The position numbers and the translations under genes are program-made. A DNA stretch of 64,000 nt from Psychromonas sp. CD1 (GTDB lineage: Bacteria; Pseudomonadota; Gammaproteobacteria; Enterobacterales; Psychromonadaceae). Location of the stretch: positions 372,001 through 436,000 of the forward strand of contig NZ_NDFH01000003.1 in the NCBI RefSeq assembly GCF_002239585.1. Direction: 5' to 3'. This document shows, in pieces, positions 1-64,000 of this stretch (positions are counted from its first letter, which is position 1; every line of letters begins with the position of its first letter). Under the pieces are notes generated by a model. It made no database searches. It saw nothing but the letters and a program-made list of their open reading frames with translations, and was not told the DNA's origin.

Positions 1-2
1 GT

Positions 3-1103
3 CTTGCTGAGTGCCTACATTTAGAGAATGCTTCGATTAAGTGGAAATTAAAGGGCGTTAAGGGCCGTGCTGAATTAGGCAATGGCAGTGCGCATAAAGA
101 AGCTTTAGATTTTATTGTAAACGAAATATTGGGCTCTGAAACTGAATTAAAAGCAAGTTTACATGGTATTGGTCATCGTGTTGTACATGGTGGTGAAAAA
201 TTCACTTCATCAATGTTGATCTGTGAGAAAGTTCTTCGTGGTATTGATGAATGCAAAGCACTTGCTCCATTGCATAATCCTGCGCATCTTGTTGGGATTG
301 AAGCTGCTCAACAAGCATTTCCATTGCTACCTAATGTGGCTGTTTTTGATACTGCATTCCATCAAACAATGCCAGAAGAAGCTTATTTATATGCTCTACC
401 TTATAAACTATACCAACAAAATGGTATTCGTCGTTATGGTATGCATGGAACAAGTCATTATTTCATCAGTGTCGAAATGGCAAAGAAATTAAACAAACCA
501 TTGAATGAACTAAATATTATTAGCTGTCATTTAGGTAATGGAGGCTCTGTTTGTGCGATAAAGAATGGGAAATCTGTGGATACTTCAATGGGTATGACGC
601 CACTTGAAGGTTTAGTTATGGGTACGCGTTGTGGTGATATTGATCCTGCTATAATTTTCCATCTTCATGATGAATTAGGCTATAGCCTAGATGAAATTAA
701 TACGATGTTAACCAAAGAGTCTGGTTTACTAGGTTTAACGGAAACTAGCAGTGATTGTCGTTTTGTTGAAGATAATTATGCAACTGATAAAGGTGCGAAG
801 CGTGCGATGGATCTTTATTGCTATCGTCTAGCGAAATACATTGCAAGCTACACGGCAGCATTAGATGGCCGTTTAGATGCAGTTGTCTTTACTGGAGGCA
901 TTGGTGAAAACTCTGCACCAATTCGCGCCATGACTTTAGAGCGTTTAAGTTTGCTTGGCTTTAAAATTGACAATGAAGCTAATCTTAAATGTTGTTTTGG
1001 TAAAGAAGGCGTTATCAGTGCGCAAGATAGTACGCTTGCAATGGTGATCTCTACAAATGAAGAATGGGTTATTGCCGAAGATACTTTAGCTTTAACTAGC
1101 TAA
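3..1103 (+). CDS. ackA: Acetate kinase, 5' end outside the window
   Basis: Catalyses reversible phosphoryl transfer between ATP and acetate to give acetyl phosphate in the cytoplasm. The frame is open from base 3, so the start and about 30-35 N-terminal residues lie outside; the first TTG in the window is internal. Visible family motifs are GHRVVHGG (substrate-contacting Arg), FDTAFHQ (catalytic Asp), [10 protein letters not shown] (His), SCHLGNGGS (phosphate loop), [10 protein letters not shown] (Arg) and the C-terminal TNEEW (Glu). The 366 visible residues fit the usual length of about 400. A strong hairpin follows directly, so pta, often the next gene in enterobacteria, is not downstream here. 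Identification is secure. Confidence 0.97.
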
Positions 1104-1115
1104 TCAATGCTTATT

Positions 1116-1151
1116 AGTATAAAAAACCAATGAGAGTTGGTTTTTTATACT
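1116..1151. terminator. Bidirectional intrinsic terminator
   Basis: A perfect 15-bp inverted repeat with a 6-nt loop carries A-tracts and T-tracts within the arms. It lies between the convergent ackA and DUF2058 genes and can serve both strands. Confidence 0.9.
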
Positions 1152-1201
1152 GTACAAAAATATAACGCGTATTTTTTAATAAATAGCGTTTTTTCAACTT
1201 C

Positions 1202-1744
1202 CTACCAAATAAGATCATCCGGTACGGCAAATTCCGCATAGGGATCATCGTCATCAATCTCTGATTTTTCTACTTTTTCATGTAAAGAAACTAAAACAGA
1301 AGCATCAATGGCACTGAGTTTTTCTGCCGCTTCTTTATGAATTAGATAAAATTCATCATTAAGTACACAAATTGCAAGCATACCATTGATAAGCGCTTGT
1401 TGTGTTTGGTTGTTAATTGCGATACGTTTCACTTTATTTTGATAGGTAAAATGATAATCAATTTCACCTTGGTAATACTTCTCACAATGTTGAGCTATCA
1501 TTTGTATCAATTTACCATGTGCAGAGCGCGCATCTAGATCTGCTTGTTGTTGGCGATTTTTGTCTAAATCTTGATTTTTTTGTTGTTCTTTTTGTTGATG
1601 CAGTGATAACTGTAATTCAGATACTTCGTGAGTTCCTTTTTTCTTCTTCTGTTTTGCTTTACGTCGTTTTTCTGTTTGTGCTTGTTTTGCTTTTTGTTTA
1701 TTAATCAAACCAGATTTCATCAATTGTTCTTGTAGGGATGCCAT
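1202..1744 (-). CDS. DUF2058 (YaiL-like) protein
   Basis: A 180-residue cytoplasmic protein of the DUF2058/YaiL family. The N-terminal third (residues 1-70) is a highly charged Lys/Arg/Gln-rich helix starting MASLQEQLMKSGLINK, probably a coiled coil that could bind nucleic acid. The C-terminal half is a compact acidic domain ending in DDPYAEFAVPDDLIW. The molecular function is not known. It is a single gene converging on ackA, with its own upstream region shared with the divergent CBS-domain gene. No membrane segment or signal peptide is visible. Confidence 0.85.
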   Translation of the reverse strand: MASLQEQLMKSGLINKQKAKQAQTEKRRKAKQKKKKGTHEVSELQLSLHQQKEQQKNQDLDKNRQQQADLDARSAHGKLIQMIAQHCEKYYQGEIDYHFTYQNKVKRIAINNQTQQALINGMLAICVLNDEFYLIHKEAAEKLSAIDASVLVSLHEKVEKSEIDDDDPYAEFAVPDDLIW

Positions 1745-1894
1745 ATGTGACCTTTACTCAAGATAAAAAATCTATTTTACCGATAAAGAGATTTTAAGGA
1801 TATAGTATTTAATGTAAGACGACTTATTTTCCCATAAAAATCGACAAATACTTAAAATTGATTACGCTTTAATATATGCAAACAGGAAATGTCT

Positions 1895-2299
1895 ATGACT
1901 AATTTACAAATTAAAGAATATATGATTGGCAAAAGCCTATCTTTTAAAAAAGAGATGACCATCGCTAATGCTGTTGAAATCCTATTGTCTAATCCTCAAT
2001 TTGGTGGGCCGGTCCTCGATGACGTAGGGCATGTGATTGGTTGGTTATCAGAGCAAGATTGCTTAGCTAAAATGTTAGAAGCTAGTTATCATTGTGAGCT
2101 GGTGGCTTTAGTGGAAGATGTGATGTTTAAAGATGTTTTGATTTTAAAATCAGATATGAATGTTGTTGATTTAGCCCAAATAATGTTGCAAAACAAGCCT
2201 AAAATGTATCCAATTGTTGATGAGAATAATCTGTATATTGGTTTAATATCACGTAAGCATGTTTTAAGGGCAATAACTCGGCAATTAGAAAACTGTTGA
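1895..2299 (+). CDS. Two-CBS-domain protein
   Basis: A 134-residue soluble protein built of two CBS motifs (about residues 5-60 and 70-130), recognisable by IGWLSEQDCLAKML and YIGLISRKHVLRAI. CBS pairs usually bind adenosyl ligands and act as regulatory modules; the partner cannot be told from sequence. An in-frame ATG six bases upstream (1889) sits directly against the AGGA Shine-Dalgarno sequence, so the ATG at 1895 is the better start. Its last 15 bases overlap the 3' end of the convergent aat gene. Confidence 0.8.
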   Translation: MTNLQIKEYMIGKSLSFKKEMTIANAVEILLSNPQFGGPVLDDVGHVIGWLSEQDCLAKMLEASYHCELVALVEDVMFKDVLILKSDMNVVDLAQIMLQNKPKMYPIVDENNLYIGLISRKHVLRAITRQLENC

Positions 2300-3004
2300 T
2301 AGGATTAATTCTTGTGCTTGCCAACAATCAGATTTAAGGGGCTTCTTGTTATATAAGTTGAGCTGTTTTATAAAATCAGCTCTAGGAGTTTCCTTTACTC
2401 CTAAGCTTTCTAAGTGTGTGGTCAGTATTTGACAGTCTATAAGTTGACCGTTATAAGATTGAAAGTGTTGATGTAGAGCAATAAACGCAAGTTTGGAACT
2501 GTTCGGCATCACACTAAACATGGATTCACCACAAAATATTTGTCCAATCACAATACCGTAGAGACCTCCGACTAATTTTCCTAAATAAAAGACTTCAATA
2601 GAGTGTGCCCAACCTAGTTGATGTAATCGAATATAGGCTTGGCTTATCTCTTTGGTTATCCATGTCTCATTTTGGGCTGCGCGAGGCTTAGCGCAAGCAT
2701 GTATTACTTTATCAAAGTGTTTGTTGACACTAATCGTGTATGGATTGTTTTTAATCAGGCGGCGCATGCTTTTACTAATATGTACGTTACCCGCCCGAAT
2801 AGTTGCTCGATTTGTTGGGCTCCACCAGAGAAGAGGATCGTTTGCACTATACCAAGGGAATATGCCTTGTTGATAGGCGCTAATAATTCGTAGAGGGCTT
2901 AAATCTCCCCCGATGGCTAATAAGCCATCGGGGGAGATTAGTGCTCGGTTAACATTTGGAAAATGTGTAGGATCTTGATTCAAAGTAATTAAATAATTTT
3001 TCAT
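2285..3004 (-). CDS. aat: Leucyl/phenylalanyl-tRNA--protein transferase
   Basis: Transfers Leu or Phe from tRNA to proteins with N-terminal Arg or Lys, making them N-degron substrates of ClpS/ClpAP. The 239 residues show the family pattern: FPNVNRALISPDGLLAIGGDLS, GIFPWYS, LLWWSPTNRA, CGESMFS and SSKLAFIALH. It lies downstream of gltA on the same strand but is separated from it by two terminator hairpins. No clear Shine-Dalgarno is seen before the ATG, only an A/T-rich run. The start codon and first six codons belong to a 70-bp unit that is tandemly duplicated upstream. Confidence 0.95.
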   Translation of the reverse strand: MKNYLITLNQDPTHFPNVNRALISPDGLLAIGGDLSPLRIISAYQQGIFPWYSANDPLLWWSPTNRATIRAGNVHISKSMRRLIKNNPYTISVNKHFDKVIHACAKPRAAQNETWITKEISQAYIRLHQLGWAHSIEVFYLGKLVGGLYGIVIGQIFCGESMFSVMPNSSKLAFIALHQHFQSYNGQLIDCQILTTHLESLGVKETPRADFIKQLNLYNKKPLKSDCWQAQELILSTVF

Positions 3005-3020
3005 TTTATTATTTTACAAT

Positions 3021-3048
3021 AAAAAGCCAGTATAAATACTGGCTTTTT
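3021..3048 (-). terminator. Second copy of the gltA terminator, just upstream of aat
   Basis: A 12-bp perfect stem (AAAAAGCCAGTA and its complement) with a 4-nt loop and a T-tract on the minus strand. It ends 17 bases before the aat ATG. Confidence 0.85.
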
Positions 3049-3090
3049 AAGTTTTAAATTAAATAATTTTTCATTTTATTATTTTACAAT

Positions 3091-3118
3091 AAAAAGCCAG
3101 TATAAATACTGGCTTTTT
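3091..3118 (-). terminator. gltA intrinsic terminator, first copy
   Basis: Identical to the hairpin at 3021-3048 and placed 16 bases after the gltA stop. It is the first hairpin met by transcripts from gltA. Confidence 0.9.
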
Positions 3119-3133
3119 AAGTTTTAATTTAGA

Positions 3134-4426
3134 CTACTTGCATCGGTCGGTTACACATTGGAAATCTAAGTTTCGCTTACCGGTGTAAAGTTGACGAGGG
3201 CGACCTATTTTTTGTCCTGGCTGATCTAGCATCTCCTTCCAATGTGAGATCCAGCCAATCGTCCGAGAGATAGCAAAGATCACGGTAAACATTGAGCTTG
3301 GGATCCCAATCGCACGTAAAACGATTCCAGAATAAAAATCGACATTTGGATAAAGTTTTTTCTCAATAAAGTATGGATCTTCAAGGGCGATACGTTCAAG
3401 TTCCATTGCAACATCGAGTAAAGGATCGTTGATGTTAAGATCTTTTAATACGTCATGGCAGGTTTTACGCATAACTGTTGCTCGTGGATCATGACTTTTA
3501 TAAACTCGATGACCAAAGCCCATTAAACGGAAAGGATCATCTTTGTCTTTAGCGCGCGCTACAAATTCAGGAATGCGTTCGACAGTTCCTATTTCTTCTA
3601 GCATATCGAGGCAAGCTTCATTCGCACCACCATGAGCAGGTCCCCAAAGTGAAGCGATGCCTGCGGCGATACAGGCAAAAGGGTTAGCGCCAGATGAGCC
3701 TGCTAAGCGAACGGTTGATGTCGATGCGTTTTGTTCATGATCCGCATGTAAAATAAATATTTTGTCCATGGCTCGTTCAAGTACAGGATTCACGATATAT
3801 TCTTCACAAGGCACTGCAAACATCATTTTTAAAAAATTACCGGCATAAGATAGAGAGTTATCAGGATAAATGAAGGGTTGCCCGAGTGAGTATTTATAGC
3901 TCATTGCCGCCAATGTTGGCATTTTTGAGATTAAACGATAAGCTGCAATTTCACGGTGTGATTCATTGTTTATATCTAGTGAATCGTGATAAAAAGCGGA
4001 AAGGGCACCGACCACCCCCACCATTAATGCCATGGGATGCGAGTCTCGACGAAATCCTGAATAGAGTTTTACTAATTGTTCATGCAACATGGTATGCGTT
4101 AGTACCGTGTGATGAAAATCATCAAATTGTTTTTTATTGGGAAGCTCTCCATTTAATAGAAGATAACAAACTTCCAAATAATCAGATTTTTCAGCGAGTT
4201 GTTCAATCGGATAACCCCGATATTCTAAAATCCCGGCCTCACCATCAATAAATGTAATGCTCGAACGACACGAAGCAGTCGCTAGAAAACCGGGGTCGTA
4301 TGTAAAATATCCTGTTTTCCCTAAAGTGCGAATATCGATAACATCATGACCAGCAGTGCCTTTGATGATCGGAAGCTCAATCGGCTCTTGGCCGGGTAAG
4401 TGTAGAATTGCTTTTAGATCGGACAT
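3134..4426 (-). CDS. gltA: Citrate synthase (type II)
   Basis: Condenses acetyl-CoA and oxaloacetate to citrate, the entry step of the TCA cycle. The 430 residues match the Gram-negative hexameric type. The catalytic residues are visible in GPAHGGANE (His), GFGHRVYK (His) and [14 protein letters not shown] (Asp). A GGAG Shine-Dalgarno lies 8 bases before the ATG. It is divergent from sdhC across a 421-bp control region, the arrangement also seen in enterobacteria, so the TCA genes on both sides are probably co-regulated. Confidence 0.98.
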
Positions 4427-4847
4427 TTAATGCTCCCTTGCGAGTTCAAATATAAAATTATAAATGCGATATGTATAACCGCATGGAATGTATAATTCTG
4501 TTAAATTTAGTGTTCTATCTCTACAGCCTTAAAAAGCTACAGCCTTAAAAACCTACAGCCTTAAAAGCGTTGTGTCAATGATATCACCGTACTATGAACT
4601 ATCCTGTTTATACTTCTTGCTACTTTAAGGATTTGTTACTATATAAATAACGGTATCACACGTATATATACAGTAGCTTCAGAGAGAAAGTTTGTATAAT
4701 TAAAATTGCACACTTCATCACAAATTTGATTTTATATATTATCTACATCACAAATACCATTTAGATTTGTCACATAAAATTAACATTTAACATAGTATAT
4801 TAAATAATAGAATCCTTCCTTATCCATTAACTATAAAGAGAAAAATC
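4427..4847. promoter_or_regulatory. gltA-sdhC divergent control region
   Basis: No gene is seen in these 421 bp. The gltA half holds a three-copy 16-bp repeat. The sdhC half is very A/T-rich and holds several TCACA half-sites (for example 4717-4725, 4749-4753 and 4769-4775) that could belong to CRP/FNR-type sites; none forms a good full palindrome by eye. Promoters for both operons must lie here, but no hexamer pair stands out. Confidence 0.5.
4521..4568. repeat. Three tandem 16-bp repeats upstream of gltA
   Basis: The units at 4521-4536, 4537-4552 and 4553-4568 share CTACAGCCTTAAAA and differ only in the last one or two bases. They lie about 95-140 bp upstream of the gltA ATG. Confidence 0.9.
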
Positions 4848-5222
4848 GTGCATAAAGAAAGACCTAAAAATTTAGATCTTGCCACAGTAAAATTTCCTGT
4901 CACTGCGACAGCTTCAATACTGCATCGCGTATCGGGTATTATTGTTTTTATTAGTTTAGCGATATTTATGATCCTTTTGAATCTTTCACTTAGCAGTCCC
5001 GTTGGATTTAATCGGGTTATGGGTTATTTTGACCTTTTATTTGTTGAGTTTATTATTTGGGTTATTTTAACAGGTCTTGCTTACCATCTGGTGTTTGGTG
5101 TTCGTCATCTTTTGCAAGACTTAGGTTTTTGGGAAGAGATGACAAGTGCATCATGGAGTGCGTATTGTGGGTTTGTATTAACGCTAATCTTATCAATATT
5201 TGCAGGAGTATTAGTATGGTAA
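4848..5222 (+). CDS. sdhC: Succinate dehydrogenase cytochrome b556 subunit
   Basis: Membrane anchor subunit of complex II, which holds haem b and the quinone site. The 124 residues contain three hydrophobic segments (about 28-50, 64-85 and 103-123). The motif HRVSGI lies near the first helix and the haem ligand is probably the His of VFGVRHLLQD. It begins the sdhCDAB-sucABCD run and overlaps sdhD by seven bases at ATGGTAA. Confidence 0.96.
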   Translation: MHKERPKNLDLATVKFPVTATASILHRVSGIIVFISLAIFMILLNLSLSSPVGFNRVMGYFDLLFVEFIIWVILTGLAYHLVFGVRHLLQDLGFWEEMTSASWSAYCGFVLTLILSIFAGVLVW

Positions 5223-5560
5223 AAGTAGCGGGAACGTTTGGACGAAGTGGTGTTCACGATTATATTTTGTTACGAGCAAGTGCGCTGGTTTTACTTGCTT
5301 ACGTGTTATATCTTGTTGGTTTTATAGCGTTTAATGATATAAATTATTATATGTGGCGAAACTTTTTTACGTTGCTAAGCACCCAAGTCTTTAGCATGTT
5401 TGCATTAATGTCTCTCTTAGTGCATGCATGGATTGGTATCTGGCAAATATTAACTGATTATATTAAAGGTACACGTTTGCGTGGCACGTTACAGTTTCTT
5501 TTAACATGCGTCGCATTTATTTATGTCTTTTCTGGTGTTGTAATATTGTGGAGTATTTAA
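5216..5560 (+). CDS. sdhD: Succinate dehydrogenase membrane anchor subunit
   Basis: Second membrane subunit of complex II, completing the quinone and haem site with SdhC. The ATG at 5216 gives 114 residues starting [20 protein letters not shown], the usual SdhD start; the open frame extends further upstream but only inside sdhC. There are three membrane helices, with the probable haem-ligand His in [17 protein letters not shown]. It is translationally coupled to sdhC by overlap and followed one base later by sdhA. Confidence 0.95.
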
Positions 5561-5561
5561 G

Positions 5562-7328
5562 GTGACATTACCAATCCGAGAGTTTGATGCAATTATAATT
5601 GGTGCGGGTGGCGCAGGTATGCGTACCGCACTTTCTATCTCTGAGCAAGGCAAAAGCTGTGCTTTAATCAGTAAAGTATTTCCTACACGTTCACATACCG
5701 TGTCAGCCCAAGGCGGGATAACGGTCGCATTAGGTAATGCGCATAAGGATGATTGGCAGTGGCATATGTACGATACGGTTAAGGGCTCCGATTATATTGG
5801 CGACCAAGACGCGATTGAATACATGTGTAAAAATGGTCCTGAAGTGGTGCGTGAATTAGAGCATATGGGTTTGCCTTTTTCTCGTTTTGAAGATGGCAGT
5901 GTTTATCAGCGGCCTTTTGGTGGACAATCAATAGAATTTGGTGGCGAGCAAGCTGCGCGTACTGCGGCGGCTGCCGATAGGACAGGGCATGCTCTTTTAC
6001 ATACGCTTTATCAGCAGAACATTAAAAATAAAACCATCGTGTTTTCCGAATGGTATGCACTTGATTTAGTTAAAAATGATGATGGGGTGGTGATGGGCTG
6101 TACCGCATTAGATATTGAGTCTGGCGATATTGTGTTTTTTAAAGCGAAGGCAACAGTATTTGCGACAGGCGGCGCAGGACGCATTTATGCTTCAACGACA
6201 AATGCACATATTAATACTGGAGATGGTATTGGTATGGCTCTGCGTGCGGGCGTACCTGTGCAAGATATGGAAATGTGGCAATTTCATCCGACCGGGATTG
6301 CAGGTGCAGGGGTACTTGTGACCGAAGGTTGTCGTGGTGAAGGAGGCTATCTTTTAAATAAAGATGGCGAACGTTTTATGGAACGCTATGCACCCAATGC
6401 TAAAGATTTAGCGGGACGTGATGTAGTTGCTCGCTCAATCATGATAGAAATTCGCGAAGGAAGAGGCTGTGATGGGCCTTGGGGTCTACATGTAAAATTA
6501 AAATTAGATCATTTAGGCGAAGAGGTATTAGAGTCTAAGTTGCCTGGAATTTGTGAATTATCGCGTACTTTTGCACATGTTGATCCGGTTAAAGAGCCTA
6601 TTCCGGTTATTCCAACCTGCCATTATATGATGGGGGGGCTACCAACGACAATAAAGGGACAAGTGCTTAGAGTCGATGCAGAGGGTAAAGATGTTGAAGT
6701 GCAAGGGCTATTTGCTGTTGGCGAAATTGCTTGTGTGTCAGTACACGGTGCCAATCGTTTAGGGGGAAACTCACTATTGGATCTTATCGTATTTGGGCGC
6801 GCTACAGGGCAACACCTTGGTGAAATTCTAGGGGCTGAAAATAAGGTCAAAGAGGTAACACAAGAAAATATTGATCAGGCAATGGCACGTTTAAATCATT
6901 GGGAAAAAGGTGAAGGTGATGAGTGTCCTGATGAAATCCGCAAAGATTTACAGCAATGCATGCAAAATAATTTTTCGGTTTTCCGTGAAGGTAAAGCGAT
7001 GGCTGAGGGTTTAGAAGAGCTTAAGGTCTTACGTAAACGTTTGAAAAACGCCCAATTAAAGGATCATAGTAAAGAATTTAACACTTCTCGAATTGAATGC
7101 TTAGAGCTCGATAATTTAATGGAAACCGCTTATGCAACGGCAGTTGCCGCTAATTTTCGAACAGAGAGTCGCGGTGCTCATAGTCGTTTTGATTTTCCAG
7201 ATAGGGATGATAAAGTTTGGTTATGCCATAGCTTATATGATCCTATACATGAGAAAATGAGTAAACGCGCGGTTAATATGGCGCCTGTATTACGAGAAGC
7301 ATTTCCCCCTAAAGCACGTGTCTACTAG
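5562..7328 (+). CDS. sdhA: Succinate dehydrogenase flavoprotein subunit
   Basis: Oxidises succinate to fumarate on the cytoplasmic face of the inner membrane and passes electrons to SdhB. The 588 residues are full length. Visible features are the N-terminal FAD-binding [10 protein letters not shown], the covalent-FAD His in [10 protein letters not shown], the substrate-site [10 protein letters not shown] and [18 protein letters not shown] with the catalytic Arg, and [13 protein letters not shown]. The start is GTG, preceded by the last codon of sdhD and AAG. The C-terminal sequence ends in AFPPKARVY. Confidence 0.98.
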
Positions 7329-7340
7329 AAGGCTTTTATC

Positions 7341-8054
7341 ATGAATGTCAAATTTTCAATTTATCGTTATAATCCAGATGTTGATAATGCGCCGTATATG
7401 CAAGATCTTTTCTTAGAAATTGCACAAGGAAGCGATATGATGGTGCTAGATGCACTTATCTTACTGAAAGAAAAAGATACCTCATTAAGTTTTAGGCGTT
7501 CTTGTCGAGAAGGTGTTTGTGGTTCGGACGGTTTAAATATTAATGGTAAAAATGCATTGGCTTGTATTACACCACTCTCCGATTTAGTTAATAAAGGTAA
7601 GATTATTATTCGTCCTTTGCCAGGGCTACCTGTGATCCGAGATTTGATTATTGATATGACACAATTTTATACACAGTATGAAAAAGTGAAACCCTATTTA
7701 ATCACAGATGGTCATTTACCACCGGCGGGAGAATTTAAACAATCACCTGAGCAGCGTAAAGAACTCGATGGTTTATATGAATGCATATTGTGTGCGTGTT
7801 GTTCAACATCTTGCCCGTCGTTTTGGTGGAATCCTGATAAATTTATCGGTCCTGCTGGACTACTGGCAGCTTATAGATTCCTGATGGATAGTCGAGATAC
7901 GGCTACGGAGTCACGTCTTGCTGATTTAGATGACGCTTTTAGTGTATTTCGGTGTCATGGGATCATGAATTGTGTCAGTGTTTGCCCTAAAAGATTGAAT
8001 CCTACCAAAGCCATTGGTAAAATTAAATCTATGTTATTACAACGCGCTATTTGA
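7341..8054 (+). CDS. sdhB: Succinate dehydrogenase iron-sulfur subunit
   Basis: Carries electrons from FAD to quinone through three iron-sulfur clusters. The 237 residues show the [2Fe-2S] ligands in CREGVCGSDG...ALAC, the [4Fe-4S] ligands in CILCACCSTSCPSFW, and the [3Fe-4S] region in CHGIMNCVSVCPKRLNP. It is the last gene of the sdh part of the cluster. A hairpin follows in the short gap before sucA. Confidence 0.98.
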   Translation: MNVKFSIYRYNPDVDNAPYMQDLFLEIAQGSDMMVLDALILLKEKDTSLSFRRSCREGVCGSDGLNINGKNALACITPLSDLVNKGKIIIRPLPGLPVIRDLIIDMTQFYTQYEKVKPYLITDGHLPPAGEFKQSPEQRKELDGLYECILCACCSTSCPSFWWNPDKFIGPAGLLAAYRFLMDSRDTATESRLADLDDAFSVFRCHGIMNCVSVCPKRLNPTKAIGKIKSMLLQRAI

Positions 8055-8061
8055 AAAATTA

Positions 8062-8092
8062 GTTACTTAGGTGTATTTATAGACTAAGTAAC
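8062..8092 (+). other. Hairpin between sdhB and sucA
   Basis: A 9-bp perfect stem (GTTACTTAG and its complement) with a 13-nt loop lies 8 bases after the sdhB stop. It lacks a proper T-tract, so it may be an RNA processing or stability element or a weak attenuator rather than a full terminator. Confidence 0.5.
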
Positions 8093-8139
8093 AATTTCAT
8101 TTATTAAAAAATATTTGACGGCTATATTAAGGAACGTTA

Positions 8140-10947
8140 ATGGCACAAAATGTGATGCAAGACTGGTTAGCTTCTTCGCATCTTTATGGGGCAAATTCGA
8201 CCTATATTGAAGCAATTTATGAATCTTATTTAGAAAACCCTACCGATGTTGATGAAAATTGGCGATTAGTATTTGAAGCCTTACCGAAAGTCAACGATTT
8301 ACCTGAAGAAATACATTCTAAAATCCGCAAACAAATGCAAAAGGCGGCTAAACAGCCTAAATTTATATCGCCGTCAGTACAAGTAAAATATAATGATATT
8401 AAACAAGTTAAAGTCTTACAGTTAATTGAGGCCTATCGAATTAGAGGGCACGAAAATGCACAACTAGACCCCTTAGAGTTAATAGAGAATCAAAATGTGC
8501 AAGATTTAGATCCCTTCTATCATGATTTAGAAGGTGTTGATTTAGAAACCGATTTTAATGTGGGCTCATATGCAGGTGGCACTGAGAGGATGATATTAAA
8601 AGACCTATTATCCTCATTAAAATCGACCTATTGTGGCACATTAGCTGTTGAGTACATGCATATCACCGATAGTGTCGAAAAGCGTTGGATACAAAAAAGA
8701 ATTGAGTCTAGTGGTAACAAACCTTCTTTTAGCGACTCTTCTAAAAATCGTTTTTTAGAAGAGTTAACGGCGGCGGAAGGCTTAGAGCGCTATATCGGTT
8801 CTAAGTATCCTGGCTCTAAACGATTTTCACTCGAAGGTGGCGATACGTTTATCCCCATGCTTAAAGAGCTTATTCGTCGAGGTGGTGAGTTGGGTGCCCA
8901 AGAAGTAGTGTTGGGTATGGCACATCGTGGACGCTTAAATGTATTAGTGAATGTTTTAGGTAAAAAACCCAGTGAATTATTTGATGAATTTGCGGGTGTT
9001 AAGAGTCAATTTGACGGCTCTAGTGATGTTAAATATCATCAAGGTTTTAGCTGTGAGTTTAAAACTGCAAAAGGCAAAGTACATTTATCTCTTGCGTTTA
9101 ATCCCTCGCATTTAGAGATTGTTAGTCCTGTTGTACTTGGCTCTGTACGCGCGCGTCAAGAACGCTTAAAGAGCTCTGGTGAAAGTGTATTGCCGATCAC
9201 GGTGCATGGTGATACTGCGTTTTCGGGCCAAGGCGTCGTGCAAGAAACATTTAATATGTCACAAACTAGAGCTTTTAAAGTGGGTGGCACCATCCGTATA
9301 ATTATCAATAATCAAATCGGTTTCACGACATCAAATCAAGAAGATATACGCTCTACTCGTTATTGCACCGATATCGCAAAAATGGTGCAGGCACCTATCT
9401 TTCATGTTAATTCAGATGATCCTGAAAGTGTAATTTTAGCCGCACAAATCGCATTAGATTTTCGTCATACATTTAAACGCGATGTTGTTATTGATCTCGT
9501 GTGTTATCGTCGCCATGGTCATAATGAAGCCGATGAACCCAATGCAACGCAGCCCTTAATGTATCAGAAGATAAAAAATCATATTACGCCGAGAGAGATA
9601 TACGCTCGAAAACTTGAAAAAGAAGGCGTTATCAAAAGTGGTTATGCTAAACAGTTAGTGATTGATTATCGCGATGCATTAGATAATGGAGAATGTGTCG
9701 TTAAAGAATGGGAAAAAACAGAAAAAGTAAATATGCATTGGGCCAAATATCTTAAACATGATTGGGATGAGCCTTACGTAGCAAAGTTTTCAAAAAAACG
9801 TTTAATCGAACTTGCGAAGTCAATTTGTGCTTATCCTGAAAATCATGAAGCTCAGGGGCGCGTAAAAAAAATATATACGGGTCGCCAATTAATGGCAAAA
9901 GGTGAAAAACCATGTGATTGGGGATTTGCAGAAAATCTTGCATATGCAACGCTACTCGATGATGATTTTAATATTCGTTTAGTGGGGCAAGATTCGGCGC
10001 GCGGGACGTTTTTCCATAGACATGCTGTTATCCATGAGCAAAAAAAAGGGACTACATATACACCTTTACAAAACATTTCTGAAAATCAGGGGACTTTTGA
10101 TATTTATGACTCTGTGTTGTCAGAGGTGGCAGTGCTGGCTTTTGAATATGGCTATTCAATCAGCACACCAAAAGGACTTTGTATTTGGGAAGCTCAATTT
10201 GGTGATTTTGCTAATGCTGCCCAAGTGGTTTTTGATCAATTTCTATCGTCGGGAGAGCAGAAATGGGGGCGCATGTGTGGTCTTACTTTATTGTTGCCAC
10301 ATGGATATGAAGGTCAAGGTCCTGAACATTCATCGGCAAGGTTAGAGCGCTATTTACAACTCTGTGCAGAGAACAACATGCAAGTTTGTATTCCATCAAC
10401 ACCGGCGCAAGTTTACCATATGTTACGCCGCCAAGCGATACGACCAATGCGTAGGCCTTTGATTGTGATGTCACCTAAATCTTTGTTACGTCATCATTTG
10501 GCAATTTCAACTTTAGATGAATTAGCGAACGGAACGTTTCAAAATGCGATTGGAGAAATTGATCCTATCAATGCCAATAATGTTACGCGAGTCGTGCTTT
10601 GTAGTGGCAAAGTTTATTATGAATTACTGGAACAGCGTCGCGCTCAAAAGTTAGATCATGTTGCCATCATACGTATTGAACAACTGTACCCGTTCCCCAC
10701 ACAGGAGGTCAATGCAATATTAGATGATTATCGGCATATAAAAACGTTTATATGGTGTCAAGAAGAGCCGAAGAATCAAGGTGCATGGTATTGCTGTCAA
10801 CATGAATTTCGAAATGTTTTACCACCTGGTGCAACTCTTTTTTATGCCGGGCGAAAGGCATCTGCTTCCACTGCTGTGGGGTATATGTCATTACATATTA
10901 AGCAACAAACGCAATTAGTAGATGATGCATTAAACTTAACGCAATAA
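8140..10947 (+). CDS. sucA: 2-oxoglutarate dehydrogenase E1 component
   Basis: Thiamine-diphosphate enzyme that decarboxylates 2-oxoglutarate and transfers the succinyl group to the lipoyl arm of SucB. The 935 residues match the homodimeric E1o type. Visible are the N-terminal E2-binding segment (SSHLYGANSTYIEAIYESY), GMAHRGRLNVLVNVLGK, the ThDP-site GDTAFSGQGVVQETFN, and CYRRHGHNEADEP. An AAGGA Shine-Dalgarno precedes the ATG. It acts with SucB, 42 bp downstream, and with a dihydrolipoamide dehydrogenase not present in this window. Confidence 0.98.
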   Translation: MAQNVMQDWLASSHLYGANSTYIEAIYESYLENPTDVDENWRLVFEALPKVNDLPEEIHSKIRKQMQKAAKQPKFISPSVQVKYNDIKQVKVLQLIEAYRIRGHENAQLDPLELIENQNVQDLDPFYHDLEGVDLETDFNVGSYAGGTERMILKDLLSSLKSTYCGTLAVEYMHITDSVEKRWIQKRIESSGNKPSFSDSSKNRFLEELTAAEGLERYIGSKYPGSKRFSLEGGDTFIPMLKELIRRGGELGAQEVVLGMAHRGRLNVLVNVLGKKPSELFDEFAGVKSQFDGSSDVKYHQGFSCEFKTAKGKVHLSLAFNPSHLEIVSPVVLGSVRARQERLKSSGESVLPITVHGDTAFSGQGVVQETFNMSQTRAFKVGGTIRIIINNQIGFTTSNQEDIRSTRYCTDIAKMVQAPIFHVNSDDPESVILAAQIALDFRHTFKRDVVIDLVCYRRHGHNEADEPNATQPLMYQKIKNHITPREIYARKLEKEGVIKSGYAKQLVIDYRDALDNGECVVKEWEKTEKVNMHWAKYLKHDWDEPYVAKFSKKRLIELAKSICAYPENHEAQGRVKKIYTGRQLMAKGEKPCDWGFAENLAYATLLDDDFNIRLVGQDSARGTFFHRHAVIHEQKKGTTYTPLQNISENQGTFDIYDSVLSEVAVLAFEYGYSISTPKGLCIWEAQFGDFANAAQVVFDQFLSSGEQKWGRMCGLTLLLPHGYEGQGPEHSSARLERYLQLCAENNMQVCIPSTPAQVYHMLRRQAIRPMRRPLIVMSPKSLLRHHLAISTLDELANGTFQNAIGEIDPINANNVTRVVLCSGKVYYELLEQRRAQKLDHVAIIRIEQLYPFPTQEVNAILDDYRHIKTFIWCQEEPKNQGAWYCCQHEFRNVLPPGATLFYAGRKASASTAVGYMSLHIKQQTQLVDDALNLTQ

Positions 10948-10989
10948 CTCTTTTAATAAGTATAAAATGATGACTGTAGGGTGTGAATT

Positions 10990-12198
10990 ATGATTGATAT
11001 TTTAGTACCAGAATTACCAGAATCGGTTGAAGATGCAAGTGTTGCAACATGGTTAAAAGCGGTGGGTGATTTTGTTGAACGAGATGACGTATTAGTGGAG
11101 ATAGAAACGGATAAAGTTGTCCTAGAAGTTCCCGCAACGGCATCTGGCATTTTAAAAAACATTGTAGAAAAAGTAGGGGCAACGGTTTTATCAAAGCAGA
11201 TTTTAGGTCACCTCGAAGAAGGAAGTGCACCAACGGTTACGCATACTCAAAGTGTAGATAAAACAGTGCAACCTGTACTTGAAAGTCGTCCTAATAGTGT
11301 CGATAAAGACGTTGATTTAGTGATTGATGCAAGTCCTTCTGTACGTCGTTTAGTGCATGACAAGGGTATTGATCCTCGTTGCATAAAAGGGAGTGGTAAG
11401 GGGGGAATGATAGTCCGTTGTGATGTTGAACGGTACAACAGTGTAGATGCGGTAGTGGGTACATCAAAAAGTGACGATGTTATTAGTACTATTGCAGCTC
11501 GCGGTAATAAAAGAGTGGCGATGACCCGTTTGCGTAAACGTGTTGCAGAACGCTTATTGGAAGCGAAAAATAGTACGGCTATGCTAACGACTTTTAACGA
11601 AGTAAATATGCAACCTATCATGGCATTACGTAAGCAGTACCAAGAAGCATTTGAAAAGAAAAATGGAGTGCGTTTAGGCTTTATGTCTTTTTATATTAAA
11701 GCGGTTACGGAAGCCTTAAAACGTTATCCTGAAGTAAATGCTGCGATTGACGGTGAGGATATTGTTTACCATAACTTTTTTGATATTAGCATTGCGGTCT
11801 CGACACCTCGAGGTCTGGTGACGCCCGTTTTGCGCGATACGGATACACTCGGATTTGCAGACATTGAAAAAGGGATCAAAGCTTTAGCGATAAAAGGTCG
11901 CGATGGAAAACTCACCGTAGATGAAATGACGGGTGGAAACTTTACTATCACTAATGGTGGTGTATTTGGATCTCTACTTTCAACTCCTATCATTAACCCG
12001 CCACAAGCTGCCATATTAGGTATGCATAAAATTGAAGATCGTCCGATGGCTGTAAATGGGGAAGTGAAAATATTGCCTATGATGTATTTAGCACTGTCGT
12101 ATGATCATCGGTTAATTGATGGTAAAGAATCAGTGGGTTTTTTAGTTACGATTAAAGAATTATTAGAAGATCCAACGCGTTTATTATTGGATATATAA
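10990..12198 (+). CDS. sucB: Dihydrolipoyl succinyltransferase (E2 of 2-oxoglutarate dehydrogenase)
   Basis: Core of the 2-oxoglutarate dehydrogenase complex. The 402 residues divide into one lipoyl domain (about 1-77, lipoyl Lys in [11 protein letters not shown]), a flexible linker, a peripheral subunit-binding domain (about 112-150, [15 protein letters not shown]), and the catalytic acyltransferase domain (about 175-402), with the active-site His and Asp in [13 protein letters not shown]. There is only one lipoyl domain, as normal for SucB. Confidence 0.98.
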
Positions 12199-12216
12199 AT
12201 AATATCTGTATTCTTT

Positions 12217-12250
12217 TTCGTGCAGGAATATATTATTTTCTCTGCGCGAA
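12217..12250 (+). other. Hairpin between sucB and sucC
   Basis: A 9-bp stem with one G-U pair (TTCGTGCAG with CTGCGCGAA) and a 16-nt A/T-rich loop lies in the 127-bp sucB-sucC gap. There is no T-tract after it, so a processing or stability role is more likely than termination. A separate promoter for sucCD could lie here but was not identified. Confidence 0.4.
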
Positions 12251-12325
12251 TTATGTTATGCAGTATGGTTTTACCCAGTAGTCAAAACAAGGCTATTAAT
12301 TTAACTTAATAAATGGAAACGAATC

Positions 12326-13495
12326 ATGAATTTGCATGAATATCAGGCAAAGCAACTGTTTACAGAATATGGTCTTCCTGTTCCTAAGGGAATTGCATGT
12401 GATAGTGCGGAGCAAGCCGCGAATGCTGCAGCAACATTAGGTGGAGATAAATGGGTTATAAAATGTCAAGTCCATGCAGGTGGACGTGGTAAAGCCGGAG
12501 GGGTTAAATTAGTTAAAAATAAAGAAGAGTTACGTGATTTTGCACAGCTCTGGTTAGGAAAAAAGTTGATCACTTATCAAACTGATGAGCAAGGCCAGCC
12601 AGTTAATAAGCTATTGGTTGAATGTTGTAGTGATATTGCCAAGGAGTTTTATCTAGGAGCGGTAATCGATAGAGCATCGCAACGTGTTACATTTATGGCC
12701 TCAACAGAAGGAGGTGTTGAAATTGAGAGTGTTGCAGAGCAAACTCCAGAGCTTATCCATACTGTTACTATAGATCCTCTAGTTGGGGCACAAGCCTACC
12801 AAGGTAGAGAGCTTGCTTTTAAACTCGGTCTTTCAGGTAAACAAATAGGTCAATTTACGAAGATTTTTTTAGGTCTTTCTCGTATGTTTCATGAAAAAGA
12901 TCTTGCCTTACTTGAAATAAATCCATTAGTCGTTACGACGGATGATAATTTGATCTGTTTAGACGGTAAAGTGTCGATTGACTCTAATGCGATGTATCGT
13001 CAAAAAGCATTGTTTGCCATCAACGACCTTTCGCAAGAAGATGAGCGTGAAACACATGCTGCAAAATGGGAATTAAATTATGTAGCATTAGATGGCAATA
13101 TTGGATGTATGGTCAATGGTGCAGGCTTGGCGATGGGGACCATGGATATCGTGCAACTACATGGTGGTAAACCAGCTAATTTCTTGGACGTAGGCGGCGG
13201 TGCAACAAAAGAGCGTGTGACGGAAGCATTTAAAATTATTTTAAGTGATACAAAAGTAGAAGCTGTTTTAGTGAATATTTTTGGCGGTATTGTACGTTGT
13301 GATTTGATTGCGGATGGAGTTATAGGCGCAGTGCAAGAAGTTGGAGTCTCTGTTCCTGTCATAGTTCGCCTCGAGGGAAATAATGCTGAACTTGGTCGTA
13401 AAATATTAGCGGAGTCTGATCTTAATATTATCGCAGCAACGTCATTAACCGATGCCGCAGAGCAAGCAGTCAAAGCCGTAGGTGGACAATTATGA
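12326..13495 (+). CDS. sucC: Succinyl-CoA synthetase beta subunit
   Basis: With SucD converts succinyl-CoA to succinate and makes ATP or GTP. The 389 residues hold the N-terminal ATP-grasp domain (start [12 protein letters not shown]; glycine loop [14 protein letters not shown]) and a C-terminal CoA-ligase-type domain with [14 protein letters not shown]. Its stop overlaps the sucD start as ATGA, so the two subunits are translationally coupled. Confidence 0.98.
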
Positions 13496-14397
13496 GCATT
13501 TTAATCAATAAAGATACAAAAGTAATTTGTCAGGGTTTTACTGGCGGACAGGGCACTTTTCATTCGGAGCAAGCGATAGATTATGGTACTCAAATGGTGG
13601 GTGGCGTTTCTCCTGGGAAAGGTGGGCAAGTGCATCTTGGTTTACCTGTTTTTAATACGGTGCGTGAGGCGGTAAAAGCAACGGGCGCTACGGCCTCGGT
13701 TATTTATGTACCCGCTCCTTTTTGTAAAGATGCGATTTTAGAAGCTATTGATGCGGGTATATCATTGATAGTGACGATTACGGAAGGCATACCTACACTG
13801 GATATGCTAGAAGTTAAAGTGAAATTAGATCAATCTGGTGTCGTGATGATTGGTCCAAATTGCCCTGGGATCATCACCCCCGATGAGTGTAAAATAGGTA
13901 TTATGCCAGGACATATTCACAAAAAAGGTAAAGTGGGTATTGTGTCTCGCTCTGGTACGCTAACCTATGAAGCGGTGAAGCAAACAACCGATGAAGGTTT
14001 TGGTCAATCGACTTGTGTGGGCATTGGGGGAGATCCAATACCTGGCGCTAGTTTTATTGATATATTAGCGTTATTTGAAGCAGATCCCGAAACGGAAGCG
14101 ATTGTAATGATTGGTGAAATTGGTGGGACTGCCGAAGAAGAGGCCGCAGCTTATATTAAAGAGCATGTTAGCAAGCCAGTTGTGTCGTATATTGCAGGTG
14201 TAACTGCGCCAGCAGGTAAGCGTATGGGTCATGCGGGTGCGATTATTGCTGGAGGTAAAGGCACCGCAGAAGATAAATTTAAAGCATTAGAAGATGCGGG
14301 TGTGAAAACCACAAAATCATTGGCAGAAATAGGCAAAGCATTACGCGAGGTGACCGGTTGGAAGGCGTTATCGTCAAAATCGGAACTGGTATTATAA
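13492..14397 (+). CDS. sucD: Succinyl-CoA synthetase alpha subunit
   Basis: Carries the CoA-binding domain (N-terminal, [15 protein letters not shown]) and the phosphohistidine in [11 protein letters not shown]; the power-helix motif [12 protein letters not shown] is present. The 301 residues are about ten longer than the usual 289-291 because of a C-terminal tail, [15 protein letters not shown], after the normal end. It is the last gene of the sdh-suc cluster, followed by two hairpins in series. Confidence 0.98.
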
Positions 14398-14428
14398 AGC
14401 AGATATTTTCTGCTTAGTCTATTTTTTT
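14397..14428 (+). terminator. First terminator after sucD
   Basis: A 7-bp stem (AAGCAGA and its complement) with a 5-nt loop starts at the sucD stop codon. It is followed by AGTCTA and a run of seven T. Confidence 0.7.
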
Positions 14429-14435
14429 AAAAGAT

Positions 14436-14468
14436 AAAAAGTCTTGCTCTTGTAGTGAGGCTTTTTTT
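14436..14468 (+). terminator. Second terminator after sucD
   Basis: A 10-bp stem with two or three G-U pairs (AAAAAGTCTT with GAGGCTTTTT), an 11-nt loop and a long T-tract. It backs up the hairpin before it. Confidence 0.75.
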
Positions 14469-14491
14469 TGAGTATTTATCTATAACAAAGA

Positions 14492-15400
14492 CTATATATT
14501 GCTAAATAAAACTTCTAAACGGAGCGTAATAGAGGCATCTTTAAGGGGGGAGATAGGATCTTCTGTCTGCCATGTTAATGTTGGTGTTAGAGTATAAAAA
14601 AACCATTTTCGTAGTATGTTATGCCGATAACTCATACTGAGATAACGTTCAATGATGCGATGTTCCGGCTGTGTTTGGCTGTTAATATGTGCATGATAAT
14701 TGATAGCTTGAGTATCTGAAATATATTGATATAGCGTCAATCCACTGATAAGTTTTACGCCTTGCATATTCTTTTTTATGTTTACTTCATTAGACCAACG
14801 TAGTAAAAAAATAGGGTCAATAGAAAAATCAATATCAAATTGACTACTGGCAGCATTTGTTTTTTTTCGTTGTTGAACTTTTTGAGTAAAAGTCAGTACA
14901 ACCCTTTCATTTAGAGGGTAGTTATAACGATAGCGAAATGCAATGCTAGGGCGGATAGTGACTTTTACGTTAAAACTTGTTTGTTCTTTAGCTATCCAAT
15001 CATAGCGTAAAGCAAGGTTGTTATACTCTGTTTTGGCATCAATTTTAGTTGTGTTAAAGTCAGCACTGCTTGTTCCAATAACGAGTTTTAGTTTATGGCT
15101 TAGATTCGGTAAATGTAAGCGTGCATTTAATTTCATTTTATGTTTGAAGGCGCCAGTGTTACTTAGCCACATATCATTATACCAACGTATAATCGTTCCT
15201 GCTCTACTATCTTCAAGACTGCGTTGATCGGTAAAAAAATCATCAAACCAAACGGCTGGCTGACAAAATTTAATATTTAAATAATGATACGTTGAGTCAA
15301 TCAGCGAGGTATTTATCTTGTGTTGTGCACAGGGATTATGCTCGGCAAAAAGCAGAGTATAAGGGGCAAATAGAAGCATAAATAACAAAGTTTGGCGCAT
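14492..15400 (-). CDS. Predicted outer-membrane beta-barrel protein of unknown function
   Basis: I do not recognise a named family. The 302 residues begin with a clear signal peptide (hydrophobic about 4-18, cleavage near FAEH). The rest is made of alternating hydrophobic and polar stretches rich in aromatic residues (for example LALRYDWIAKEQTSFNVKV, FRYRYNYPLNERVVL, YLSMSYRHNILRKWFFYTL), ending in LEVLFSNI. This pattern suggests an integral outer-membrane barrel, although the final residue is not the usual Phe. It is a lone gene converging on sucD. Confidence 0.7.
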   Translation of the reverse strand: MRQTLLFMLLFAPYTLLFAEHNPCAQHKINTSLIDSTYHYLNIKFCQPAVWFDDFFTDQRSLEDSRAGTIIRWYNDMWLSNTGAFKHKMKLNARLHLPNLSHKLKLVIGTSSADFNTTKIDAKTEYNNLALRYDWIAKEQTSFNVKVTIRPSIAFRYRYNYPLNERVVLTFTQKVQQRKKTNAASSQFDIDFSIDPIFLLRWSNEVNIKKNMQGVKLISGLTLYQYISDTQAINYHAHINSQTQPEHRIIERYLSMSYRHNILRKWFFYTLTPTLTWQTEDPISPLKDASITLRLEVLFSNI

Positions 15401-15430
15401 TGAGGCCTCGCTTGCGTTTTGTTGGATAAG

Positions 15431-15450
15431 TTTAGTTTAGTTTAGTTTAA
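15431..15450. repeat. Short TTTAG tandem repeat
   Basis: Three TTTAG units and one TTTAA unit in a row lie about 30-50 bp upstream of the barrel-protein gene, where its promoter should be. Copy number could vary by slippage; no function is shown. Confidence 0.6.
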
Positions 15451-15592
15451 GTACAGGAAGTGACATTTTAGGTAAAAGATAGCTTTTTTAATGGAATGTT
15501 GAGAAGGTTATTTGAGAGGATAAAAAAGTATTGAGACAAGCCCGCTATAAAAAAATTATATTGAGGCTCGTACATCTAAAAAGTAAAATTAT

Positions 15593-15943
15593 TTATTCAG
15601 TGTCTGTTTCTTCTGTTTCTTCTGCTGCATCTAGTGTCGCTAAGTGTGCTTTACGTTTTTCTAAATATGCAAGGGCCGCAGCTTCTTTTTCTGCTTGTGC
15701 TTTTTCGGCTAATTCATTACGTAAAGTACGTTTTTCTGCTTTACGTTTATTACCTTCTTGCAGACTTTCTAAAAATTGCGTTAAAGTTTTTTCTGCCCAT
15801 TCGGTGGCGAGAGCTTCGCTTGCAAAACCCTTCTTTTGTTTAGATATGCTGGTTCTGCGGGCGGTAACGCGACGTATGATACTTGCATTCCAATTTTCAC
15901 CATCTTGTTTTACTTGGAATTCGAATTTGTTATTTTGTGCCAT
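15593..15943 (-). CDS. DUF3622 protein
   Basis: A 116-residue soluble protein. The N-terminal half (about 5-60) has the pattern FEFQVKQDGENWNASIIRRV...TSISKQKKGFASEALATEWAE of the DUF3622 family found in Vibrio and Shewanella relatives. The C-terminal half is a long Lys/Glu/Ala-rich helix ending in an acidic EETEETDTE tail. Function is unknown. It is followed by no clear terminator and lies downstream of the VF530 gene on the same strand, about 55 bp apart. Confidence 0.75.
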   Translation of the reverse strand: MAQNNKFEFQVKQDGENWNASIIRRVTARRTSISKQKKGFASEALATEWAEKTLTQFLESLQEGNKRKAEKRTLRNELAEKAQAEKEAAALAYLEKRKAHLATLDAAEETEETDTE

Positions 15944-15998
15944 TGTTGTTATATCCTAATGATTCATTCTTGTTAAATTTTAGCACGAATGATGCTAA

Positions 15999-16352
15999 TT
16001 ATTTGTTTTTTAAGTTTGACCAGTTAAAAGCGTTTGTTGCCACTGTTTTCTGGGGTGAATTAGTTTTCTTTTGTTCAATTAAATTGCGGATCAGTTTTTT
16101 AGTTGCTGGGTGATCGGCATGGAATGTTTTTAGGTATAAAATTTCAACTTTAGTACGTGCCCAAGGTGTTTTACGTAAAAACGTTAGGCTTGATTTTAAA
16201 CGTGGATGATTAATAAAACAATTAATATTTAATGTCTCTCCCATTATTTTCCAACCCAATTTTTTTTCTAATAAGGTTAAAATTTCAGTGAGTTTGACGC
16301 CATGTAAGGGATCGTGGTGCATTTTACGGCCTTTATATTGATAATGGACCAT
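15999..16352 (-). CDS. VF530-family (DUF2132) putative DNA-binding protein
   Basis: The 117 residues contain the VF530 fold in residues about 12-80: DPLHGVKLTEILTLLEKKLGW, INCFINHPRLKSSLTFLRK and TPWARTKVEILYL. The family is named after a Vibrio fischeri protein of known structure and is thought to bind DNA, but its role is undefined. The C-terminal 35 residues are basic and probably disordered. It shares its strand with the DUF3622 gene. Confidence 0.85.
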   Translation of the reverse strand: MVHYQYKGRKMHHDPLHGVKLTEILTLLEKKLGWKIMGETLNINCFINHPRLKSSLTFLRKTPWARTKVEILYLKTFHADHPATKKLIRNLIEQKKTNSPQKTVATNAFNWSNLKNK

Positions 16353-16519
16353 TGTAGCAAAGTTTAGTTACATATTGAAAAAATAAAATATCAGAGACTT
16401 AATTCCAATGTTTGTAACGCGTTTTTCGTCAGTGCTAGCGACGATGATTCATATAGAGCCAAGAGGTAATAATATAGTATTTTATCTTCATTGTATTTAG
16501 AGGGGAATAAAGTGCAGTA

Positions 16520-16551
16520 ACTTCTGTGTCTGATTCATAACACACAGAAGT
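16520..16551. terminator. Probable hairpin terminator after the DUF2057 gene
   Basis: A 10-bp perfect stem (ACTTCTGTGT and its complement) with a 12-nt loop, 11 bases past the stop of the minus-strand gene. It has no good T-tract, so efficiency is uncertain. Confidence 0.5.
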
Positions 16552-16562
16552 TTAATAAAGGA

Positions 16563-17183
16563 TTACTTCATTTCTTGTTCGAGTAACCATATACGGAATG
16601 CTTTACGTTCTTTTTGGGTTGCTTGATTATAAATATCCATTAATAATTTTGTTTTATTTTTCGTCATTAAATTTGAGCTATTTGGTGGAACGTTTGGATT
16701 GTTTAACATTGTTTTTTTTGATATTAAGTTGATGGTATCATTGTTATAAGCTGCAATTAATTTTTCAATCTTAAGATAAGGTAAAAATCCTATTCCTTGT
16801 AAAATATCTGAATGTTGAATAGTTACCTCGCCAAGGTTATTAATGATTACCCATTTTAAACCATCTTTAATCGCCATTTTCGATTTGTAAGAAGTATTTA
16901 AACCCTTTAATGTGATTTCAGTGTCTCCTTGGACATTAATATTAAAGATGTAGGGTTTACTTTCTATAATGTCCTCTTTGTCGTTAGGTAGATGGTTGGC
17001 CGTATATCGAACAACAATTTGATGCTCACCATTGTCGAGGGACATTTTTTTATCAGAAAAGAAGTTGTTTTTAATTTTATTACCATCAATAGCTAAAATA
17101 CTCACACCCCGTGTACCCGTTAATTGCACTGCTTGGCTGCATGGGATCATAGCGAGGGATAAGAGAAGAATTAATGCTTTCAT
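16563..17183 (-). CDS. DUF2057 (YccT/CsgI-like) periplasmic protein
   Basis: The 206 residues begin with a signal peptide (MKALILLLSLAMIPCSQA). The next 100 residues fit the DUF2057 family: SILAIDGNKI, MSLDNGEHQIVVRY and a beta-rich core. The E. coli member YccT (CsgI) restrains curli assembly, but this cannot be assumed here. The C-terminal half is poorly conserved, ending in TQKERKAFRIWLLEQEMK, a pattern I recall from other DUF2057 proteins. Its ATG overlaps the stop of the upstream zinc-ribbon stub (ATGA), so the two are translationally coupled. Confidence 0.8.
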   Translation of the reverse strand: MKALILLLSLAMIPCSQAVQLTGTRGVSILAIDGNKIKNNFFSDKKMSLDNGEHQIVVRYTANHLPNDKEDIIESKPYIFNINVQGDTEITLKGLNTSYKSKMAIKDGLKWVIINNLGEVTIQHSDILQGIGFLPYLKIEKLIAAYNNDTINLISKKTMLNNPNVPPNSSNLMTKNKTKLLMDIYNQATQKERKAFRIWLLEQEMK

Positions 17184-17410
17184 TTTTTTTCCTTAATAAG
17201 TACAAAATTAATAAAGAAAAAATACAGAAAAGAGATCATATATTCAAGTAAGAGTAAGGCGCAGATACTGAGTGCTAACATCGAAGAAGAGGTATAATAG
17301 GTTTGCTTGCAGATCACTTGATGGCAACGACTACATTGTGCAACCTGTTCCGCTCGCATAGTCGGGATCTCTGATGTCATATCGCAATGTGGGCAGATAA
17401 TGGTTCGCAT
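17180..17410 (-). CDS. Zinc-ribbon membrane stub, truncated PqiA/LetA-like protein
   Basis: The 76 residues hold a CPHCDM...CSRCHQVIC four-Cys ribbon followed by one long hydrophobic stretch (about 43-70). This matches the extreme N-terminus of PqiA/LetA (YebS) proteins, which are about 400 residues long with eight membrane helices and work with MCE-domain partners in lipid transport. Nothing of the rest remains. It may be a decayed remnant or a small membrane protein in its own right. It overlaps the DUF2057 gene by four bases and diverges from yebG. Confidence 0.55.
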   Translation of the reverse strand: MRTIICPHCDMTSEIPTMRAEQVAQCSRCHQVICKQTYYTSSSMLALSICALLLLEYMISFLYFFFINFVLIKEKK

Positions 17411-17487
17411 AGAAGCAATCGCTTAAAAATAATTTGTACTATAATAGCAAAAATAAACTAAAGTTGCATTTTTGCAAAAAAACAATA

Positions 17488-17507
17488 TACTGTATATAAA
17501 ACCATGA
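17488..17507 (+). promoter_or_regulatory. LexA-like SOS box before yebG
   Basis: The left half TACTGTATATA is a perfect LexA half-site; the right half reads CATGA instead of CAGTA. It lies about 20-40 bp before the yebG start. E. coli yebG is a known LexA target, so regulation by DNA damage is plausible, with weaker repression. Confidence 0.6.
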
Positions 17508-17525
17508 ATGTGAAAAGAGGCCAAC

Positions 17526-17789
17526 GTGGCAGTTATCATTAAATATATAGTTGAAAGAAAAGGTGTTGAAAAAATGACCTTTAGCAGTAAAAAAGAAGCG
17601 GATGCTTACGATAAAATGCTTGATAGTGCAGATCAGTTAGCTGCTTTTTTAGCGCAAAGTTCTGTAACATTAGATGAACTACAACTCGAAGAATTGGGTT
17701 TATATTTGGCCAGCAATAAAGAGGTTGTACAAAGTTTATTTAAAGGCAACGATTTCCAAGCTCAGAGTAAAGAACAAGAATCAGAGTAG
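17526..17789 (+). CDS. yebG: YebG family SOS-inducible protein
   Basis: The 87 residues match YebG: VIIKYIVERKGVEKMTFSSKKEADAYDKMLD and the following helix-rich segment. Its molecular function is not known. The start is GTG; AGAGG lies five to ten bases upstream. The LexA-like box just upstream fits the SOS regulation known in E. coli. The last 12 residues are Gln/Glu/Lys-rich and variable. Confidence 0.9.
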   Translation: MAVIIKYIVERKGVEKMTFSSKKEADAYDKMLDSADQLAAFLAQSSVTLDELQLEELGLYLASNKEVVQSLFKGNDFQAQSKEQESE

Positions 17790-17933
17790 GCGAATAATAA
17801 ATAAGATTTTAATTCTGACTACATATTGCAAAGCTATGCTATTACTTTAAAATACCCTTTCGTTTTATTCAAATTATCGTGAAAGTATCGCGATACATCT
17901 CTTAATGTGCTTTGAATATATAAATTTATGCAT

Positions 17934-17954
17934 ATGCTTCTTGGTTTGAAGCAT
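17934..17954 (+). promoter_or_regulatory. thrS translational operator mimicking the tRNA-Thr anticodon arm
   Basis: A 7-bp stem (ATGCTTC with GAAGCAT) closes a 7-nt loop TTGGTTT. In tRNA numbering the loop has U at 33 and GGU at 34-36, which is the anticodon of tRNA-Thr(GGU). The GGU lies 32-30 bases before the ATG. E. coli ThrRS represses its own mRNA by binding an anticodon-like hairpin in the thrS leader, so this is probably the same type of operator. A further palindrome, GTATCGCGATAC, lies upstream at 17885-17896. Confidence 0.75.
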
Positions 17955-17974
17955 CACTGTGAAGGATATAATAC

Positions 17975-19882
17975 ATGCCAATAATAACGCTTCCCGACGG
18001 TAATCAACGTCAATATGATAATTCAACGTCTATTTTAGAAATCGCTGCCGATATTGGACCTGGTCTTGCTAAAGCATGTATAGCAGGGCGGGTTAACGGA
18101 GCCTTAGTTGATGCTTGTGATCGCATAGATACCGACGCAAATATTTCAATTATCACTGCAAAAGATGATGCGGGTTTAGAAATCTTACGGCATTCTTGTG
18201 CACATTTGTTGGGGCATGCCATCAAGCAACTTTATCCAAATGCTAAAATGGCAATAGGACCGACTATCGATAATGGTTTTTATTATGATATTGATGTCAA
18301 CGTTGCGATTAATGATGAAGAATTAGCCAAAATTGAAAAACGCATGAATCTATTGGTTAAAACAAATTATAAAGTTGTTAAGAAAAACGTGTCGGTAGCT
18401 GATGCGATTGCGCTATTTAAAGAGCGTAATGAGCCTTACAAATTAGAAATTCTTGATGGGATTCATCCGGACGATCGTCCTGGGCTTTATTATCATGAAG
18501 AATATGTAGATATGTGTCGTGGTCCACATGTGCCGATGATGAAGTTTAGCCAGTATTTTAAACTCATGAAAGTGGCGGGAGCATATTGGCGCGGAAATTC
18601 TGACAATAAAATGTTACAGCGTATTTATGGTACTGCATGGGCAGATAAAAAACAGCTAAAAGCTTATTTAAAACGTTTAGAAGAGGCTGCAAAACGCGAC
18701 CACCGTAAAATAGGTAAACAGTTAGATCTTTACCATATGCAAGAAGAAGCTCCGGGTATGGTTTTTTGGCATGCTAATGGTTGGACCATCTTCCGTGAAT
18801 TAGAAAAATATATAAGAGAACAAACAGAGGCTTATGGTTATCAAGAAGTCAAAGCCCCACAGATTCTAGATCGCTCTTTATGGGAAAAATCAGGACACTG
18901 GGGAAAATATAAAGATAATATGTTTTGCACTTGTTCTGAAAATCGTGATTATGCGATCAAGCCAATGAATTGTCCTGGGCATGTGCAGATATTTAATCAT
19001 GGTTTAAAATCTTATCGTGATTTACCTCTGCGTATGTCTGAATTTGGCTCTTGCCATCGTAATGAACCCTCTGGGTCGTTACACGGTTTAATGCGTGTCC
19101 GTGCTTTTACACAAGATGATGCACATATTTTCTGTACAGAAGCACAAATATTCGATGAAGTATCGTCGTGTATTAAAATGGTGTTTGAATGTTATAAAAC
19201 ATTTGGTTTTGAAAATATTGCCGTGAAGTTGTCAACCCGCCCAGATCAACGTGTGGGTGATGATGCGACTTGGGACAAAGCAGAAGCTGCTTTAGCGAAT
19301 GCTTTGACTAAAAATGACGTTGATTTTTCATGGTTACCGGGTGAAGGCGCTTTTTATGGCCCAAAAATTGAATTTACATTGCATGATTGTTTGGGTAGAG
19401 CTTGGCAGTGTGGTACTATCCAATTAGATTTCTCCATGCCTGGTCGTTTAGGCGCTACATTTGTTGGCGAAGATAACGAACGACATACTCCTGTTATGAT
19501 ACATCGTGCGATTTTAGGTTCATTAGAACGCTGGATTGGTATTTTAACAGAAGAATATGCGGGCATTTTTCCGACGTGGTTATCACCTCAACAAGTTGTA
19601 GTGATGAATATTACGGATAAACAGTCCAAATATGTGGTTGAAGTTGTAAATAAATTGAAAAAATCGGGTGTTCGTGTCATTTCTGACTTGAGAAATGAGA
19701 AGATAGGCTTTAAAATCCGTGAACATACTTTAAAACGTGTTCCATATTTACTGGTTGTCGGTGATAAAGAAGTTGAAGCTAATGAACTCTCGATTAGAAC
19801 ACGTAAAGGTGATGATTTAGGTAAGTTTAAAGTGGAAGACTTTATTACTTACATTAAAGAAGAAATTGTCACTCGTCGATAA
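17975..19882 (+). CDS. thrS: Threonyl-tRNA synthetase
   Basis: Charges tRNA-Thr with threonine. The 635 residues show the N-terminal TGS domain (start [16 protein letters not shown]), the editing domain with [16 protein letters not shown] and [11 protein letters not shown], the class II catalytic core with zinc ligands in [15 protein letters not shown] and [15 protein letters not shown], and the C-terminal anticodon-binding domain. GAAGGA lies before the ATG, just after the operator hairpin, so bound enzyme would block ribosome entry. infC follows 22 bases after its stop. Confidence 0.98.
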
Positions 19883-19904
19883 ATTTTTTTTGGAGGAAGT
19901 TGTT

Positions 19905-20447
19905 ATAAAAGGTGCAAGAAAATCCCCACAGCAGGGTAATAAACATCGTTTGAATGAAGAGATCACTGGTCACGAAGTTCGTTTATCAGACTCAGAAGGC
20001 AAACCATTAGGTGTTGTTTCGCTTGAAGAAGCTAAAAATTTAGCATTTGATCAAAATTTGGATCTCGTGGAGATCAGTCCAAATGCTGAGCCACCAGTTT
20101 GTCGGATCATGAATTATGGCAAGTTTCTCTATGAGAAAAGTAAATCCGCTAAAGAACAGCGGAAGAAACAGGTTCAAGTCCAGCTGAAGGAAATAAAATT
20201 CCGTCCTGGAACTGATGAAGGCGATTATCAGGTAAAACTACGCAACCTGACTCGCTTTTTAACTGAGGGAAACAAGGCTAAAGTAACGCTACGCTATCGT
20301 GGTCGTGAAATGGCGCATCAATCACTTGGATTAGTTTTACTAAACCGTATCAAAGCGGATTTAGCTGAAATATCTAATGTCGAATCTTTCCCTAAAATGG
20401 AAGGTCGTCAAATGGTGATGATACTTGGCCCTAAACGTGCTAGCTAA
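19905..20447 (+). CDS. infC: Translation initiation factor IF-3 with AUA start codon
   Basis: Prevents subunit re-association and proofreads the start codon on the 30S subunit. The open frame also reaches an upstream TTG, but alignment with the E. coli start (AUU AAA GGC GGA) places the start at ATA AAA GGT GCA (19905). GGAGG lies at 19892-19896, 8 bases upstream, and the protein is then 180 residues, exactly the family length. IF-3 genes normally start with AUU and are autoregulated because IF-3 rejects such codons; AUA should serve the same purpose. Core motifs [21 protein letters not shown] and [19 protein letters not shown] are intact. Confidence 0.93.
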
Positions 20448-20478
20448 GGCTTAAAGTAGTGGTTCGCCACTCGCCTTA
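20445..20478 (+). promoter_or_regulatory. Hairpin at the infC stop, candidate L20 control element
   Basis: A nested stem formed by TAAGGC with GCCTTA, and inside it AGTGG-TTCG-CCACT with a stable tetraloop. It includes the infC stop codon and precedes the rpmI start by 38 bases. In E. coli, L20 represses rpmI-rplT by binding RNA structures in this same interval. Whether this hairpin is that site is inference. Confidence 0.5.
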
Positions 20479-20515
20479 CTGGTTAATATTAACTTAGAAC
20501 AATGCGGAGTTCGCA

Positions 20516-20713
20516 ATGCCTAAAATGAAAACAAATAAAGGGGCTGCAAAGCGCTTTAAAAAGACTGCTTCTGGTGGTTTTAAGCGTAAGCAATCACACT
20601 TACGTCATATCCTTACTAAGAAGTCTACTAAACGTAAACGCCACCTGCGTGCTCAAAGCATGGTCGCAAAAGTAGACGTTGCAAGTGTAATCAGAATGTT
20701 ACCATTCGCTTAA
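20516..20713 (+). CDS. rpmI: 50S ribosomal protein L35
   Basis: A 65-residue, very basic protein ([17 protein letters not shown], then [18 protein letters not shown]), full length for L35. GCGGAG lies upstream of the ATG. It stands between infC and rplT in the classical thrS-infC-rpmI-rplT order; its translation is expected to be controlled by L20. Confidence 0.98.
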
Positions 20714-20731
20714 GTAAGTAAGGAATAAAAA

Positions 20732-21088
20732 ATGCCAAGAGTAAAACGTGGTGTACAAGCGCGTGCACGTCATAAGAAAGTCTTAAAACAAGCTAAAGGT
20801 TATTACGGTGCTCGTTCACGTGTTTATCGCGTAGCAGTACAAGCAGTAACTAAAGCAGGTCAATACGCTTACCGTGACCGTCGTCAACGTAAACGTGTTT
20901 TCCGTCAACTATGGATCGCACGTATTAATGCGGCGTCTCGTATTAGTGGTTTATCTTATAGTCGTTTCATCAATGGTCTTAAAAAGGCTTCTGTTGAAAT
21001 AGATCGTAAGATCCTTGCTGATATCGCTGTATTTGATAAAGGAACTTTCGCACATTTAGTGGAAGTTGCTAAAAAAGCACTTGTTTAA
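20732..21088 (+). CDS. rplT: 50S ribosomal protein L20
   Basis: 118 residues, full length, with the long basic N-terminal helix ([25 protein letters not shown] begins it) and the globular RNA-binding domain containing [10 protein letters not shown] and [12 protein letters not shown]. It assembles early on 23S rRNA and, in relatives, represses rpmI and its own translation. The operon ends with a strong hairpin 18 bases downstream. Confidence 0.98.
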
Positions 21089-21106
21089 GTTTTAATAACT
21101 AAACAA

Positions 21107-21141
21107 ACTAATAAAAGAGACTTTATGTCTCTTTTATTAGT
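21107..21141 (+). terminator. rplT terminator
   Basis: A perfect 14-bp inverted repeat (ACTAATAAAAGAGA and its complement) with a 7-nt loop; the 3' arm carries the T-tract. Confidence 0.88.
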
Positions 21142-22663
<1,522 letters not shown>

Positions 22664-22674
22664 GTGTCATATGG

Positions 22675-22692
22675 CGAAGTTGAAAAACTTCG
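22675..22692 (+). other. Small hairpin between yajC and secD
   Basis: A 7-bp stem (CGAAGTT with AACTTCG) closed by a GAAA loop, followed by a T-rich stretch. It could partly attenuate transcription into secD. Confidence 0.45.
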
Positions 22693-22731
22693 TCTTTATT
22701 TTCCTTTGAGCCATTATTAAAGGACGTTATT

Positions 22732-24594
22732 GTGTTAAATAAATTCCCTCTGTGGAAATATATACTTCTCTGTTTTGTTGTCGTAGTCAGTTTTCTCTAT
22801 GCGGCTCCTAATCTTTATGGTGAAGATCCTGCTGTTCAAATTTCTGCGACACGTGGTGCAAAAATTGATCAACAGACATTTGAAAAAATCAATGCATTAT
22901 TAAAAGATAATAATATTGCAGTTAAAAATAGTAAACTTGACAATGGACAAATATTAGTCCGCCTTTCCTCTGGTCAAGATCAATTAATAGCACGCGATGT
23001 GATAAAAAAAGAACTTAAAGATGGTTTTATTACCGCTTTAAATTTAGCACCTGCGACGCCTGCATGGTTATCTGCAATTGGAGCTTCGCCTATTAAATTA
23101 GGTCTCGATTTGCGGGGTGGGGTACACTTCTTAATGGAAGTGGATATGGATGAGGCGATTAAGAAATCACAAGTGCAAATGGTACAAGATTTACGTGCTG
23201 ATCTTCGTGAACAAAAAATTCGTTTCCGCGGTATTCGCGAATCAAAGAAAACAAATGGTGTTATTTTACGTTTCGTTAGTGAAGAGATGCTGGATAAAGC
23301 GGAGGAATATTTAAAGCCTCTTAATCCTGGTTATTTATTTTCAAATGAGCAGAAAAACAATGAATTTGTTTTAAAAATTAATATAACAGAAAAAAAACTA
23401 CACTCAATTAAAGAGAACGCATTACAACAAAATTTAGGTATTTTACGTAATCGAGTTAATGAGTTGGGTGTTGCAGAGCCATTAGTACAACGCCAAGGTA
23501 GTGATCGTATTGTGGTTGAACTACCGGGTATTCAAGACACTGCGCGTGCGAAAGAGATATTAGGTGCAACCGCAACGCTTGAATTTCATGCTGTGGATAC
23601 AAAAACGGATATTAATGATGCACTTTCAGGACGGTTACCGGCTTCGTCGATAATACAAAAAACACGAGAAGGGCGACCTGTTGTTATCCAAAAAAGGATA
23701 ATATTAATGGGTAATCATATTGTTGATGCCCGCTCAAGTACGGATGAATACGGACGCGCTCAAGTGAGTATCTCTTTGGACTCTCAAGGTGGCAGTAAAA
23801 TGTCTCGTTTTACCAAAAGAAATATTGGTAAACCGATGGCGACATTATTCATTGAATATTTACCGAGTGGTAAGAAAAAAGCGAATGGCAAAGCGATTAT
23901 TGAGAAGCGTTATGAAATTGCGAATGTGGCGACAATTCAAGCGCAATTAGGCCGTAGTTTCCGGATCACTGGACTTGATAATCCTGCTGAAGCACATAAT
24001 TTAGCTTTATTACTTCGTGCAGGAGCGTTGATAGCGCCGATTCAAATCGTAGAAGAACGTACAATTGGGCCAAGTTTGGGTGCACAAAATATTAAAGATG
24101 GTCTAAAAGCAATGGCTTATGGTTTATTTGCCGTGTGTTTGTTTATGGCTATTTATTATCGTAAGTTTGGTTTGATAGCAAACTGTGTATTACTCTTTAA
24201 TATTATTATGCTTGTGGCTGTAATGTCTATGATTCCGGGGGCGACATTAACACTGCCGGGTATTGCCGGGATTGTGTTAACGGTAGGAATGGCCGTCGAT
24301 GCAAATGTATTGATCTTTGAGCGTATTCGAGATGAATTACGAGCAGGCAAATCTGTTCAGCGAGCGATAAATGAAGGTTATGCTAACGCATTTTCAACTA
24401 TTGCAGATGCAAATGTTACAACATTTATTACCGCTGTTATTCTCTTTGCTGTGGGTACAGGGTCAATTAAAGGTTTTGCTGTGACACTTATGCTTGGGAT
24501 TGCGACATCGATGTTTACTTCTATTGTCGGTACTCGTGCGATTGTTAATGCCCTTTGGGGTGGTCGTAATGATATTAAAAAGCTATCAATATAA
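22732..24594 (+). CDS. secD: Protein translocase subunit SecD
   Basis: With SecF uses the proton gradient to pull proteins out of the Sec channel into the periplasm. The 620 residues show the N-terminal helix ([20 protein letters not shown]), the motif [15 protein letters not shown], the large periplasmic P1 domain, and the C-terminal RND-type membrane part with [18 protein letters not shown]. The start is GTG with AAAGGA nearby. secF follows after 15 bases. Confidence 0.97.
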
Positions 24595-24609
24595 GCTTAA
24601 GGATTAATT

Positions 24610-25557
24610 ATGTTACAGATATTTCAGCCTAAAAATACGCTTCCATTTATGCAGTATTCTAAGGTCACCACTTTGCTCTCAATCGTACTGATGATCGTAT
24701 CGACGGTAGCTTTATGCTTTAATGGGCTAAACTTAGGGCTTGATTTTACCGGTGGAACGCTTATTGAAGTAGGCTTTGAACAATCCGTTGATTTACCCGA
24801 AGTGCGCACCGTATTAATCGATGCTGATTTTCCCGGTGCCATTGTCCAATATTTTGGTACGAGTCATGATGTTTTAATACGATTAGCGGTTGATGAAAGT
24901 GTAAAAGGCTCAGTGATTGGATCAAAAATATTGAGCGCATTACAAAGTGGGGATTTTGGTCAAGTTGATATGCATCGCATTGAATTTGTGGGTCCTAGTG
25001 TGGGGGCTGAGCTTGCTGTGAATGGGGCTCTTGCAATGATTATTGCATTACTTTGTATTTTAGCTTACGTTAGTTTACGTTTTGAATGGCGGCTAGCAAC
25101 GGGAGCGGTATTATCCTTAGTACATGATATTATTATTACCTTGGGTATCTATTCCGTTTTTCAGTTGGAATTTGATTTAACGGTATTAGCTGCGTTATTG
25201 GCAATTATCGGCTACTCTCTGAATGATACTATTGTTGTTTTTGATAGGATCCGTGAAAACTTCCGTCGTTTAGTAACGACTGCGCCAAGAGATGTAGTGG
25301 ATATTTCTATCACACAGACTCTAAGTCGTACATTGATATCATCGGCAACAACGCTACTGACACTCACATCATTGTTCTTTTTGGGTGGTGAGTTGATACA
25401 TGGATTTGCAACTACGTTACTTATTGGTATTGTAGTGGGTACTTATTCTTCCATCTATGTTGCCAGTGCATTAGCCATAAAATTTGGGATATCTCGTGCT
25501 GACATGCTCCCAGTTGTGGTAGAAAAAGAAGGAGCAAATCAAAGACCGTTAATGTAA
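24610..25557 (+). CDS. secF: Protein translocase subunit SecF
   Basis: Partner of SecD. The 315 residues have an N-terminal helix, the motif NLGLDFTGGTLIEVGF, a short periplasmic domain, and five further helices including GYSLNDTIVVFDRIRENFR. It is normal in length and closes the yajC-secD-secF operon; a G/C-rich hairpin with T-tract follows. Confidence 0.97.
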   Translation: MLQIFQPKNTLPFMQYSKVTTLLSIVLMIVSTVALCFNGLNLGLDFTGGTLIEVGFEQSVDLPEVRTVLIDADFPGAIVQYFGTSHDVLIRLAVDESVKGSVIGSKILSALQSGDFGQVDMHRIEFVGPSVGAELAVNGALAMIIALLCILAYVSLRFEWRLATGAVLSLVHDIIITLGIYSVFQLEFDLTVLAALLAIIGYSLNDTIVVFDRIRENFRRLVTTAPRDVVDISITQTLSRTLISSATTLLTLTSLFFLGGELIHGFATTLLIGIVVGTYSSIYVASALAIKFGISRADMLPVVVEKEGANQRPLM

Positions 25558-25613
25558 AAATTTGGAATATAAGGTTAAGTACGAAACAGATAGTAATTAG
25601 CCTTATAAAAAAT

Positions 25614-25647
25614 AAAAACGCGATGCTGAAAAGTAGCGCGTTTTTTT
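25614..25647 (+). terminator. secF terminator
   Basis: A stem of nine perfect pairs (AAAAACGCG with CGCGTTTTT), extended by an imperfect inner part, ending in seven T. Confidence 0.85.
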
Positions 25648-25931
25648 ATAAGATATTTTGTAGTGGCGTTGTCAGCTTGAGACATTTAGAGATAGACATA
25701 ATTTAAAGCATTCTTACGTATGCTTAAGGGTGATTTTAGGATTAATATGCTTAGTTTATTTAAGCCTTAAAAGTGTTGTTAACGGGAATATTAGGTTAAA
25801 AGTGCTCTTTAATAATGTATAAATCTGGTACTGTGATTAAAGGTGGAGCTATTTATAGCTTCGACTTTACTTTGTACTGGTTATAGTACACTCTGATGTT
25901 TCTCAAGTTGCTTATATTCTTAGGTTTATTT
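25648..25931. other. secF-nlpI intergenic region
   Basis: Together with the bases before the terminator this makes 374 bp without a gene. Only a small inverted repeat, TGTACT-N6-AGTACA (25873-25890), stands out about 40 bp before the nlpI ATG. The nlpI promoter is presumably here but is not obvious. Confidence 0.4.
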
Positions 25932-26849
25932 ATGAAAAAAACATTTTTTACATTAAGTTATCTTTTCTTTTGTCTTTTATTAAGTGCTTGTCAAACTTTG
26001 TCTTTTGAAAAAAAAGACTCTCGAGATATATATTCCGCATTTGCTTTTCCGATGGCGACTGCAGTGCAGGTTAGTTACCAAGATGAAGTAACACTATTAC
26101 GTATTAATCAATTACTCACAGAGAAAAAAACATTTTCCAATGCTAAACGCGCAGTCTTATTTTATGAGCGTGGTTTGCTCTATGATAAAATGGGTTTAAG
26201 TGCACATAGTCGTTATGATTTTACACAAGCTATTAATAGTGATCCTACCTTTGCACCGGCTTATAATTCACTGGGCTTATATTTGTTACTTGCCCAGTCT
26301 TATGATGAAGCCTTTGAAGCATTTGATAGTGCGCTTGAACTGTCTAATCAAACCCTTTCGTATAGTTATTTACACCGCGCGATCGCCTTATATGAAGTAC
26401 ATCGTTATCACTTAGCAAGTCAAGATATTGAGACTTTCTATAAGTTAGATAAAACTGATCCTTATCGTATTTTGTGGCGTTATATTATTAACAGTGCACT
26501 GGATAAAGAAAAAGCATTACAAGCATTAAAATCTGCGTCATTAGAGCATAGCGATGATCGCTATATTTGGAATATACTGGATGTTATAGCACAAAGAAAA
26601 ACAGAAGAAGAGTTATTAGTTAATGTTTTTCAAGGAGTAAAGAGTAATAATGAATTAGCGGAGCGTTTATGTGAAATTTATTTTTATCTTGCACATTGGT
26701 ATAAAAGCAATGCACAAATTGATAAGGCTATTTATTATTTTAAATTGAGCACTGCCACGAATATTCATGAATTCATTGAATATAAATATGCATTAATAGA
26801 ATTATCTGCGATTCAAACTCAAGTTAAAATATTACGTCAGCAAAAATAA
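25932..26849 (+). CDS. nlpI: TPR lipoprotein NlpI
   Basis: An outer-membrane-anchored adaptor that in E. coli helps Prc degrade peptidoglycan hydrolases such as MepS. The ATG at 25932 gives 305 residues starting MKKTFFTLSYLFFCLLLSAC, with lipobox LLSAC; the upstream ATG adds twelve hydrophobic residues and is less likely. TPR-like helices are visible at about residues 75-175 (AVLFYERGLLYDKMGL, PTFAPAYNSLGLYLLL). Length and order fit NlpI, although sequence similarity is moderate. It is a single gene. Confidence 0.88.
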   Translation: MKKTFFTLSYLFFCLLLSACQTLSFEKKDSRDIYSAFAFPMATAVQVSYQDEVTLLRINQLLTEKKTFSNAKRAVLFYERGLLYDKMGLSAHSRYDFTQAINSDPTFAPAYNSLGLYLLLAQSYDEAFEAFDSALELSNQTLSYSYLHRAIALYEVHRYHLASQDIETFYKLDKTDPYRILWRYIINSALDKEKALQALKSASLEHSDDRYIWNILDVIAQRKTEEELLVNVFQGVKSNNELAERLCEIYFYLAHWYKSNAQIDKAIYYFKLSTATNIHEFIEYKYALIELSAIQTQVKILRQQK

Positions 26850-26938
26850 AAATCATGATGAGAGTATGTTTAAGTATTTAATTTTAAATGAGAAAAAAGA
26901 AGTTTTTTGAATCTGTGTTATATTTGTAGGTCATAAGT

Positions 26939-26966
26939 AAAGAGCGTATCTGGCAAGCTCTTTTAT
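26939..26966 (+). other. Hairpin just before pseB
   Basis: A 7-bp stem (AAAGAGC with GCTCTTT), an 11-nt loop and four T follow nlpI and end about 20 bases before the pseB ATG. It may be the nlpI terminator or an attenuator for the pse operon. Confidence 0.5.
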
Positions 26967-26984
26967 CTCGATTAAGGTCATAAG

Positions 26985-28001
26985 ATGTTAAATAATAAAA
27001 CAGTTTTGATCACGGGTGGAACGGGATCTTTTGGTCAACGTTTTATCGCTACCATTTTAAAGCGATATACTAACGTAAAAAAAATAATTATTTATTCGCG
27101 AGATGAATTAAAACAATCCATTATTCAGCAATATTATCCACGTAATCAATACCCTCAATTACGTTTTTTTATCGGAGATGTACGCGACCGTGAGCGTTTA
27201 GTACAAGCTTGTGAAGGGGTTGACGTGATTATTCATGCAGCTGCCATGAAGCAAGTCGACACCGCAGAATATAACCCGAGTGAGTGTATTCGGACAAATG
27301 TTGATGGCGCCGAGAATGTTATTTATGCTGCATTACAGTGCCGAGTTAAAGATGTGATTGCACTTTCAACGGATAAAGCATGTGCACCGATTAGTTTATA
27401 TGGCGCAACGAAATTAACCTCCGATAAATTATTTGCGGCCGCTAATAATATTCGTGGGACAAAAGATATTCGTTTTAGTATTGTGCGTTATGGCAATGTA
27501 ATGGGCTCTAGAGGGTCGGTCATTCCCTTTTTTATTCAGCAACGCAGTACTGGAACTCTACCCATTACGCATAAAGAAATGACCCGTTTTAATATCTCCT
27601 TACAAGCGGGTGTTGATCTCGTAATGTTTGCCATCAAGCATCATTTAGGAGGTGAAATATTTGTTCCTAAAATACCTTCTTACAAAATCATGGATATGGC
27701 AACCGCTATCGCACCTGATTGTGTATTGAAAATGGTCGGTATTCGCCCTGGGGAAAAGTTGCATGAAGAAATGATCACCGCATCAGATGCGCTGCATACT
27801 ATTGATATTGGTGATTATTACGCCATTTTACCTTCTGTTTCTTATATGTATACGATGGATGACTATATACATCATCATCACGGGACGCCGGTACCTTTTG
27901 GTTTTTCGTATAATTCGGGAGACAATAGTCAATATGAAACGATAGCATCATTACGAGATTTAATTGTGCAGCATGTTGATGCTGATTTTAAAGTCATATG
28001 A
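26985..28001 (+). CDS. pseB: UDP-GlcNAc 4,6-dehydratase (inverting), PseB
   Basis: First step of CMP-pseudaminic acid synthesis: converts UDP-GlcNAc to UDP-4-keto-6-deoxy-L-AltNAc. The 338 residues are a short-chain dehydrogenase with the NADP loop GGTGSFGQRF, GDVRDRERL, AAMKQVDTAEYNP, and the catalytic STDKA...LYGATKLTSDKL. It opens a tightly packed pseB-C-F-G set: its stop overlaps the pseC start. Pseudaminate usually decorates flagellin or surface polysaccharide; no acceptor gene is in this window. Confidence 0.95.
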   Translation: MLNNKTVLITGGTGSFGQRFIATILKRYTNVKKIIIYSRDELKQSIIQQYYPRNQYPQLRFFIGDVRDRERLVQACEGVDVIIHAAAMKQVDTAEYNPSECIRTNVDGAENVIYAALQCRVKDVIALSTDKACAPISLYGATKLTSDKLFAAANNIRGTKDIRFSIVRYGNVMGSRGSVIPFFIQQRSTGTLPITHKEMTRFNISLQAGVDLVMFAIKHHLGGEIFVPKIPSYKIMDMATAIAPDCVLKMVGIRPGEKLHEEMITASDALHTIDIGDYYAILPSVSYMYTMDDYIHHHHGTPVPFGFSYNSGDNSQYETIASLRDLIVQHVDADFKVI

Positions 28002-29164
28002 TGATCCCATACGGAAAGCAAGACATCAATGCAGAGGATATTGAGGCAGTTCTTAATGTTTTGCAATCAGAGTTTTTAACTCAAGGTCCACAGATACCTC
28101 ATTTTGAAAATAGTATAAAAAAGGCGGTAAAGGCGCAATATGCGATTGCTGTTAATTCGGCTACGTCTGCATTACATATTGCTTGTTTAGCTTTGGGCGT
28201 CGGTAAGGGCGATGTGGTTTGGACAACGCCGATAAGCTTCGTTGCATCGGCAAATTGTGCATTATATTGTGGTGCGAGCATTGATTTTGTAGATATAGAT
28301 GCAGACACTTACAATTTAAGTGTCTTTCATTTACAAAAAAAATTGCAACATGCCCGTTTAAATCATTTATCCCTGCCTAAAGTCGTCATTCCTGTACATC
28401 TTTGTGGTCAATCTTGTGCCATGCAAGAAATTTATCAATTAAGTCAAGAATACGATTTTTCTATTATTGAAGATGCCTCGCACTCAATAGGTGGACGTTA
28501 TCTTGATAGAAGTATTGGCGGTTGCCAGTACAGTGATATTAGCATTTTTAGTTTTCATCCAGTAAAAATAGTCACCACTGCAGAGGGAGGCGTTGCGACG
28601 ACAAACAATGCATCATTAGCTCAAAAAATGACGTTATTACGCAGTCATGGTATTACGCGAGATCCGCTGTTAATGAGTACGACAAAAGAGGGTGATTGTT
28701 ATTATGAACAGGTATGCTTAGGCTTTAACTATCGCATGACGGAAATGCAGGCTGCGTTAGGAGTGAGTCAAATGCGTCGATTAGCGAGCTTTGTTACATT
28801 ACGTAACAAACTAGCTAAACGTTATGATCATGCGCTACAAGATTTACCCGTGCAACTTCCACAACAAATGCAAGGAACGTATTCAAGTCGGCATCTATAT
28901 ATTATTCGCTTGCAATTGGATAAAATTCAGATAACACAAAAAGAAGTATTTTCATTGCTTCGAGAAAAAGGTATCGGTGTTAATTTACATTATATTCCCA
29001 TTCACTTACAACCTTATTACCAACGTTTAGGTTTTCTATCAGGGCAATTTCCACACGCTGAGTCGTATTATAAAAATGCGCTGAGTTTACCTTTATATCA
29101 TGGTATGACAAAAGCGCAGCAAGATGTAGTGATAGTGACGTTAAAAGAGGTGCTGTTATCATGA
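28001..29164 (+). CDS. pseC: UDP-4-amino-4,6-dideoxy-AltNAc transaminase, PseC
   Basis: PLP-dependent aminotransferase for the second step. The 387 residues begin MIPYGKQDINAEDIEAV, typical of the family; an ATG three bases earlier (27998) is also possible. Visible are NSATSALHIA (phosphate site), EDASHSIGG (Asp to PLP nitrogen) and SFHPVKIVTTAEGG with the PLP Lys. Stop and start codons overlap with both neighbours, showing translational coupling. Confidence 0.95.
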   Translation: MIPYGKQDINAEDIEAVLNVLQSEFLTQGPQIPHFENSIKKAVKAQYAIAVNSATSALHIACLALGVGKGDVVWTTPISFVASANCALYCGASIDFVDIDADTYNLSVFHLQKKLQHARLNHLSLPKVVIPVHLCGQSCAMQEIYQLSQEYDFSIIEDASHSIGGRYLDRSIGGCQYSDISIFSFHPVKIVTTAEGGVATTNNASLAQKMTLLRSHGITRDPLLMSTTKEGDCYYEQVCLGFNYRMTEMQAALGVSQMRRLASFVTLRNKLAKRYDHALQDLPVQLPQQMQGTYSSRHLYIIRLQLDKIQITQKEVFSLLREKGIGVNLHYIPIHLQPYYQRLGFLSGQFPHAESYYKNALSLPLYHGMTKAQQDVVIVTLKEVLLS

Positions 29165-29856
29165 TGCGCGTTGCAATTATTCCCGCAAGAGGTGCGAGTA
29201 AAAGAATACCGAGAAAAAATATTAAACATTTTGATGGTAAACCCATCATTGCTTACTCTATCGAAGCCGCACTTAATGCAAACTGTTTTGAGCGCGTGAT
29301 TGTGTCAACCGATGATGCAGAGATAGCTGAAATTGCGATGGCTTATGGTGCTGAAGTACCTTTTATGCGTCCGGCGAGCATTGCAGATGATCATGCGACA
29401 ACCATCGAAGTTGTGCAACATGCCATACAATATTTACAGACACAAGGCGTGGATCCTGAGTATATTTGTTGTATTTATGCAACGGCTCCTTTCATTCAGA
29501 GTGTTAATCTTGAACGTGCATATTTGTTACTAGAGAAAAAAAAATGTAATTATGTATACAGTGTCACTCAGTTTTCTTTTCCTATTCAAAGAGCGATTAA
29601 AATCAATAAACAGGGTGCGAGTATTATGTTTACGCCCGAAAGTTTTTATACACGTTCGCAAGATTTAGAGGAGGCCTTCCATGATGCAGGGCAATTTTAT
29701 TGGGGTGTAACACAAGCTTTTATTCAAGGTGAAAACATGTTTTCAAGTCATGCTTTTACTTTTAAATTACCCCGAGAAGAAGTACTCGATATTGATACCT
29801 TAGACGATTGGTCATATGCTGAATCTATGTTTGAAATATTAAAGAAAAAAACATAG
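29164..29856 (+). CDS. pseF: CMP-pseudaminic acid cytidylyltransferase, PseF
   Basis: Last step of the pathway: activates pseudaminic acid with CTP. The 230 residues begin MRVAIIPARGASKRIPRKNI, the CTP-binding signature of the CMP-sialate synthase fold; the ATG at 29161 is an alternative start. DDAEIAEIA, ATAPFIQ and VLDIDTLDDW are further family motifs. Its stop overlaps the pseG GTG by one base. Confidence 0.95.
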   Translation: MRVAIIPARGASKRIPRKNIKHFDGKPIIAYSIEAALNANCFERVIVSTDDAEIAEIAMAYGAEVPFMRPASIADDHATTIEVVQHAIQYLQTQGVDPEYICCIYATAPFIQSVNLERAYLLLEKKKCNYVYSVTQFSFPIQRAIKINKQGASIMFTPESFYTRSQDLEEAFHDAGQFYWGVTQAFIQGENMFSSHAFTFKLPREEVLDIDTLDDWSYAESMFEILKKKT

Positions 29857-30941
29857 TGCAGGTTGTTTTTCGCGTTGATTCTAGTCATGTAATAGGTACT
29901 GGCCATGTAATGCGTTGTATTACACTCGCCAAAAAAATAGCACGAGATCCTCAAGTGCGTTGTTTATTTATTTGTCGTGAGCATTTGGGCAATATAGCAT
30001 CTGTCATTGAGGATGCAGGTTTTACTGTTGGCTTTTTAAAAAGTAAGCCGAGCATAAAACAACATCCTTTATATTCAAACTGGTTGGGGAGCACACAAAA
30101 AGATGATGCATTACAAACATTCGCCCTTTTAAATGCATTGAAAATAAAACGTATAGCACTTTTGGTGGTGGATAACTATGCATTAGATATTACTTGGGAA
30201 GCGCAGTTTAAAAAGAGCGTCAAACAACTTTTAGTGATTGATGATTTGGCGGATAGAAAGCATCAATGTGATGCTCTCCTAGATCAAAATATGGCGCCAT
30301 CATACCGTACTCGTTATCAACATTTACTGCCTAAAGGTTGCCAAACATTCCTTGGATCTCATTATTCTTTATTGCGTGATGATTTTTATATTTGTCGAAA
30401 TAAAGTACAAGTCCGAACACAACTCCGTCGCCTTTTTATTTTTTTCGGAGGTGTAGATAAACAGAATATGACGTTAAAATGTTTACAAAAAATATCTGTT
30501 CAATTGCCTTTATTACAAGAAATACAGGTTGTTGTGGGACGTGCTAATCGACATAAAAAAAGTGTGCAAGATTTTTGTAATCAGCATAAAAATTGTATCT
30601 ATCATGAGCAAATATCGAATATGGCGGAATTAATGCTAAATTCTGATCTTGCTATTGGTGCAGGTGGAACAACAAATGCAGAGCGAATGTTTCTTGGTTT
30701 ACCTAGTTTGGTGTTTTCGATTGCGGATAATCAATATATAATTTCTCAATATTTAGGGAACTTAGGCTGGATTGATTTTATGGGTTCAATGCAAAATTCG
30801 ACTCTGGATAAATTACCGAGTACATTATGGCGTTATTTGTTGAATCCTGTTTTAATTGAACGTAAATCTGCGCAATTGTTAGCGGATAATATGAATAATA
30901 TGGATGATTTTATCAAGCAGATATGGCCATTTTATACTTAG
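29856..30941 (+). CDS. pseG: UDP-2,4-diacetamido-2,4,6-trideoxy-altropyranose hydrolase, PseG
   Basis: Removes UDP to release the sugar used by PseI. The 361 residues have a GT-B-like fold with the catalytic His in GTGHVMRCITLA, DDLADRKHQCDALLDQN, FFGGVDKQN and GAGGTTNAERMFLGLPSLV. The start is GTG, overlapping pseF. No acetyltransferase domain is fused to its C-terminus, so the PseH step is not supplied here. Confidence 0.94.
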   Translation: MQVVFRVDSSHVIGTGHVMRCITLAKKIARDPQVRCLFICREHLGNIASVIEDAGFTVGFLKSKPSIKQHPLYSNWLGSTQKDDALQTFALLNALKIKRIALLVVDNYALDITWEAQFKKSVKQLLVIDDLADRKHQCDALLDQNMAPSYRTRYQHLLPKGCQTFLGSHYSLLRDDFYICRNKVQVRTQLRRLFIFFGGVDKQNMTLKCLQKISVQLPLLQEIQVVVGRANRHKKSVQDFCNQHKNCIYHEQISNMAELMLNSDLAIGAGGTTNAERMFLGLPSLVFSIADNQYIISQYLGNLGWIDFMGSMQNSTLDKLPSTLWRYLLNPVLIERKSAQLLADNMNNMDDFIKQIWPFYT

Positions 30942-30973
30942 ATGTAAACACGCTGCAAGTAGACAGGAGGTAA

Positions 30974-31018
30974 ATGCTTATAGAAAAGTTTTATGCCAGT
31001 CTTTTATATTTAAAGTAG
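30974..31018 (+). pseudogene. 14-codon ORF with strong ribosome-binding site, possible pseH remnant
   Basis: AGGAGG lies four bases before an ATG that encodes MLIEKFYASLLYLK and then stops. It occupies the slot between pseG and pseI where pseH, the acetyltransferase for the third step, often stands. The rest of the 123-bp gap holds no long frame. A remnant of a deleted pseH is the simplest reading; a leader peptide is possible. Confidence 0.4.
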
Positions 31019-31064
31019 GATTGCTTGATCAGTATCGAAATAAAACAGTGGAAAGGGAGCAAAA

Positions 31065-32114
31065 ATGCAACCGTATGTGAGTATTGACGGTATAAAAATT
31101 GGGTCGCAGTATCCACCTTATATTATTGCAGAGTTATCGGCGAATCATAATGGTGATATACAGCGTGCGTTTAAAATTTTAGACATGGCTAAAGCCTGTG
31201 GTGTTAATGCGTTAAAAATACAAACCTATACGGCAGACACTATTACCATTGATTGTGATCGGCATGAGTTTATGATCAACGATGGGTTATGGAAAGGTAG
31301 AACACTCTATGACTTATACACTCAAGCACATATGCCTTGGGAGTGGCATGCTGCGTTATTTGCTCGAGCAAAGCAATTAGGCCTCACTATTTTTAGCTCT
31401 CCTTTTGATTTTAGCGCGGTAGATTTTCTTGAAAAATTGGGTGCGCCGGCTTATAAAATTGCTTCATTTGAGGCCATTGATTTACCTTTAATTCGTTATG
31501 TTGCCAAAACAGGGAAACCGTTGATTATTTCAACAGGTATGGCTAATAAACAAGAAATACAAGAGGCTGTTGATGCTGCTCGTGAAGCGGGTTGTAAAGA
31601 GTTAGTGTTACTGCATTGTGTGAGTGCTTATCCTACTCCTGCGCAAGATCAACATTTAAAAACACTATCGGATATGAGTCGGCGTTATGATGCATTAGTA
31701 GGGCTCTCTGATCATAGCGTGGATAATATTACAGCGATAATGAGTGTGGCTTTAGGCGCGTGTATTATTGAAAAGCATGTTACATTAGATAGGCGCGCAG
31801 GAGGACCCGATGATAGTTTTTCGCTACAAGAGGAAGAGTTAAGGGCGCTTTGTCAAGACACTAAAGTCGCGTGGCATGCATTAGGAAAGGTTAATTATGC
31901 TTGTAAAGACAGTGAAAAAAATAATAAGATATTTAGACGCTCTTTATATGTTGTTAAAGACATAGCACAAGGAGCATTATTTACCGAGGAAAACGTTAAA
32001 AGTATTCGCCCCGGATATGGTATTTCACCTAAATATCTACCTAATGTTTTAGGAAAAACCGCTAAATTAAAACTAGAGAAAGGCACTGCATTTTCAATGG
32101 ATTTTATTGTTTAG
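31065..32114 (+). CDS. pseI: Pseudaminic acid synthase, PseI
   Basis: Condenses the released diacetamido sugar with phosphoenolpyruvate. The 349 residues show the NeuB-type TIM barrel (IIAELSANHNGDI, ALKIQTYTADTITI, APAYKIASFEAIDLPLI, ISTGMA) and a C-terminal antifreeze-like SAF domain (RRSLYVVKDIAQGALFTEENV). GGGAGC lies before the ATG. It follows the pseH gap and ends the cluster, convergent with trxB. Confidence 0.95.
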   Translation: MQPYVSIDGIKIGSQYPPYIIAELSANHNGDIQRAFKILDMAKACGVNALKIQTYTADTITIDCDRHEFMINDGLWKGRTLYDLYTQAHMPWEWHAALFARAKQLGLTIFSSPFDFSAVDFLEKLGAPAYKIASFEAIDLPLIRYVAKTGKPLIISTGMANKQEIQEAVDAAREAGCKELVLLHCVSAYPTPAQDQHLKTLSDMSRRYDALVGLSDHSVDNITAIMSVALGACIIEKHVTLDRRAGGPDDSFSLQEEELRALCQDTKVAWHALGKVNYACKDSEKNNKIFRRSLYVVKDIAQGALFTEENVKSIRPGYGISPKYLPNVLGKTAKLKLEKGTAFSMDFIV

Positions 32115-32130
32115 TTTGCCCAAAAAGCAG

Positions 32131-32158
32131 AAGGGCCACGTATTAAGCGCCCTTATTT
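32131..32158. terminator. Weak bidirectional terminator between pseI and trxB
   Basis: A 6-bp stem (AAGGGC with GCCCTT) and a 12-nt loop, flanked by an A-tract on one side and TTATTTTA on the other, in the gap of two convergent genes. Confidence 0.45.
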
Positions 32159-32174
32159 TACAACTTGGTTTTAT

Positions 32175-33254
<1,080 letters not shown>

Positions 33255-33293
33255 TCACTCTTTAATCAAAGAACATATGATTTTTATACTTAT

Positions 33294-36203
33294 TTATAAT
33301 ACCGCTTTAACTGTACCACTACTTGATTTTGATGTTGCAAATTGACTGCCGGCTTGTTGCGTTGATTTAACAATCGTCACACGTGTTGTTGCCGCTTCAA
33401 TTTTAAGTGGTGCGCTAAGGTTTAATGCACTGCTTACAGTTTTTGTCATCTGTGCGCTTGCACTTTGTATGACACTACTTGTTGTACCTATTCGCTTGTT
33501 ATTTTGTGTTTCGGGACCATTTGTAATGTCAGAGCTTACCACTTCAGGTGTATTTACCACTTCAGGAGTATTTACTACTTCAGGTGTATTTACTACTTCA
33601 GGAGTATTTACTACTTCAGGAGTATTTACTACTTCAGGAGTATTTACTACTTCAGGAGTATTTACTACTTCAGGAGTATTTACTACTTCAGGAGTATTTA
33701 CTACTTCAGGTGTATTTATCACTTCAGGTGTATTTACTACTTCAGGTGTATTTACTACTTCAGGTGTACTTGTTACTTCGGGTAATATTTGAGTTGCTTC
33801 TTTTACTCTGTTACTTGAATGGATGTTTTTCAAATCTTGGGTCATATTTACATGAGCATCAAGTGTTGAAATTTCAGTTGCAACAGGTGCTTGTACATTA
33901 AATGCTGAATCTTTTTTATTGTCTTCAGGATAACGACTAATAACCGGATCTGTATTTATTGGCATTTTTTCATCGTTCATTTCTGTACTGATAGTATCGC
34001 TGATGTCACGCTTTTTACGCTGTCCATTATTACGTAGATAACGAGAACGACGATTTGGCATTTTTACGTTTGTTTGCTCCGTATTTTCTAGATCGGCACG
34101 TGTATCATTATCGTGCTGTGTGGCCATTTGTTTTGGCTGTGTTTGTTGATTCGTTTTGTTTTCAACTGATATTGGTGCTGACGTTTCAATATCAGTGACA
34201 ATAACTTGCTCTTGTTGAATACGTATTTTTTTACGTAAAGTACGACGTTTACGACGTACTGCCACCACTTCTTCGTGATCTTGTGCTGGAATTTTACGCG
34301 GTATTTTTTTATTTTGTTCTTTATCACTAGAATGATCTACATTCTGTTTGTTGCTCTTCTCTGGGGTGGTTCTTTGCTCCGGTTTATCGTATTTATTTTC
34401 ATATTTATTACGTGATTGTGTATTACGATTACGATTACGATTACGATTGTTATTATTCCGAGGGCGTGCCTTTATTTCTGTTTCTTGTTCCGCAGGCTGT
34501 ATTTCTTGTGTTGTCGTTGAGCTGAAAAATTTTGTGATCGCCACAAATATTTTAGAAAATAGGCAACTTTGTTTTTTTGTGCTCGGTATGTTGGCTTGTG
34601 TCGGGGTGTTTTTGGGACGAGAGAAGCCACTTAAAATAGGCTCTTCTTCTTTTTCCTGTTCACTTTTGACAACATTAGGTACATAGACTTGATGTTGTTT
34701 TTGTAATGCATCGTAGTTGATTTCATCTAGGCTATCATTACGCGTACGTTTGATTTCAAAGTGCGGAGTAAGAAAGTTTGCATTTGGAATGATGAAAATT
34801 TTACAGTTATGGCGTTTTTCTATTTTAAAGATAGCACTGCGTTTTTCATTAAGTAAATAGGCGGCGACAGCAACCGGCACTGTTGCTTGAATGTGTACGG
34901 TATTTTCTTTTAAACCTTCTTCTTCAATCAGCCGTAAAATAGCTAATGCTAAAGATTCATTATCTCGGATAGTGCCTTGGCCATGACAACGAGGACAAAC
35001 ACGTGATGCTGACTCACCTAATGATGGGCGAATACGTTGGCGAGACATTTCCATTAAACCAAAACGTGAAATACGTCCGAGTTGGATACGCGCTCTATCT
35101 TGACGTACAGATTCACGCATACGATTTTCAACTTCACGTTGATGGCGAGCAGGAGTCATATCGATAAAATCGATAACCACAAGGCCACCTAAGTCTCGTA
35201 AACGTAATTGTCGCGCTATTTCTTCTGCTGCTTCTAAATTGGTATTAAAAGCGGTTTCTTCGATATCACTGCCACGGGTAGCACGTGCAGAGTTAATATC
35301 AATAGAAGTGAGAGCTTCAGTTGGGTCAATAACAATAGAGCCACCGGAAGGTAGGCGTACTTCACGCTGAAAAGCTGATTCAATTTGGCTTTCAACTTGA
35401 TAATGCGTAAAAAGAGGGATTTCACCTTGGTATAATTTTAGGCGATCAACATAATCAGGACGAACCATTTCGATATGTTTTTTTGCTTGTTCAAATGTTT
35501 TGGCGTGATCAATCACTATCTCACCAATATCACGACGTAAATAATCACGAATAGAACGAACAATGACATTACTTTCACGATGAATTAAAAAAGGAGCCAC
35601 TTTTTCTCGGGATGCTTCATCGATGGCGCGCCAGTGGTTAACCAACACATTAAGATCCCACTCTAACTCTTCGGCCGTTTTACCAACCCCTGCTGTACGG
35701 ACAATTAAACCCATACCCGGTGGTAGTTTAAGATGGCTAAGCGCTTGCTTTAAAAGCGTTCGTTCATCGCCTTCAATGCGACGAGATATGCCGCCTGCAC
35801 GAGGATTATTCGGCATTAAAACAAGATAACTGCCAGCGAGGCTAATAAATGTGGTTAATGCGGCGCCTTTATTACCACGCTCTTCTTTTTCTATTTGTAT
35901 AATGACTTCTTGGCCTTCTTTGATCACCTCTTTAATATTTGGGCGACCTTTGAAGGAGTACCCGTTAGGGAAGTAGGTCCGAGATATTTCTTTTAAGGGT
36001 AAGAAACCATGGCGATCTGCGCCATAGTCAACAAAAGCAGCTTCTAAGCTGGGTTCTACTCTTGTTATTATTCCTTTATAAATATTGGCTTTTTTCTGTT
36101 CATGACCAGGACTTTCAATATCAAGATCGTAGAGTTGTTGTCCATCAACAAGGGCAACGCGCAACTCTTCTGCTTGAGTTGCATTAATTAACATTCTTTT
36201 CAT
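33294..36203 (-). CDS. rne: Ribonuclease E
   Basis: Essential endonuclease for mRNA decay and for rRNA and tRNA maturation, and scaffold of the degradosome. The 969 residues contain the S1 domain (about 35-120), the DNase-I-like catalytic core with [14 protein letters not shown] and VVIDFIDM (metal-binding Asp), and the zinc-link CPRCHGQG (about 403). After residue 510 the tail is disordered: an Arg/Asn-rich RNA-binding part ([11 protein letters not shown]), a KKIRIQ basic patch, and 13 copies of TPEVVN (about 815-890). It is probably autoregulated through its leader, as in E. coli, but no matching element was verified. Confidence 0.97.
33534..33767. repeat. Thirteen tandem 18-bp repeats inside rne
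   Basis: Thirteen in-frame copies of an 18-bp unit encode TPEVVN (one TPEVIN, the last TPEVVS). Most DNA copies are identical, with a GGAG or GGTG variant at one position, which indicates recent expansion by slippage or unequal recombination. Lengths stay in frame whatever the copy number. Confidence 0.97.
34422..34445. repeat. Four tandem ATTACG hexamers inside rne
   Basis: Four perfect ATTACG units on the plus strand encode alternating Arg-Asn in the RNA-binding part of RNase E. This is a second in-frame microsatellite in the same gene. Confidence 0.85.
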
Positions 36204-36422
36204 TTTTATTAACTCTTATATTTTATTTTTATGTTGGTTCATTGGTGTACTTGACCTCGGGTCTGGTGACACAATCTTTCATTATTTTATGTGTTTCAAC
36301 GACGATTATGAACTTATAGCTTCATAAAGGGGTCGGAATCATTTTAATTATCTCATTAATCACGCTAAAGTCGCAATATAAATTTTTACATATATTAACG
36401 TTAGTCGTGATAAACTCATTAA
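36204..36422. promoter_or_regulatory. rne-rluC divergent leader region
   Basis: 219 bp without a gene between the divergent rne and rluC starts. On the rne side there is a small hairpin (GACC-CGA-GGTC, near 36254-36264) in a long untranslated leader. The same rne-rluC arrangement is general in enterobacteria, where the rne leader senses RNase E level. Confidence 0.5.
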
Positions 36423-37361
36423 ATGGAACAAATAAATCACTCAGTACGCATGCTTGAGATATCTCAAGAGAATGCAAAGCAACGCATCGATAATTTTTTA
36501 CGCCTACACCTTAAAGGTGTACCTAAAAGTTTGATCTATCGGATCGTACGTAAGGGCGAAGTGCGTATTAATAAAAAACGGATTAAACCGGATTATAAAC
36601 TTCAAACAGGAGATATTGTGCGCATTCCGCCGGTGCGAGTCTCGGTAGGCAACGCTTTACCTTCACCAAAGTTAAATGCGATAGCGCAACTTGAATCTCG
36701 AATTGTATATGAAGATGACGCTTTACTCATTTTAAACAAACCTTCAGGTATTGCAGTACATGGCGGAAGTGGGCTTAGTTTTGGCGCAATAGAAGGATTA
36801 CGAGCATTACGCCCCGATGCTCGTTTTTTAGAATTAGTGCATCGTTTAGATAAAGCAACATCAGGTTGCTTACTTATTGCGAAAAAACGCAGTATGTTGC
36901 GTGCATTGCATGAGCAATTGCGTAATAAGACGATGCATAAACAGTATTTGGCATTAGTGAAAGGCGCTTGGGATAAAAAAGATCGAAGCGTGAAAGAGCC
37001 ATTACTTAAAGATTCTCAAAATTCAATTGTTAAAGTAAGCGCATTAGGCAAACAAGCTGAAACCCGTTTTAAAATAATGCAACGTTATAAAGGTGCAACG
37101 TTGATAGAGGCAAGTCCTGTGACAGGACGGACGCATCAAATACGGGTGCATAGTGCATGTAAAGGGCATAATATTGCGGGAGATGATCGATATGGCTCTC
37201 TTGAATTTAGCAAATCAATGCAAAAGTTGGGGTTAGAACGTTTATTTTTGCATGCTGCGCATATTACTTTTTATCATCCTATATTAGATAAACAAATGAC
37301 CATAAGTGCTCCTCTTTGTGATTCCTTAGCCAAAGTGCTTGAAAAATTACAGCGTAGCTAA
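36423..37361 (+). CDS. rluC: 23S rRNA pseudouridine synthase RluC
   Basis: Makes pseudouridines in 23S rRNA (positions 955, 2504 and 2580 in E. coli). The 312 residues have an N-terminal S4 domain (about 18-75, RIDNFLRLHLKGVPKSLIYRIV) and the RluA-type catalytic domain with the active-site Asp in LVHRLDKATSGCLL and GRTHQIRVH. It is the divergent neighbour of rne, as in E. coli, and is followed by a HAD phosphatase in a probable operon. Confidence 0.95.
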   Translation: MEQINHSVRMLEISQENAKQRIDNFLRLHLKGVPKSLIYRIVRKGEVRINKKRIKPDYKLQTGDIVRIPPVRVSVGNALPSPKLNAIAQLESRIVYEDDALLILNKPSGIAVHGGSGLSFGAIEGLRALRPDARFLELVHRLDKATSGCLLIAKKRSMLRALHEQLRNKTMHKQYLALVKGAWDKKDRSVKEPLLKDSQNSIVKVSALGKQAETRFKIMQRYKGATLIEASPVTGRTHQIRVHSACKGHNIAGDDRYGSLEFSKSMQKLGLERLFLHAAHITFYHPILDKQMTISAPLCDSLAKVLEKLQRS

Positions 37362-37415
37362 TTATATTTACAGTTAGTGCGTAGATGTTTATCTTATAGT
37401 CTCGGGGCGGAGTGT

Positions 37416-38060
37416 ATGCAGTATAAACTTATTATTTTCGATTGGGATGGTACGTTAATGGACTCAATCGATAAAATAGTATGTTGTATGCAAATCGCCG
37501 CAAAGTACGCGCAATTAAGCGTGCCGTCAAAAAAGATATTACGTAATACAATCGGTTTAAGTTTAGAGCATACCTTTTTGACTTTGTTTTCTGAGGGAAC
37601 CCAAACGCAGCAATCTATTTTTATCAAAGTGTATCGTGAACAGTACACCCAAAAAAATAAAATGCAGACGCCTTTGTACCCTGGGATAAAAGCTTATTTA
37701 CATACTTTGCATGCGCAAGGATATCAACTTGCTATTGCGACAGGTAAAAGTCGACAGGGTTTAGAATATCAACTTGAATCACTTCAAATAAAAAATCTTT
37801 TTAAGTGTGTTTATTGCGCGGAAGATAGCGCATCAAAACCAGATCCACTTATGCTTAACAATATATTAAAGGATCTTAACTGCGACGTTTCACAAGCATT
37901 AATGATTGGAGATGCGAGTTTTGATTTGCAAATGGCTCATAATGCCGGTATGGATTGTCTTGCGGTAAGTTATGGTGCACAACAAACAGAGACGTTGATG
38001 AAATTTAAACCCCTGACTATTTTGAATTCTTTACCCAAACAATTAGGAAAATATATTTAA
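37416..38060 (+). CDS. HAD-family phosphatase, YqaB/Gph-like
   Basis: The ATG at 37416 gives 214 residues starting MQYKLIIFDWDGTLMDS, the HAD motif I with both Asp; a GTG 13 codons upstream is less likely since the extension is not family-like. Other motifs: ATGKSRQGLEYQL (II), KPDPLML (III) and MIGDASFDLQMAHNAG (IV). A helical cap lies between motifs I and II. The substrate is unknown; such a gene often follows rluC. Its stop is immediately followed by the GTG of the next gene. Confidence 0.88.
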   Translation: MQYKLIIFDWDGTLMDSIDKIVCCMQIAAKYAQLSVPSKKILRNTIGLSLEHTFLTLFSEGTQTQQSIFIKVYREQYTQKNKMQTPLYPGIKAYLHTLHAQGYQLAIATGKSRQGLEYQLESLQIKNLFKCVYCAEDSASKPDPLMLNNILKDLNCDVSQALMIGDASFDLQMAHNAGMDCLAVSYGAQQTETLMKFKPLTILNSLPKQLGKYI

Positions 38061-39032
38061 GTGTTTAGTCAGTATATAAAATTAACGGGCCGAGGCGAAA
38101 GAGGGCGTCGGGCGTTAACTAAAACTGAAGCATATGATGCCCTGTCATCATATTTGCGCGGTGACGCTGAACTTTTACAACTTGCGGTGTTATTGATGTT
38201 ACAACGCGTACGAGGTGAAACACCCGAAGAGGTCGCAGGTTACGTAGATGCCTTACGTGAAAAAATAGATATCCACTGGAAACAACTAAATGTGGATTTA
38301 GATTGGCCTTGTTATGCAGGGAAAAAAAACCAACCCCCTTGGTTGTTATTAGCGGCTAAAGTGCTAGCACAGCAAGGTATCCGCATTCTTTTACATGGTT
38401 TTAACGGTATCAATAGTTTAAAATTTCAAATAGAGGATGCTTGTCCATTATTAAATATTCCTATCGTGCAGACAGTTAAACAAGCAGAAAAAGCATTACA
38501 AGATCATGCCATTTGTTATGTACCTTTATCAGCTTATTGTGCAGAGCTTATCCCGCTTTTAGCCTTGCGTAAAAAAGTAGGTTTGCGTACACCTTTAAAT
38601 ACAGTCGCTAGAGCTCTTAATCCAGCGAATGCATCCTTTTCTATTCGTGGTGTTTTTCATAAAGGCTATGACAAACTCCATGCATCAGCTGGGTTATTAA
38701 CCGGCGAACTTAATATATTTTCATTTAAGGGTGAAGGCGGAGAAAGTGAAGTTAATCCTCGCGTAAGTTTTAGGGTTTGTGGAGTGCAAAATAAGCATTA
38801 TATTGAGCATGAATGGCCGACCTACTTACCACAAGTACGAGGCACTGATGTGGCACAAATATCTGCATGTTCTTTGCAAAACGTATGGTTTGGGGATGTT
38901 ATTGACCAGTATGCGAATAGCGCAATTATTTGTACAATAGCTTTAATTTTACAACAAAGATCGCCGAATAACACACAAGAAGAGAGCCTGATTTTTGCAA
39001 AAAAAATGTGGCAAAATAGAGACCGAATATGA
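38061..39032 (+). CDS. ybiB: YbiB-like protein (TrpD2 family)
   Basis: The 323 residues resemble YbiB, a relative of anthranilate phosphoribosyltransferase (TrpD) that binds nucleic acid and lacks the Trp pathway role. Visible: LTGRGERGRRALTKTEAYDALSSYL and LLLAAKVLAQQGIRILLHG; the TrpD phosphate-binding glycine loop is missing. The start is GTG at the base after the upstream stop, and its end overlaps the next gene as ATGA, so all three are probably cotranscribed. LexA control is known for E. coli ybiB; none is seen here. Confidence 0.85.
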   Translation: MFSQYIKLTGRGERGRRALTKTEAYDALSSYLRGDAELLQLAVLLMLQRVRGETPEEVAGYVDALREKIDIHWKQLNVDLDWPCYAGKKNQPPWLLLAAKVLAQQGIRILLHGFNGINSLKFQIEDACPLLNIPIVQTVKQAEKALQDHAICYVPLSAYCAELIPLLALRKKVGLRTPLNTVARALNPANASFSIRGVFHKGYDKLHASAGLLTGELNIFSFKGEGGESEVNPRVSFRVCGVQNKHYIEHEWPTYLPQVRGTDVAQISACSLQNVWFGDVIDQYANSAIICTIALILQQRSPNNTQEESLIFAKKMWQNRDRI

Positions 39033-39583
39033 ATCATCAAAGTGAAATAATTAAGCATACTGAAAATTGGGTTGCAAATGTGATTGTAAAATATAACATT
39101 TGCCCCTTTGCTCGCCGTGAAGTAGAGCGAGGCACTATTCGTTATATTGAAATTAAAGCAAGTAAGCAAAAAGAAATATTAAAAAAACTGATTGATGAAT
39201 GTTTGTTTCTCGATACGAATTGTTCGGTAGAAACAACCTTATTTATCATTCCTCAAGGTTTATTACTCTTTTATGATTTTTTAGATCTGGTTGAATTGAG
39301 CAATGATTTATTGTTCGAACAAGGATATGAAGGGATTTATCAGTTGGCAAGTTTCCATCCGGATTATTGTTTCTCTGATGTTGATCCTGAAGATGCCTCT
39401 AATTATACAAATCGGTCTCCTTATCCTACTTTGCATATTATTCGAGAAAGTAGTATGCAAAAGGCATTAGAAAATCATCCAGATCCCGACGCCATACCCC
39501 TTCGCAATGTGGAGTTTGTACGTAAAAAAGGATCTGTGTTTTTTGCTGATTTATTAGCAAGTTGTTGTACTCACATGCCTTAA
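39029..39583 (+). CDS. DUF1415 protein
   Basis: A 184-residue cytoplasmic protein. The family signature WVANVIVKYNICPFARREVERGTIRY and the later FHPDYCFSDVDPEDASNYTNRSPYPTLHI region are intact. The family has Cys and His residues that could form a metal or redox site; function is unknown. It is coupled by a 4-bp overlap with ybiB and ends the rluC-HAD-ybiB-DUF1415 run. Confidence 0.85.
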   Translation: MNHQSEIIKHTENWVANVIVKYNICPFARREVERGTIRYIEIKASKQKEILKKLIDECLFLDTNCSVETTLFIIPQGLLLFYDFLDLVELSNDLLFEQGYEGIYQLASFHPDYCFSDVDPEDASNYTNRSPYPTLHIIRESSMQKALENHPDPDAIPLRNVEFVRKKGSVFFADLLASCCTHMP

Positions 39584-39643
39584 TGGTATCTTTTTAGACT
39601 GAGAGGTATTTAGTTTTCTCTTGTAAATTTTTAAGAGTGCGCG

Positions 39644-40399
39644 CTAAAGCATTGCACAGCGATTTTCTAATACTATATTGCGACTGCCTTGTAAACGCTT
39701 TATGATTGCGCTTCGTTGACACTCCCAAGCATTTACGGGGTAAGTGTTATCCCATGCTTGCATCAGTTTTTTTTGTGCCTTACTCATCGTGTAATGTGTG
39801 TACGTTGCATCCATATATAAATATGTACGCGCAATCGTGCCACGTGCTTGAATCGGTGGCTCAGCTTTATGGTGACTTATTTTCATTTGGCAACTTCCAA
39901 ACATACTTTTTTCGGCGCCTAACATTTTAAAATTATAATTACTGCGCATTGCATTTACAGCGCCAATAGCTGGATATAAATTATACATATCGGCTTGCAT
40001 ATAACGATACTGTAAATCTACTTTATTTGCACATCTTCGGCCTTTATAAGCTTTACCTTGGAGGCTAATACATTTGTTATATCCATTACGCCAAGCACTA
40101 AAAGTGCGTCCGAAGTTTTCTGCGGGTACGACATGCTCCCATTCAATACGTTTCGTACGGTTAAGATATTTAGTGGTGTGGAAACCTTTGGGTAAAGTAA
40201 TATTTTTTTGCGCGTCAAAATCAGCTTGGCAATAAATAGTAGTGCGATGCTGGGCATATATTTTTTTTTCTAATATGTTTTTTGCTTTAGAAAAAGAAGA
40301 AATACGTTCATTGGCACAATATACACTTAAAGGTAGTAAGTTTAAAAGGAGTATTATAATTAGTTTAGATAGGTTATTCAAAAGGTAATGTGAGGGCAT
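39644..40399 (-). CDS. endA: Endonuclease I
   Basis: Secreted or periplasmic nonspecific DNA nuclease. The 251 residues start with a signal peptide (hydrophobic about 10-27, cleavage near VYCANE). The beta-beta-alpha metal motif holds the catalytic His in RIEWEHVVPAENFG and Asn in NLYPAIGAVNAMRSNY. It converges on the DUF1415 gene. Length and motifs are normal for EndA. Confidence 0.95.
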   Translation of the reverse strand: MPSHYLLNNLSKLIIILLLNLLPLSVYCANERISSFSKAKNILEKKIYAQHRTTIYCQADFDAQKNITLPKGFHTTKYLNRTKRIEWEHVVPAENFGRTFSAWRNGYNKCISLQGKAYKGRRCANKVDLQYRYMQADMYNLYPAIGAVNAMRSNYNFKMLGAEKSMFGSCQMKISHHKAEPPIQARGTIARTYLYMDATYTHYTMSKAQKKLMQAWDNTYPVNAWECQRSAIIKRLQGSRNIVLENRCAML

Positions 40400-40484
40400 A
40401 CAATTCTCAAAATCTAGAATTACCTGCTTGCATTTTTAAAAATATTACCACAATAAAGTGATGTTTTTGATGCAAAGTAGATAT

Positions 40485-40510
40485 AAAAAAGCCTGTACAA
40501 GTACAGGCTT
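40485..40510 (-). terminator. gapA terminator
   Basis: A 10-bp perfect stem (AAGCCTGTAC and its complement) with a 2-nt loop and six T on the minus strand, just after the gapA stop. Confidence 0.9.
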
Positions 40511-40540
40511 CGACAAAGTTAAATTAAGAGATCTTATTTC

Positions 40541-41560
<1,020 letters not shown>

Positions 41561-41575
41561 TTAAAAGTTATGATC

Positions 41576-41619
41576 ATTATAGGAGCCAAAATCTCCTATA
41601 ACTTGATATTGGTCAAGTT
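41576..41619 (-). promoter_or_regulatory. gapA promoter with two overlapping inverted repeats
   Basis: A perfect TATAAT (minus strand, 41581-41576) lies about 43 bases before the gapA ATG; no good -35 box is seen. It overlaps one inverted repeat (TATAGGAG-N7-CTCCTATA, 41578-41600). A second one (AACTTGA-N6-TCAAGTT, 41600-41619) lies across the -35 position. This is the layout of an activator or repressor site. Confidence 0.5.
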
Positions 41620-41734
41620 AATTGTTTTGTTTTTGTTTCCTGTCTTTTCAGGATTTTCTTTTATAGGTTGCAACCTCATATAAGAAGCTAGAATTTAAAA
41701 ATGGCTTGATATATGATTTTATATTTATGTAAAT

Positions 41735-42586
41735 TTATAAATCGCAAAGATCAAAACGGGAGTCCGTGATCCCTTTTTTGACACGTTTTAAATTTTCTCT
41801 AAACTTAGATCCCCGTCGCAATGTAAATCCTGTTGCTAAGACATCGATTAAAACGAGTTGCGCAATACGTGATGCCATGGGCATATAAATATCGGTGTCT
41901 TCAGGAACACTCATAGAAAGTACCAAGTTACTTTCTTTAGCTAGAGGTGAATTTAAGGCGGTTAATGCGATCACGAAAGCATTGTTTTCACGTGCGATAC
42001 GAGCGACTTCTACCAAAGCTTTAGTGCGACCAGTATGAGAAATAAACACCACTACATCACCTTCACTACTATTAATACAGCTCATTTTTTGCATTAATAT
42101 ATCATCAAAACAACAGATGGGAATATTAAAACGGAAAAACTTATTCAGTGCATCGTGAGCAACAGAAGAAGAGGCGCCTAAGCCAAAAAAAGAGATTTTT
42201 TTTGCTTGCGTTAAAACATCGACCGCACGATTAACTAAAGTTGTGTCTAAGGTGTTTTTGGCACCATTTAAACACGCCATTGTAGATTCAAAAATTTTGG
42301 CTGTGTAAGCTTCTGCACCATCATGTTCATCCACATTACGATTTACATAAGGCGTACCTTTTACTAAACTCTGCGCTAAGTGTAACTTAAAGTCGGGAAA
42401 TCCTTTGGTATCTAAACGACGACAAAAACGATTTACTGTTGGTTCACTGACTTCAGCCATTTTTGCAAGTGTTGCGATGCTAGAGCGAATAGAAATTTGT
42501 GGGGATGCAATGATGACTTCGGCCACTTTTCTTTCAGATTTACTGAAAGCATTTAAATTTTTTTGAATGAGCTCTAAAGTATTCAT
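41735..42586 (-). CDS. hexR: HexR, RpiR-family regulator of carbon metabolism
   Basis: Transcription factor that senses 2-keto-3-deoxy-6-phosphogluconate and controls glycolytic, Entner-Doudoroff and gluconeogenic genes. The 283 residues have an N-terminal helix-turn-helix (about 35-60, LAKMAEVSEPTVNRFCRRL) and a C-terminal sugar-isomerase (SIS) domain with SFFGLGASSSVAHDAL and VVVFISHTGRTKALVEVA. It is divergent from glk across a region with HexR-like boxes, so it probably controls itself and glk, and perhaps gapA. Confidence 0.93.
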   Translation of the reverse strand: MNTLELIQKNLNAFSKSERKVAEVIIASPQISIRSSIATLAKMAEVSEPTVNRFCRRLDTKGFPDFKLHLAQSLVKGTPYVNRNVDEHDGAEAYTAKIFESTMACLNGAKNTLDTTLVNRAVDVLTQAKKISFFGLGASSSVAHDALNKFFRFNIPICCFDDILMQKMSCINSSEGDVVVFISHTGRTKALVEVARIARENNAFVIALTALNSPLAKESNLVLSMSVPEDTDIYMPMASRIAQLVLIDVLATGFTLRRGSKFRENLKRVKKGITDSRFDLCDL

Positions 42587-42658
42587 TGCTTTTCACTGTA
42601 ATTAATAAATATAAGTTAAACTGAGATGAATTAGGTATAAAAGTGCCAAATAAATATG

Positions 42659-42673
42659 TGGCATTAAATTACA
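42659..42673. promoter_or_regulatory. HexR-like box 1
   Basis: TGGCATTAAATTACA matches the palindromic HexR consensus TGTAATTAAATTACA in 13 of 15 positions. It is 73 bp from the hexR start, where it would allow autorepression. Confidence 0.65.
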
Positions 42674-42720
42674 ATAAAACATGATAGATGACAGGTTAGT
42701 ATAAAGAAAACGGAGAATTC

Positions 42721-42735
42721 TGTCATTTTATTACA
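42721..42735. promoter_or_regulatory. HexR-like box 2
   Basis: TGTCATTTTATTACA matches the HexR consensus in 12 of 15 positions. Confidence 0.55.
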
Positions 42736-42763
42736 GGTAAAAGCTGTTTAAGATCAAGTTTAA

Positions 42764-42778
42764 TGTAACTTTATTACA
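42764..42778. promoter_or_regulatory. HexR-like box 3
   Basis: TGTAACTTTATTACA matches the HexR consensus in 12 of 15 positions and keeps both outer half-sites TGTAA and TTACA. It is 48 bp upstream of glk. Confidence 0.65.
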
Positions 42779-42826
42779 CGAACGATACTTTTAATCTATT
42801 CATGTTAAAAATTAAAGGGAAATTTT

Positions 42827-43780
42827 ATGCTTGCAGTCGTGGGAGATATCGGAGGAACAAATATTCGTTTAGCGGTTTGTAATATTAAAAATGGTGAATT
42901 AAGTCAATTGCGAGAATATTCATGCGCGCAGTTTATAACGCTTGATGCTGTTCTTGTTCAATACTTTTCAACATTAAGAGACACAGTCAAGTATTTGTGT
43001 TTGGGAATTGCTTGCCCTGTTGAAGATGATGCTGTGATCATGACGAATTTTAGTTGGCAATTTTCAAAAAAAGCATTAAAAGAAAAGTTACAACTTAATG
43101 CGTTATATTTAATCAATGATTATACGGCAATATCACTTGCGGTGCCTTTTTTAAAAGAAAATGAACAATTACAAATTGGTGGCGGTGCGATCAAAGAAGG
43201 GGCTCCGAAAGCTGTTTTTGGGCCAGGTACGGGATTGGGTGTCGCACATCTAATTCAGATTAAAAATAAGTGGTTAAGTTTAAAAGGTGAGGGTGGGCAT
43301 GCAAGTTTATCGGTAAACAATCGAGAGCAAGCGGATATATTATTGTTATTACAAGATCAATATGGACATGTATCTACAGAGCGTGTTTTATCTGGGCAAG
43401 GTTTTGTTAATATCTACCACAGCTTATGTCGTTTATCGGGTAAGTCACCAGAGTTTTATGAACCACAACAAGTAACAACTGCCGCATTTAGTCAGAAGTG
43501 TCCGTTAGCTTTGCATAGTATCGAGGTTTTTTGTCAAATAATGGGTGCTTTTGCGGGGGATTTGGCGCTTAATTTAGCTTGCTTTGGCGGAGTATATATC
43601 GCGGGGGGGATTGTACCTCGTTTTAGTGAGTTTTTTATCAAAAGTGATTTTAGACAGTGCTTTGAGAATAAAGGGCGTTTTAAACCTTATCTTCGTGCGA
43701 TCCCAACATTTTTGATAATACATGAAAACCCAGGGTTATTAGGTGCAAGTGTCTATTTACGGCAAGAAACATTAGAATAA
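42827..43780 (+). CDS. glk: Glucokinase
   Basis: Phosphorylates glucose with ATP in the cytoplasm. The 317 residues are of the proteobacterial Glk type: VGDIGGTNIRLAVC (phosphate loop), LINDYTAISLAVPF (catalytic Asp), FGPGTGLGVAHLI and GEGGHASL. AAAGGGAAA precedes the ATG. It is divergent from hexR, an arrangement known in marine gammaproteobacteria. Confidence 0.95.
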   Translation: MLAVVGDIGGTNIRLAVCNIKNGELSQLREYSCAQFITLDAVLVQYFSTLRDTVKYLCLGIACPVEDDAVIMTNFSWQFSKKALKEKLQLNALYLINDYTAISLAVPFLKENEQLQIGGGAIKEGAPKAVFGPGTGLGVAHLIQIKNKWLSLKGEGGHASLSVNNREQADILLLLQDQYGHVSTERVLSGQGFVNIYHSLCRLSGKSPEFYEPQQVTTAAFSQKCPLALHSIEVFCQIMGAFAGDLALNLACFGGVYIAGGIVPRFSEFFIKSDFRQCFENKGRFKPYLRAIPTFLIIHENPGLLGASVYLRQETLE

Positions 43781-43873
43781 CAACCAAAAAACATATTAGT
43801 AGTTGATTTTAGAGGGAGAGTTCATTATGATGCGCCTCGCTCTAGCAGTTATTGTTATGAGTTTATAAATAAA

Positions 43874-43961
43874 GGTGACGTGTCCGAGTGGCTTAAGGAG
43901 CACGCCTGGAAAGTGTGTGTACGGTAACGTACCGAGAGTTCGAATCTCTCCGTCACCGCCA
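43874..43961 (+). tRNA. tRNA-Ser (anticodon GGA)
   Basis: 88 nt with acceptor arms GGTGACG and CGTCACC, a D arm, anticodon stem CACGC/GTGTG with loop CTGGAAA (GGA at 43908-43910), a long type II variable arm (ACGGTAACGT), T loop TTCGAATC, discriminator G and encoded CCA. The anticodon reads UCC and UCU. A 7-bp A/T-rich hairpin follows. Confidence 0.97.
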
Positions 43962-44061
43962 TATTCACAATTAATGAATATAAATAGAGACTAATAATTT
44001 AATGGTTTAAATTAAAAAGTCACTATTTTATGCTGGTTTTGGTATTTGCTCTTTTAGGTTA

Positions 44062-45900
44062 TTAATTTATGCCAAGAAAACCGCCGGTTTGATGCTTCCA
44101 TAATTGAGCATAAATACCATCTTCATTGAGTAGTTCTTGATGAGATCCTTGTTCAATAATCTTGCCTTTATCAAGGACAATTAATCTATCCATTGCCGCA
44201 ATAGTGGACAGTCGATGTGCAATTGCAATGACTGTTTTACCGTGCATTAATTTATATAAACTTTCTTGAATTGCCATTTCAACTTCACTGTCGAGTGCTG
44301 ATGTTGCTTCGTCTAAAATTAAAATAGGTGCATCTTTAAGGATCACTCGAGCAATGGCAATGCGCTGGCGTTGGCCTCCTGAAAGCTTAACACCACGTTC
44401 ACCCACTTGCGCATCGTAACCTTTGTTACCTTCATTATCGCTTAAATTTTCAATAAATTGAGCAGCTTGTGCCTGTTGACAAGCTAAAATCATTTCATCC
44501 TCGCTTGCATCGGGACGGCCATAAAGAATGTTTTCACGAATTGAGCGGTGTAATAAAGAGGTGTCTTGTGTGACCATTCCTATTTGTAAGCGTAAACTTT
44601 CTTGTTGTACTTTTTTTATGTCTTGACCATCAATCAAAATTTGACCCTGTTCGACATCATAAAAACGTAATAACAAATTAACTAATGTCGATTTACCCGC
44701 TCCAGATCTACCTACTAAACCGATTTTTTCGCCCGCTTTTATTTTGAGATCGAAGTGACTAATGACACCACTTTTTTCACCATAATGAAAACTGATATTT
44801 TTAAAATGAATATTGCCCTGTTCGATAAGTAGAGCTTTGGCTTCTTTTTCATCTTCAATCACATTCGGTTTAGAAAGTGTAGCCATACCATCGGTTACTG
44901 TGCCTATATTCTCAAAGAGGTGACTGACTTCCCACATTATCCATTGTGCCATTCCATTTAAACGAAGTGTAAGGCTGATAGCAAGGGCAATGGAGCCAAT
45001 GCTAATGGCTGATTGTATCCATAAACTAATGGATAATGCAGCAATGGCAAAGACAAGCACGTAATTACTAATTTGTACGCTCACGCTGATACAGGTTACT
45101 AAGCGCATTTGTTTATATACGGTTTTTAAAAAGTATTGCATGCCTTGCTTGGCGTATGCAAATTCGGCATCAGTATGTGCAAATAATTTAATGGTAGAAA
45201 TATTCGTGTAACTATCGACAATACGGCCCGTCATCGTTGAGCGTGCATCCGCTTGTTGAGTTGAAATTTTCTTTAGTTTAGGAACAAAATAAAGTTGTAA
45301 TGAAATATAAATAACTAACCAAACTAACATGGGAATCGCTAAGCGGTAATCGGCTTGTGCAACCATAATTATCATGGCAAAAAAGTAAACTGTGACGTAT
45401 ACCATCACATCAAGTAATTTCATAACGGTTTCGCGTATGGCTAAAGATGTTTGCATTACCTTCGTTGCAATACGTCCGGCAAAGTCGTCTTGGTAAAAAG
45501 AGAAACTTTGCTTTAAAAGGTAGCGATGTGCAAACCAACGAATAGACATTGGGTAATTACCGAGTAACACTTGGTGCACCACTAAAGCATGTAGCGCCGT
45601 TAATAATGGTATTAATATCAGTATCATCGCGCTCATGAGAATTAAGGTTGAAGATTCTTCGTGTAAAAATGTTTCGGGGTTTTTAGTTATCAACCAATCT
45701 ACTAATTTGCCCATAAAGCCAAAAAGAGAAACTTCTAAAAGGGCTAATAAAGCGGTTAATATTGCCATGGCTAATAATGCGACAACATAGCCTTTTGTAT
45801 AATGTAGGCAAAAAGCGAATAATGTTTTCGGGGGCTGAGTTGGCTCAACATCATTCAATGCGGGTACGAGTTGTTCAAAATATTTAAATATATTAAGCAT
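44062..45900 (-). CDS. ABC exporter, fused membrane and ATPase domains
   Basis: The 612 residues have an N-terminal type IV exporter membrane domain with about six helices (residues 25-340) and a C-terminal nucleotide-binding domain. The ATPase shows Walker A GLVGRSGAGKSTLVNLLL, signature VKLSGGQRQRIAIAR, Walker B PILILDEATSALD and IAHRLSTI. It belongs to the MsbA/multidrug half-transporter class, which works as a dimer; the substrate (lipid, drug or other) cannot be deduced. It is a single gene. Confidence 0.9.
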   Translation of the reverse strand: MLNIFKYFEQLVPALNDVEPTQPPKTLFAFCLHYTKGYVVALLAMAILTALLALLEVSLFGFMGKLVDWLITKNPETFLHEESSTLILMSAMILILIPLLTALHALVVHQVLLGNYPMSIRWFAHRYLLKQSFSFYQDDFAGRIATKVMQTSLAIRETVMKLLDVMVYVTVYFFAMIIMVAQADYRLAIPMLVWLVIYISLQLYFVPKLKKISTQQADARSTMTGRIVDSYTNISTIKLFAHTDAEFAYAKQGMQYFLKTVYKQMRLVTCISVSVQISNYVLVFAIAALSISLWIQSAISIGSIALAISLTLRLNGMAQWIMWEVSHLFENIGTVTDGMATLSKPNVIEDEKEAKALLIEQGNIHFKNISFHYGEKSGVISHFDLKIKAGEKIGLVGRSGAGKSTLVNLLLRFYDVEQGQILIDGQDIKKVQQESLRLQIGMVTQDTSLLHRSIRENILYGRPDASEDEMILACQQAQAAQFIENLSDNEGNKGYDAQVGERGVKLSGGQRQRIAIARVILKDAPILILDEATSALDSEVEMAIQESLYKLMHGKTVIAIAHRLSTIAAMDRLIVLDKGKIIEQGSHQELLNEDGIYAQLWKHQTGGFLGIN

Positions 45901-46544
45901 TACATTACCTGTGTTATCGCTATGGGCTTTGACTGTTAAATATGTGGCGAATCACTATTTAAAATTTATTTTTGTGCGTGTTGTCACCTGTGTTTTGAAA
46001 TGACAGACAAGATTTTTTTTGTATTTAAAAAAAAGACTGCATTATCATATATATACTTAAGCATAATAATGTAATCAAAAAGAAAAAGGGTATTAAATAT
46101 GAAGTATCATGTGGTTTCTGTCAAGAATGCTACGTTTTAAATCTATTCACCTGTTAATAGATTTAAAAAAGGTACCGCATAGAAACTGTGCATCTATATA
46201 AATGGTTACAGTGCTTGTCCAGCGTTGAGATAATAGATTTTATCGTATAAAAGTTGAGTTAGGGTCTTATCTAAAATAATTAATTATCAAAGTGTAGCCG
46301 AATGATTTTAACTTTATCTTTGTTTTTTGACTGAGGTCATAATAATAAAATGGCTCGTTGTGTAAATTAAGCGCATCTAAGAAGAGGCTACAAATAAAGA
46401 TGAAATCAAAGCCTCTGTTTTTGATGGTTAGTCCGTAACAATATGCTTTCGTATAACGTTTCACAATAACACGTGAGTTGGTAGTAGATGCTCACTATAA
46501 GTGTTAAGTGAAGAATACTATAACTAATTAGAGCGTAAAATAAA
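45901..46544. other. 644-bp gene-poor region between the ABC exporter and ridA
   Basis: No recognised gene. It holds a perfect 12-bp inverted repeat with an 8-nt loop (TTTAAATCTATT and its complement, 46136-46167) and one weak ORF on the minus strand (46267-46464). The sequence is A/T-rich and looks like decayed or regulatory DNA. Confidence 0.5.
46267..46464 (-). other. Doubtful 65-codon ORF, possible gene remnant
   Basis: Starts with GTG without a clear ribosome-binding site. The translation is rich in Tyr, Phe and Lys, with no domain that I recognise. The frame is open a further 12 codons upstream without an ATG. It may be the tail of a decayed gene. Confidence 0.2.
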
Positions 46545-46925
46545 ATGATAATAGAAACAAATAAAGCTCCAAAAGCAATTGGCCCATATTCTCAAGCGGT
46601 TAAAGCGGGTGAATATGTTTATGTATCCGGTTGTGTTCCCTTTAGCCCTAAAGATGGATCGGTTGTTGGAGAAAATATTAAAGATCAAACAAGGCAGGTG
46701 ATGGAAAACTTGAAATCTGTTGTCGAGGCGTCGGGTAAAACAATGCTAGATGTTGTTAAGACAACTTGTTTTATTAGCGACTTAGAAAATTTTGTTGAAT
46801 TTAATGCAATTTATGCTGAATATTTCACTGCAGGGGCTTTTCCCGCGCGTTCATGTGTTGAAGTTGCAAGATTACCTAAAGATGTTTTGATTGAAGTTGA
46901 AGCTATTATTTATCTCAATAAATAA
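46545..46925 (+). CDS. ridA: RidA-family enamine/imine deaminase
   Basis: Hydrolyses reactive 2-aminoacrylate and related enamines released by PLP enzymes. The 126 residues are full length, with APKAIGPYSQAVKAGEYVYVSG, the catalytic Arg in FPARSCVEVARLPKDVLIEVEAI, and the trimer-forming fold. No operon partner is evident. The start is ATG, with weak ribosome-binding sequence (GAGCG). Confidence 0.93.
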   Translation: MIIETNKAPKAIGPYSQAVKAGEYVYVSGCVPFSPKDGSVVGENIKDQTRQVMENLKSVVEASGKTMLDVVKTTCFISDLENFVEFNAIYAEYFTAGAFPARSCVEVARLPKDVLIEVEAIIYLNK

Positions 46926-47064
46926 TAGAATTCTTGATATAAGAGCCGAAGAATATACCTGTGGTTTTTATATCGAGTAAAGGTGTTAATCTGAATAAAA
47001 TTAAGTTTGTTCATTAGCTAAGAAAAAGTGCTTTTTAAATGCAAAAGATTTACTTTTTAAAAGG

Positions 47065-47185
47065 GGCAGATTCAACCTTGAAGTGCATAACCGCTAAGCC
47101 GCAAGTGCGGTTATGTGTTCTGCCATAATCTGAAGTGGCGTTTTAAAAAAAAGTTTCTTTCTCGGTCTATTATTTAGCTGTATTA
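47065..47185 (-). mobile_element. IS30-family right-end fragment upstream of thiD
   Basis: These 121 bp, read on the minus strand, match 60010-60130 with only two differences. They encode the last part of the transposase (NRPRKKLFFKTPLQ) and the right end of the element. The rest of the IS is missing. It ends 18 bp before the thiD ATG, leaving only the AGGAG Shine-Dalgarno of thiD between them. Confidence 0.9.
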
Positions 47186-47203
47186 GCCAGCCTAGGAGCT
47201 TTT

Positions 47204-48052
47204 ATGGCAAATGCAATACCTTATCGTAAACATTCACATATTCCCATCGTCCTCACTATTGCTGGCTCTGACAGTGGTGGTGGTGCAGGTATTCAAGCTG
47301 ATATTAAAAGTATTTCTGCAACCGGCAGTTATGCATGCTCTGTGATAACCGCAATTACTGCTCAAAATACGTTAGGTGTGCAGGCTATTTTTCCTATCCC
47401 TTTAATACATATTGAACAGCAACTAGATGCTGTTTTTAGTGATTTAAATATTATTGCTGTCAAAGTGGGAATGTTGGCTGATAGTGACATTATTGAGCTG
47501 GTAGCGCGTAAAATAAAGCAATACAAACCGGCTTTTGTTGTTGTAGATCCCGTTATGGTGTCGAGCAGTGGTGATTTATTATTAAAAAAAGCGGCGATTC
47601 AAACACTTAAAACACAGTTATTACCCCTTGCCAATGTGATAACCCCGAATTTACCAGAAGCTGCAGCCTTACTTAACATTCCATGTGTCGACACTTATGA
47701 GGCAATGTTAGAAATGATCCCTGCACTACGGCAATTAGACACCGCTGCTGTTTTATTGAAAGGTGGGCACTTAGTTAAAAATGCATCAAGCAATGATATA
47801 TTGATCCTAAAAAAAGAGAATAAAACTTTTTGTGCGCCACGGCATAATACGCAAAATACACATGGTACGGGTTGCACGTTGTCTTCTGCAATAGCGTCAT
47901 ATCTTGCTCAAGGCGACAGTTTAGAAAAAGCCTTACAACGCGCTAAACATTATATATCATTGGCGATTTTTCATGCGGATGAATTAGATATTGGCAAAGG
48001 TGCAGGCCCGGTACATCATTTTTTTAATCTGCCAACAGCAGAGGCTGAATAA
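47204..48052 (+). CDS. thiD: Hydroxymethylpyrimidine (phosphate) kinase
   Basis: Phosphorylates HMP twice to HMP pyrophosphate for thiamine synthesis. The 282 residues are a ribokinase-like fold: TIAGSDSGGGAGIQADIK, VKVGMLAD, VVDPVMVSSSG, and the anion-hole and catalytic Asn/Thr/Gly/Cys loop in HGTGCTLSSAIA. First gene of a six-gene run; its stop overlaps the start of thiZ by one base. AGGAG lies five bases before the ATG. Confidence 0.96.
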   Translation: MANAIPYRKHSHIPIVLTIAGSDSGGGAGIQADIKSISATGSYACSVITAITAQNTLGVQAIFPIPLIHIEQQLDAVFSDLNIIAVKVGMLADSDIIELVARKIKQYKPAFVVVDPVMVSSSGDLLLKKAAIQTLKTQLLPLANVITPNLPEAAALLNIPCVDTYEAMLEMIPALRQLDTAAVLLKGGHLVKNASSNDILILKKENKTFCAPRHNTQNTHGTGCTLSSAIASYLAQGDSLEKALQRAKHYISLAIFHADELDIGKGAGPVHHFFNLPTAEAE

Positions 48053-48819
48053 TGGGAATGCAGGGAGTCATTAGCAAACCTATTAGTTTGATAATTAAAG
48101 ACGGATATTTGCGTTATTACAGCAGTAATAATGTCATCTTATCGGGATTAAATATGCAGATACCTGCGCAATCGTGGACGTGTCTGTTAGGTAAAAGTGG
48201 ATGTGGTAAAAGCTCTTTATTACGTCATATCGCGGGGTTATTACAAAGAAAAGCGGATTGGCAAGGTGAATTGAAAACTCAACCTGTGTGCCAATTAGAG
48301 AATGAGATAGCCTACATGGCGCAGCAAGATCTTTTGATGCCTTGGTTATCGGTATTAGATAACGTGATGTTAAGTTCTCGATTTTTGAAAACGCCAATTT
48401 CTGAACAAAAGAAACGCGCATTATCATTATTAGAAAGTGTTGATTTGGCGCATAAGGAACAATGTTTCCCGCAACAATTATCGGGAGGTATGCGTCAACG
48501 CGTCGCACTTGCTCGAACCTTAATGCAAGATAAGTCTATTGTTCTAATGGATGAGCCTTTTTCATCACTTGATGCGGTAACACGTTATCGATTACAAAAT
48601 TTGGCGATAAAATTACTAAAAGATAAAACAGTGTTATTGATAACTCATGATCCGCAAGAAGCGATTCGTTTGGCGGATAAACTCTACATTATGCAAGGTA
48701 ACCCGGCTTTTATAACAGAATTAGAGATACCAACATCAGCAACGCCTCGTCAGTTTGATGCGCAAGGTGCGCGTTTGCAGCAACAGATAATGACCTGTTT
48801 AGAGAACGATCATGAATAA
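48052..48819 (+). CDS. thiZ: Thiamine-precursor ABC transporter ATPase, ThiZ
   Basis: ATPase of an importer for formylaminopyrimidine-type precursors (ThiXYZ). The 255 residues show Walker A LLGKSGCGKSSLLRHIAG, Q-loop MAQQDLL, signature LSGGMRQRVALARTL, Walker B VLMDEPFSSLD and the switch His in LLITHDPQEA. It is similar to the nitrate/taurine group of ATPases. It overlaps the permease gene by eight bases. Confidence 0.9.
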   Translation: MGMQGVISKPISLIIKDGYLRYYSSNNVILSGLNMQIPAQSWTCLLGKSGCGKSSLLRHIAGLLQRKADWQGELKTQPVCQLENEIAYMAQQDLLMPWLSVLDNVMLSSRFLKTPISEQKKRALSLLESVDLAHKEQCFPQQLSGGMRQRVALARTLMQDKSIVLMDEPFSSLDAVTRYRLQNLAIKLLKDKTVLLITHDPQEAIRLADKLYIMQGNPAFITELEIPTSATPRQFDAQGARLQQQIMTCLENDHE

Positions 48820-49600
48820 ATCAGGTGGTTGCTCTCAATTCGTTGAAAAATCAAAAAAATTATTTGTCGTAAGCGGGCGTTTTTTAATAAGCATATGTGT
48901 GCTCATATTATTATGGCAGGCAATAGTGCTTTATTTTGCCTTACCTCATTTTATTTTTCCCAGCCCATATGCCGTATTACAACGTCTATTTTTACGACAT
49001 GAAATTTTATTTAAACACGCAAGTGTTACCTTTATAGAAATAGTTTTAGGGTTAGGTTTAGGTTTATCAATGGGCATGTTATTTGCACTGCAAATGTTAT
49101 TGTTTAAACCGCTTAAACGTTGGCTTATGCCTATTTTGATAGCCAGTCAAGCCTTCCCGGTGTTTGCTATTGCTCCTGTTTTGATGCTTTGGTTAGGTTA
49201 TGGCATTGCTTCTAAAGTGGTGATGGCCGCATTAATTATATTCTTTCCGGTCTGTACCTGTTGTTATGACGGATTACGTAATACACCCAGAGGTTACTTA
49301 GATTTAGTACAAACGATGGGAGCCAGTAAATGGCAAGTGTTACGTTATATTCAGTTGCCGGCGTCATTGCCGACACTTGCATCGGGTATTCGCGTTGCGG
49401 TGGTAATTGCGCCAATTGGAGCAGTAGCGGGTGAGTGGGTAGGCTCAAGTGAAGGCTTAGGTTATTTAATGTTGCAAGCTAATGCACGTATGCAAATTGA
49501 TGAAATGTTTGCCGCATTGTTTATTTTGTCGGCGTTATCTGTGGGGCTTTATTTTTTAACGGATATGTTTTTGAAAAAATTTATCCATTGGCAAGATTAA
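48812..49600 (+). CDS. thiX: Thiamine-precursor ABC transporter permease, ThiX
   Basis: The 262 residues have about six membrane helices and the EAA loop in MGASKWQVLRYIQLPASLPTLASGIRV, which contacts the ATPase. It is of the TauC/SsuC permease family. Position between thiZ and thiY supports a role in pyrimidine precursor import. The N-terminal 20 residues are hydrophilic. Confidence 0.9.
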   Translation: MNKSGGCSQFVEKSKKLFVVSGRFLISICVLILLWQAIVLYFALPHFIFPSPYAVLQRLFLRHEILFKHASVTFIEIVLGLGLGLSMGMLFALQMLLFKPLKRWLMPILIASQAFPVFAIAPVLMLWLGYGIASKVVMAALIIFFPVCTCCYDGLRNTPRGYLDLVQTMGASKWQVLRYIQLPASLPTLASGIRVAVVIAPIGAVAGEWVGSSEGLGYLMLQANARMQIDEMFAALFILSALSVGLYFLTDMFLKKFIHWQD

Positions 49601-49642
49601 TTGTAGTGCACACATTCGGGTGTTTTTTTAAAAGGAAGTAAA

Positions 49643-50587
49643 ATGAAAGGTATAATAAAAGGGAGCTGTTTGATATTACTTATGACATTGTTCTCACTTA
49701 ATAGCTATGCGCAAAAACTAACTTTAATGTTGGACTGGTTTGTTAATCCAAACCATGCACCGATTATTATTGCGCAACAACATGGTTTTTTTAAAGCACA
49801 GGGGTTGAGCGTTGATATTCAAGAGCCTGGAGATCCTTCCTTAGCGCCTAAATTAGTGGCCGCTAATAAAATTGATTTAGCGATATCTTATCAGCCCAAT
49901 TTAATTATTGATGTTGCAGCGGGTTTGCCATTGATCCGTAGTGCAACGTTAATTGCGACGCCGTTAAATTGTTTGATTTTTTTAGATAATAATAAAATTA
50001 ATACATTAGCAGACTTAAAAGGTAAAAAAATTGGCGTTTCAATTACGGGCAGTGAAGATGCAAGTATTAAAGAGATGCTTAAGCAACAGGGATTAACATA
50101 TAGCGATGTACAGATTATTAATGTAGGTTGGGCGCTTTCCGCTTCGCTTGCTTCGGGTAAAGTTGACGCGATTTGGGGAGGGCTCCGTAATTTTGAAATG
50201 AATCAATTAATGCTTGAAGGTTTTGCTAATAAAGCTTTTTACCCCGAAGAGAATGGAGTGCCAATTTATGATGAACTTATTTTCGTTGCGAATGCCAAAA
50301 CATATGATAAGCATAAAATTCGATCTTTTAATAAGGCTTTAGAGCAAGCGACAACTTATATACTTAATCACCCGGACGATGCATGGCAAGAATTTATTGC
50401 ATATGCCCCGGACACTTTAGATACGGCGCTTAATAAACTTGCTTGGCAGGCAACGTTAAGCCGTTTTTCGTTAAGTCCGGCTGCGATTGATTTCGGTCGT
50501 TATGATGACTATGCAAAATTTATGTATGCGCATAACGTCATAAAAACATTACCTAAAGCTAAAGATTATTTGCCTAATTTTCAATAG
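49643..50587 (+). CDS. thiY: Pyrimidine-precursor-binding protein, ThiY
   Basis: Periplasmic solute-binding protein, 314 residues, NMT1/THI5-like. A signal peptide (about 1-23, cleavage near SYAQ) is followed by LTLMLDWFVNPNHAPIIIAQQHGFF, typical of formylaminopyrimidine binders, and LKGKKIGVSITGSED. AAAAGGAAG precedes the ATG. It gives specificity to the ThiXZ importer. Confidence 0.93.
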   Translation: MKGIIKGSCLILLMTLFSLNSYAQKLTLMLDWFVNPNHAPIIIAQQHGFFKAQGLSVDIQEPGDPSLAPKLVAANKIDLAISYQPNLIIDVAAGLPLIRSATLIATPLNCLIFLDNNKINTLADLKGKKIGVSITGSEDASIKEMLKQQGLTYSDVQIINVGWALSASLASGKVDAIWGGLRNFEMNQLMLEGFANKAFYPEENGVPIYDELIFVANAKTYDKHKIRSFNKALEQATTYILNHPDDAWQEFIAYAPDTLDTALNKLAWQATLSRFSLSPAAIDFGRYDDYAKFMYAHNVIKTLPKAKDYLPNFQ

Positions 50588-50599
50588 AGAGAGCATATT

Positions 50600-51274
50600 A
50601 TGGATCATCAAGATTTAATTAAAGCCTGTACGCAGGAATGGGATGCTTATACAAAACATGAATTTGTATGCCTTTTAGCAACAGGGAAACTGGCTCAACC
50701 ATGTTATTTGCATTATCTAAAACAAGATTTTTTGTTTTTGAAGCAATATGCAAGAGCTTATGCGTTGGCCATCTATAAAGCGCGTACTTTAGCTGAAATG
50801 CGTCATTTTTTACCCAGTGTGCAAGCCCTTTTACAATCTGAAATTTCTCATCATGTCGCGTACTGTAATGATTGGGGACTGAGCGAATTAGATTTAGAAG
50901 TTCAAGATGAAGAGGTGGGCACTATCGCTTATACGCGCTATGTATTAGATATCGGTATGAGTGGGGATGTCGTGCAGTTATATACGGCATTAGCCCCTTG
51001 CTTCATTGGCTATGCAGAAATAGGGCGTTTGCTATTAAAAGATGAAAACACGATACTCGAAGGTAATCCTTATGCGAGCTGGATAACATTATATTCCGGT
51101 GATGAATTACAACAATCTACCCTTGAAAATTTGCAATATTTGGATATGCTATTAGCCGATATTGATTTACATAGTCAGCAAGGGCAAAAACTTTTAGATG
51201 TATTTCGTAGTGCAACACGTATGGAAGTGGCTTTTTGGGAACAAAGTTTAAATATAAAGACGAATAAGGATTAG
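50600..51274 (+). CDS. tenA: Aminopyrimidine aminohydrolase TenA
   Basis: Releases HMP from aminopyrimidine degradation products of thiamine. The 224 residues are all helical. Visible are the active-site Cys in [12 protein letters not shown], and the C-terminal Glu in [13 protein letters not shown]. It lies 12 bp after thiY and two bp before thiM, matching a salvage route: import by ThiXYZ, hydrolysis by TenA, then phosphorylation by ThiD. Confidence 0.94.
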
Positions 51275-51276
51275 CA

Positions 51277-52071
51277 ATGTTGAGTGTAAAAATAGATGAA
51301 ATAGTGCAATCACTTGCTTTAATTCGGCAGAAAAAACCAATAGTACTTAATGTTTCTAATTACGTTGTGATGAATAATACGGCAAATGCATTACTTGCAA
51401 TCGGAGCCTCTCCTATCATGGCGCATTCGCGTGCGGAAATGGTGGAGATGGTTGCGTTATCCGATGCCTTAGTTATTAATATTGGTACTTTAGATGAAAT
51501 ATGGCTTGCTCGGATGTTATTTGCTGTGCAACAAGCTAATATCAAAAATAAATGGGTGGTATTAGATCCCGTTGGCTGTGGTGCGAGTATATTTCGGCTG
51601 CAGAGTGCTCGTCAGATAGCGGACTTAGCGAATAAGCTTATTATTCGCGCGAATGCTTCTGAAATCATTGCGCTAGCGGGTCATCAAGTTACCTGCCATG
51701 GTCTTGATGCGATACATGTAAGTGAAGATGCCCTGTTCTCAGGTAGAGAGCTAAGCCTTCGTTATGCATGTAGCGTCGTTATATCGGGGACGGTTGATTG
51801 TATTATTTGTGCAACGGGAGAAATACAACTACACAATGGTGCGAGAATGATGGCATCAGTAACCGGAATGGGTTGTACATTATCGGCTTTAACGGGGGCT
51901 TTTGCTGCGGTGGGTGATACGACAGGTCTTGCGGCGACAGCTATTTTAGGTGTCGCTGGTGAAATTGCTGCTACGCAGTCACAGGGACCGGGAAGCTTAC
52001 AAGTTAATTTACTTGATGTGCTATATCATTTAGATGCGGCAGACTTACGCTCATATTTAAAGATAAGCTAA
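51277..52071 (+). CDS. thiM: Hydroxyethylthiazole kinase
   Basis: Phosphorylates thiazole alcohol in thiamine salvage. The 264 residues show [53 protein letters not shown] and the catalytic Cys in [16 protein letters not shown]. thiE, which would join the thiazole and pyrimidine, is not in this window. Last gene of the run, convergent with dsbB. Confidence 0.95.
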
Positions 52072-52085
52072 TATATTATGCATCT

Positions 52086-52119
52086 AAGCGCATCAAACAG
52101 TGAGTTTTCAGATGCGCTT
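52086..52119. terminator. Hairpin between thiM and dsbB
   Basis: A 9-bp perfect stem (AAGCGCATC and its complement) with an inner AAAC/GTTT pairing. It lies between convergent genes; the T-tract is poor. Confidence 0.55.
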
Positions 52120-52134
52120 GAGAATAAAAGGGTG

Positions 52135-52656
52135 TTATTGGAAGCACTTTTTCGGTAATAGTGCACTTCCAGCAATTATCACAAATAGAGCTAAGTAGAT
52201 AACAAAGCTAACAATTAACCATTGTGGCATGGTATAGCCGAGAAATTGCCAAATCATATCGGCACAATCACCCGTTGGGTTAAATAACCAAGGTAACCAT
52301 TGGTGTAAAGGTGCCCATGTTGGAAAATTAGGCAAAAAAGAACAAACGGCGAAAGGTGATGGATTTAATTGAAAATTAGTATGCTCTAATGCTAATTGTA
52401 GGCCCCAAAAACCACTAATAAGCCAGCTTGCAAAGGCAAGTAAACGCACAAACAAAAGATGAGGTGATACGGCACCGATGAGTCCTGATAAAATAATGCC
52501 GAACATAGCAAGGCGCTCATAAACACACATAACACAGGGTTCTAATTTCATAACATGTTGGAAGTATAGAGCACATAATTCGAGTAATAATGCACTACCG
52601 GCGAGTAATAACCAAGGCCAGCGTTTTTTTGATAAGTTTTTTAAAATAAAAAGCAC
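52135..52656 (-). CDS. dsbB: Disulfide bond formation protein B
   Basis: Inner-membrane protein that re-oxidises DsbA and passes electrons to quinone. The 173 residues contain four membrane helices and both redox pairs: CVMC (about 38-41) and the periplasmic-loop pair Cys at about 104 and 132 (CSFLPNF and PTGDCAD). Start is GTG. It neighbours fadR, as in many enterobacteria. Confidence 0.95.
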   Translation of the reverse strand: MLFILKNLSKKRWPWLLLAGSALLLELCALYFQHVMKLEPCVMCVYERLAMFGIILSGLIGAVSPHLLFVRLLAFASWLISGFWGLQLALEHTNFQLNPSPFAVCSFLPNFPTWAPLHQWLPWLFNPTGDCADMIWQFLGYTMPQWLIVSFVIYLALFVIIAGSALLPKKCFQ

Positions 52657-52854
52657 AATTTTTCCTTATGCGGGATATGAAATAAAAGATATAACATGGA
52701 CAGGCATGAGATCACAAATTTAATTTATATCTTGCACTTGTTTTATTTTTAAGAAAAGAACGTATTATATTTTTTAATCTATTTTATTGTTTAGATTAAA
52801 GATCGAGAGTATAAAATAGTATTGTTAATAAATATGCATATAGCGAAGAATAAA

Positions 52855-53565
52855 ATGATAATGAAAGCAAAAGGGCCTGCAGATGTCGCAGAGCAATACC
52901 TTATTGAGTCAATTTGGAACGGCTCTATTGCAATTAATTCAGTTTTGCCCGCAGAGCGTTTACTGGCGGATAAAATAGGCGTCACCCGTACGACTTTGCG
53001 CGAAGTGTTACAACGTTTAGCAAAAGATGGTTGGATAACTATCCACCATGGGAAACCGACGAAGGTAAATGATTTTTGGGAAACATCTGGGTTAAATATA
53101 CTCAGTACGTTAACCCGTTTAGATGTAAATCGACGCAGTGATTTGATTGATCAATTAATGTCTGTGCGGACGAATATTAGTACTATCATATTGCGTATGG
53201 CAGCTAAAAATAATAGTAAGAGTGTGCTCGCTTATTTAGATAATGTGCCGTCGATTGATGCGAGTAGTGAAGAATTTACCGAGTTTGATTATCGATTTTA
53301 TCATCATGTGGCGGTATCTTCGAATAATATGATCTACGTTTTGATCTTAAATGGTTTACAAGATCTGTATCGAAAAGTGGGCGTTTTTTATTTTTCAAAT
53401 ACGGAAGCTCGTTCTATCGCCCTAACCTATTACGCGGATATAAAATCTGTCTTAGAGAAAGGTGAATTACAGTCCATAATGCAAATAGTACGAGATTCAG
53501 CATTCGCAAGTGGTAAAATATGGTTACGTTTGCGCCATCAATTACCTATTGATTTCTTAGATTGA
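52855..53565 (+). CDS. fadR: Fatty acid metabolism regulator FadR
   Basis: GntR-family factor that represses beta-oxidation and activates unsaturated fatty acid synthesis; long-chain acyl-CoA releases it from DNA. The ATG at 52855 gives 236 residues starting MIMKAKGPADVAEQYLIESIWN, which aligns with E. coli FadR; a start 11 codons upstream is open but not family-like. The winged helix (about 30-70) holds LPAERLLADKIGVTRTTLREVLQRLAKDGW, nearly identical to E. coli. The C-terminal acyl-CoA domain is helical. Confidence 0.96.
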   Translation: MIMKAKGPADVAEQYLIESIWNGSIAINSVLPAERLLADKIGVTRTTLREVLQRLAKDGWITIHHGKPTKVNDFWETSGLNILSTLTRLDVNRRSDLIDQLMSVRTNISTIILRMAAKNNSKSVLAYLDNVPSIDASSEEFTEFDYRFYHHVAVSSNNMIYVLILNGLQDLYRKVGVFYFSNTEARSIALTYYADIKSVLEKGELQSIMQIVRDSAFASGKIWLRLRHQLPIDFLD

Positions 53566-53586
53566 CTTAAAATACAAGGTATTGTT

Positions 53587-56055
53587 TTGTTTAAAAAAAA
53601 TATAATTAATCGTCTTTCCGGTATTCAGAAGCTCTTTGAAGTGGGTATTATACTGACTTTTTTTGTGGCGATCTTTATAACACTTTCTCTTATCACTTTT
53701 TCTCCTGCAGATCCTAGTTGGTCGCAACAACATTGGGCCGCTTCAATTGGAAATAGCTGTGGCCCCGCGGGAGCGTGGACTGCAGATATATTATTTTATA
53801 CTTTTGGTCTATTAGCGTACTTGTTGCCGATAATGATAATGTTATTGGCTTGGGCGATATTGTGGAAACCTAAATTCACATTGGATGTTGATTTTTTAAA
53901 TGCAGGTCTGCGAATTATAGGGTTTATTTTCACTGTTTTCAGTTTATCTGCACTCGCCTCGTTAAATTTTAATGATTTTAGTTATTATCCATCAGGTGGC
54001 TTAATTGGCGATATTATCGCGCAGAGTATGCTTGGTTTTTTTAGTCTATTGGCGGTTAATCTTATTTTATTAACGCTACTTATTTCTGGCTCTACTTTAT
54101 TGTTTGGTTTTTCATGGCTTACCCTTGTTGAAGCACTGGGTGCCAGTGCTATCACGTTCGTTTCATTTCTATTAACCTTACCTGGCCGTTGGCGTTGTTA
54201 TTTAGAAATACGAGATAATGCGCAACCCACTGCAAAAAAAGAGAAGAAAAAACCAAGTAAGTTATTTAACGATAAAAAAATATTATTTAAAAAAACAATT
54301 TCGAAGGAAAAAACCAATAAAGATGATGAACATAGCGCACCAAAGAGACAAGAGCCTGCTTTTATAACGCCAGTTCCGGATTTTTTAACTCTTGCGAAAG
54401 AAAGTGAAGTGAATATTCCTAACGTTGAAAAAGAAAGCCTTTCAACGGAGGAAGAAGTGATGATTGACTTTAGTGAAGCTACGGTGGATAAAACGCCTGA
54501 TTTCTCACATCTACCTGAGCATGCTAAACCTTTTATTGCACATAAAAAAGATTTGTCTATTGGTGATTTTCCTAGTATTGATTTATTAGATAAAGTGGCT
54601 CAAAAAGAGCATCCTATCTCACAACAAGAGTTGGACAGCGCTGCGCGTTTAGTGGAAGAAAAACTGCTTGAATTTAAGATTAAAGCTAAAGTGGTTAATG
54701 TGCTTCCTGGGCCGGTGATCACGCGTTTTGAATTAGCGCTTTCACCGGGTATGAAAGTAAGTGCAGTGACTGCGTTAGAAAAAGATTTAGCGCGCGCACT
54801 TTCGGCGATGAGCGTTCGAGTGGTGGATCAAATTCCGGGTAAATCGGTGATAGCCTTAGAATTGCCTAATAAATACCGTGAAATTGTTTATGCATCGCAA
54901 GTGTTAGGTAGTGATGCTTTTAAAGAAGCAAAATCGCCATTAAGTATTGTGTTGGGGGTCGATATTTCGGGTGAGCCTGTAGTTGTAGATTTGGCTAAAA
55001 TGCCACATCTATTGGTGGCTGGGACAACCGGCTCAGGGAAATCGGTTGGTGTAAACTGCATGTTAGTGAGCCTGTTGTACAAATCAGGACCGGAAGATGT
55101 ACGCCTTATATTAATAGATCCGAAGATGCTTGAACTCAGTGTTTATGAGGGGATCCCACATCTTTTAACCGAAGTTGTAACGGATATGAAAGATGCGGCT
55201 AATGCTTTACGCTGGTGTGTTGGTGAAATGGAACGCCGTTATCGTCTGCTTTCAGCGGTTGGTGTTAGAACGTTGGCTAGCTATAATAATCGCGTTTTAG
55301 ATGCAATTGAAAAAGGGGAACCGATGTTAGATCCTCTCTGGAAGCCTGGTGATAGCATGGATGAAACGGCTCCTGCATTAGAAAAACTACCAAATATTGT
55401 TGTTGTCGTTGATGAGTTTGCGGATATGATGATGATTGTAGGCAAAAAATGCGAAGAGTTAATCACGCGTATCGCTCAAAAAGCAAGGGCTGCGGGTATT
55501 CATCTTATTTTGGCGACACAACGTCCATCTGTTGATGTTATCACGGGGTTGATCAAAGCCAATATACCCACGCGTATCGCATTTCAAGTTTCAAGTAAAA
55601 TTGATTCACGTACCATTTTAGGTATGCAAGGAGCTGAAACATTATTGGGTCATGGTGATATGTTATATCTTCCGCCGGGTACGGGTGTTGCAACTCGTGT
55701 ACACGGTGCTTTTGTTGATGATCATGAAGTGCATAAAGTCGTTGCCGATTGGAAAAAGCGTGGCGCACCAAATTATGTTAGCGATATTTTAGAAGGTGAG
55801 ATGACGCTCGATTCAATGTTGCCGGGTGAGGAGGGAGATGCGGAAAATGAAATTGATGCATTGTTTGATGAGGTTGTAGCTTTTATTAGTGAAATTCGTA
55901 AAGTGTCTATATCAAGTATTCAACGTAAATTTAGAATTGGTTATAATCGCTCAGCACGCATTGTGGATCAATTACAAGCACAAGGTGTGATCACCGCACC
56001 GTCAGGGGCAAATAGTAGTCGTGAAGTGTTGGCCGCTCCCCCAATAAAGGATTAA
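53587..56055 (+). CDS. ftsK: DNA translocase FtsK
   Basis: Divisome protein that pumps DNA toward dif and activates XerCD. The 822 residues have four or five N-terminal membrane helices (about 17-200), a short charged linker (about 205-330; far shorter than in E. coli), the RecA-like motor with Walker [15 protein letters not shown] and Walker [14 protein letters not shown], and the C-terminal gamma winged helix ([17 protein letters not shown]). Start TTG with AAGG seven bases upstream. lolA follows after two bases. Confidence 0.96.
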
Positions 56056-56057
56056 GA

Positions 56058-56669
56058 ATGAAAAAAGTTATTTTAATGTTATTGACATTATTATTTTTAA
56101 ATGTCGCTCAAGCTCAAGAAAATGACAGCCAAATATTACAAGACAAATTGGCCAAATTAAAAGTCATCAACGCAAACTTTTCACAAGTTGTCCGTAATGC
56201 ACAGGGTGATATTCTTAATAAGAGTATCGGAACTTTAACCGTTTCTCGCCCTGGAAAATTTATTTGGCATGTGACGTCACCAGATGAGCAGATGATAGTA
56301 TCGAATGGCACAACGATGTGGATTTATGATCCCTTTATTGAGCAAGTTACATTATTAAATTTTAATGATACGATCACGGACACGCCTTTTGTATTGTTGA
56401 CAGGTAATGCTAAAAAGCAGTGGAAACATTATAAAGTGAGCCAAAAAAACAATCAATTTACACTTATTTCTACACGTGAGTTAGACAGTAAAGGGCGTTT
56501 TATTTTTGAATTTTCAGATCAAGGTGATATGAGCAAATTTATTATTATTGATGAGCAAGGGCAGCGTAGTGAATTTACGCTTACATCGTTTGCTCTTAGA
56601 GCGCCTTTAAACGATAAAATGTTTGAGTTTATTATCCCTGATAACGTAGAAGTGGATGATCAACGTTGA
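56058..56669 (+). CDS. lolA: Outer-membrane lipoprotein carrier LolA
   Basis: Periplasmic chaperone that carries lipoproteins from LolCDE to LolB. The 203 residues have a signal peptide ([19 protein letters not shown]), then the open-barrel fold with [31 protein letters not shown] and [13 protein letters not shown]. The order ftsK-lolA-rarA is conserved in gammaproteobacteria. Its stop overlaps the rarA ATG. Confidence 0.96.
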
Positions 56670-57988
56670 TGCAGGATCTTTTTGATAATAATGAAGAGTT
56701 TCAACCACTGGCCGCGCGCATGCGTCCGAAAACTTTTAATCAATACATTGGTCAAGAACATATAATTGGAGAGGGTAAACCTCTGCGTAAAGCTTTAGAG
56801 GCTGGCGCCGCTCACTCCATGATTTTATGGGGACCCCCAGGAACAGGTAAAACGACCTTAGCTGAACTCATCGCCCATTATTGTGATGCGCATGTTGAGC
56901 GCCTTTCTGCCGTGACAGCAGGAATTAAAGATATTCGCCTCGCTATTGAGATTGGCAAAAAGAATAAAAAAATGGGTATACGCACCTTACTTTTTGTTGA
57001 TGAAGTACATCGTTTTAATAAAACTCAGCAAGATGCTTTTTTACCTTTTATTGAAGATGGAACATTACTTTTTATTGGTGCGACAACGGAGAATCCTTCG
57101 TTTGAATTAAATAATGCCTTACTTTCGCGTGCACGCGTGTATTTACTTAAAAAGTTGACCGTAGATGAAATTGTTGCAGTTATTGATCAAGCGTGTCAGT
57201 CTCAAGATGGGCTTGTATCGCATCAGCTCCATTTTTCTCCAGGAGTAAAAGAAAAACTGGCTATATTAGTGCAAGGAGATGCACGTAAAGCACTTAATTA
57301 TTTAGAGTTGCTTTGTGATATGGCTATTGAGGGCGAAATAAGTTTAGATTTACTAATGCAAATAGCGGGACGAGAAGGTGTGGCTTTTGATAAAAAAGGC
57401 GATCTCTTTTATGATTTGATCTCTGCTTTTCATAAGTCGGTACGAGGCTCTGATGTTGATGGAGCATTATATTGGTACGCGAGAATGCTTGCGGGTGGGT
57501 GTGATCCCTTATATGTTGCACGACGTTTACTTGCCATTGCCTCTGAAGATATCGGTAATGCTGATCCACGAGCCATGCAAATTGCGATTAATGCTTGGGA
57601 TTGCTTTACTCGTGTTGGTCCGTATGAAGGTGAAAGAGCGATAGCACAAGCGATTGTATATTGTGCTAGTGCCGCAAAAAGTAATGCTGTTTATGTGGCT
57701 TTTTCAAAAGCTAAACAGTATGTTAATGACCATCCTGATTTTGATGTGCCTCTGCATTTACGTAATGCGCCGACACAATTAATGCGAGATTTAGGACATA
57801 ACCAAGGTTATCGATATGCTCATGATGAAATCGGTGCTTTTGCAGCGGGCGAAGTTTATCTACCTATGCAGTTACAAGGTACACGTTTTTATGTGCCTAG
57901 CGATCGAGGCTTTGAAAAACAGATCCGTCAAAAATTAGATTATCTACAACAATTAAATCAAAAGAGTACTCAAAAGCGTTATGAATAA
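56669..57988 (+). CDS. rarA: Replication-associated recombination protein A (RarA/MgsA)
   Basis: AAA+ ATPase that acts at stalled forks. The ATG at 56669 gives 439 residues starting [20 protein letters not shown]; a TTG one codon upstream is less likely. Walker [16 protein letters not shown], Walker [21 protein letters not shown], sensor 1 [10 protein letters not shown] and the C-terminal MgsA tetramerisation domain are present. It overlaps crcB by eight bases. Confidence 0.96.
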
Positions 57989-58370
57989 TATGTTATCTAA
58001 TATTGCACTTGTTGCTTGTGGAGGGGCTTTTGGTGCCACTTTGCGCTATTTAATTGGTTTTGTGATGCTAAGCCTCTTTGGAAAAGGTTTTCCATTTGCT
58101 ACACTCACCGTTAATATACTCGGTTCGCTAAGCATGGGGTATATCTTTATGTTTATGCATCAAAACAACTCGATAATGTCATCCTCTTGGTGGCCTTTAA
58201 TTGGAGTCGGATTTTTGGGGGCTTTGACCACATTTTCAACATTCTCAATGGATAGTTTATTGTTATTACAACAAGGAGCATTAATCAAAGCCATGCTAAA
58301 TGTTGTTTTAAATGTTGTTGTGTGTATTTTAGCCGCTTATGTCGGTACGCTATTAGTTTTAAAAAGTTAG
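57981..58370 (+). CDS. crcB: Fluoride channel CrcB (Fluc)
   Basis: Dual-topology dimeric channel that exports fluoride. The 129 residues have four membrane helices with [24 protein letters not shown] and [14 protein letters not shown] (pore Phe and Ser/Thr track). No fluoride riboswitch precedes it; it sits inside the rarA-crcB-serS run, overlapping rarA by eight bases. Confidence 0.95.
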
Positions 58371-59666
<1,296 letters not shown>

Positions 59667-59680
59667 CCCTGCAATCGCGT

Positions 59681-59719
59681 GACAATAAAAAAGGAGCGAT
59701 AGTCTCCTTTTTTATTGTC
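59681..59719 (+). terminator. serS terminator
   Basis: A 16-bp perfect stem (GACAATAAAAAAGGAG and its complement) with a 7-nt loop and internal T-tract. It is the strongest hairpin in the window and would also stop transcripts from the other strand. Confidence 0.92.
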
Positions 59720-59741
59720 TTCATAATATCTAAGTGTTCTT

Positions 59742-60101
59742 GATAAATCGGCACGAACAGTCACCGATGCAACCATTGAATTGTTGAGACCATTTAAAGA
59801 CTGTATATTAACCATCACAGCAGATAATGGTAAAGAGTTTGCTTACCACAAAGAGGTCTCCAAATCGCTTGGTTGTAGCTATTATTTTGCCGATCCTTAT
59901 TGTTCTTGGCAACGAGGATTGAATGAGAATACCAATGGACTTTTACGTCAATATTGGCCAAAATTAACCGACTTTAAATGGGTCAGTGATGAGGATGTAA
60001 GGGTGAATTTAATACAGCTAAATAATAGACCGAGAAAGAAACTTTTTTTTAAAACGCCACTTCAAATTATGGCAGAACACATAACCGCACTTGCTGCTTA
60101 G
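59742..60101 (+). pseudogene. IS30-family transposase, C-terminal fragment
   Basis: About 119 residues of a transposase normally 320-380 long. The in-frame sequence starts near DKSARTVTDATIELLRPF. The second catalytic Asp (ITADNGKEF) and the Glu (NENTNGLLRQYWPK) of the DDE triad are intact; the DNA-binding N-terminus and the first Asp are lost. It cannot be active alone. Confidence 0.9.
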
Positions 60102-60130
60102 CGGTTATGCACTTCAAGGTTGAATCTGCC
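59742..60130 (+). mobile_element. IS30-family insertion sequence remnant (3' part)
   Basis: About 390 bp from the 3' part of an IS30-family element lie between the serS terminator and purT. The right end matches the fragment at 47065-47185 (119 of 121 bases, inverted), and both copies stop matching at the same base, which marks the IS terminus. The left part, including the first catalytic Asp and the left end, is missing. The fragment stops two bases before the purT stop codon. Confidence 0.9.
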
Positions 60131-60132
60131 TT

Positions 60133-61323
60133 TTAATATAAAATCTTTATTTTATTTACCACTGCCTGCGCATCTAAAACGGCTTGCTCTGTTGTTTCTG
60201 CTCGAGTAATAGCGACCCCTAAACGTCTAGTACCATTAATTTCTGGTTTTGCAAAAAGACGAATTTGTGCATGAGGAACTGTACATAATGCTTCTTTAAG
60301 ATGTGCAAACCGAATATCTTGTGATTTCCCATTTCCTAAAATCACGCAAGATGCACTCGGCCCATATTGTACTATTTTTCCAATGGGTAAACCTAAAATA
60401 GCACGAACGTGTAAAGCGAATTCAGAATTATCTTGTGAAAATAAGGTGACTAAGCCCGTATCATGAGGTCGTGGAGAAACCTCATTAAAGTAAACATTAT
60501 CGCCTTTAATAAAAAACTCCATACCAAATAAACCGTAGCCACCGAGTTCAATAACGATCTTTGTTGCTATTTCTTGAGCTTTTTTAAGTGACTTTTCGGA
60601 CATGGCTTGGGGTTGCCAAGATTCTCTATAATCTCCATTTTCTTGGCGGTGGCCGATAGGCGCACAAAAATGTATACCGTCAACGGCTTGAATCGTTAAC
60701 AAGGTTATTTCATAATCAAAATCAATAAAGCTTTCCAGAATCACTTTTCCTGCACCACTGCGTCCTGCATTTTGAGAGTGTTGCCATGCCTTATCAATAT
60801 CTTCTTTTGAGCGGATAACGGTCTGTCCTTTACCAGAACTGCTCATTATCGGCTTAATGACACAAGGGATGCCTATTTTATCGATGGCATCTATATATTG
60901 TGCTTTATTATCAGTAAAAATATAAGGCGTTGTAGGAATCGAAAGTTTTTCGGCGACCAAACGTCGGATGCCTTCTCTATCCATTGTGAGTTTAGTGGCG
61001 CGTGCGGAGGGGACGATATTAAAGCCTTGTTGTTCTAATTCTAAGAGAGTGTCGGTCGCAATCGCTTCTATTTCAGGGATAATAAAATCGGGTTTTTCAA
61101 GACGGATTATCTCTTCTAATTTTTGTCCATCTAGCATGGATAAAATATGATGGTGATGTGCAACTTGCATCGCGGGGGCATTTTCGTAACTGTCTGCTGC
61201 AATGACTTCAATACCTAAACGCTGTAGTTCAATCGCTATCTCTTTACCTAGTTCACCAGATCCTAGTAATAAGGCTTTTGTTGCACTGTTCGACTTGGCA
61301 CTACCAAAAATAGAAACACTCAT
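60133..61323 (-). CDS. purT: Formate-dependent phosphoribosylglycinamide formyltransferase (PurT)
   Basis: Makes formyl-GAR from GAR, formate and ATP in purine synthesis. The ATG at 61323 gives 396 residues; a TTG three codons upstream is also open. The ATP-grasp enzyme shows [46 protein letters not shown] and [15 protein letters not shown]. Its C-terminus, [10 protein letters not shown], ends two bases from the IS30 remnant on the other strand. Confidence 0.96.
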
Positions 61324-61476
61324 ATTATTCAACTCTTCATGATTACAAAGGGGGATCTTAGGTTGATAATAACAGATAAAAGAGGCCTAAAAAATAGGCC
61401 AGTCTTGATAGTATTTGTTTTTTTGTAATTTAAAACTCGAAATAAGGGATTAATATCCGTTATTTTAACGAGAATT

Positions 61477-62385
61477 TTATAGGTTTAATTCACCACCGAA
61501 AGCGTCAATGATATCAGGTACAAGTTGTTTTATCTCACCGGTCATTAAGGCAAAGTCAGCATCAAAACGTGCCGCGAAATCATCCTTATCAATATCTTCA
61601 TTTTGTTCTTGTAGTACATCTGAAAATTTAAGACGTTTTAGGGCGAACTCTTCTCCAATAAGAAAAGAAATACTATCGGCCCAGTTTAAAGCAAGTTTCG
61701 TTACGAATTTATCAGCGAGTAGATGGTTTTTGATTTCATCGCAGAGTAAATCTTGTTGTTTACAACGAATAATGCCACCGCCTTCAAGTGCGGAGCATAA
61801 TTCAGCTTCATTTTCTAAGCTAAAGTTTTTAGGGATATTACCTTCATTTAACCAATCCGTCATGATCACATCCGCTTGATTTTTTAATTGGATGGGCACC
61901 ACGGGTAAGCTGCCTAAGGTTTTTCGTAATAAAGAGATCAGCTCTTCGGCTTTACGCGTACTCGATGCATCTACATAAAACATATTCGCTTCTGGATCTA
62001 TCCATGCAAATGTTTGTGACGTACGACTAAAAGCACGAGGTAAAAGTTGCATAATAATATCTTCTTTTAAACTGTCTTTTTCTTTTTTCTTGAGCGCTCT
62101 GCCTTGCTCATTTTCAATCGCCTCTACACGCTCATTGAGTTGATCTTTAATAACACCTGCGGGTAGCATTTTTTCTTCTTTTTTAAGGCATATTAAAATT
62201 TGTTTATTGGCCAAGTGAGTGAACATCGAACCGGATTTACCCATAGGAAAAACCCAACCAAGCTTAGACACGTCTTGACTAGAGCAGGATTTGAATTTAA
62301 ATTCTTCTAAATTACGCTCTAGCGCGTCATTATCTAGTTCCATGGGACGAGTAAAACGATAAACCTGTAGGTTTTTGAAAAACAT
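61477..62385 (-). CDS. rdgC: Recombination-associated protein RdgC
   Basis: Nucleoid-associated protein that forms a ring-shaped dimer on DNA and restrains RecA. The 302 residues are full length with MFFKNLQVYRFTRPMELD, GWVFPMGKSGSMFTHL and LLPRAFSRTSQTFAWID. No operon partner; 144 bp lie between it and purT. Confidence 0.95.
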   Translation of the reverse strand: MFFKNLQVYRFTRPMELDNDALERNLEEFKFKSCSSQDVSKLGWVFPMGKSGSMFTHLANKQILICLKKEEKMLPAGVIKDQLNERVEAIENEQGRALKKKEKDSLKEDIIMQLLPRAFSRTSQTFAWIDPEANMFYVDASSTRKAEELISLLRKTLGSLPVVPIQLKNQADVIMTDWLNEGNIPKNFSLENEAELCSALEGGGIIRCKQQDLLCDEIKNHLLADKFVTKLALNWADSISFLIGEEFALKRLKFSDVLQEQNEDIDKDDFAARFDADFALMTGEIKQLVPDIIDAFGGELNL

Positions 62386-62641
62386 AAAAATACACCTTTA
62401 ATATAAAACAGAGGTTGGAGTTTAAAGGAAATGAAAAAAAGTGTTTAGCTCTTTTTAAATAAATACGTATTTATGTCGATGTAAAGTCTATTTTAGCATT
62501 TATCTTATGCTTGATCATTGTAAATTGTGTAAGTTAAAGGAAGTCTTTATCATATAAAAATAGGTGCGTGCTTAAGGGAACAGAATTTACTCCTCAGCAT
62601 TAGACAGGATAAAAGTAAGCATGAATAATAAGGTATAATTA

Positions 62642-63397
62642 ATGAAAAACACAAAACTTGCAAATAAATTAGATCAACTTTTAGAAATACATCAATTTAA
62701 AGATTATTGTCCTAATGGCTTACAGATAGAAGGGCGACAAGAGGTACAAAAAATAATTTTAGGCGTCACGGCGAATCAAGCTTTAATTGATATTGCTGTT
62801 ATTCAAAAAGCGGATGCTATTTTGGTGCATCATGGTTTTTTTTGGAAAGGCGAAACTGAAAATATTGTTGGGATGAAGTATAAACGTATTAAAGCCTTGA
62901 TAGAAAATGGCATTAACTTATACGCTTATCATTTACCGTTGGATGTGCATACTCAATTTGGTAATAATACGCACTTGGCAAAATTATTAGGGATCATAGA
63001 TCGTCGGCCGTTAGAGCCTTGGAATAAGCGCAGTGTTGGACGTGTAGGTAAATTTTCAGAGGCACTCACCAGTACACAATTAAGTGCGCGAATAGAAAAA
63101 GTGTTACAGCGTAAACCCTTACATATTGATGGAGGTAAAAGTGAAATTAAAAGCGTTGCATGGTGTACGGGCGGAGGGCAAGATTTAATTAATATCGCAG
63201 CAGAACAAGGTATTGATGCTTTTATCAGTGGTGAAATATCTGAGCGAACAGTGCATATAGCACGTGAGATGGGCATCCATTATTATGCGGCAGGACATCA
63301 TGCAACTGAGCGTTACGGGGTGCAAGCATTAGGAGAATGGTTACAGAGTGAATGTGCATTAGAGGTTTCTTTTATTGATATAGACAATCCCGTGTAG
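62642..63397 (+). CDS. NIF3-family (YbgI-like) dinuclear metal protein
   Basis: The 251 residues match the Nif3/YbgI/GTP cyclohydrolase I type 2 family. Metal ligands are likely in ILVHHGFFW, YAYHLPLDVH and GHHATERYGVQALGEWL. It has a hexameric toroid fold in known structures; the reaction is uncertain. AAGG lies eight bases before the ATG. Upstream there is a 256-bp gap to rdgC with no obvious gene. Confidence 0.9.
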   Translation: MKNTKLANKLDQLLEIHQFKDYCPNGLQIEGRQEVQKIILGVTANQALIDIAVIQKADAILVHHGFFWKGETENIVGMKYKRIKALIENGINLYAYHLPLDVHTQFGNNTHLAKLLGIIDRRPLEPWNKRSVGRVGKFSEALTSTQLSARIEKVLQRKPLHIDGGKSEIKSVAWCTGGGQDLINIAAEQGIDAFISGEISERTVHIAREMGIHYYAAGHHATERYGVQALGEWLQSECALEVSFIDIDNPV

Positions 63398-63448
63398 TAA
63401 TGCCTGCTCTTATTCCCATGTGCGATGAGATATTGATTATTATTTAAC

Positions 63449-63470
63449 TTTACATTGATGTAAAAAAGGG
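63449..63470. other. Small hairpin between NIF3-family gene and gsk
   Basis: A 7-bp stem (TTTACAT with ATGTAAA) and a 2-nt loop, followed by AAAGGGG; without a T-tract it is not a convincing plus-strand terminator. Confidence 0.3.
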
Positions 63471-63552
63471 GTTTTACTCTGCCTTAGTTTTAGTGTCTAT
63501 GCTAGGATCTCGCTTTATTATTAAAATAATTCAATGAGCGAGCTGTAAAAAG

Positions 63553-64000
63553 ATGAAGTTTCCCGGACAACGTAAATCCAAGCATTATTTTCCCGTTAAT
63601 AGTAGAGATCCTCTTCTTGCCCAACTTCATCCTAGGCCGAAACATGGTGCCACATATATTGCAGGCATTGATCAAATTTTAGTGGATATTGAAGCGAAAG
63701 TAAGTAATGAACTTTTACAACGTTATGCATTAGCAGAGGGTAATTCGATACTGATTGATGATGCTCGTGCGCATAAATTATATACAGAGTTGCAAGAGCG
63801 CAAATTAATCAGTGATGAATTTGCAGGTGGGACTATCGGTAATACTTTGCATAATTATTCGGTGTTAGCCGATGATAAGTCGGTTTTATTTGGTGCAATG
63901 AGTAAAAACATTGAAGTGGGAAGTTATTCTTATCGGTATCTTTGCGATACATCTTCAAAAGTGGATTTAAACTATTTACAACCGGTAATGGGGGCGGTTG
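63553..64000 (+). CDS. gsk: Inosine-guanosine kinase, 3' end outside the window
   Basis: Phosphorylates inosine and guanosine in purine salvage. The 149 visible codons start MKFPGQRKSKHYFPVNSRDPL and continue GIDQILVDIEAKV, EFAGGTIGNTLHNYSVLAD and SYSYRYLCDTSSKVDLNYL, which align closely with E. coli Gsk (434 residues). The gene runs off the end of the window, so the active site is not seen. No PurR-like site was recognised in the 155-bp gap upstream. Confidence 0.95.
   Translation, partial: MKFPGQRKSKHYFPVNSRDPLLAQLHPRPKHGATYIAGIDQILVDIEAKVSNELLQRYALAEGNSILIDDARAHKLYTELQERKLISDEFAGGTIGNTLHNYSVLADDKSVLFGAMSKNIEVGSYSYRYLCDTSSKVDLNYLQPVMGAV

What the first reader, a model, noticed from the sequence alone, without database searches (positions are those of the whole stretch)
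17934..17954. thrS leader hairpin is a tRNA-Thr(GGU) anticodon-arm mimic
The sequence shows a 7-bp stem and a 7-nt loop with the same size and U33-anticodon layout as a tRNA anticodon arm. The anticodon positions read GGU, a tRNA-Thr anticodon, placed at -32 to -30 from the ATG. E. coli thrS has a hairpin in its leader with a Thr anticodon-like loop (reading CGU) at about this distance. The use of GGU rather than CGU suggests co-variation of operator and tRNA isoacceptor in this lineage.
Basis: partly seen in the sequence, partly recalled or inferred. Interest (0 to 1): 0.75.

Follow-up and report, generated by a model that had tools for sequence, protein, structure and literature searches.

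The report
ThrRS operator hairpin upstream of thrS
The hairpin in front of the threonyl-tRNA synthetase gene copies the anticodon arm of tRNA-Thr so that the enzyme can probably shut off its own mRNA; this is the classic E. coli thrS switch in another bacterium, and the letter that differs from E. coli does not follow the tRNA set.

Summary
Window 17934-17954 is a 7-bp stem with a 7-nt loop UUGGUUU, GGU at -32 to -30 of thrS (635 aa). It is the only hairpin with 7 Watson-Crick pairs and such a loop in the 64 kb. It is conserved: 101 of 102 thrS leaders carry one, the helices covary, and a covariance model run over 281 genomes of the class gave 67 matches, 66 of them upstream of thrS. It is the anticodon-like arm (domain 2) of the E. 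coli thrS operator, by which ThrRS represses its own translation.

G34 instead of C34 is not co-variation with a tRNA isoacceptor. All four bases occur at 34; a Psychromonas with a CGU operator has no detected tRNA-Thr(CGU), and A34 operators occur where only GGU and UGU tRNA-Thr were found. What is fixed or nearly so is G35-U36 plus flanking A and CACU.

Known system, new member.

The parts
17826..17853 (+). Promoter-like TTGCAA-16-TAAAAT; would put the transcript start near 17859 (leader of about 115 nt)
   Evidence: Consensus scan, 9 of 12; 2 such sites found in 17700-18050, 2.0 expected by chance. A similar TTGCAA/TAAAAT stretch is in L084 (by eye). Inferred, not mapped.
17866..17918 (+). 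Extra upstream element seen only in the window and L084 among 22 Psychromonas; possible enclosing helix 17866-17873 with 17911-17918
   Evidence: By eye; the enclosing helix is not in the predicted minimum-energy fold
17875..17895 (+). Candidate second anticodon-like arm (counterpart of E. coli domain 4): UAUCGUG-AAAGUAU-CGCGAUA, AGU at 17884-17886
   Evidence: GU-loop hairpins enriched upstream of domain 2; window included; pair probabilities 0.81-1.0. Nearest relative L084 keeps a hairpin but no GU in the loop (by eye).
17919..17929 (+). A/U-rich linker (perhaps the counterpart of the U-rich upstream part of the E. coli bipartite ribosome site)
   Evidence: Sequence; role inferred from PMC3858243
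17930..17932 (+). 5' side of the basal helix, pairs with 17958-17960; A17932 invariant in 87 of 87 distinct elements
17934..17954 (+). Anticodon-arm mimic (domain 2): stem 17934-17940 / 17948-17954, loop UUGGUUU 17941-17947, anticodon-like GGU 17943-17945
17955..17960 (+). CACUGU: CAC forms the 3' side of the 1x3 internal loop, UGU the 3' side of the basal helix; CACU in 87 of 87 distinct elements, the following G in 85
   Evidence: in the 65 class leaders CACUG 62, CUCUG 2, CACUA 1
17962..17966 (+). Shine-Dalgarno AAGGA, 8 nt before the ATG
   Evidence: Sequence
17975..19882 (+). thrS, threonyl-tRNA synthetase, 635 aa (TGS, SAD, catalytic and anticodon-binding domains), the proposed repressor
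   Evidence: N575, R583, E600, R609 of E. coli conserved

Best explanation
This is the thrS translational operator. Shown here: a conserved, covarying anticodon-arm-like hairpin on a short basal helix, with near-invariant A and CACU flanks, directly before the thrS ribosome-binding site, next to a ThrRS whose presumed anticodon-contact residues are conserved. Inferred by homology with E. coli: when ThrRS is in excess over tRNA-Thr, its anticodon-binding domain grips G35-U36 of the loop and the enzyme sits on the leader between the A/U-rich linker and the Shine-Dalgarno, so the 30S subunit cannot bind and thrS translation stops; rising free tRNA-Thr titrates the enzyme away. Base 34 is probably not read, so GGU, CGU, UGU or AGU serve alike. 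In this species a second arm upstream (17875-17895) may engage the other subunit; the other Psychromonas, L084 apart, appear to have a single arm.
For: Hairpin (>=6/7 pairs) in 100 of 101 thrS leaders against 4.1% of random stretches. Covariation score 0.605 against 0.238 shuffled (0 of 500 as high) and at most 0.143 when slid; the basal pair 6-36, not used to pick the hairpins, is paired in 79 of 87 with 24 double changes. Model R1 on 281 genomes of the class: 67 matches, 66 upstream of thrS. A profile without any Psychromonas (73 of 87 elements) still finds window 17927-17964 at E 3.1e-5, next hit 0.38. ThrRS matches E. coli 1qf6 over its length (1082 bits) and the sequence shared by 1kog (recalled as the operator complex); N575, R583, E600, R609 identical in 82 of 82 ThrRS. 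E. coli mechanism in print: operator of four domains, II and IV being hairpins that ThrRS recognises by likeness to the anticodon loop (PMC11088916, passages); ThrRS hinders 30S binding (PMC3858243, passages); specificity switched to MetRS by changing the anticodon-like triplet (PMC9976931, passages).
Against: No binding or expression data for this organism. The 221-nt leader folds no better than shuffles (z 0.28). Loop position 37 is U in all 22 Psychromonas leaders, unlike tRNA-Thr. A domain-4 counterpart is missing in most Psychromonas and doubtful here. Two of 102 leaders do not fit (L083 none, L073 doubtful). The hairpins were picked by pairing and by GU in the loop, so those properties are partly built into; the conserved CACU, the basal pair and the thrS position of the genome-wide matches are not. 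215 of 281 class genomes gave no match (strict filters, so absence is not shown).
Confidence: 0.93

Rival explanations
1. Operator and tRNA isoacceptor co-vary: GGU in the loop tracks the tRNA-Thr(GGU) pool of this lineage, CGU tracks tRNA-Thr(CGU) elsewhere.
For: A tRNA-Thr(GGU) gene is present in 5 of 5 sister Psychromonas genomes tried, and no tRNA-Thr(CGU) was found in 6 of 6, own included. C34 is common in enteric bacteria, and 6 of the 7 named genomes with a detected tRNA-Thr(CGU) are enteric (grouping recalled).
Against: G011 has a CGU operator (L089) and no detected CGU tRNA. 19 of 24 C34 genomes have no tRNA-Thr(CGU) by the exact pattern; a looser pattern on the same 50 genomes added no convincing one (the one candidate with a fully paired anticodon stem, in G328, and one in G329 were not called tRNA by ARAGORN). 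In the 8 of 22 genomes whose one-mismatch rows were printed in full, 6 with C34 and 2 with A34 operators, the tRNA-Thr rows are GGU and UGU only. The arms of one leader differ at 34 in 32 of 41. In the window's own, 79.9% complete, assembly only tRNA-Thr(UGU) was found.
Confidence: 0.04
2. A plain secondary structure near the ribosome site that tunes translation passively, with no ThrRS recognition.
For: The stem lies just upstream of the Shine-Dalgarno; no binding data exist for this species.
Against: A passive hairpin does not explain conserved G35-U36, A and CACU, nor an occurrence in 66 of 67 genome-wide matches at thrS.
Confidence: 0.03
3. A different known RNA regulator (T-box, riboswitch, attenuator).
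For: Aminoacyl-tRNA synthetase genes often have such leaders.
Against: No Rfam family reaches its threshold here; the only match in the window is a tRNA at 43874. No terminator-like site in 17700-18050. The E. coli leader itself has no Rfam match up to E 5.
Confidence: 0.01

Closest known systems
E. coli thrS translational operator (domains 1-4; domain 2 = anticodon-like arm)
   Same: Position before the Shine-Dalgarno, 7-bp stem, 7-nt loop with U33-N-G35-U36, 1x3 internal loop, basal helix, CACUG, thrS followed by infC and rplT (rpmI annotated in E. coli, not looked for here), ThrRS anticodon-domain residues.
   Different: G instead of C at 34, U instead of G at 37, one-base shift; the candidate second arm is a different sequence (AGU loop) and is not clearly conserved in the genus.
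tRNA-Thr anticodon arm (GGU isoacceptor, e.g. CACCC UUGGUAA GGGUG in sister Psychromonas)
   Same: 7-nt loop, U33, G34-G35-U36.
   Different: Stem sequence unrelated and 7 rather than 5 bp; positions 37-38 UU instead of AA.
Yeast RPC10 mRNA element bound by ThrRS
   Same: An mRNA hairpin resembling the tRNA-Thr anticodon stem-loop, bound by ThrRS (PMC9956033, passages).
   Different: Eukaryotic, in another gene's mRNA, proposed to act differently; no homology claimed.

Membership tests
thrS translational operator (E. coli type) | Lies in the 5' leader of thrS, just upstream of the Shine-Dalgarno | tested here: met
thrS translational operator (E. coli type) | Anticodon-like arm with 7-nt loop carrying G35-U36 | tested here: met
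   covariation
thrS translational operator (E. coli type) | Homologous by a model not containing the genus | tested here: met
   Hold-out sequence profile, E 3.1e-5 at 17927-17964
thrS translational operator (E. coli type) | Second anticodon-like arm (domain 4) upstream | tested here: inconclusive
   Present in form with AGU loop, but L084 lacks GU in the loop and the other 20 Psychromonas lack the element (by eye); chance level about 3% per leader (5.3 of 166 in shuffles)
thrS translational operator (E. coli type) | Cognate ThrRS with conserved anticodon-binding residues (N575, R583, E600, R609; list recalled) | tested here: met
   82 of 82 identical, window included
thrS translational operator (E. 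coli type) | ThrRS binds the leader, blocks 30S, and tRNA-Thr relieves it | not testable with these tools
   Needs binding, toeprint and reporter assays
T-box or other Rfam leader | Match to a family at its gathering score | tested here: not met

The most novel reading that the evidence does not exclude
The thrS operator is a set of interchangeable anticodon mimics in which only G35-U36 is read. Arms are gained, lost and tandemly copied across Gammaproteobacteria with base 34 drifting freely, so one leader may present GGU and CGU, or even AGU, for which no tRNA-Thr was seen in the six Psychromonas genomes searched. Most Psychromonas run a one-armed operator, and the window lineage has rebuilt a second arm from new sequence.
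Probability: 0.4. Interest if true: 0.5.

Novelty: new member of a known kind. Interest (0 to 1): 0.3.

Why it matters
It shows by comparison that the textbook E. coli thrS switch is spread through much of Gammaproteobacteria though it has no match in the Rfam copy searched, and separates what ThrRS probably must see (G35-U36, A, CACU) from what it does not (base 34, often U33, base 37). The natural one-armed and two-armed leaders, and tandem copies, allow a direct test of whether a dimeric synthetase needs two arms to repress.

Tried and rejected
Stability of the whole leader: no signal (z 0.28). Rfam with a loose threshold: three sub-threshold hits in the window region and none for the E. 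coli leader. Isoacceptor co-variation: rejected, see rivals. Family-level search returned the same 24 genomes as the genus search. L083 (an uncultured genome) has no hairpin; L073 scored as a hit but lacks CACUG and was left out of the alignment. Two loose-pattern tRNA-Thr(CGU) candidates were tested and not called tRNA.

Literature: in the listings of five searches (two searches listed 30 of 37 and 15 of 40 papers) I saw no title or abstract start that surveys the thrS operator across bacteria or its base 34; subscription papers are not held, so this is no proof of absence. A 2009 Shewanella leader screen (PMC2659441, term search of its text) mentions aspS and glnS but not thrS. Two original E. 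coli operator papers (PMC452390, PMC334396) are not held, so E. coli residues and numbering not quoted from a call are recalled.

Full report
Observation. The ORF is threonyl-tRNA synthetase with TGS, SAD, catalytic and anticodon-binding domains, matched over residues 1-634 to E. coli ThrRS 1qf6. Upstream lies yebG and downstream infC and rplT. In the 64 kb it is the only hairpin with seven Watson-Crick pairs and a U33-N-G-U loop (about 0.13 expected from base shuffles); with G-U pairs allowed there are seven.

Conservation. I took 102 thrS leaders: 80 named loci, 20 further Psychromonas, one E. coli and the window. With >=6 of 7 pairs and GU at loop positions 4-5, 101 of 102 leaders have the hairpin. 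Without E. coli it is 100 of 101 leaders, 90 of them with all seven pairs, against 4.1% and 0.5% of 29452 random 85-nt stretches of the same loci. L083 is the miss; L073 is a doubtful hit and was not aligned. The remaining 100 give 87 distinct 41-nt elements. Invariant in 87 of 87: A two bases before the stem, G35 and U36 (these two were selected for) and CACU after the stem (not selected for). The stem and a basal helix across a 1x3 internal loop covary: score 0.605 against 0.238 in shuffles, none of 500 as high, and at most 0.143 when partners are slid. Two of the five measures in that call, pairs with a change on both sides (51 of 500 shuffles as high) and further pair types (102 of 500), do not stand out.

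Genome-wide test. Model R1 was run on 281 genomes drawn over the class: 66 genomes gave 67 matches. The 30 best matches and 36 of the other 37 lie upstream of a thrS start; in L122 that start is about 150 nt further down. The window's own leader, which was in the model, is among the 30. In 199 genomes drawn over the phylum, 38 had a match, each of them in the window's own class; how many of the 199 lie outside the class is not shown, because 141 genomes without a match are not listed. Of the 23 listed genomes of the same order outside the genus 21 had it; the two misses are genomes of 1.0-1.1 Mb. The filters lose weak matches, so genomes without a match are not shown to lack the element. A sequence profile built without Psychromonas (73 of 87 elements) finds window 17927-17964 at E 3.1e-5, with the next hit at 0.38.

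What base 34 does. Over 166 leaders the base is C 76, G 69, A 11, U 10. U33 is not fixed either: 83 of 101 in the first set, 56 of 65 in the class set. In Psychromonas 21 of 22 read G34, and L089 reads C34. By an exact tRNA-Thr pattern, six Psychromonas genomes hold only GGU and UGU genes, among them G011, the genome of L089; ARAGORN calls all 15 matches tRNA-Thr. The window's own, 79.9% complete, assembly shows one tRNA-Thr(UGU) and no GGU gene even with two mismatches. In 50 named genomes (of 61 first submitted) 7 have a CGU gene by an exact pattern: 5 of 24 with a C34 operator and 2 of 26 with another base, p = 0.24. A looser pattern on the same 50 gave matches in 18 genomes, but the reversed control also matches in many and none beyond the seven is convincing; the best, in G328, and one in G329 are not tRNA by ARAGORN. 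A divergent CGU gene could still be missed. With one mismatch allowed in 22 genomes, the rows of 8 were printed in full; there, operators with C34 (6) or A34 (2) stand beside GGU and UGU tRNA-Thr genes only. So the isoacceptor idea is not supported.

Second arm. Upstream of domain 2, hairpins of >=6 bp with a 7-8 nt loop and GU in the anticodon place occur in 41 of 166 leaders, against 5.3 in dinucleotide shuffles; the commonest of the 15 other dinucleotides at that place reached 22. 27 of the 41 sit 48-64 nt before domain 2. E. coli is among them (AUUUAGC-AUUUGUUG-GCUAGAU). Others are Idiomarina GCGUUCG-AUGGUAC-CGAACGC, Dickeya GAUUUAAC-AAUUGUGG-GUUAAAUC and Pseudomonas CCUGCC-ACUGUGA-GGCAGG. 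Related leaders were not weighted down, and some of the 41, scattered in position, are likely chance. In 32 of 41 the two arms differ at base 34. One genome (L180) has two tandem copies including CACUG. The window has UAUCGUG-AAAGUAU-CGCGAUA at 17875-17895, predicted to fold. Its nearest relative L084 keeps a hairpin there, but with no GU in the loop, and by eye the other 20 Psychromonas have no such element. I therefore rate the window's second arm as possible only.

Mechanism. For E. coli, papers state that operator domains II and IV form two hairpins recognised by ThrRS through likeness to the tRNA-Thr anticodon loop and that binding blocks the 30S subunit (PMC11088916, passages; PMC3858243, passages), and that swapping the triplet to that of tRNA-Met moves control to MetRS (PMC9976931, passages). 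The window's ThrRS keeps N575, R583, E600 and R609 (E. coli numbering; their role as anticodon contacts is recalled), as do all 82 proteins aligned. The best reading is autorepression of thrS translation; binding and repression are inferred, not shown.

Verdict. A real and well-conserved element of a known kind in a new organism. What is added is comparative: breadth, absence from the Rfam copy searched, freedom of base 34, and coming and going of the second arm.

Noticed in passing
L196 1990-2031 (around G263:C18:33389-33430): A 42-nt copy (41 of 42 identical) of the same genome's own thrS operator lies between unrelated genes, just after a stretch that by eye looks like a tRNA 3' end (ARAGORN calls no tRNA there); possible decoy RNA or stray insertion.
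   Followed up: partly
L116, L121, L189 and other class leaders: A tRNA-Val(GAC) gene sits directly upstream of thrS (ARAGORN on these three loci; by eye in more), sometimes with a terminator-like hairpin between. Not so in the window.
   Followed up: partly
window 19905-19907: infC seems to start at an AUA codon (GGAGG a few bases before, then AUA AAA GGU), a rare start comparable to the AUU of E. coli infC (recalled).
   Followed up: no
L180, L181, L182, L189, L191, L194: Two anticodon-like arms lie close together before thrS (L180: two copies with CACUG); by eye.
   Followed up: partly
window 17526-17789: The gene upstream of thrS is yebG (Pfam PF07130).
   Followed up: no
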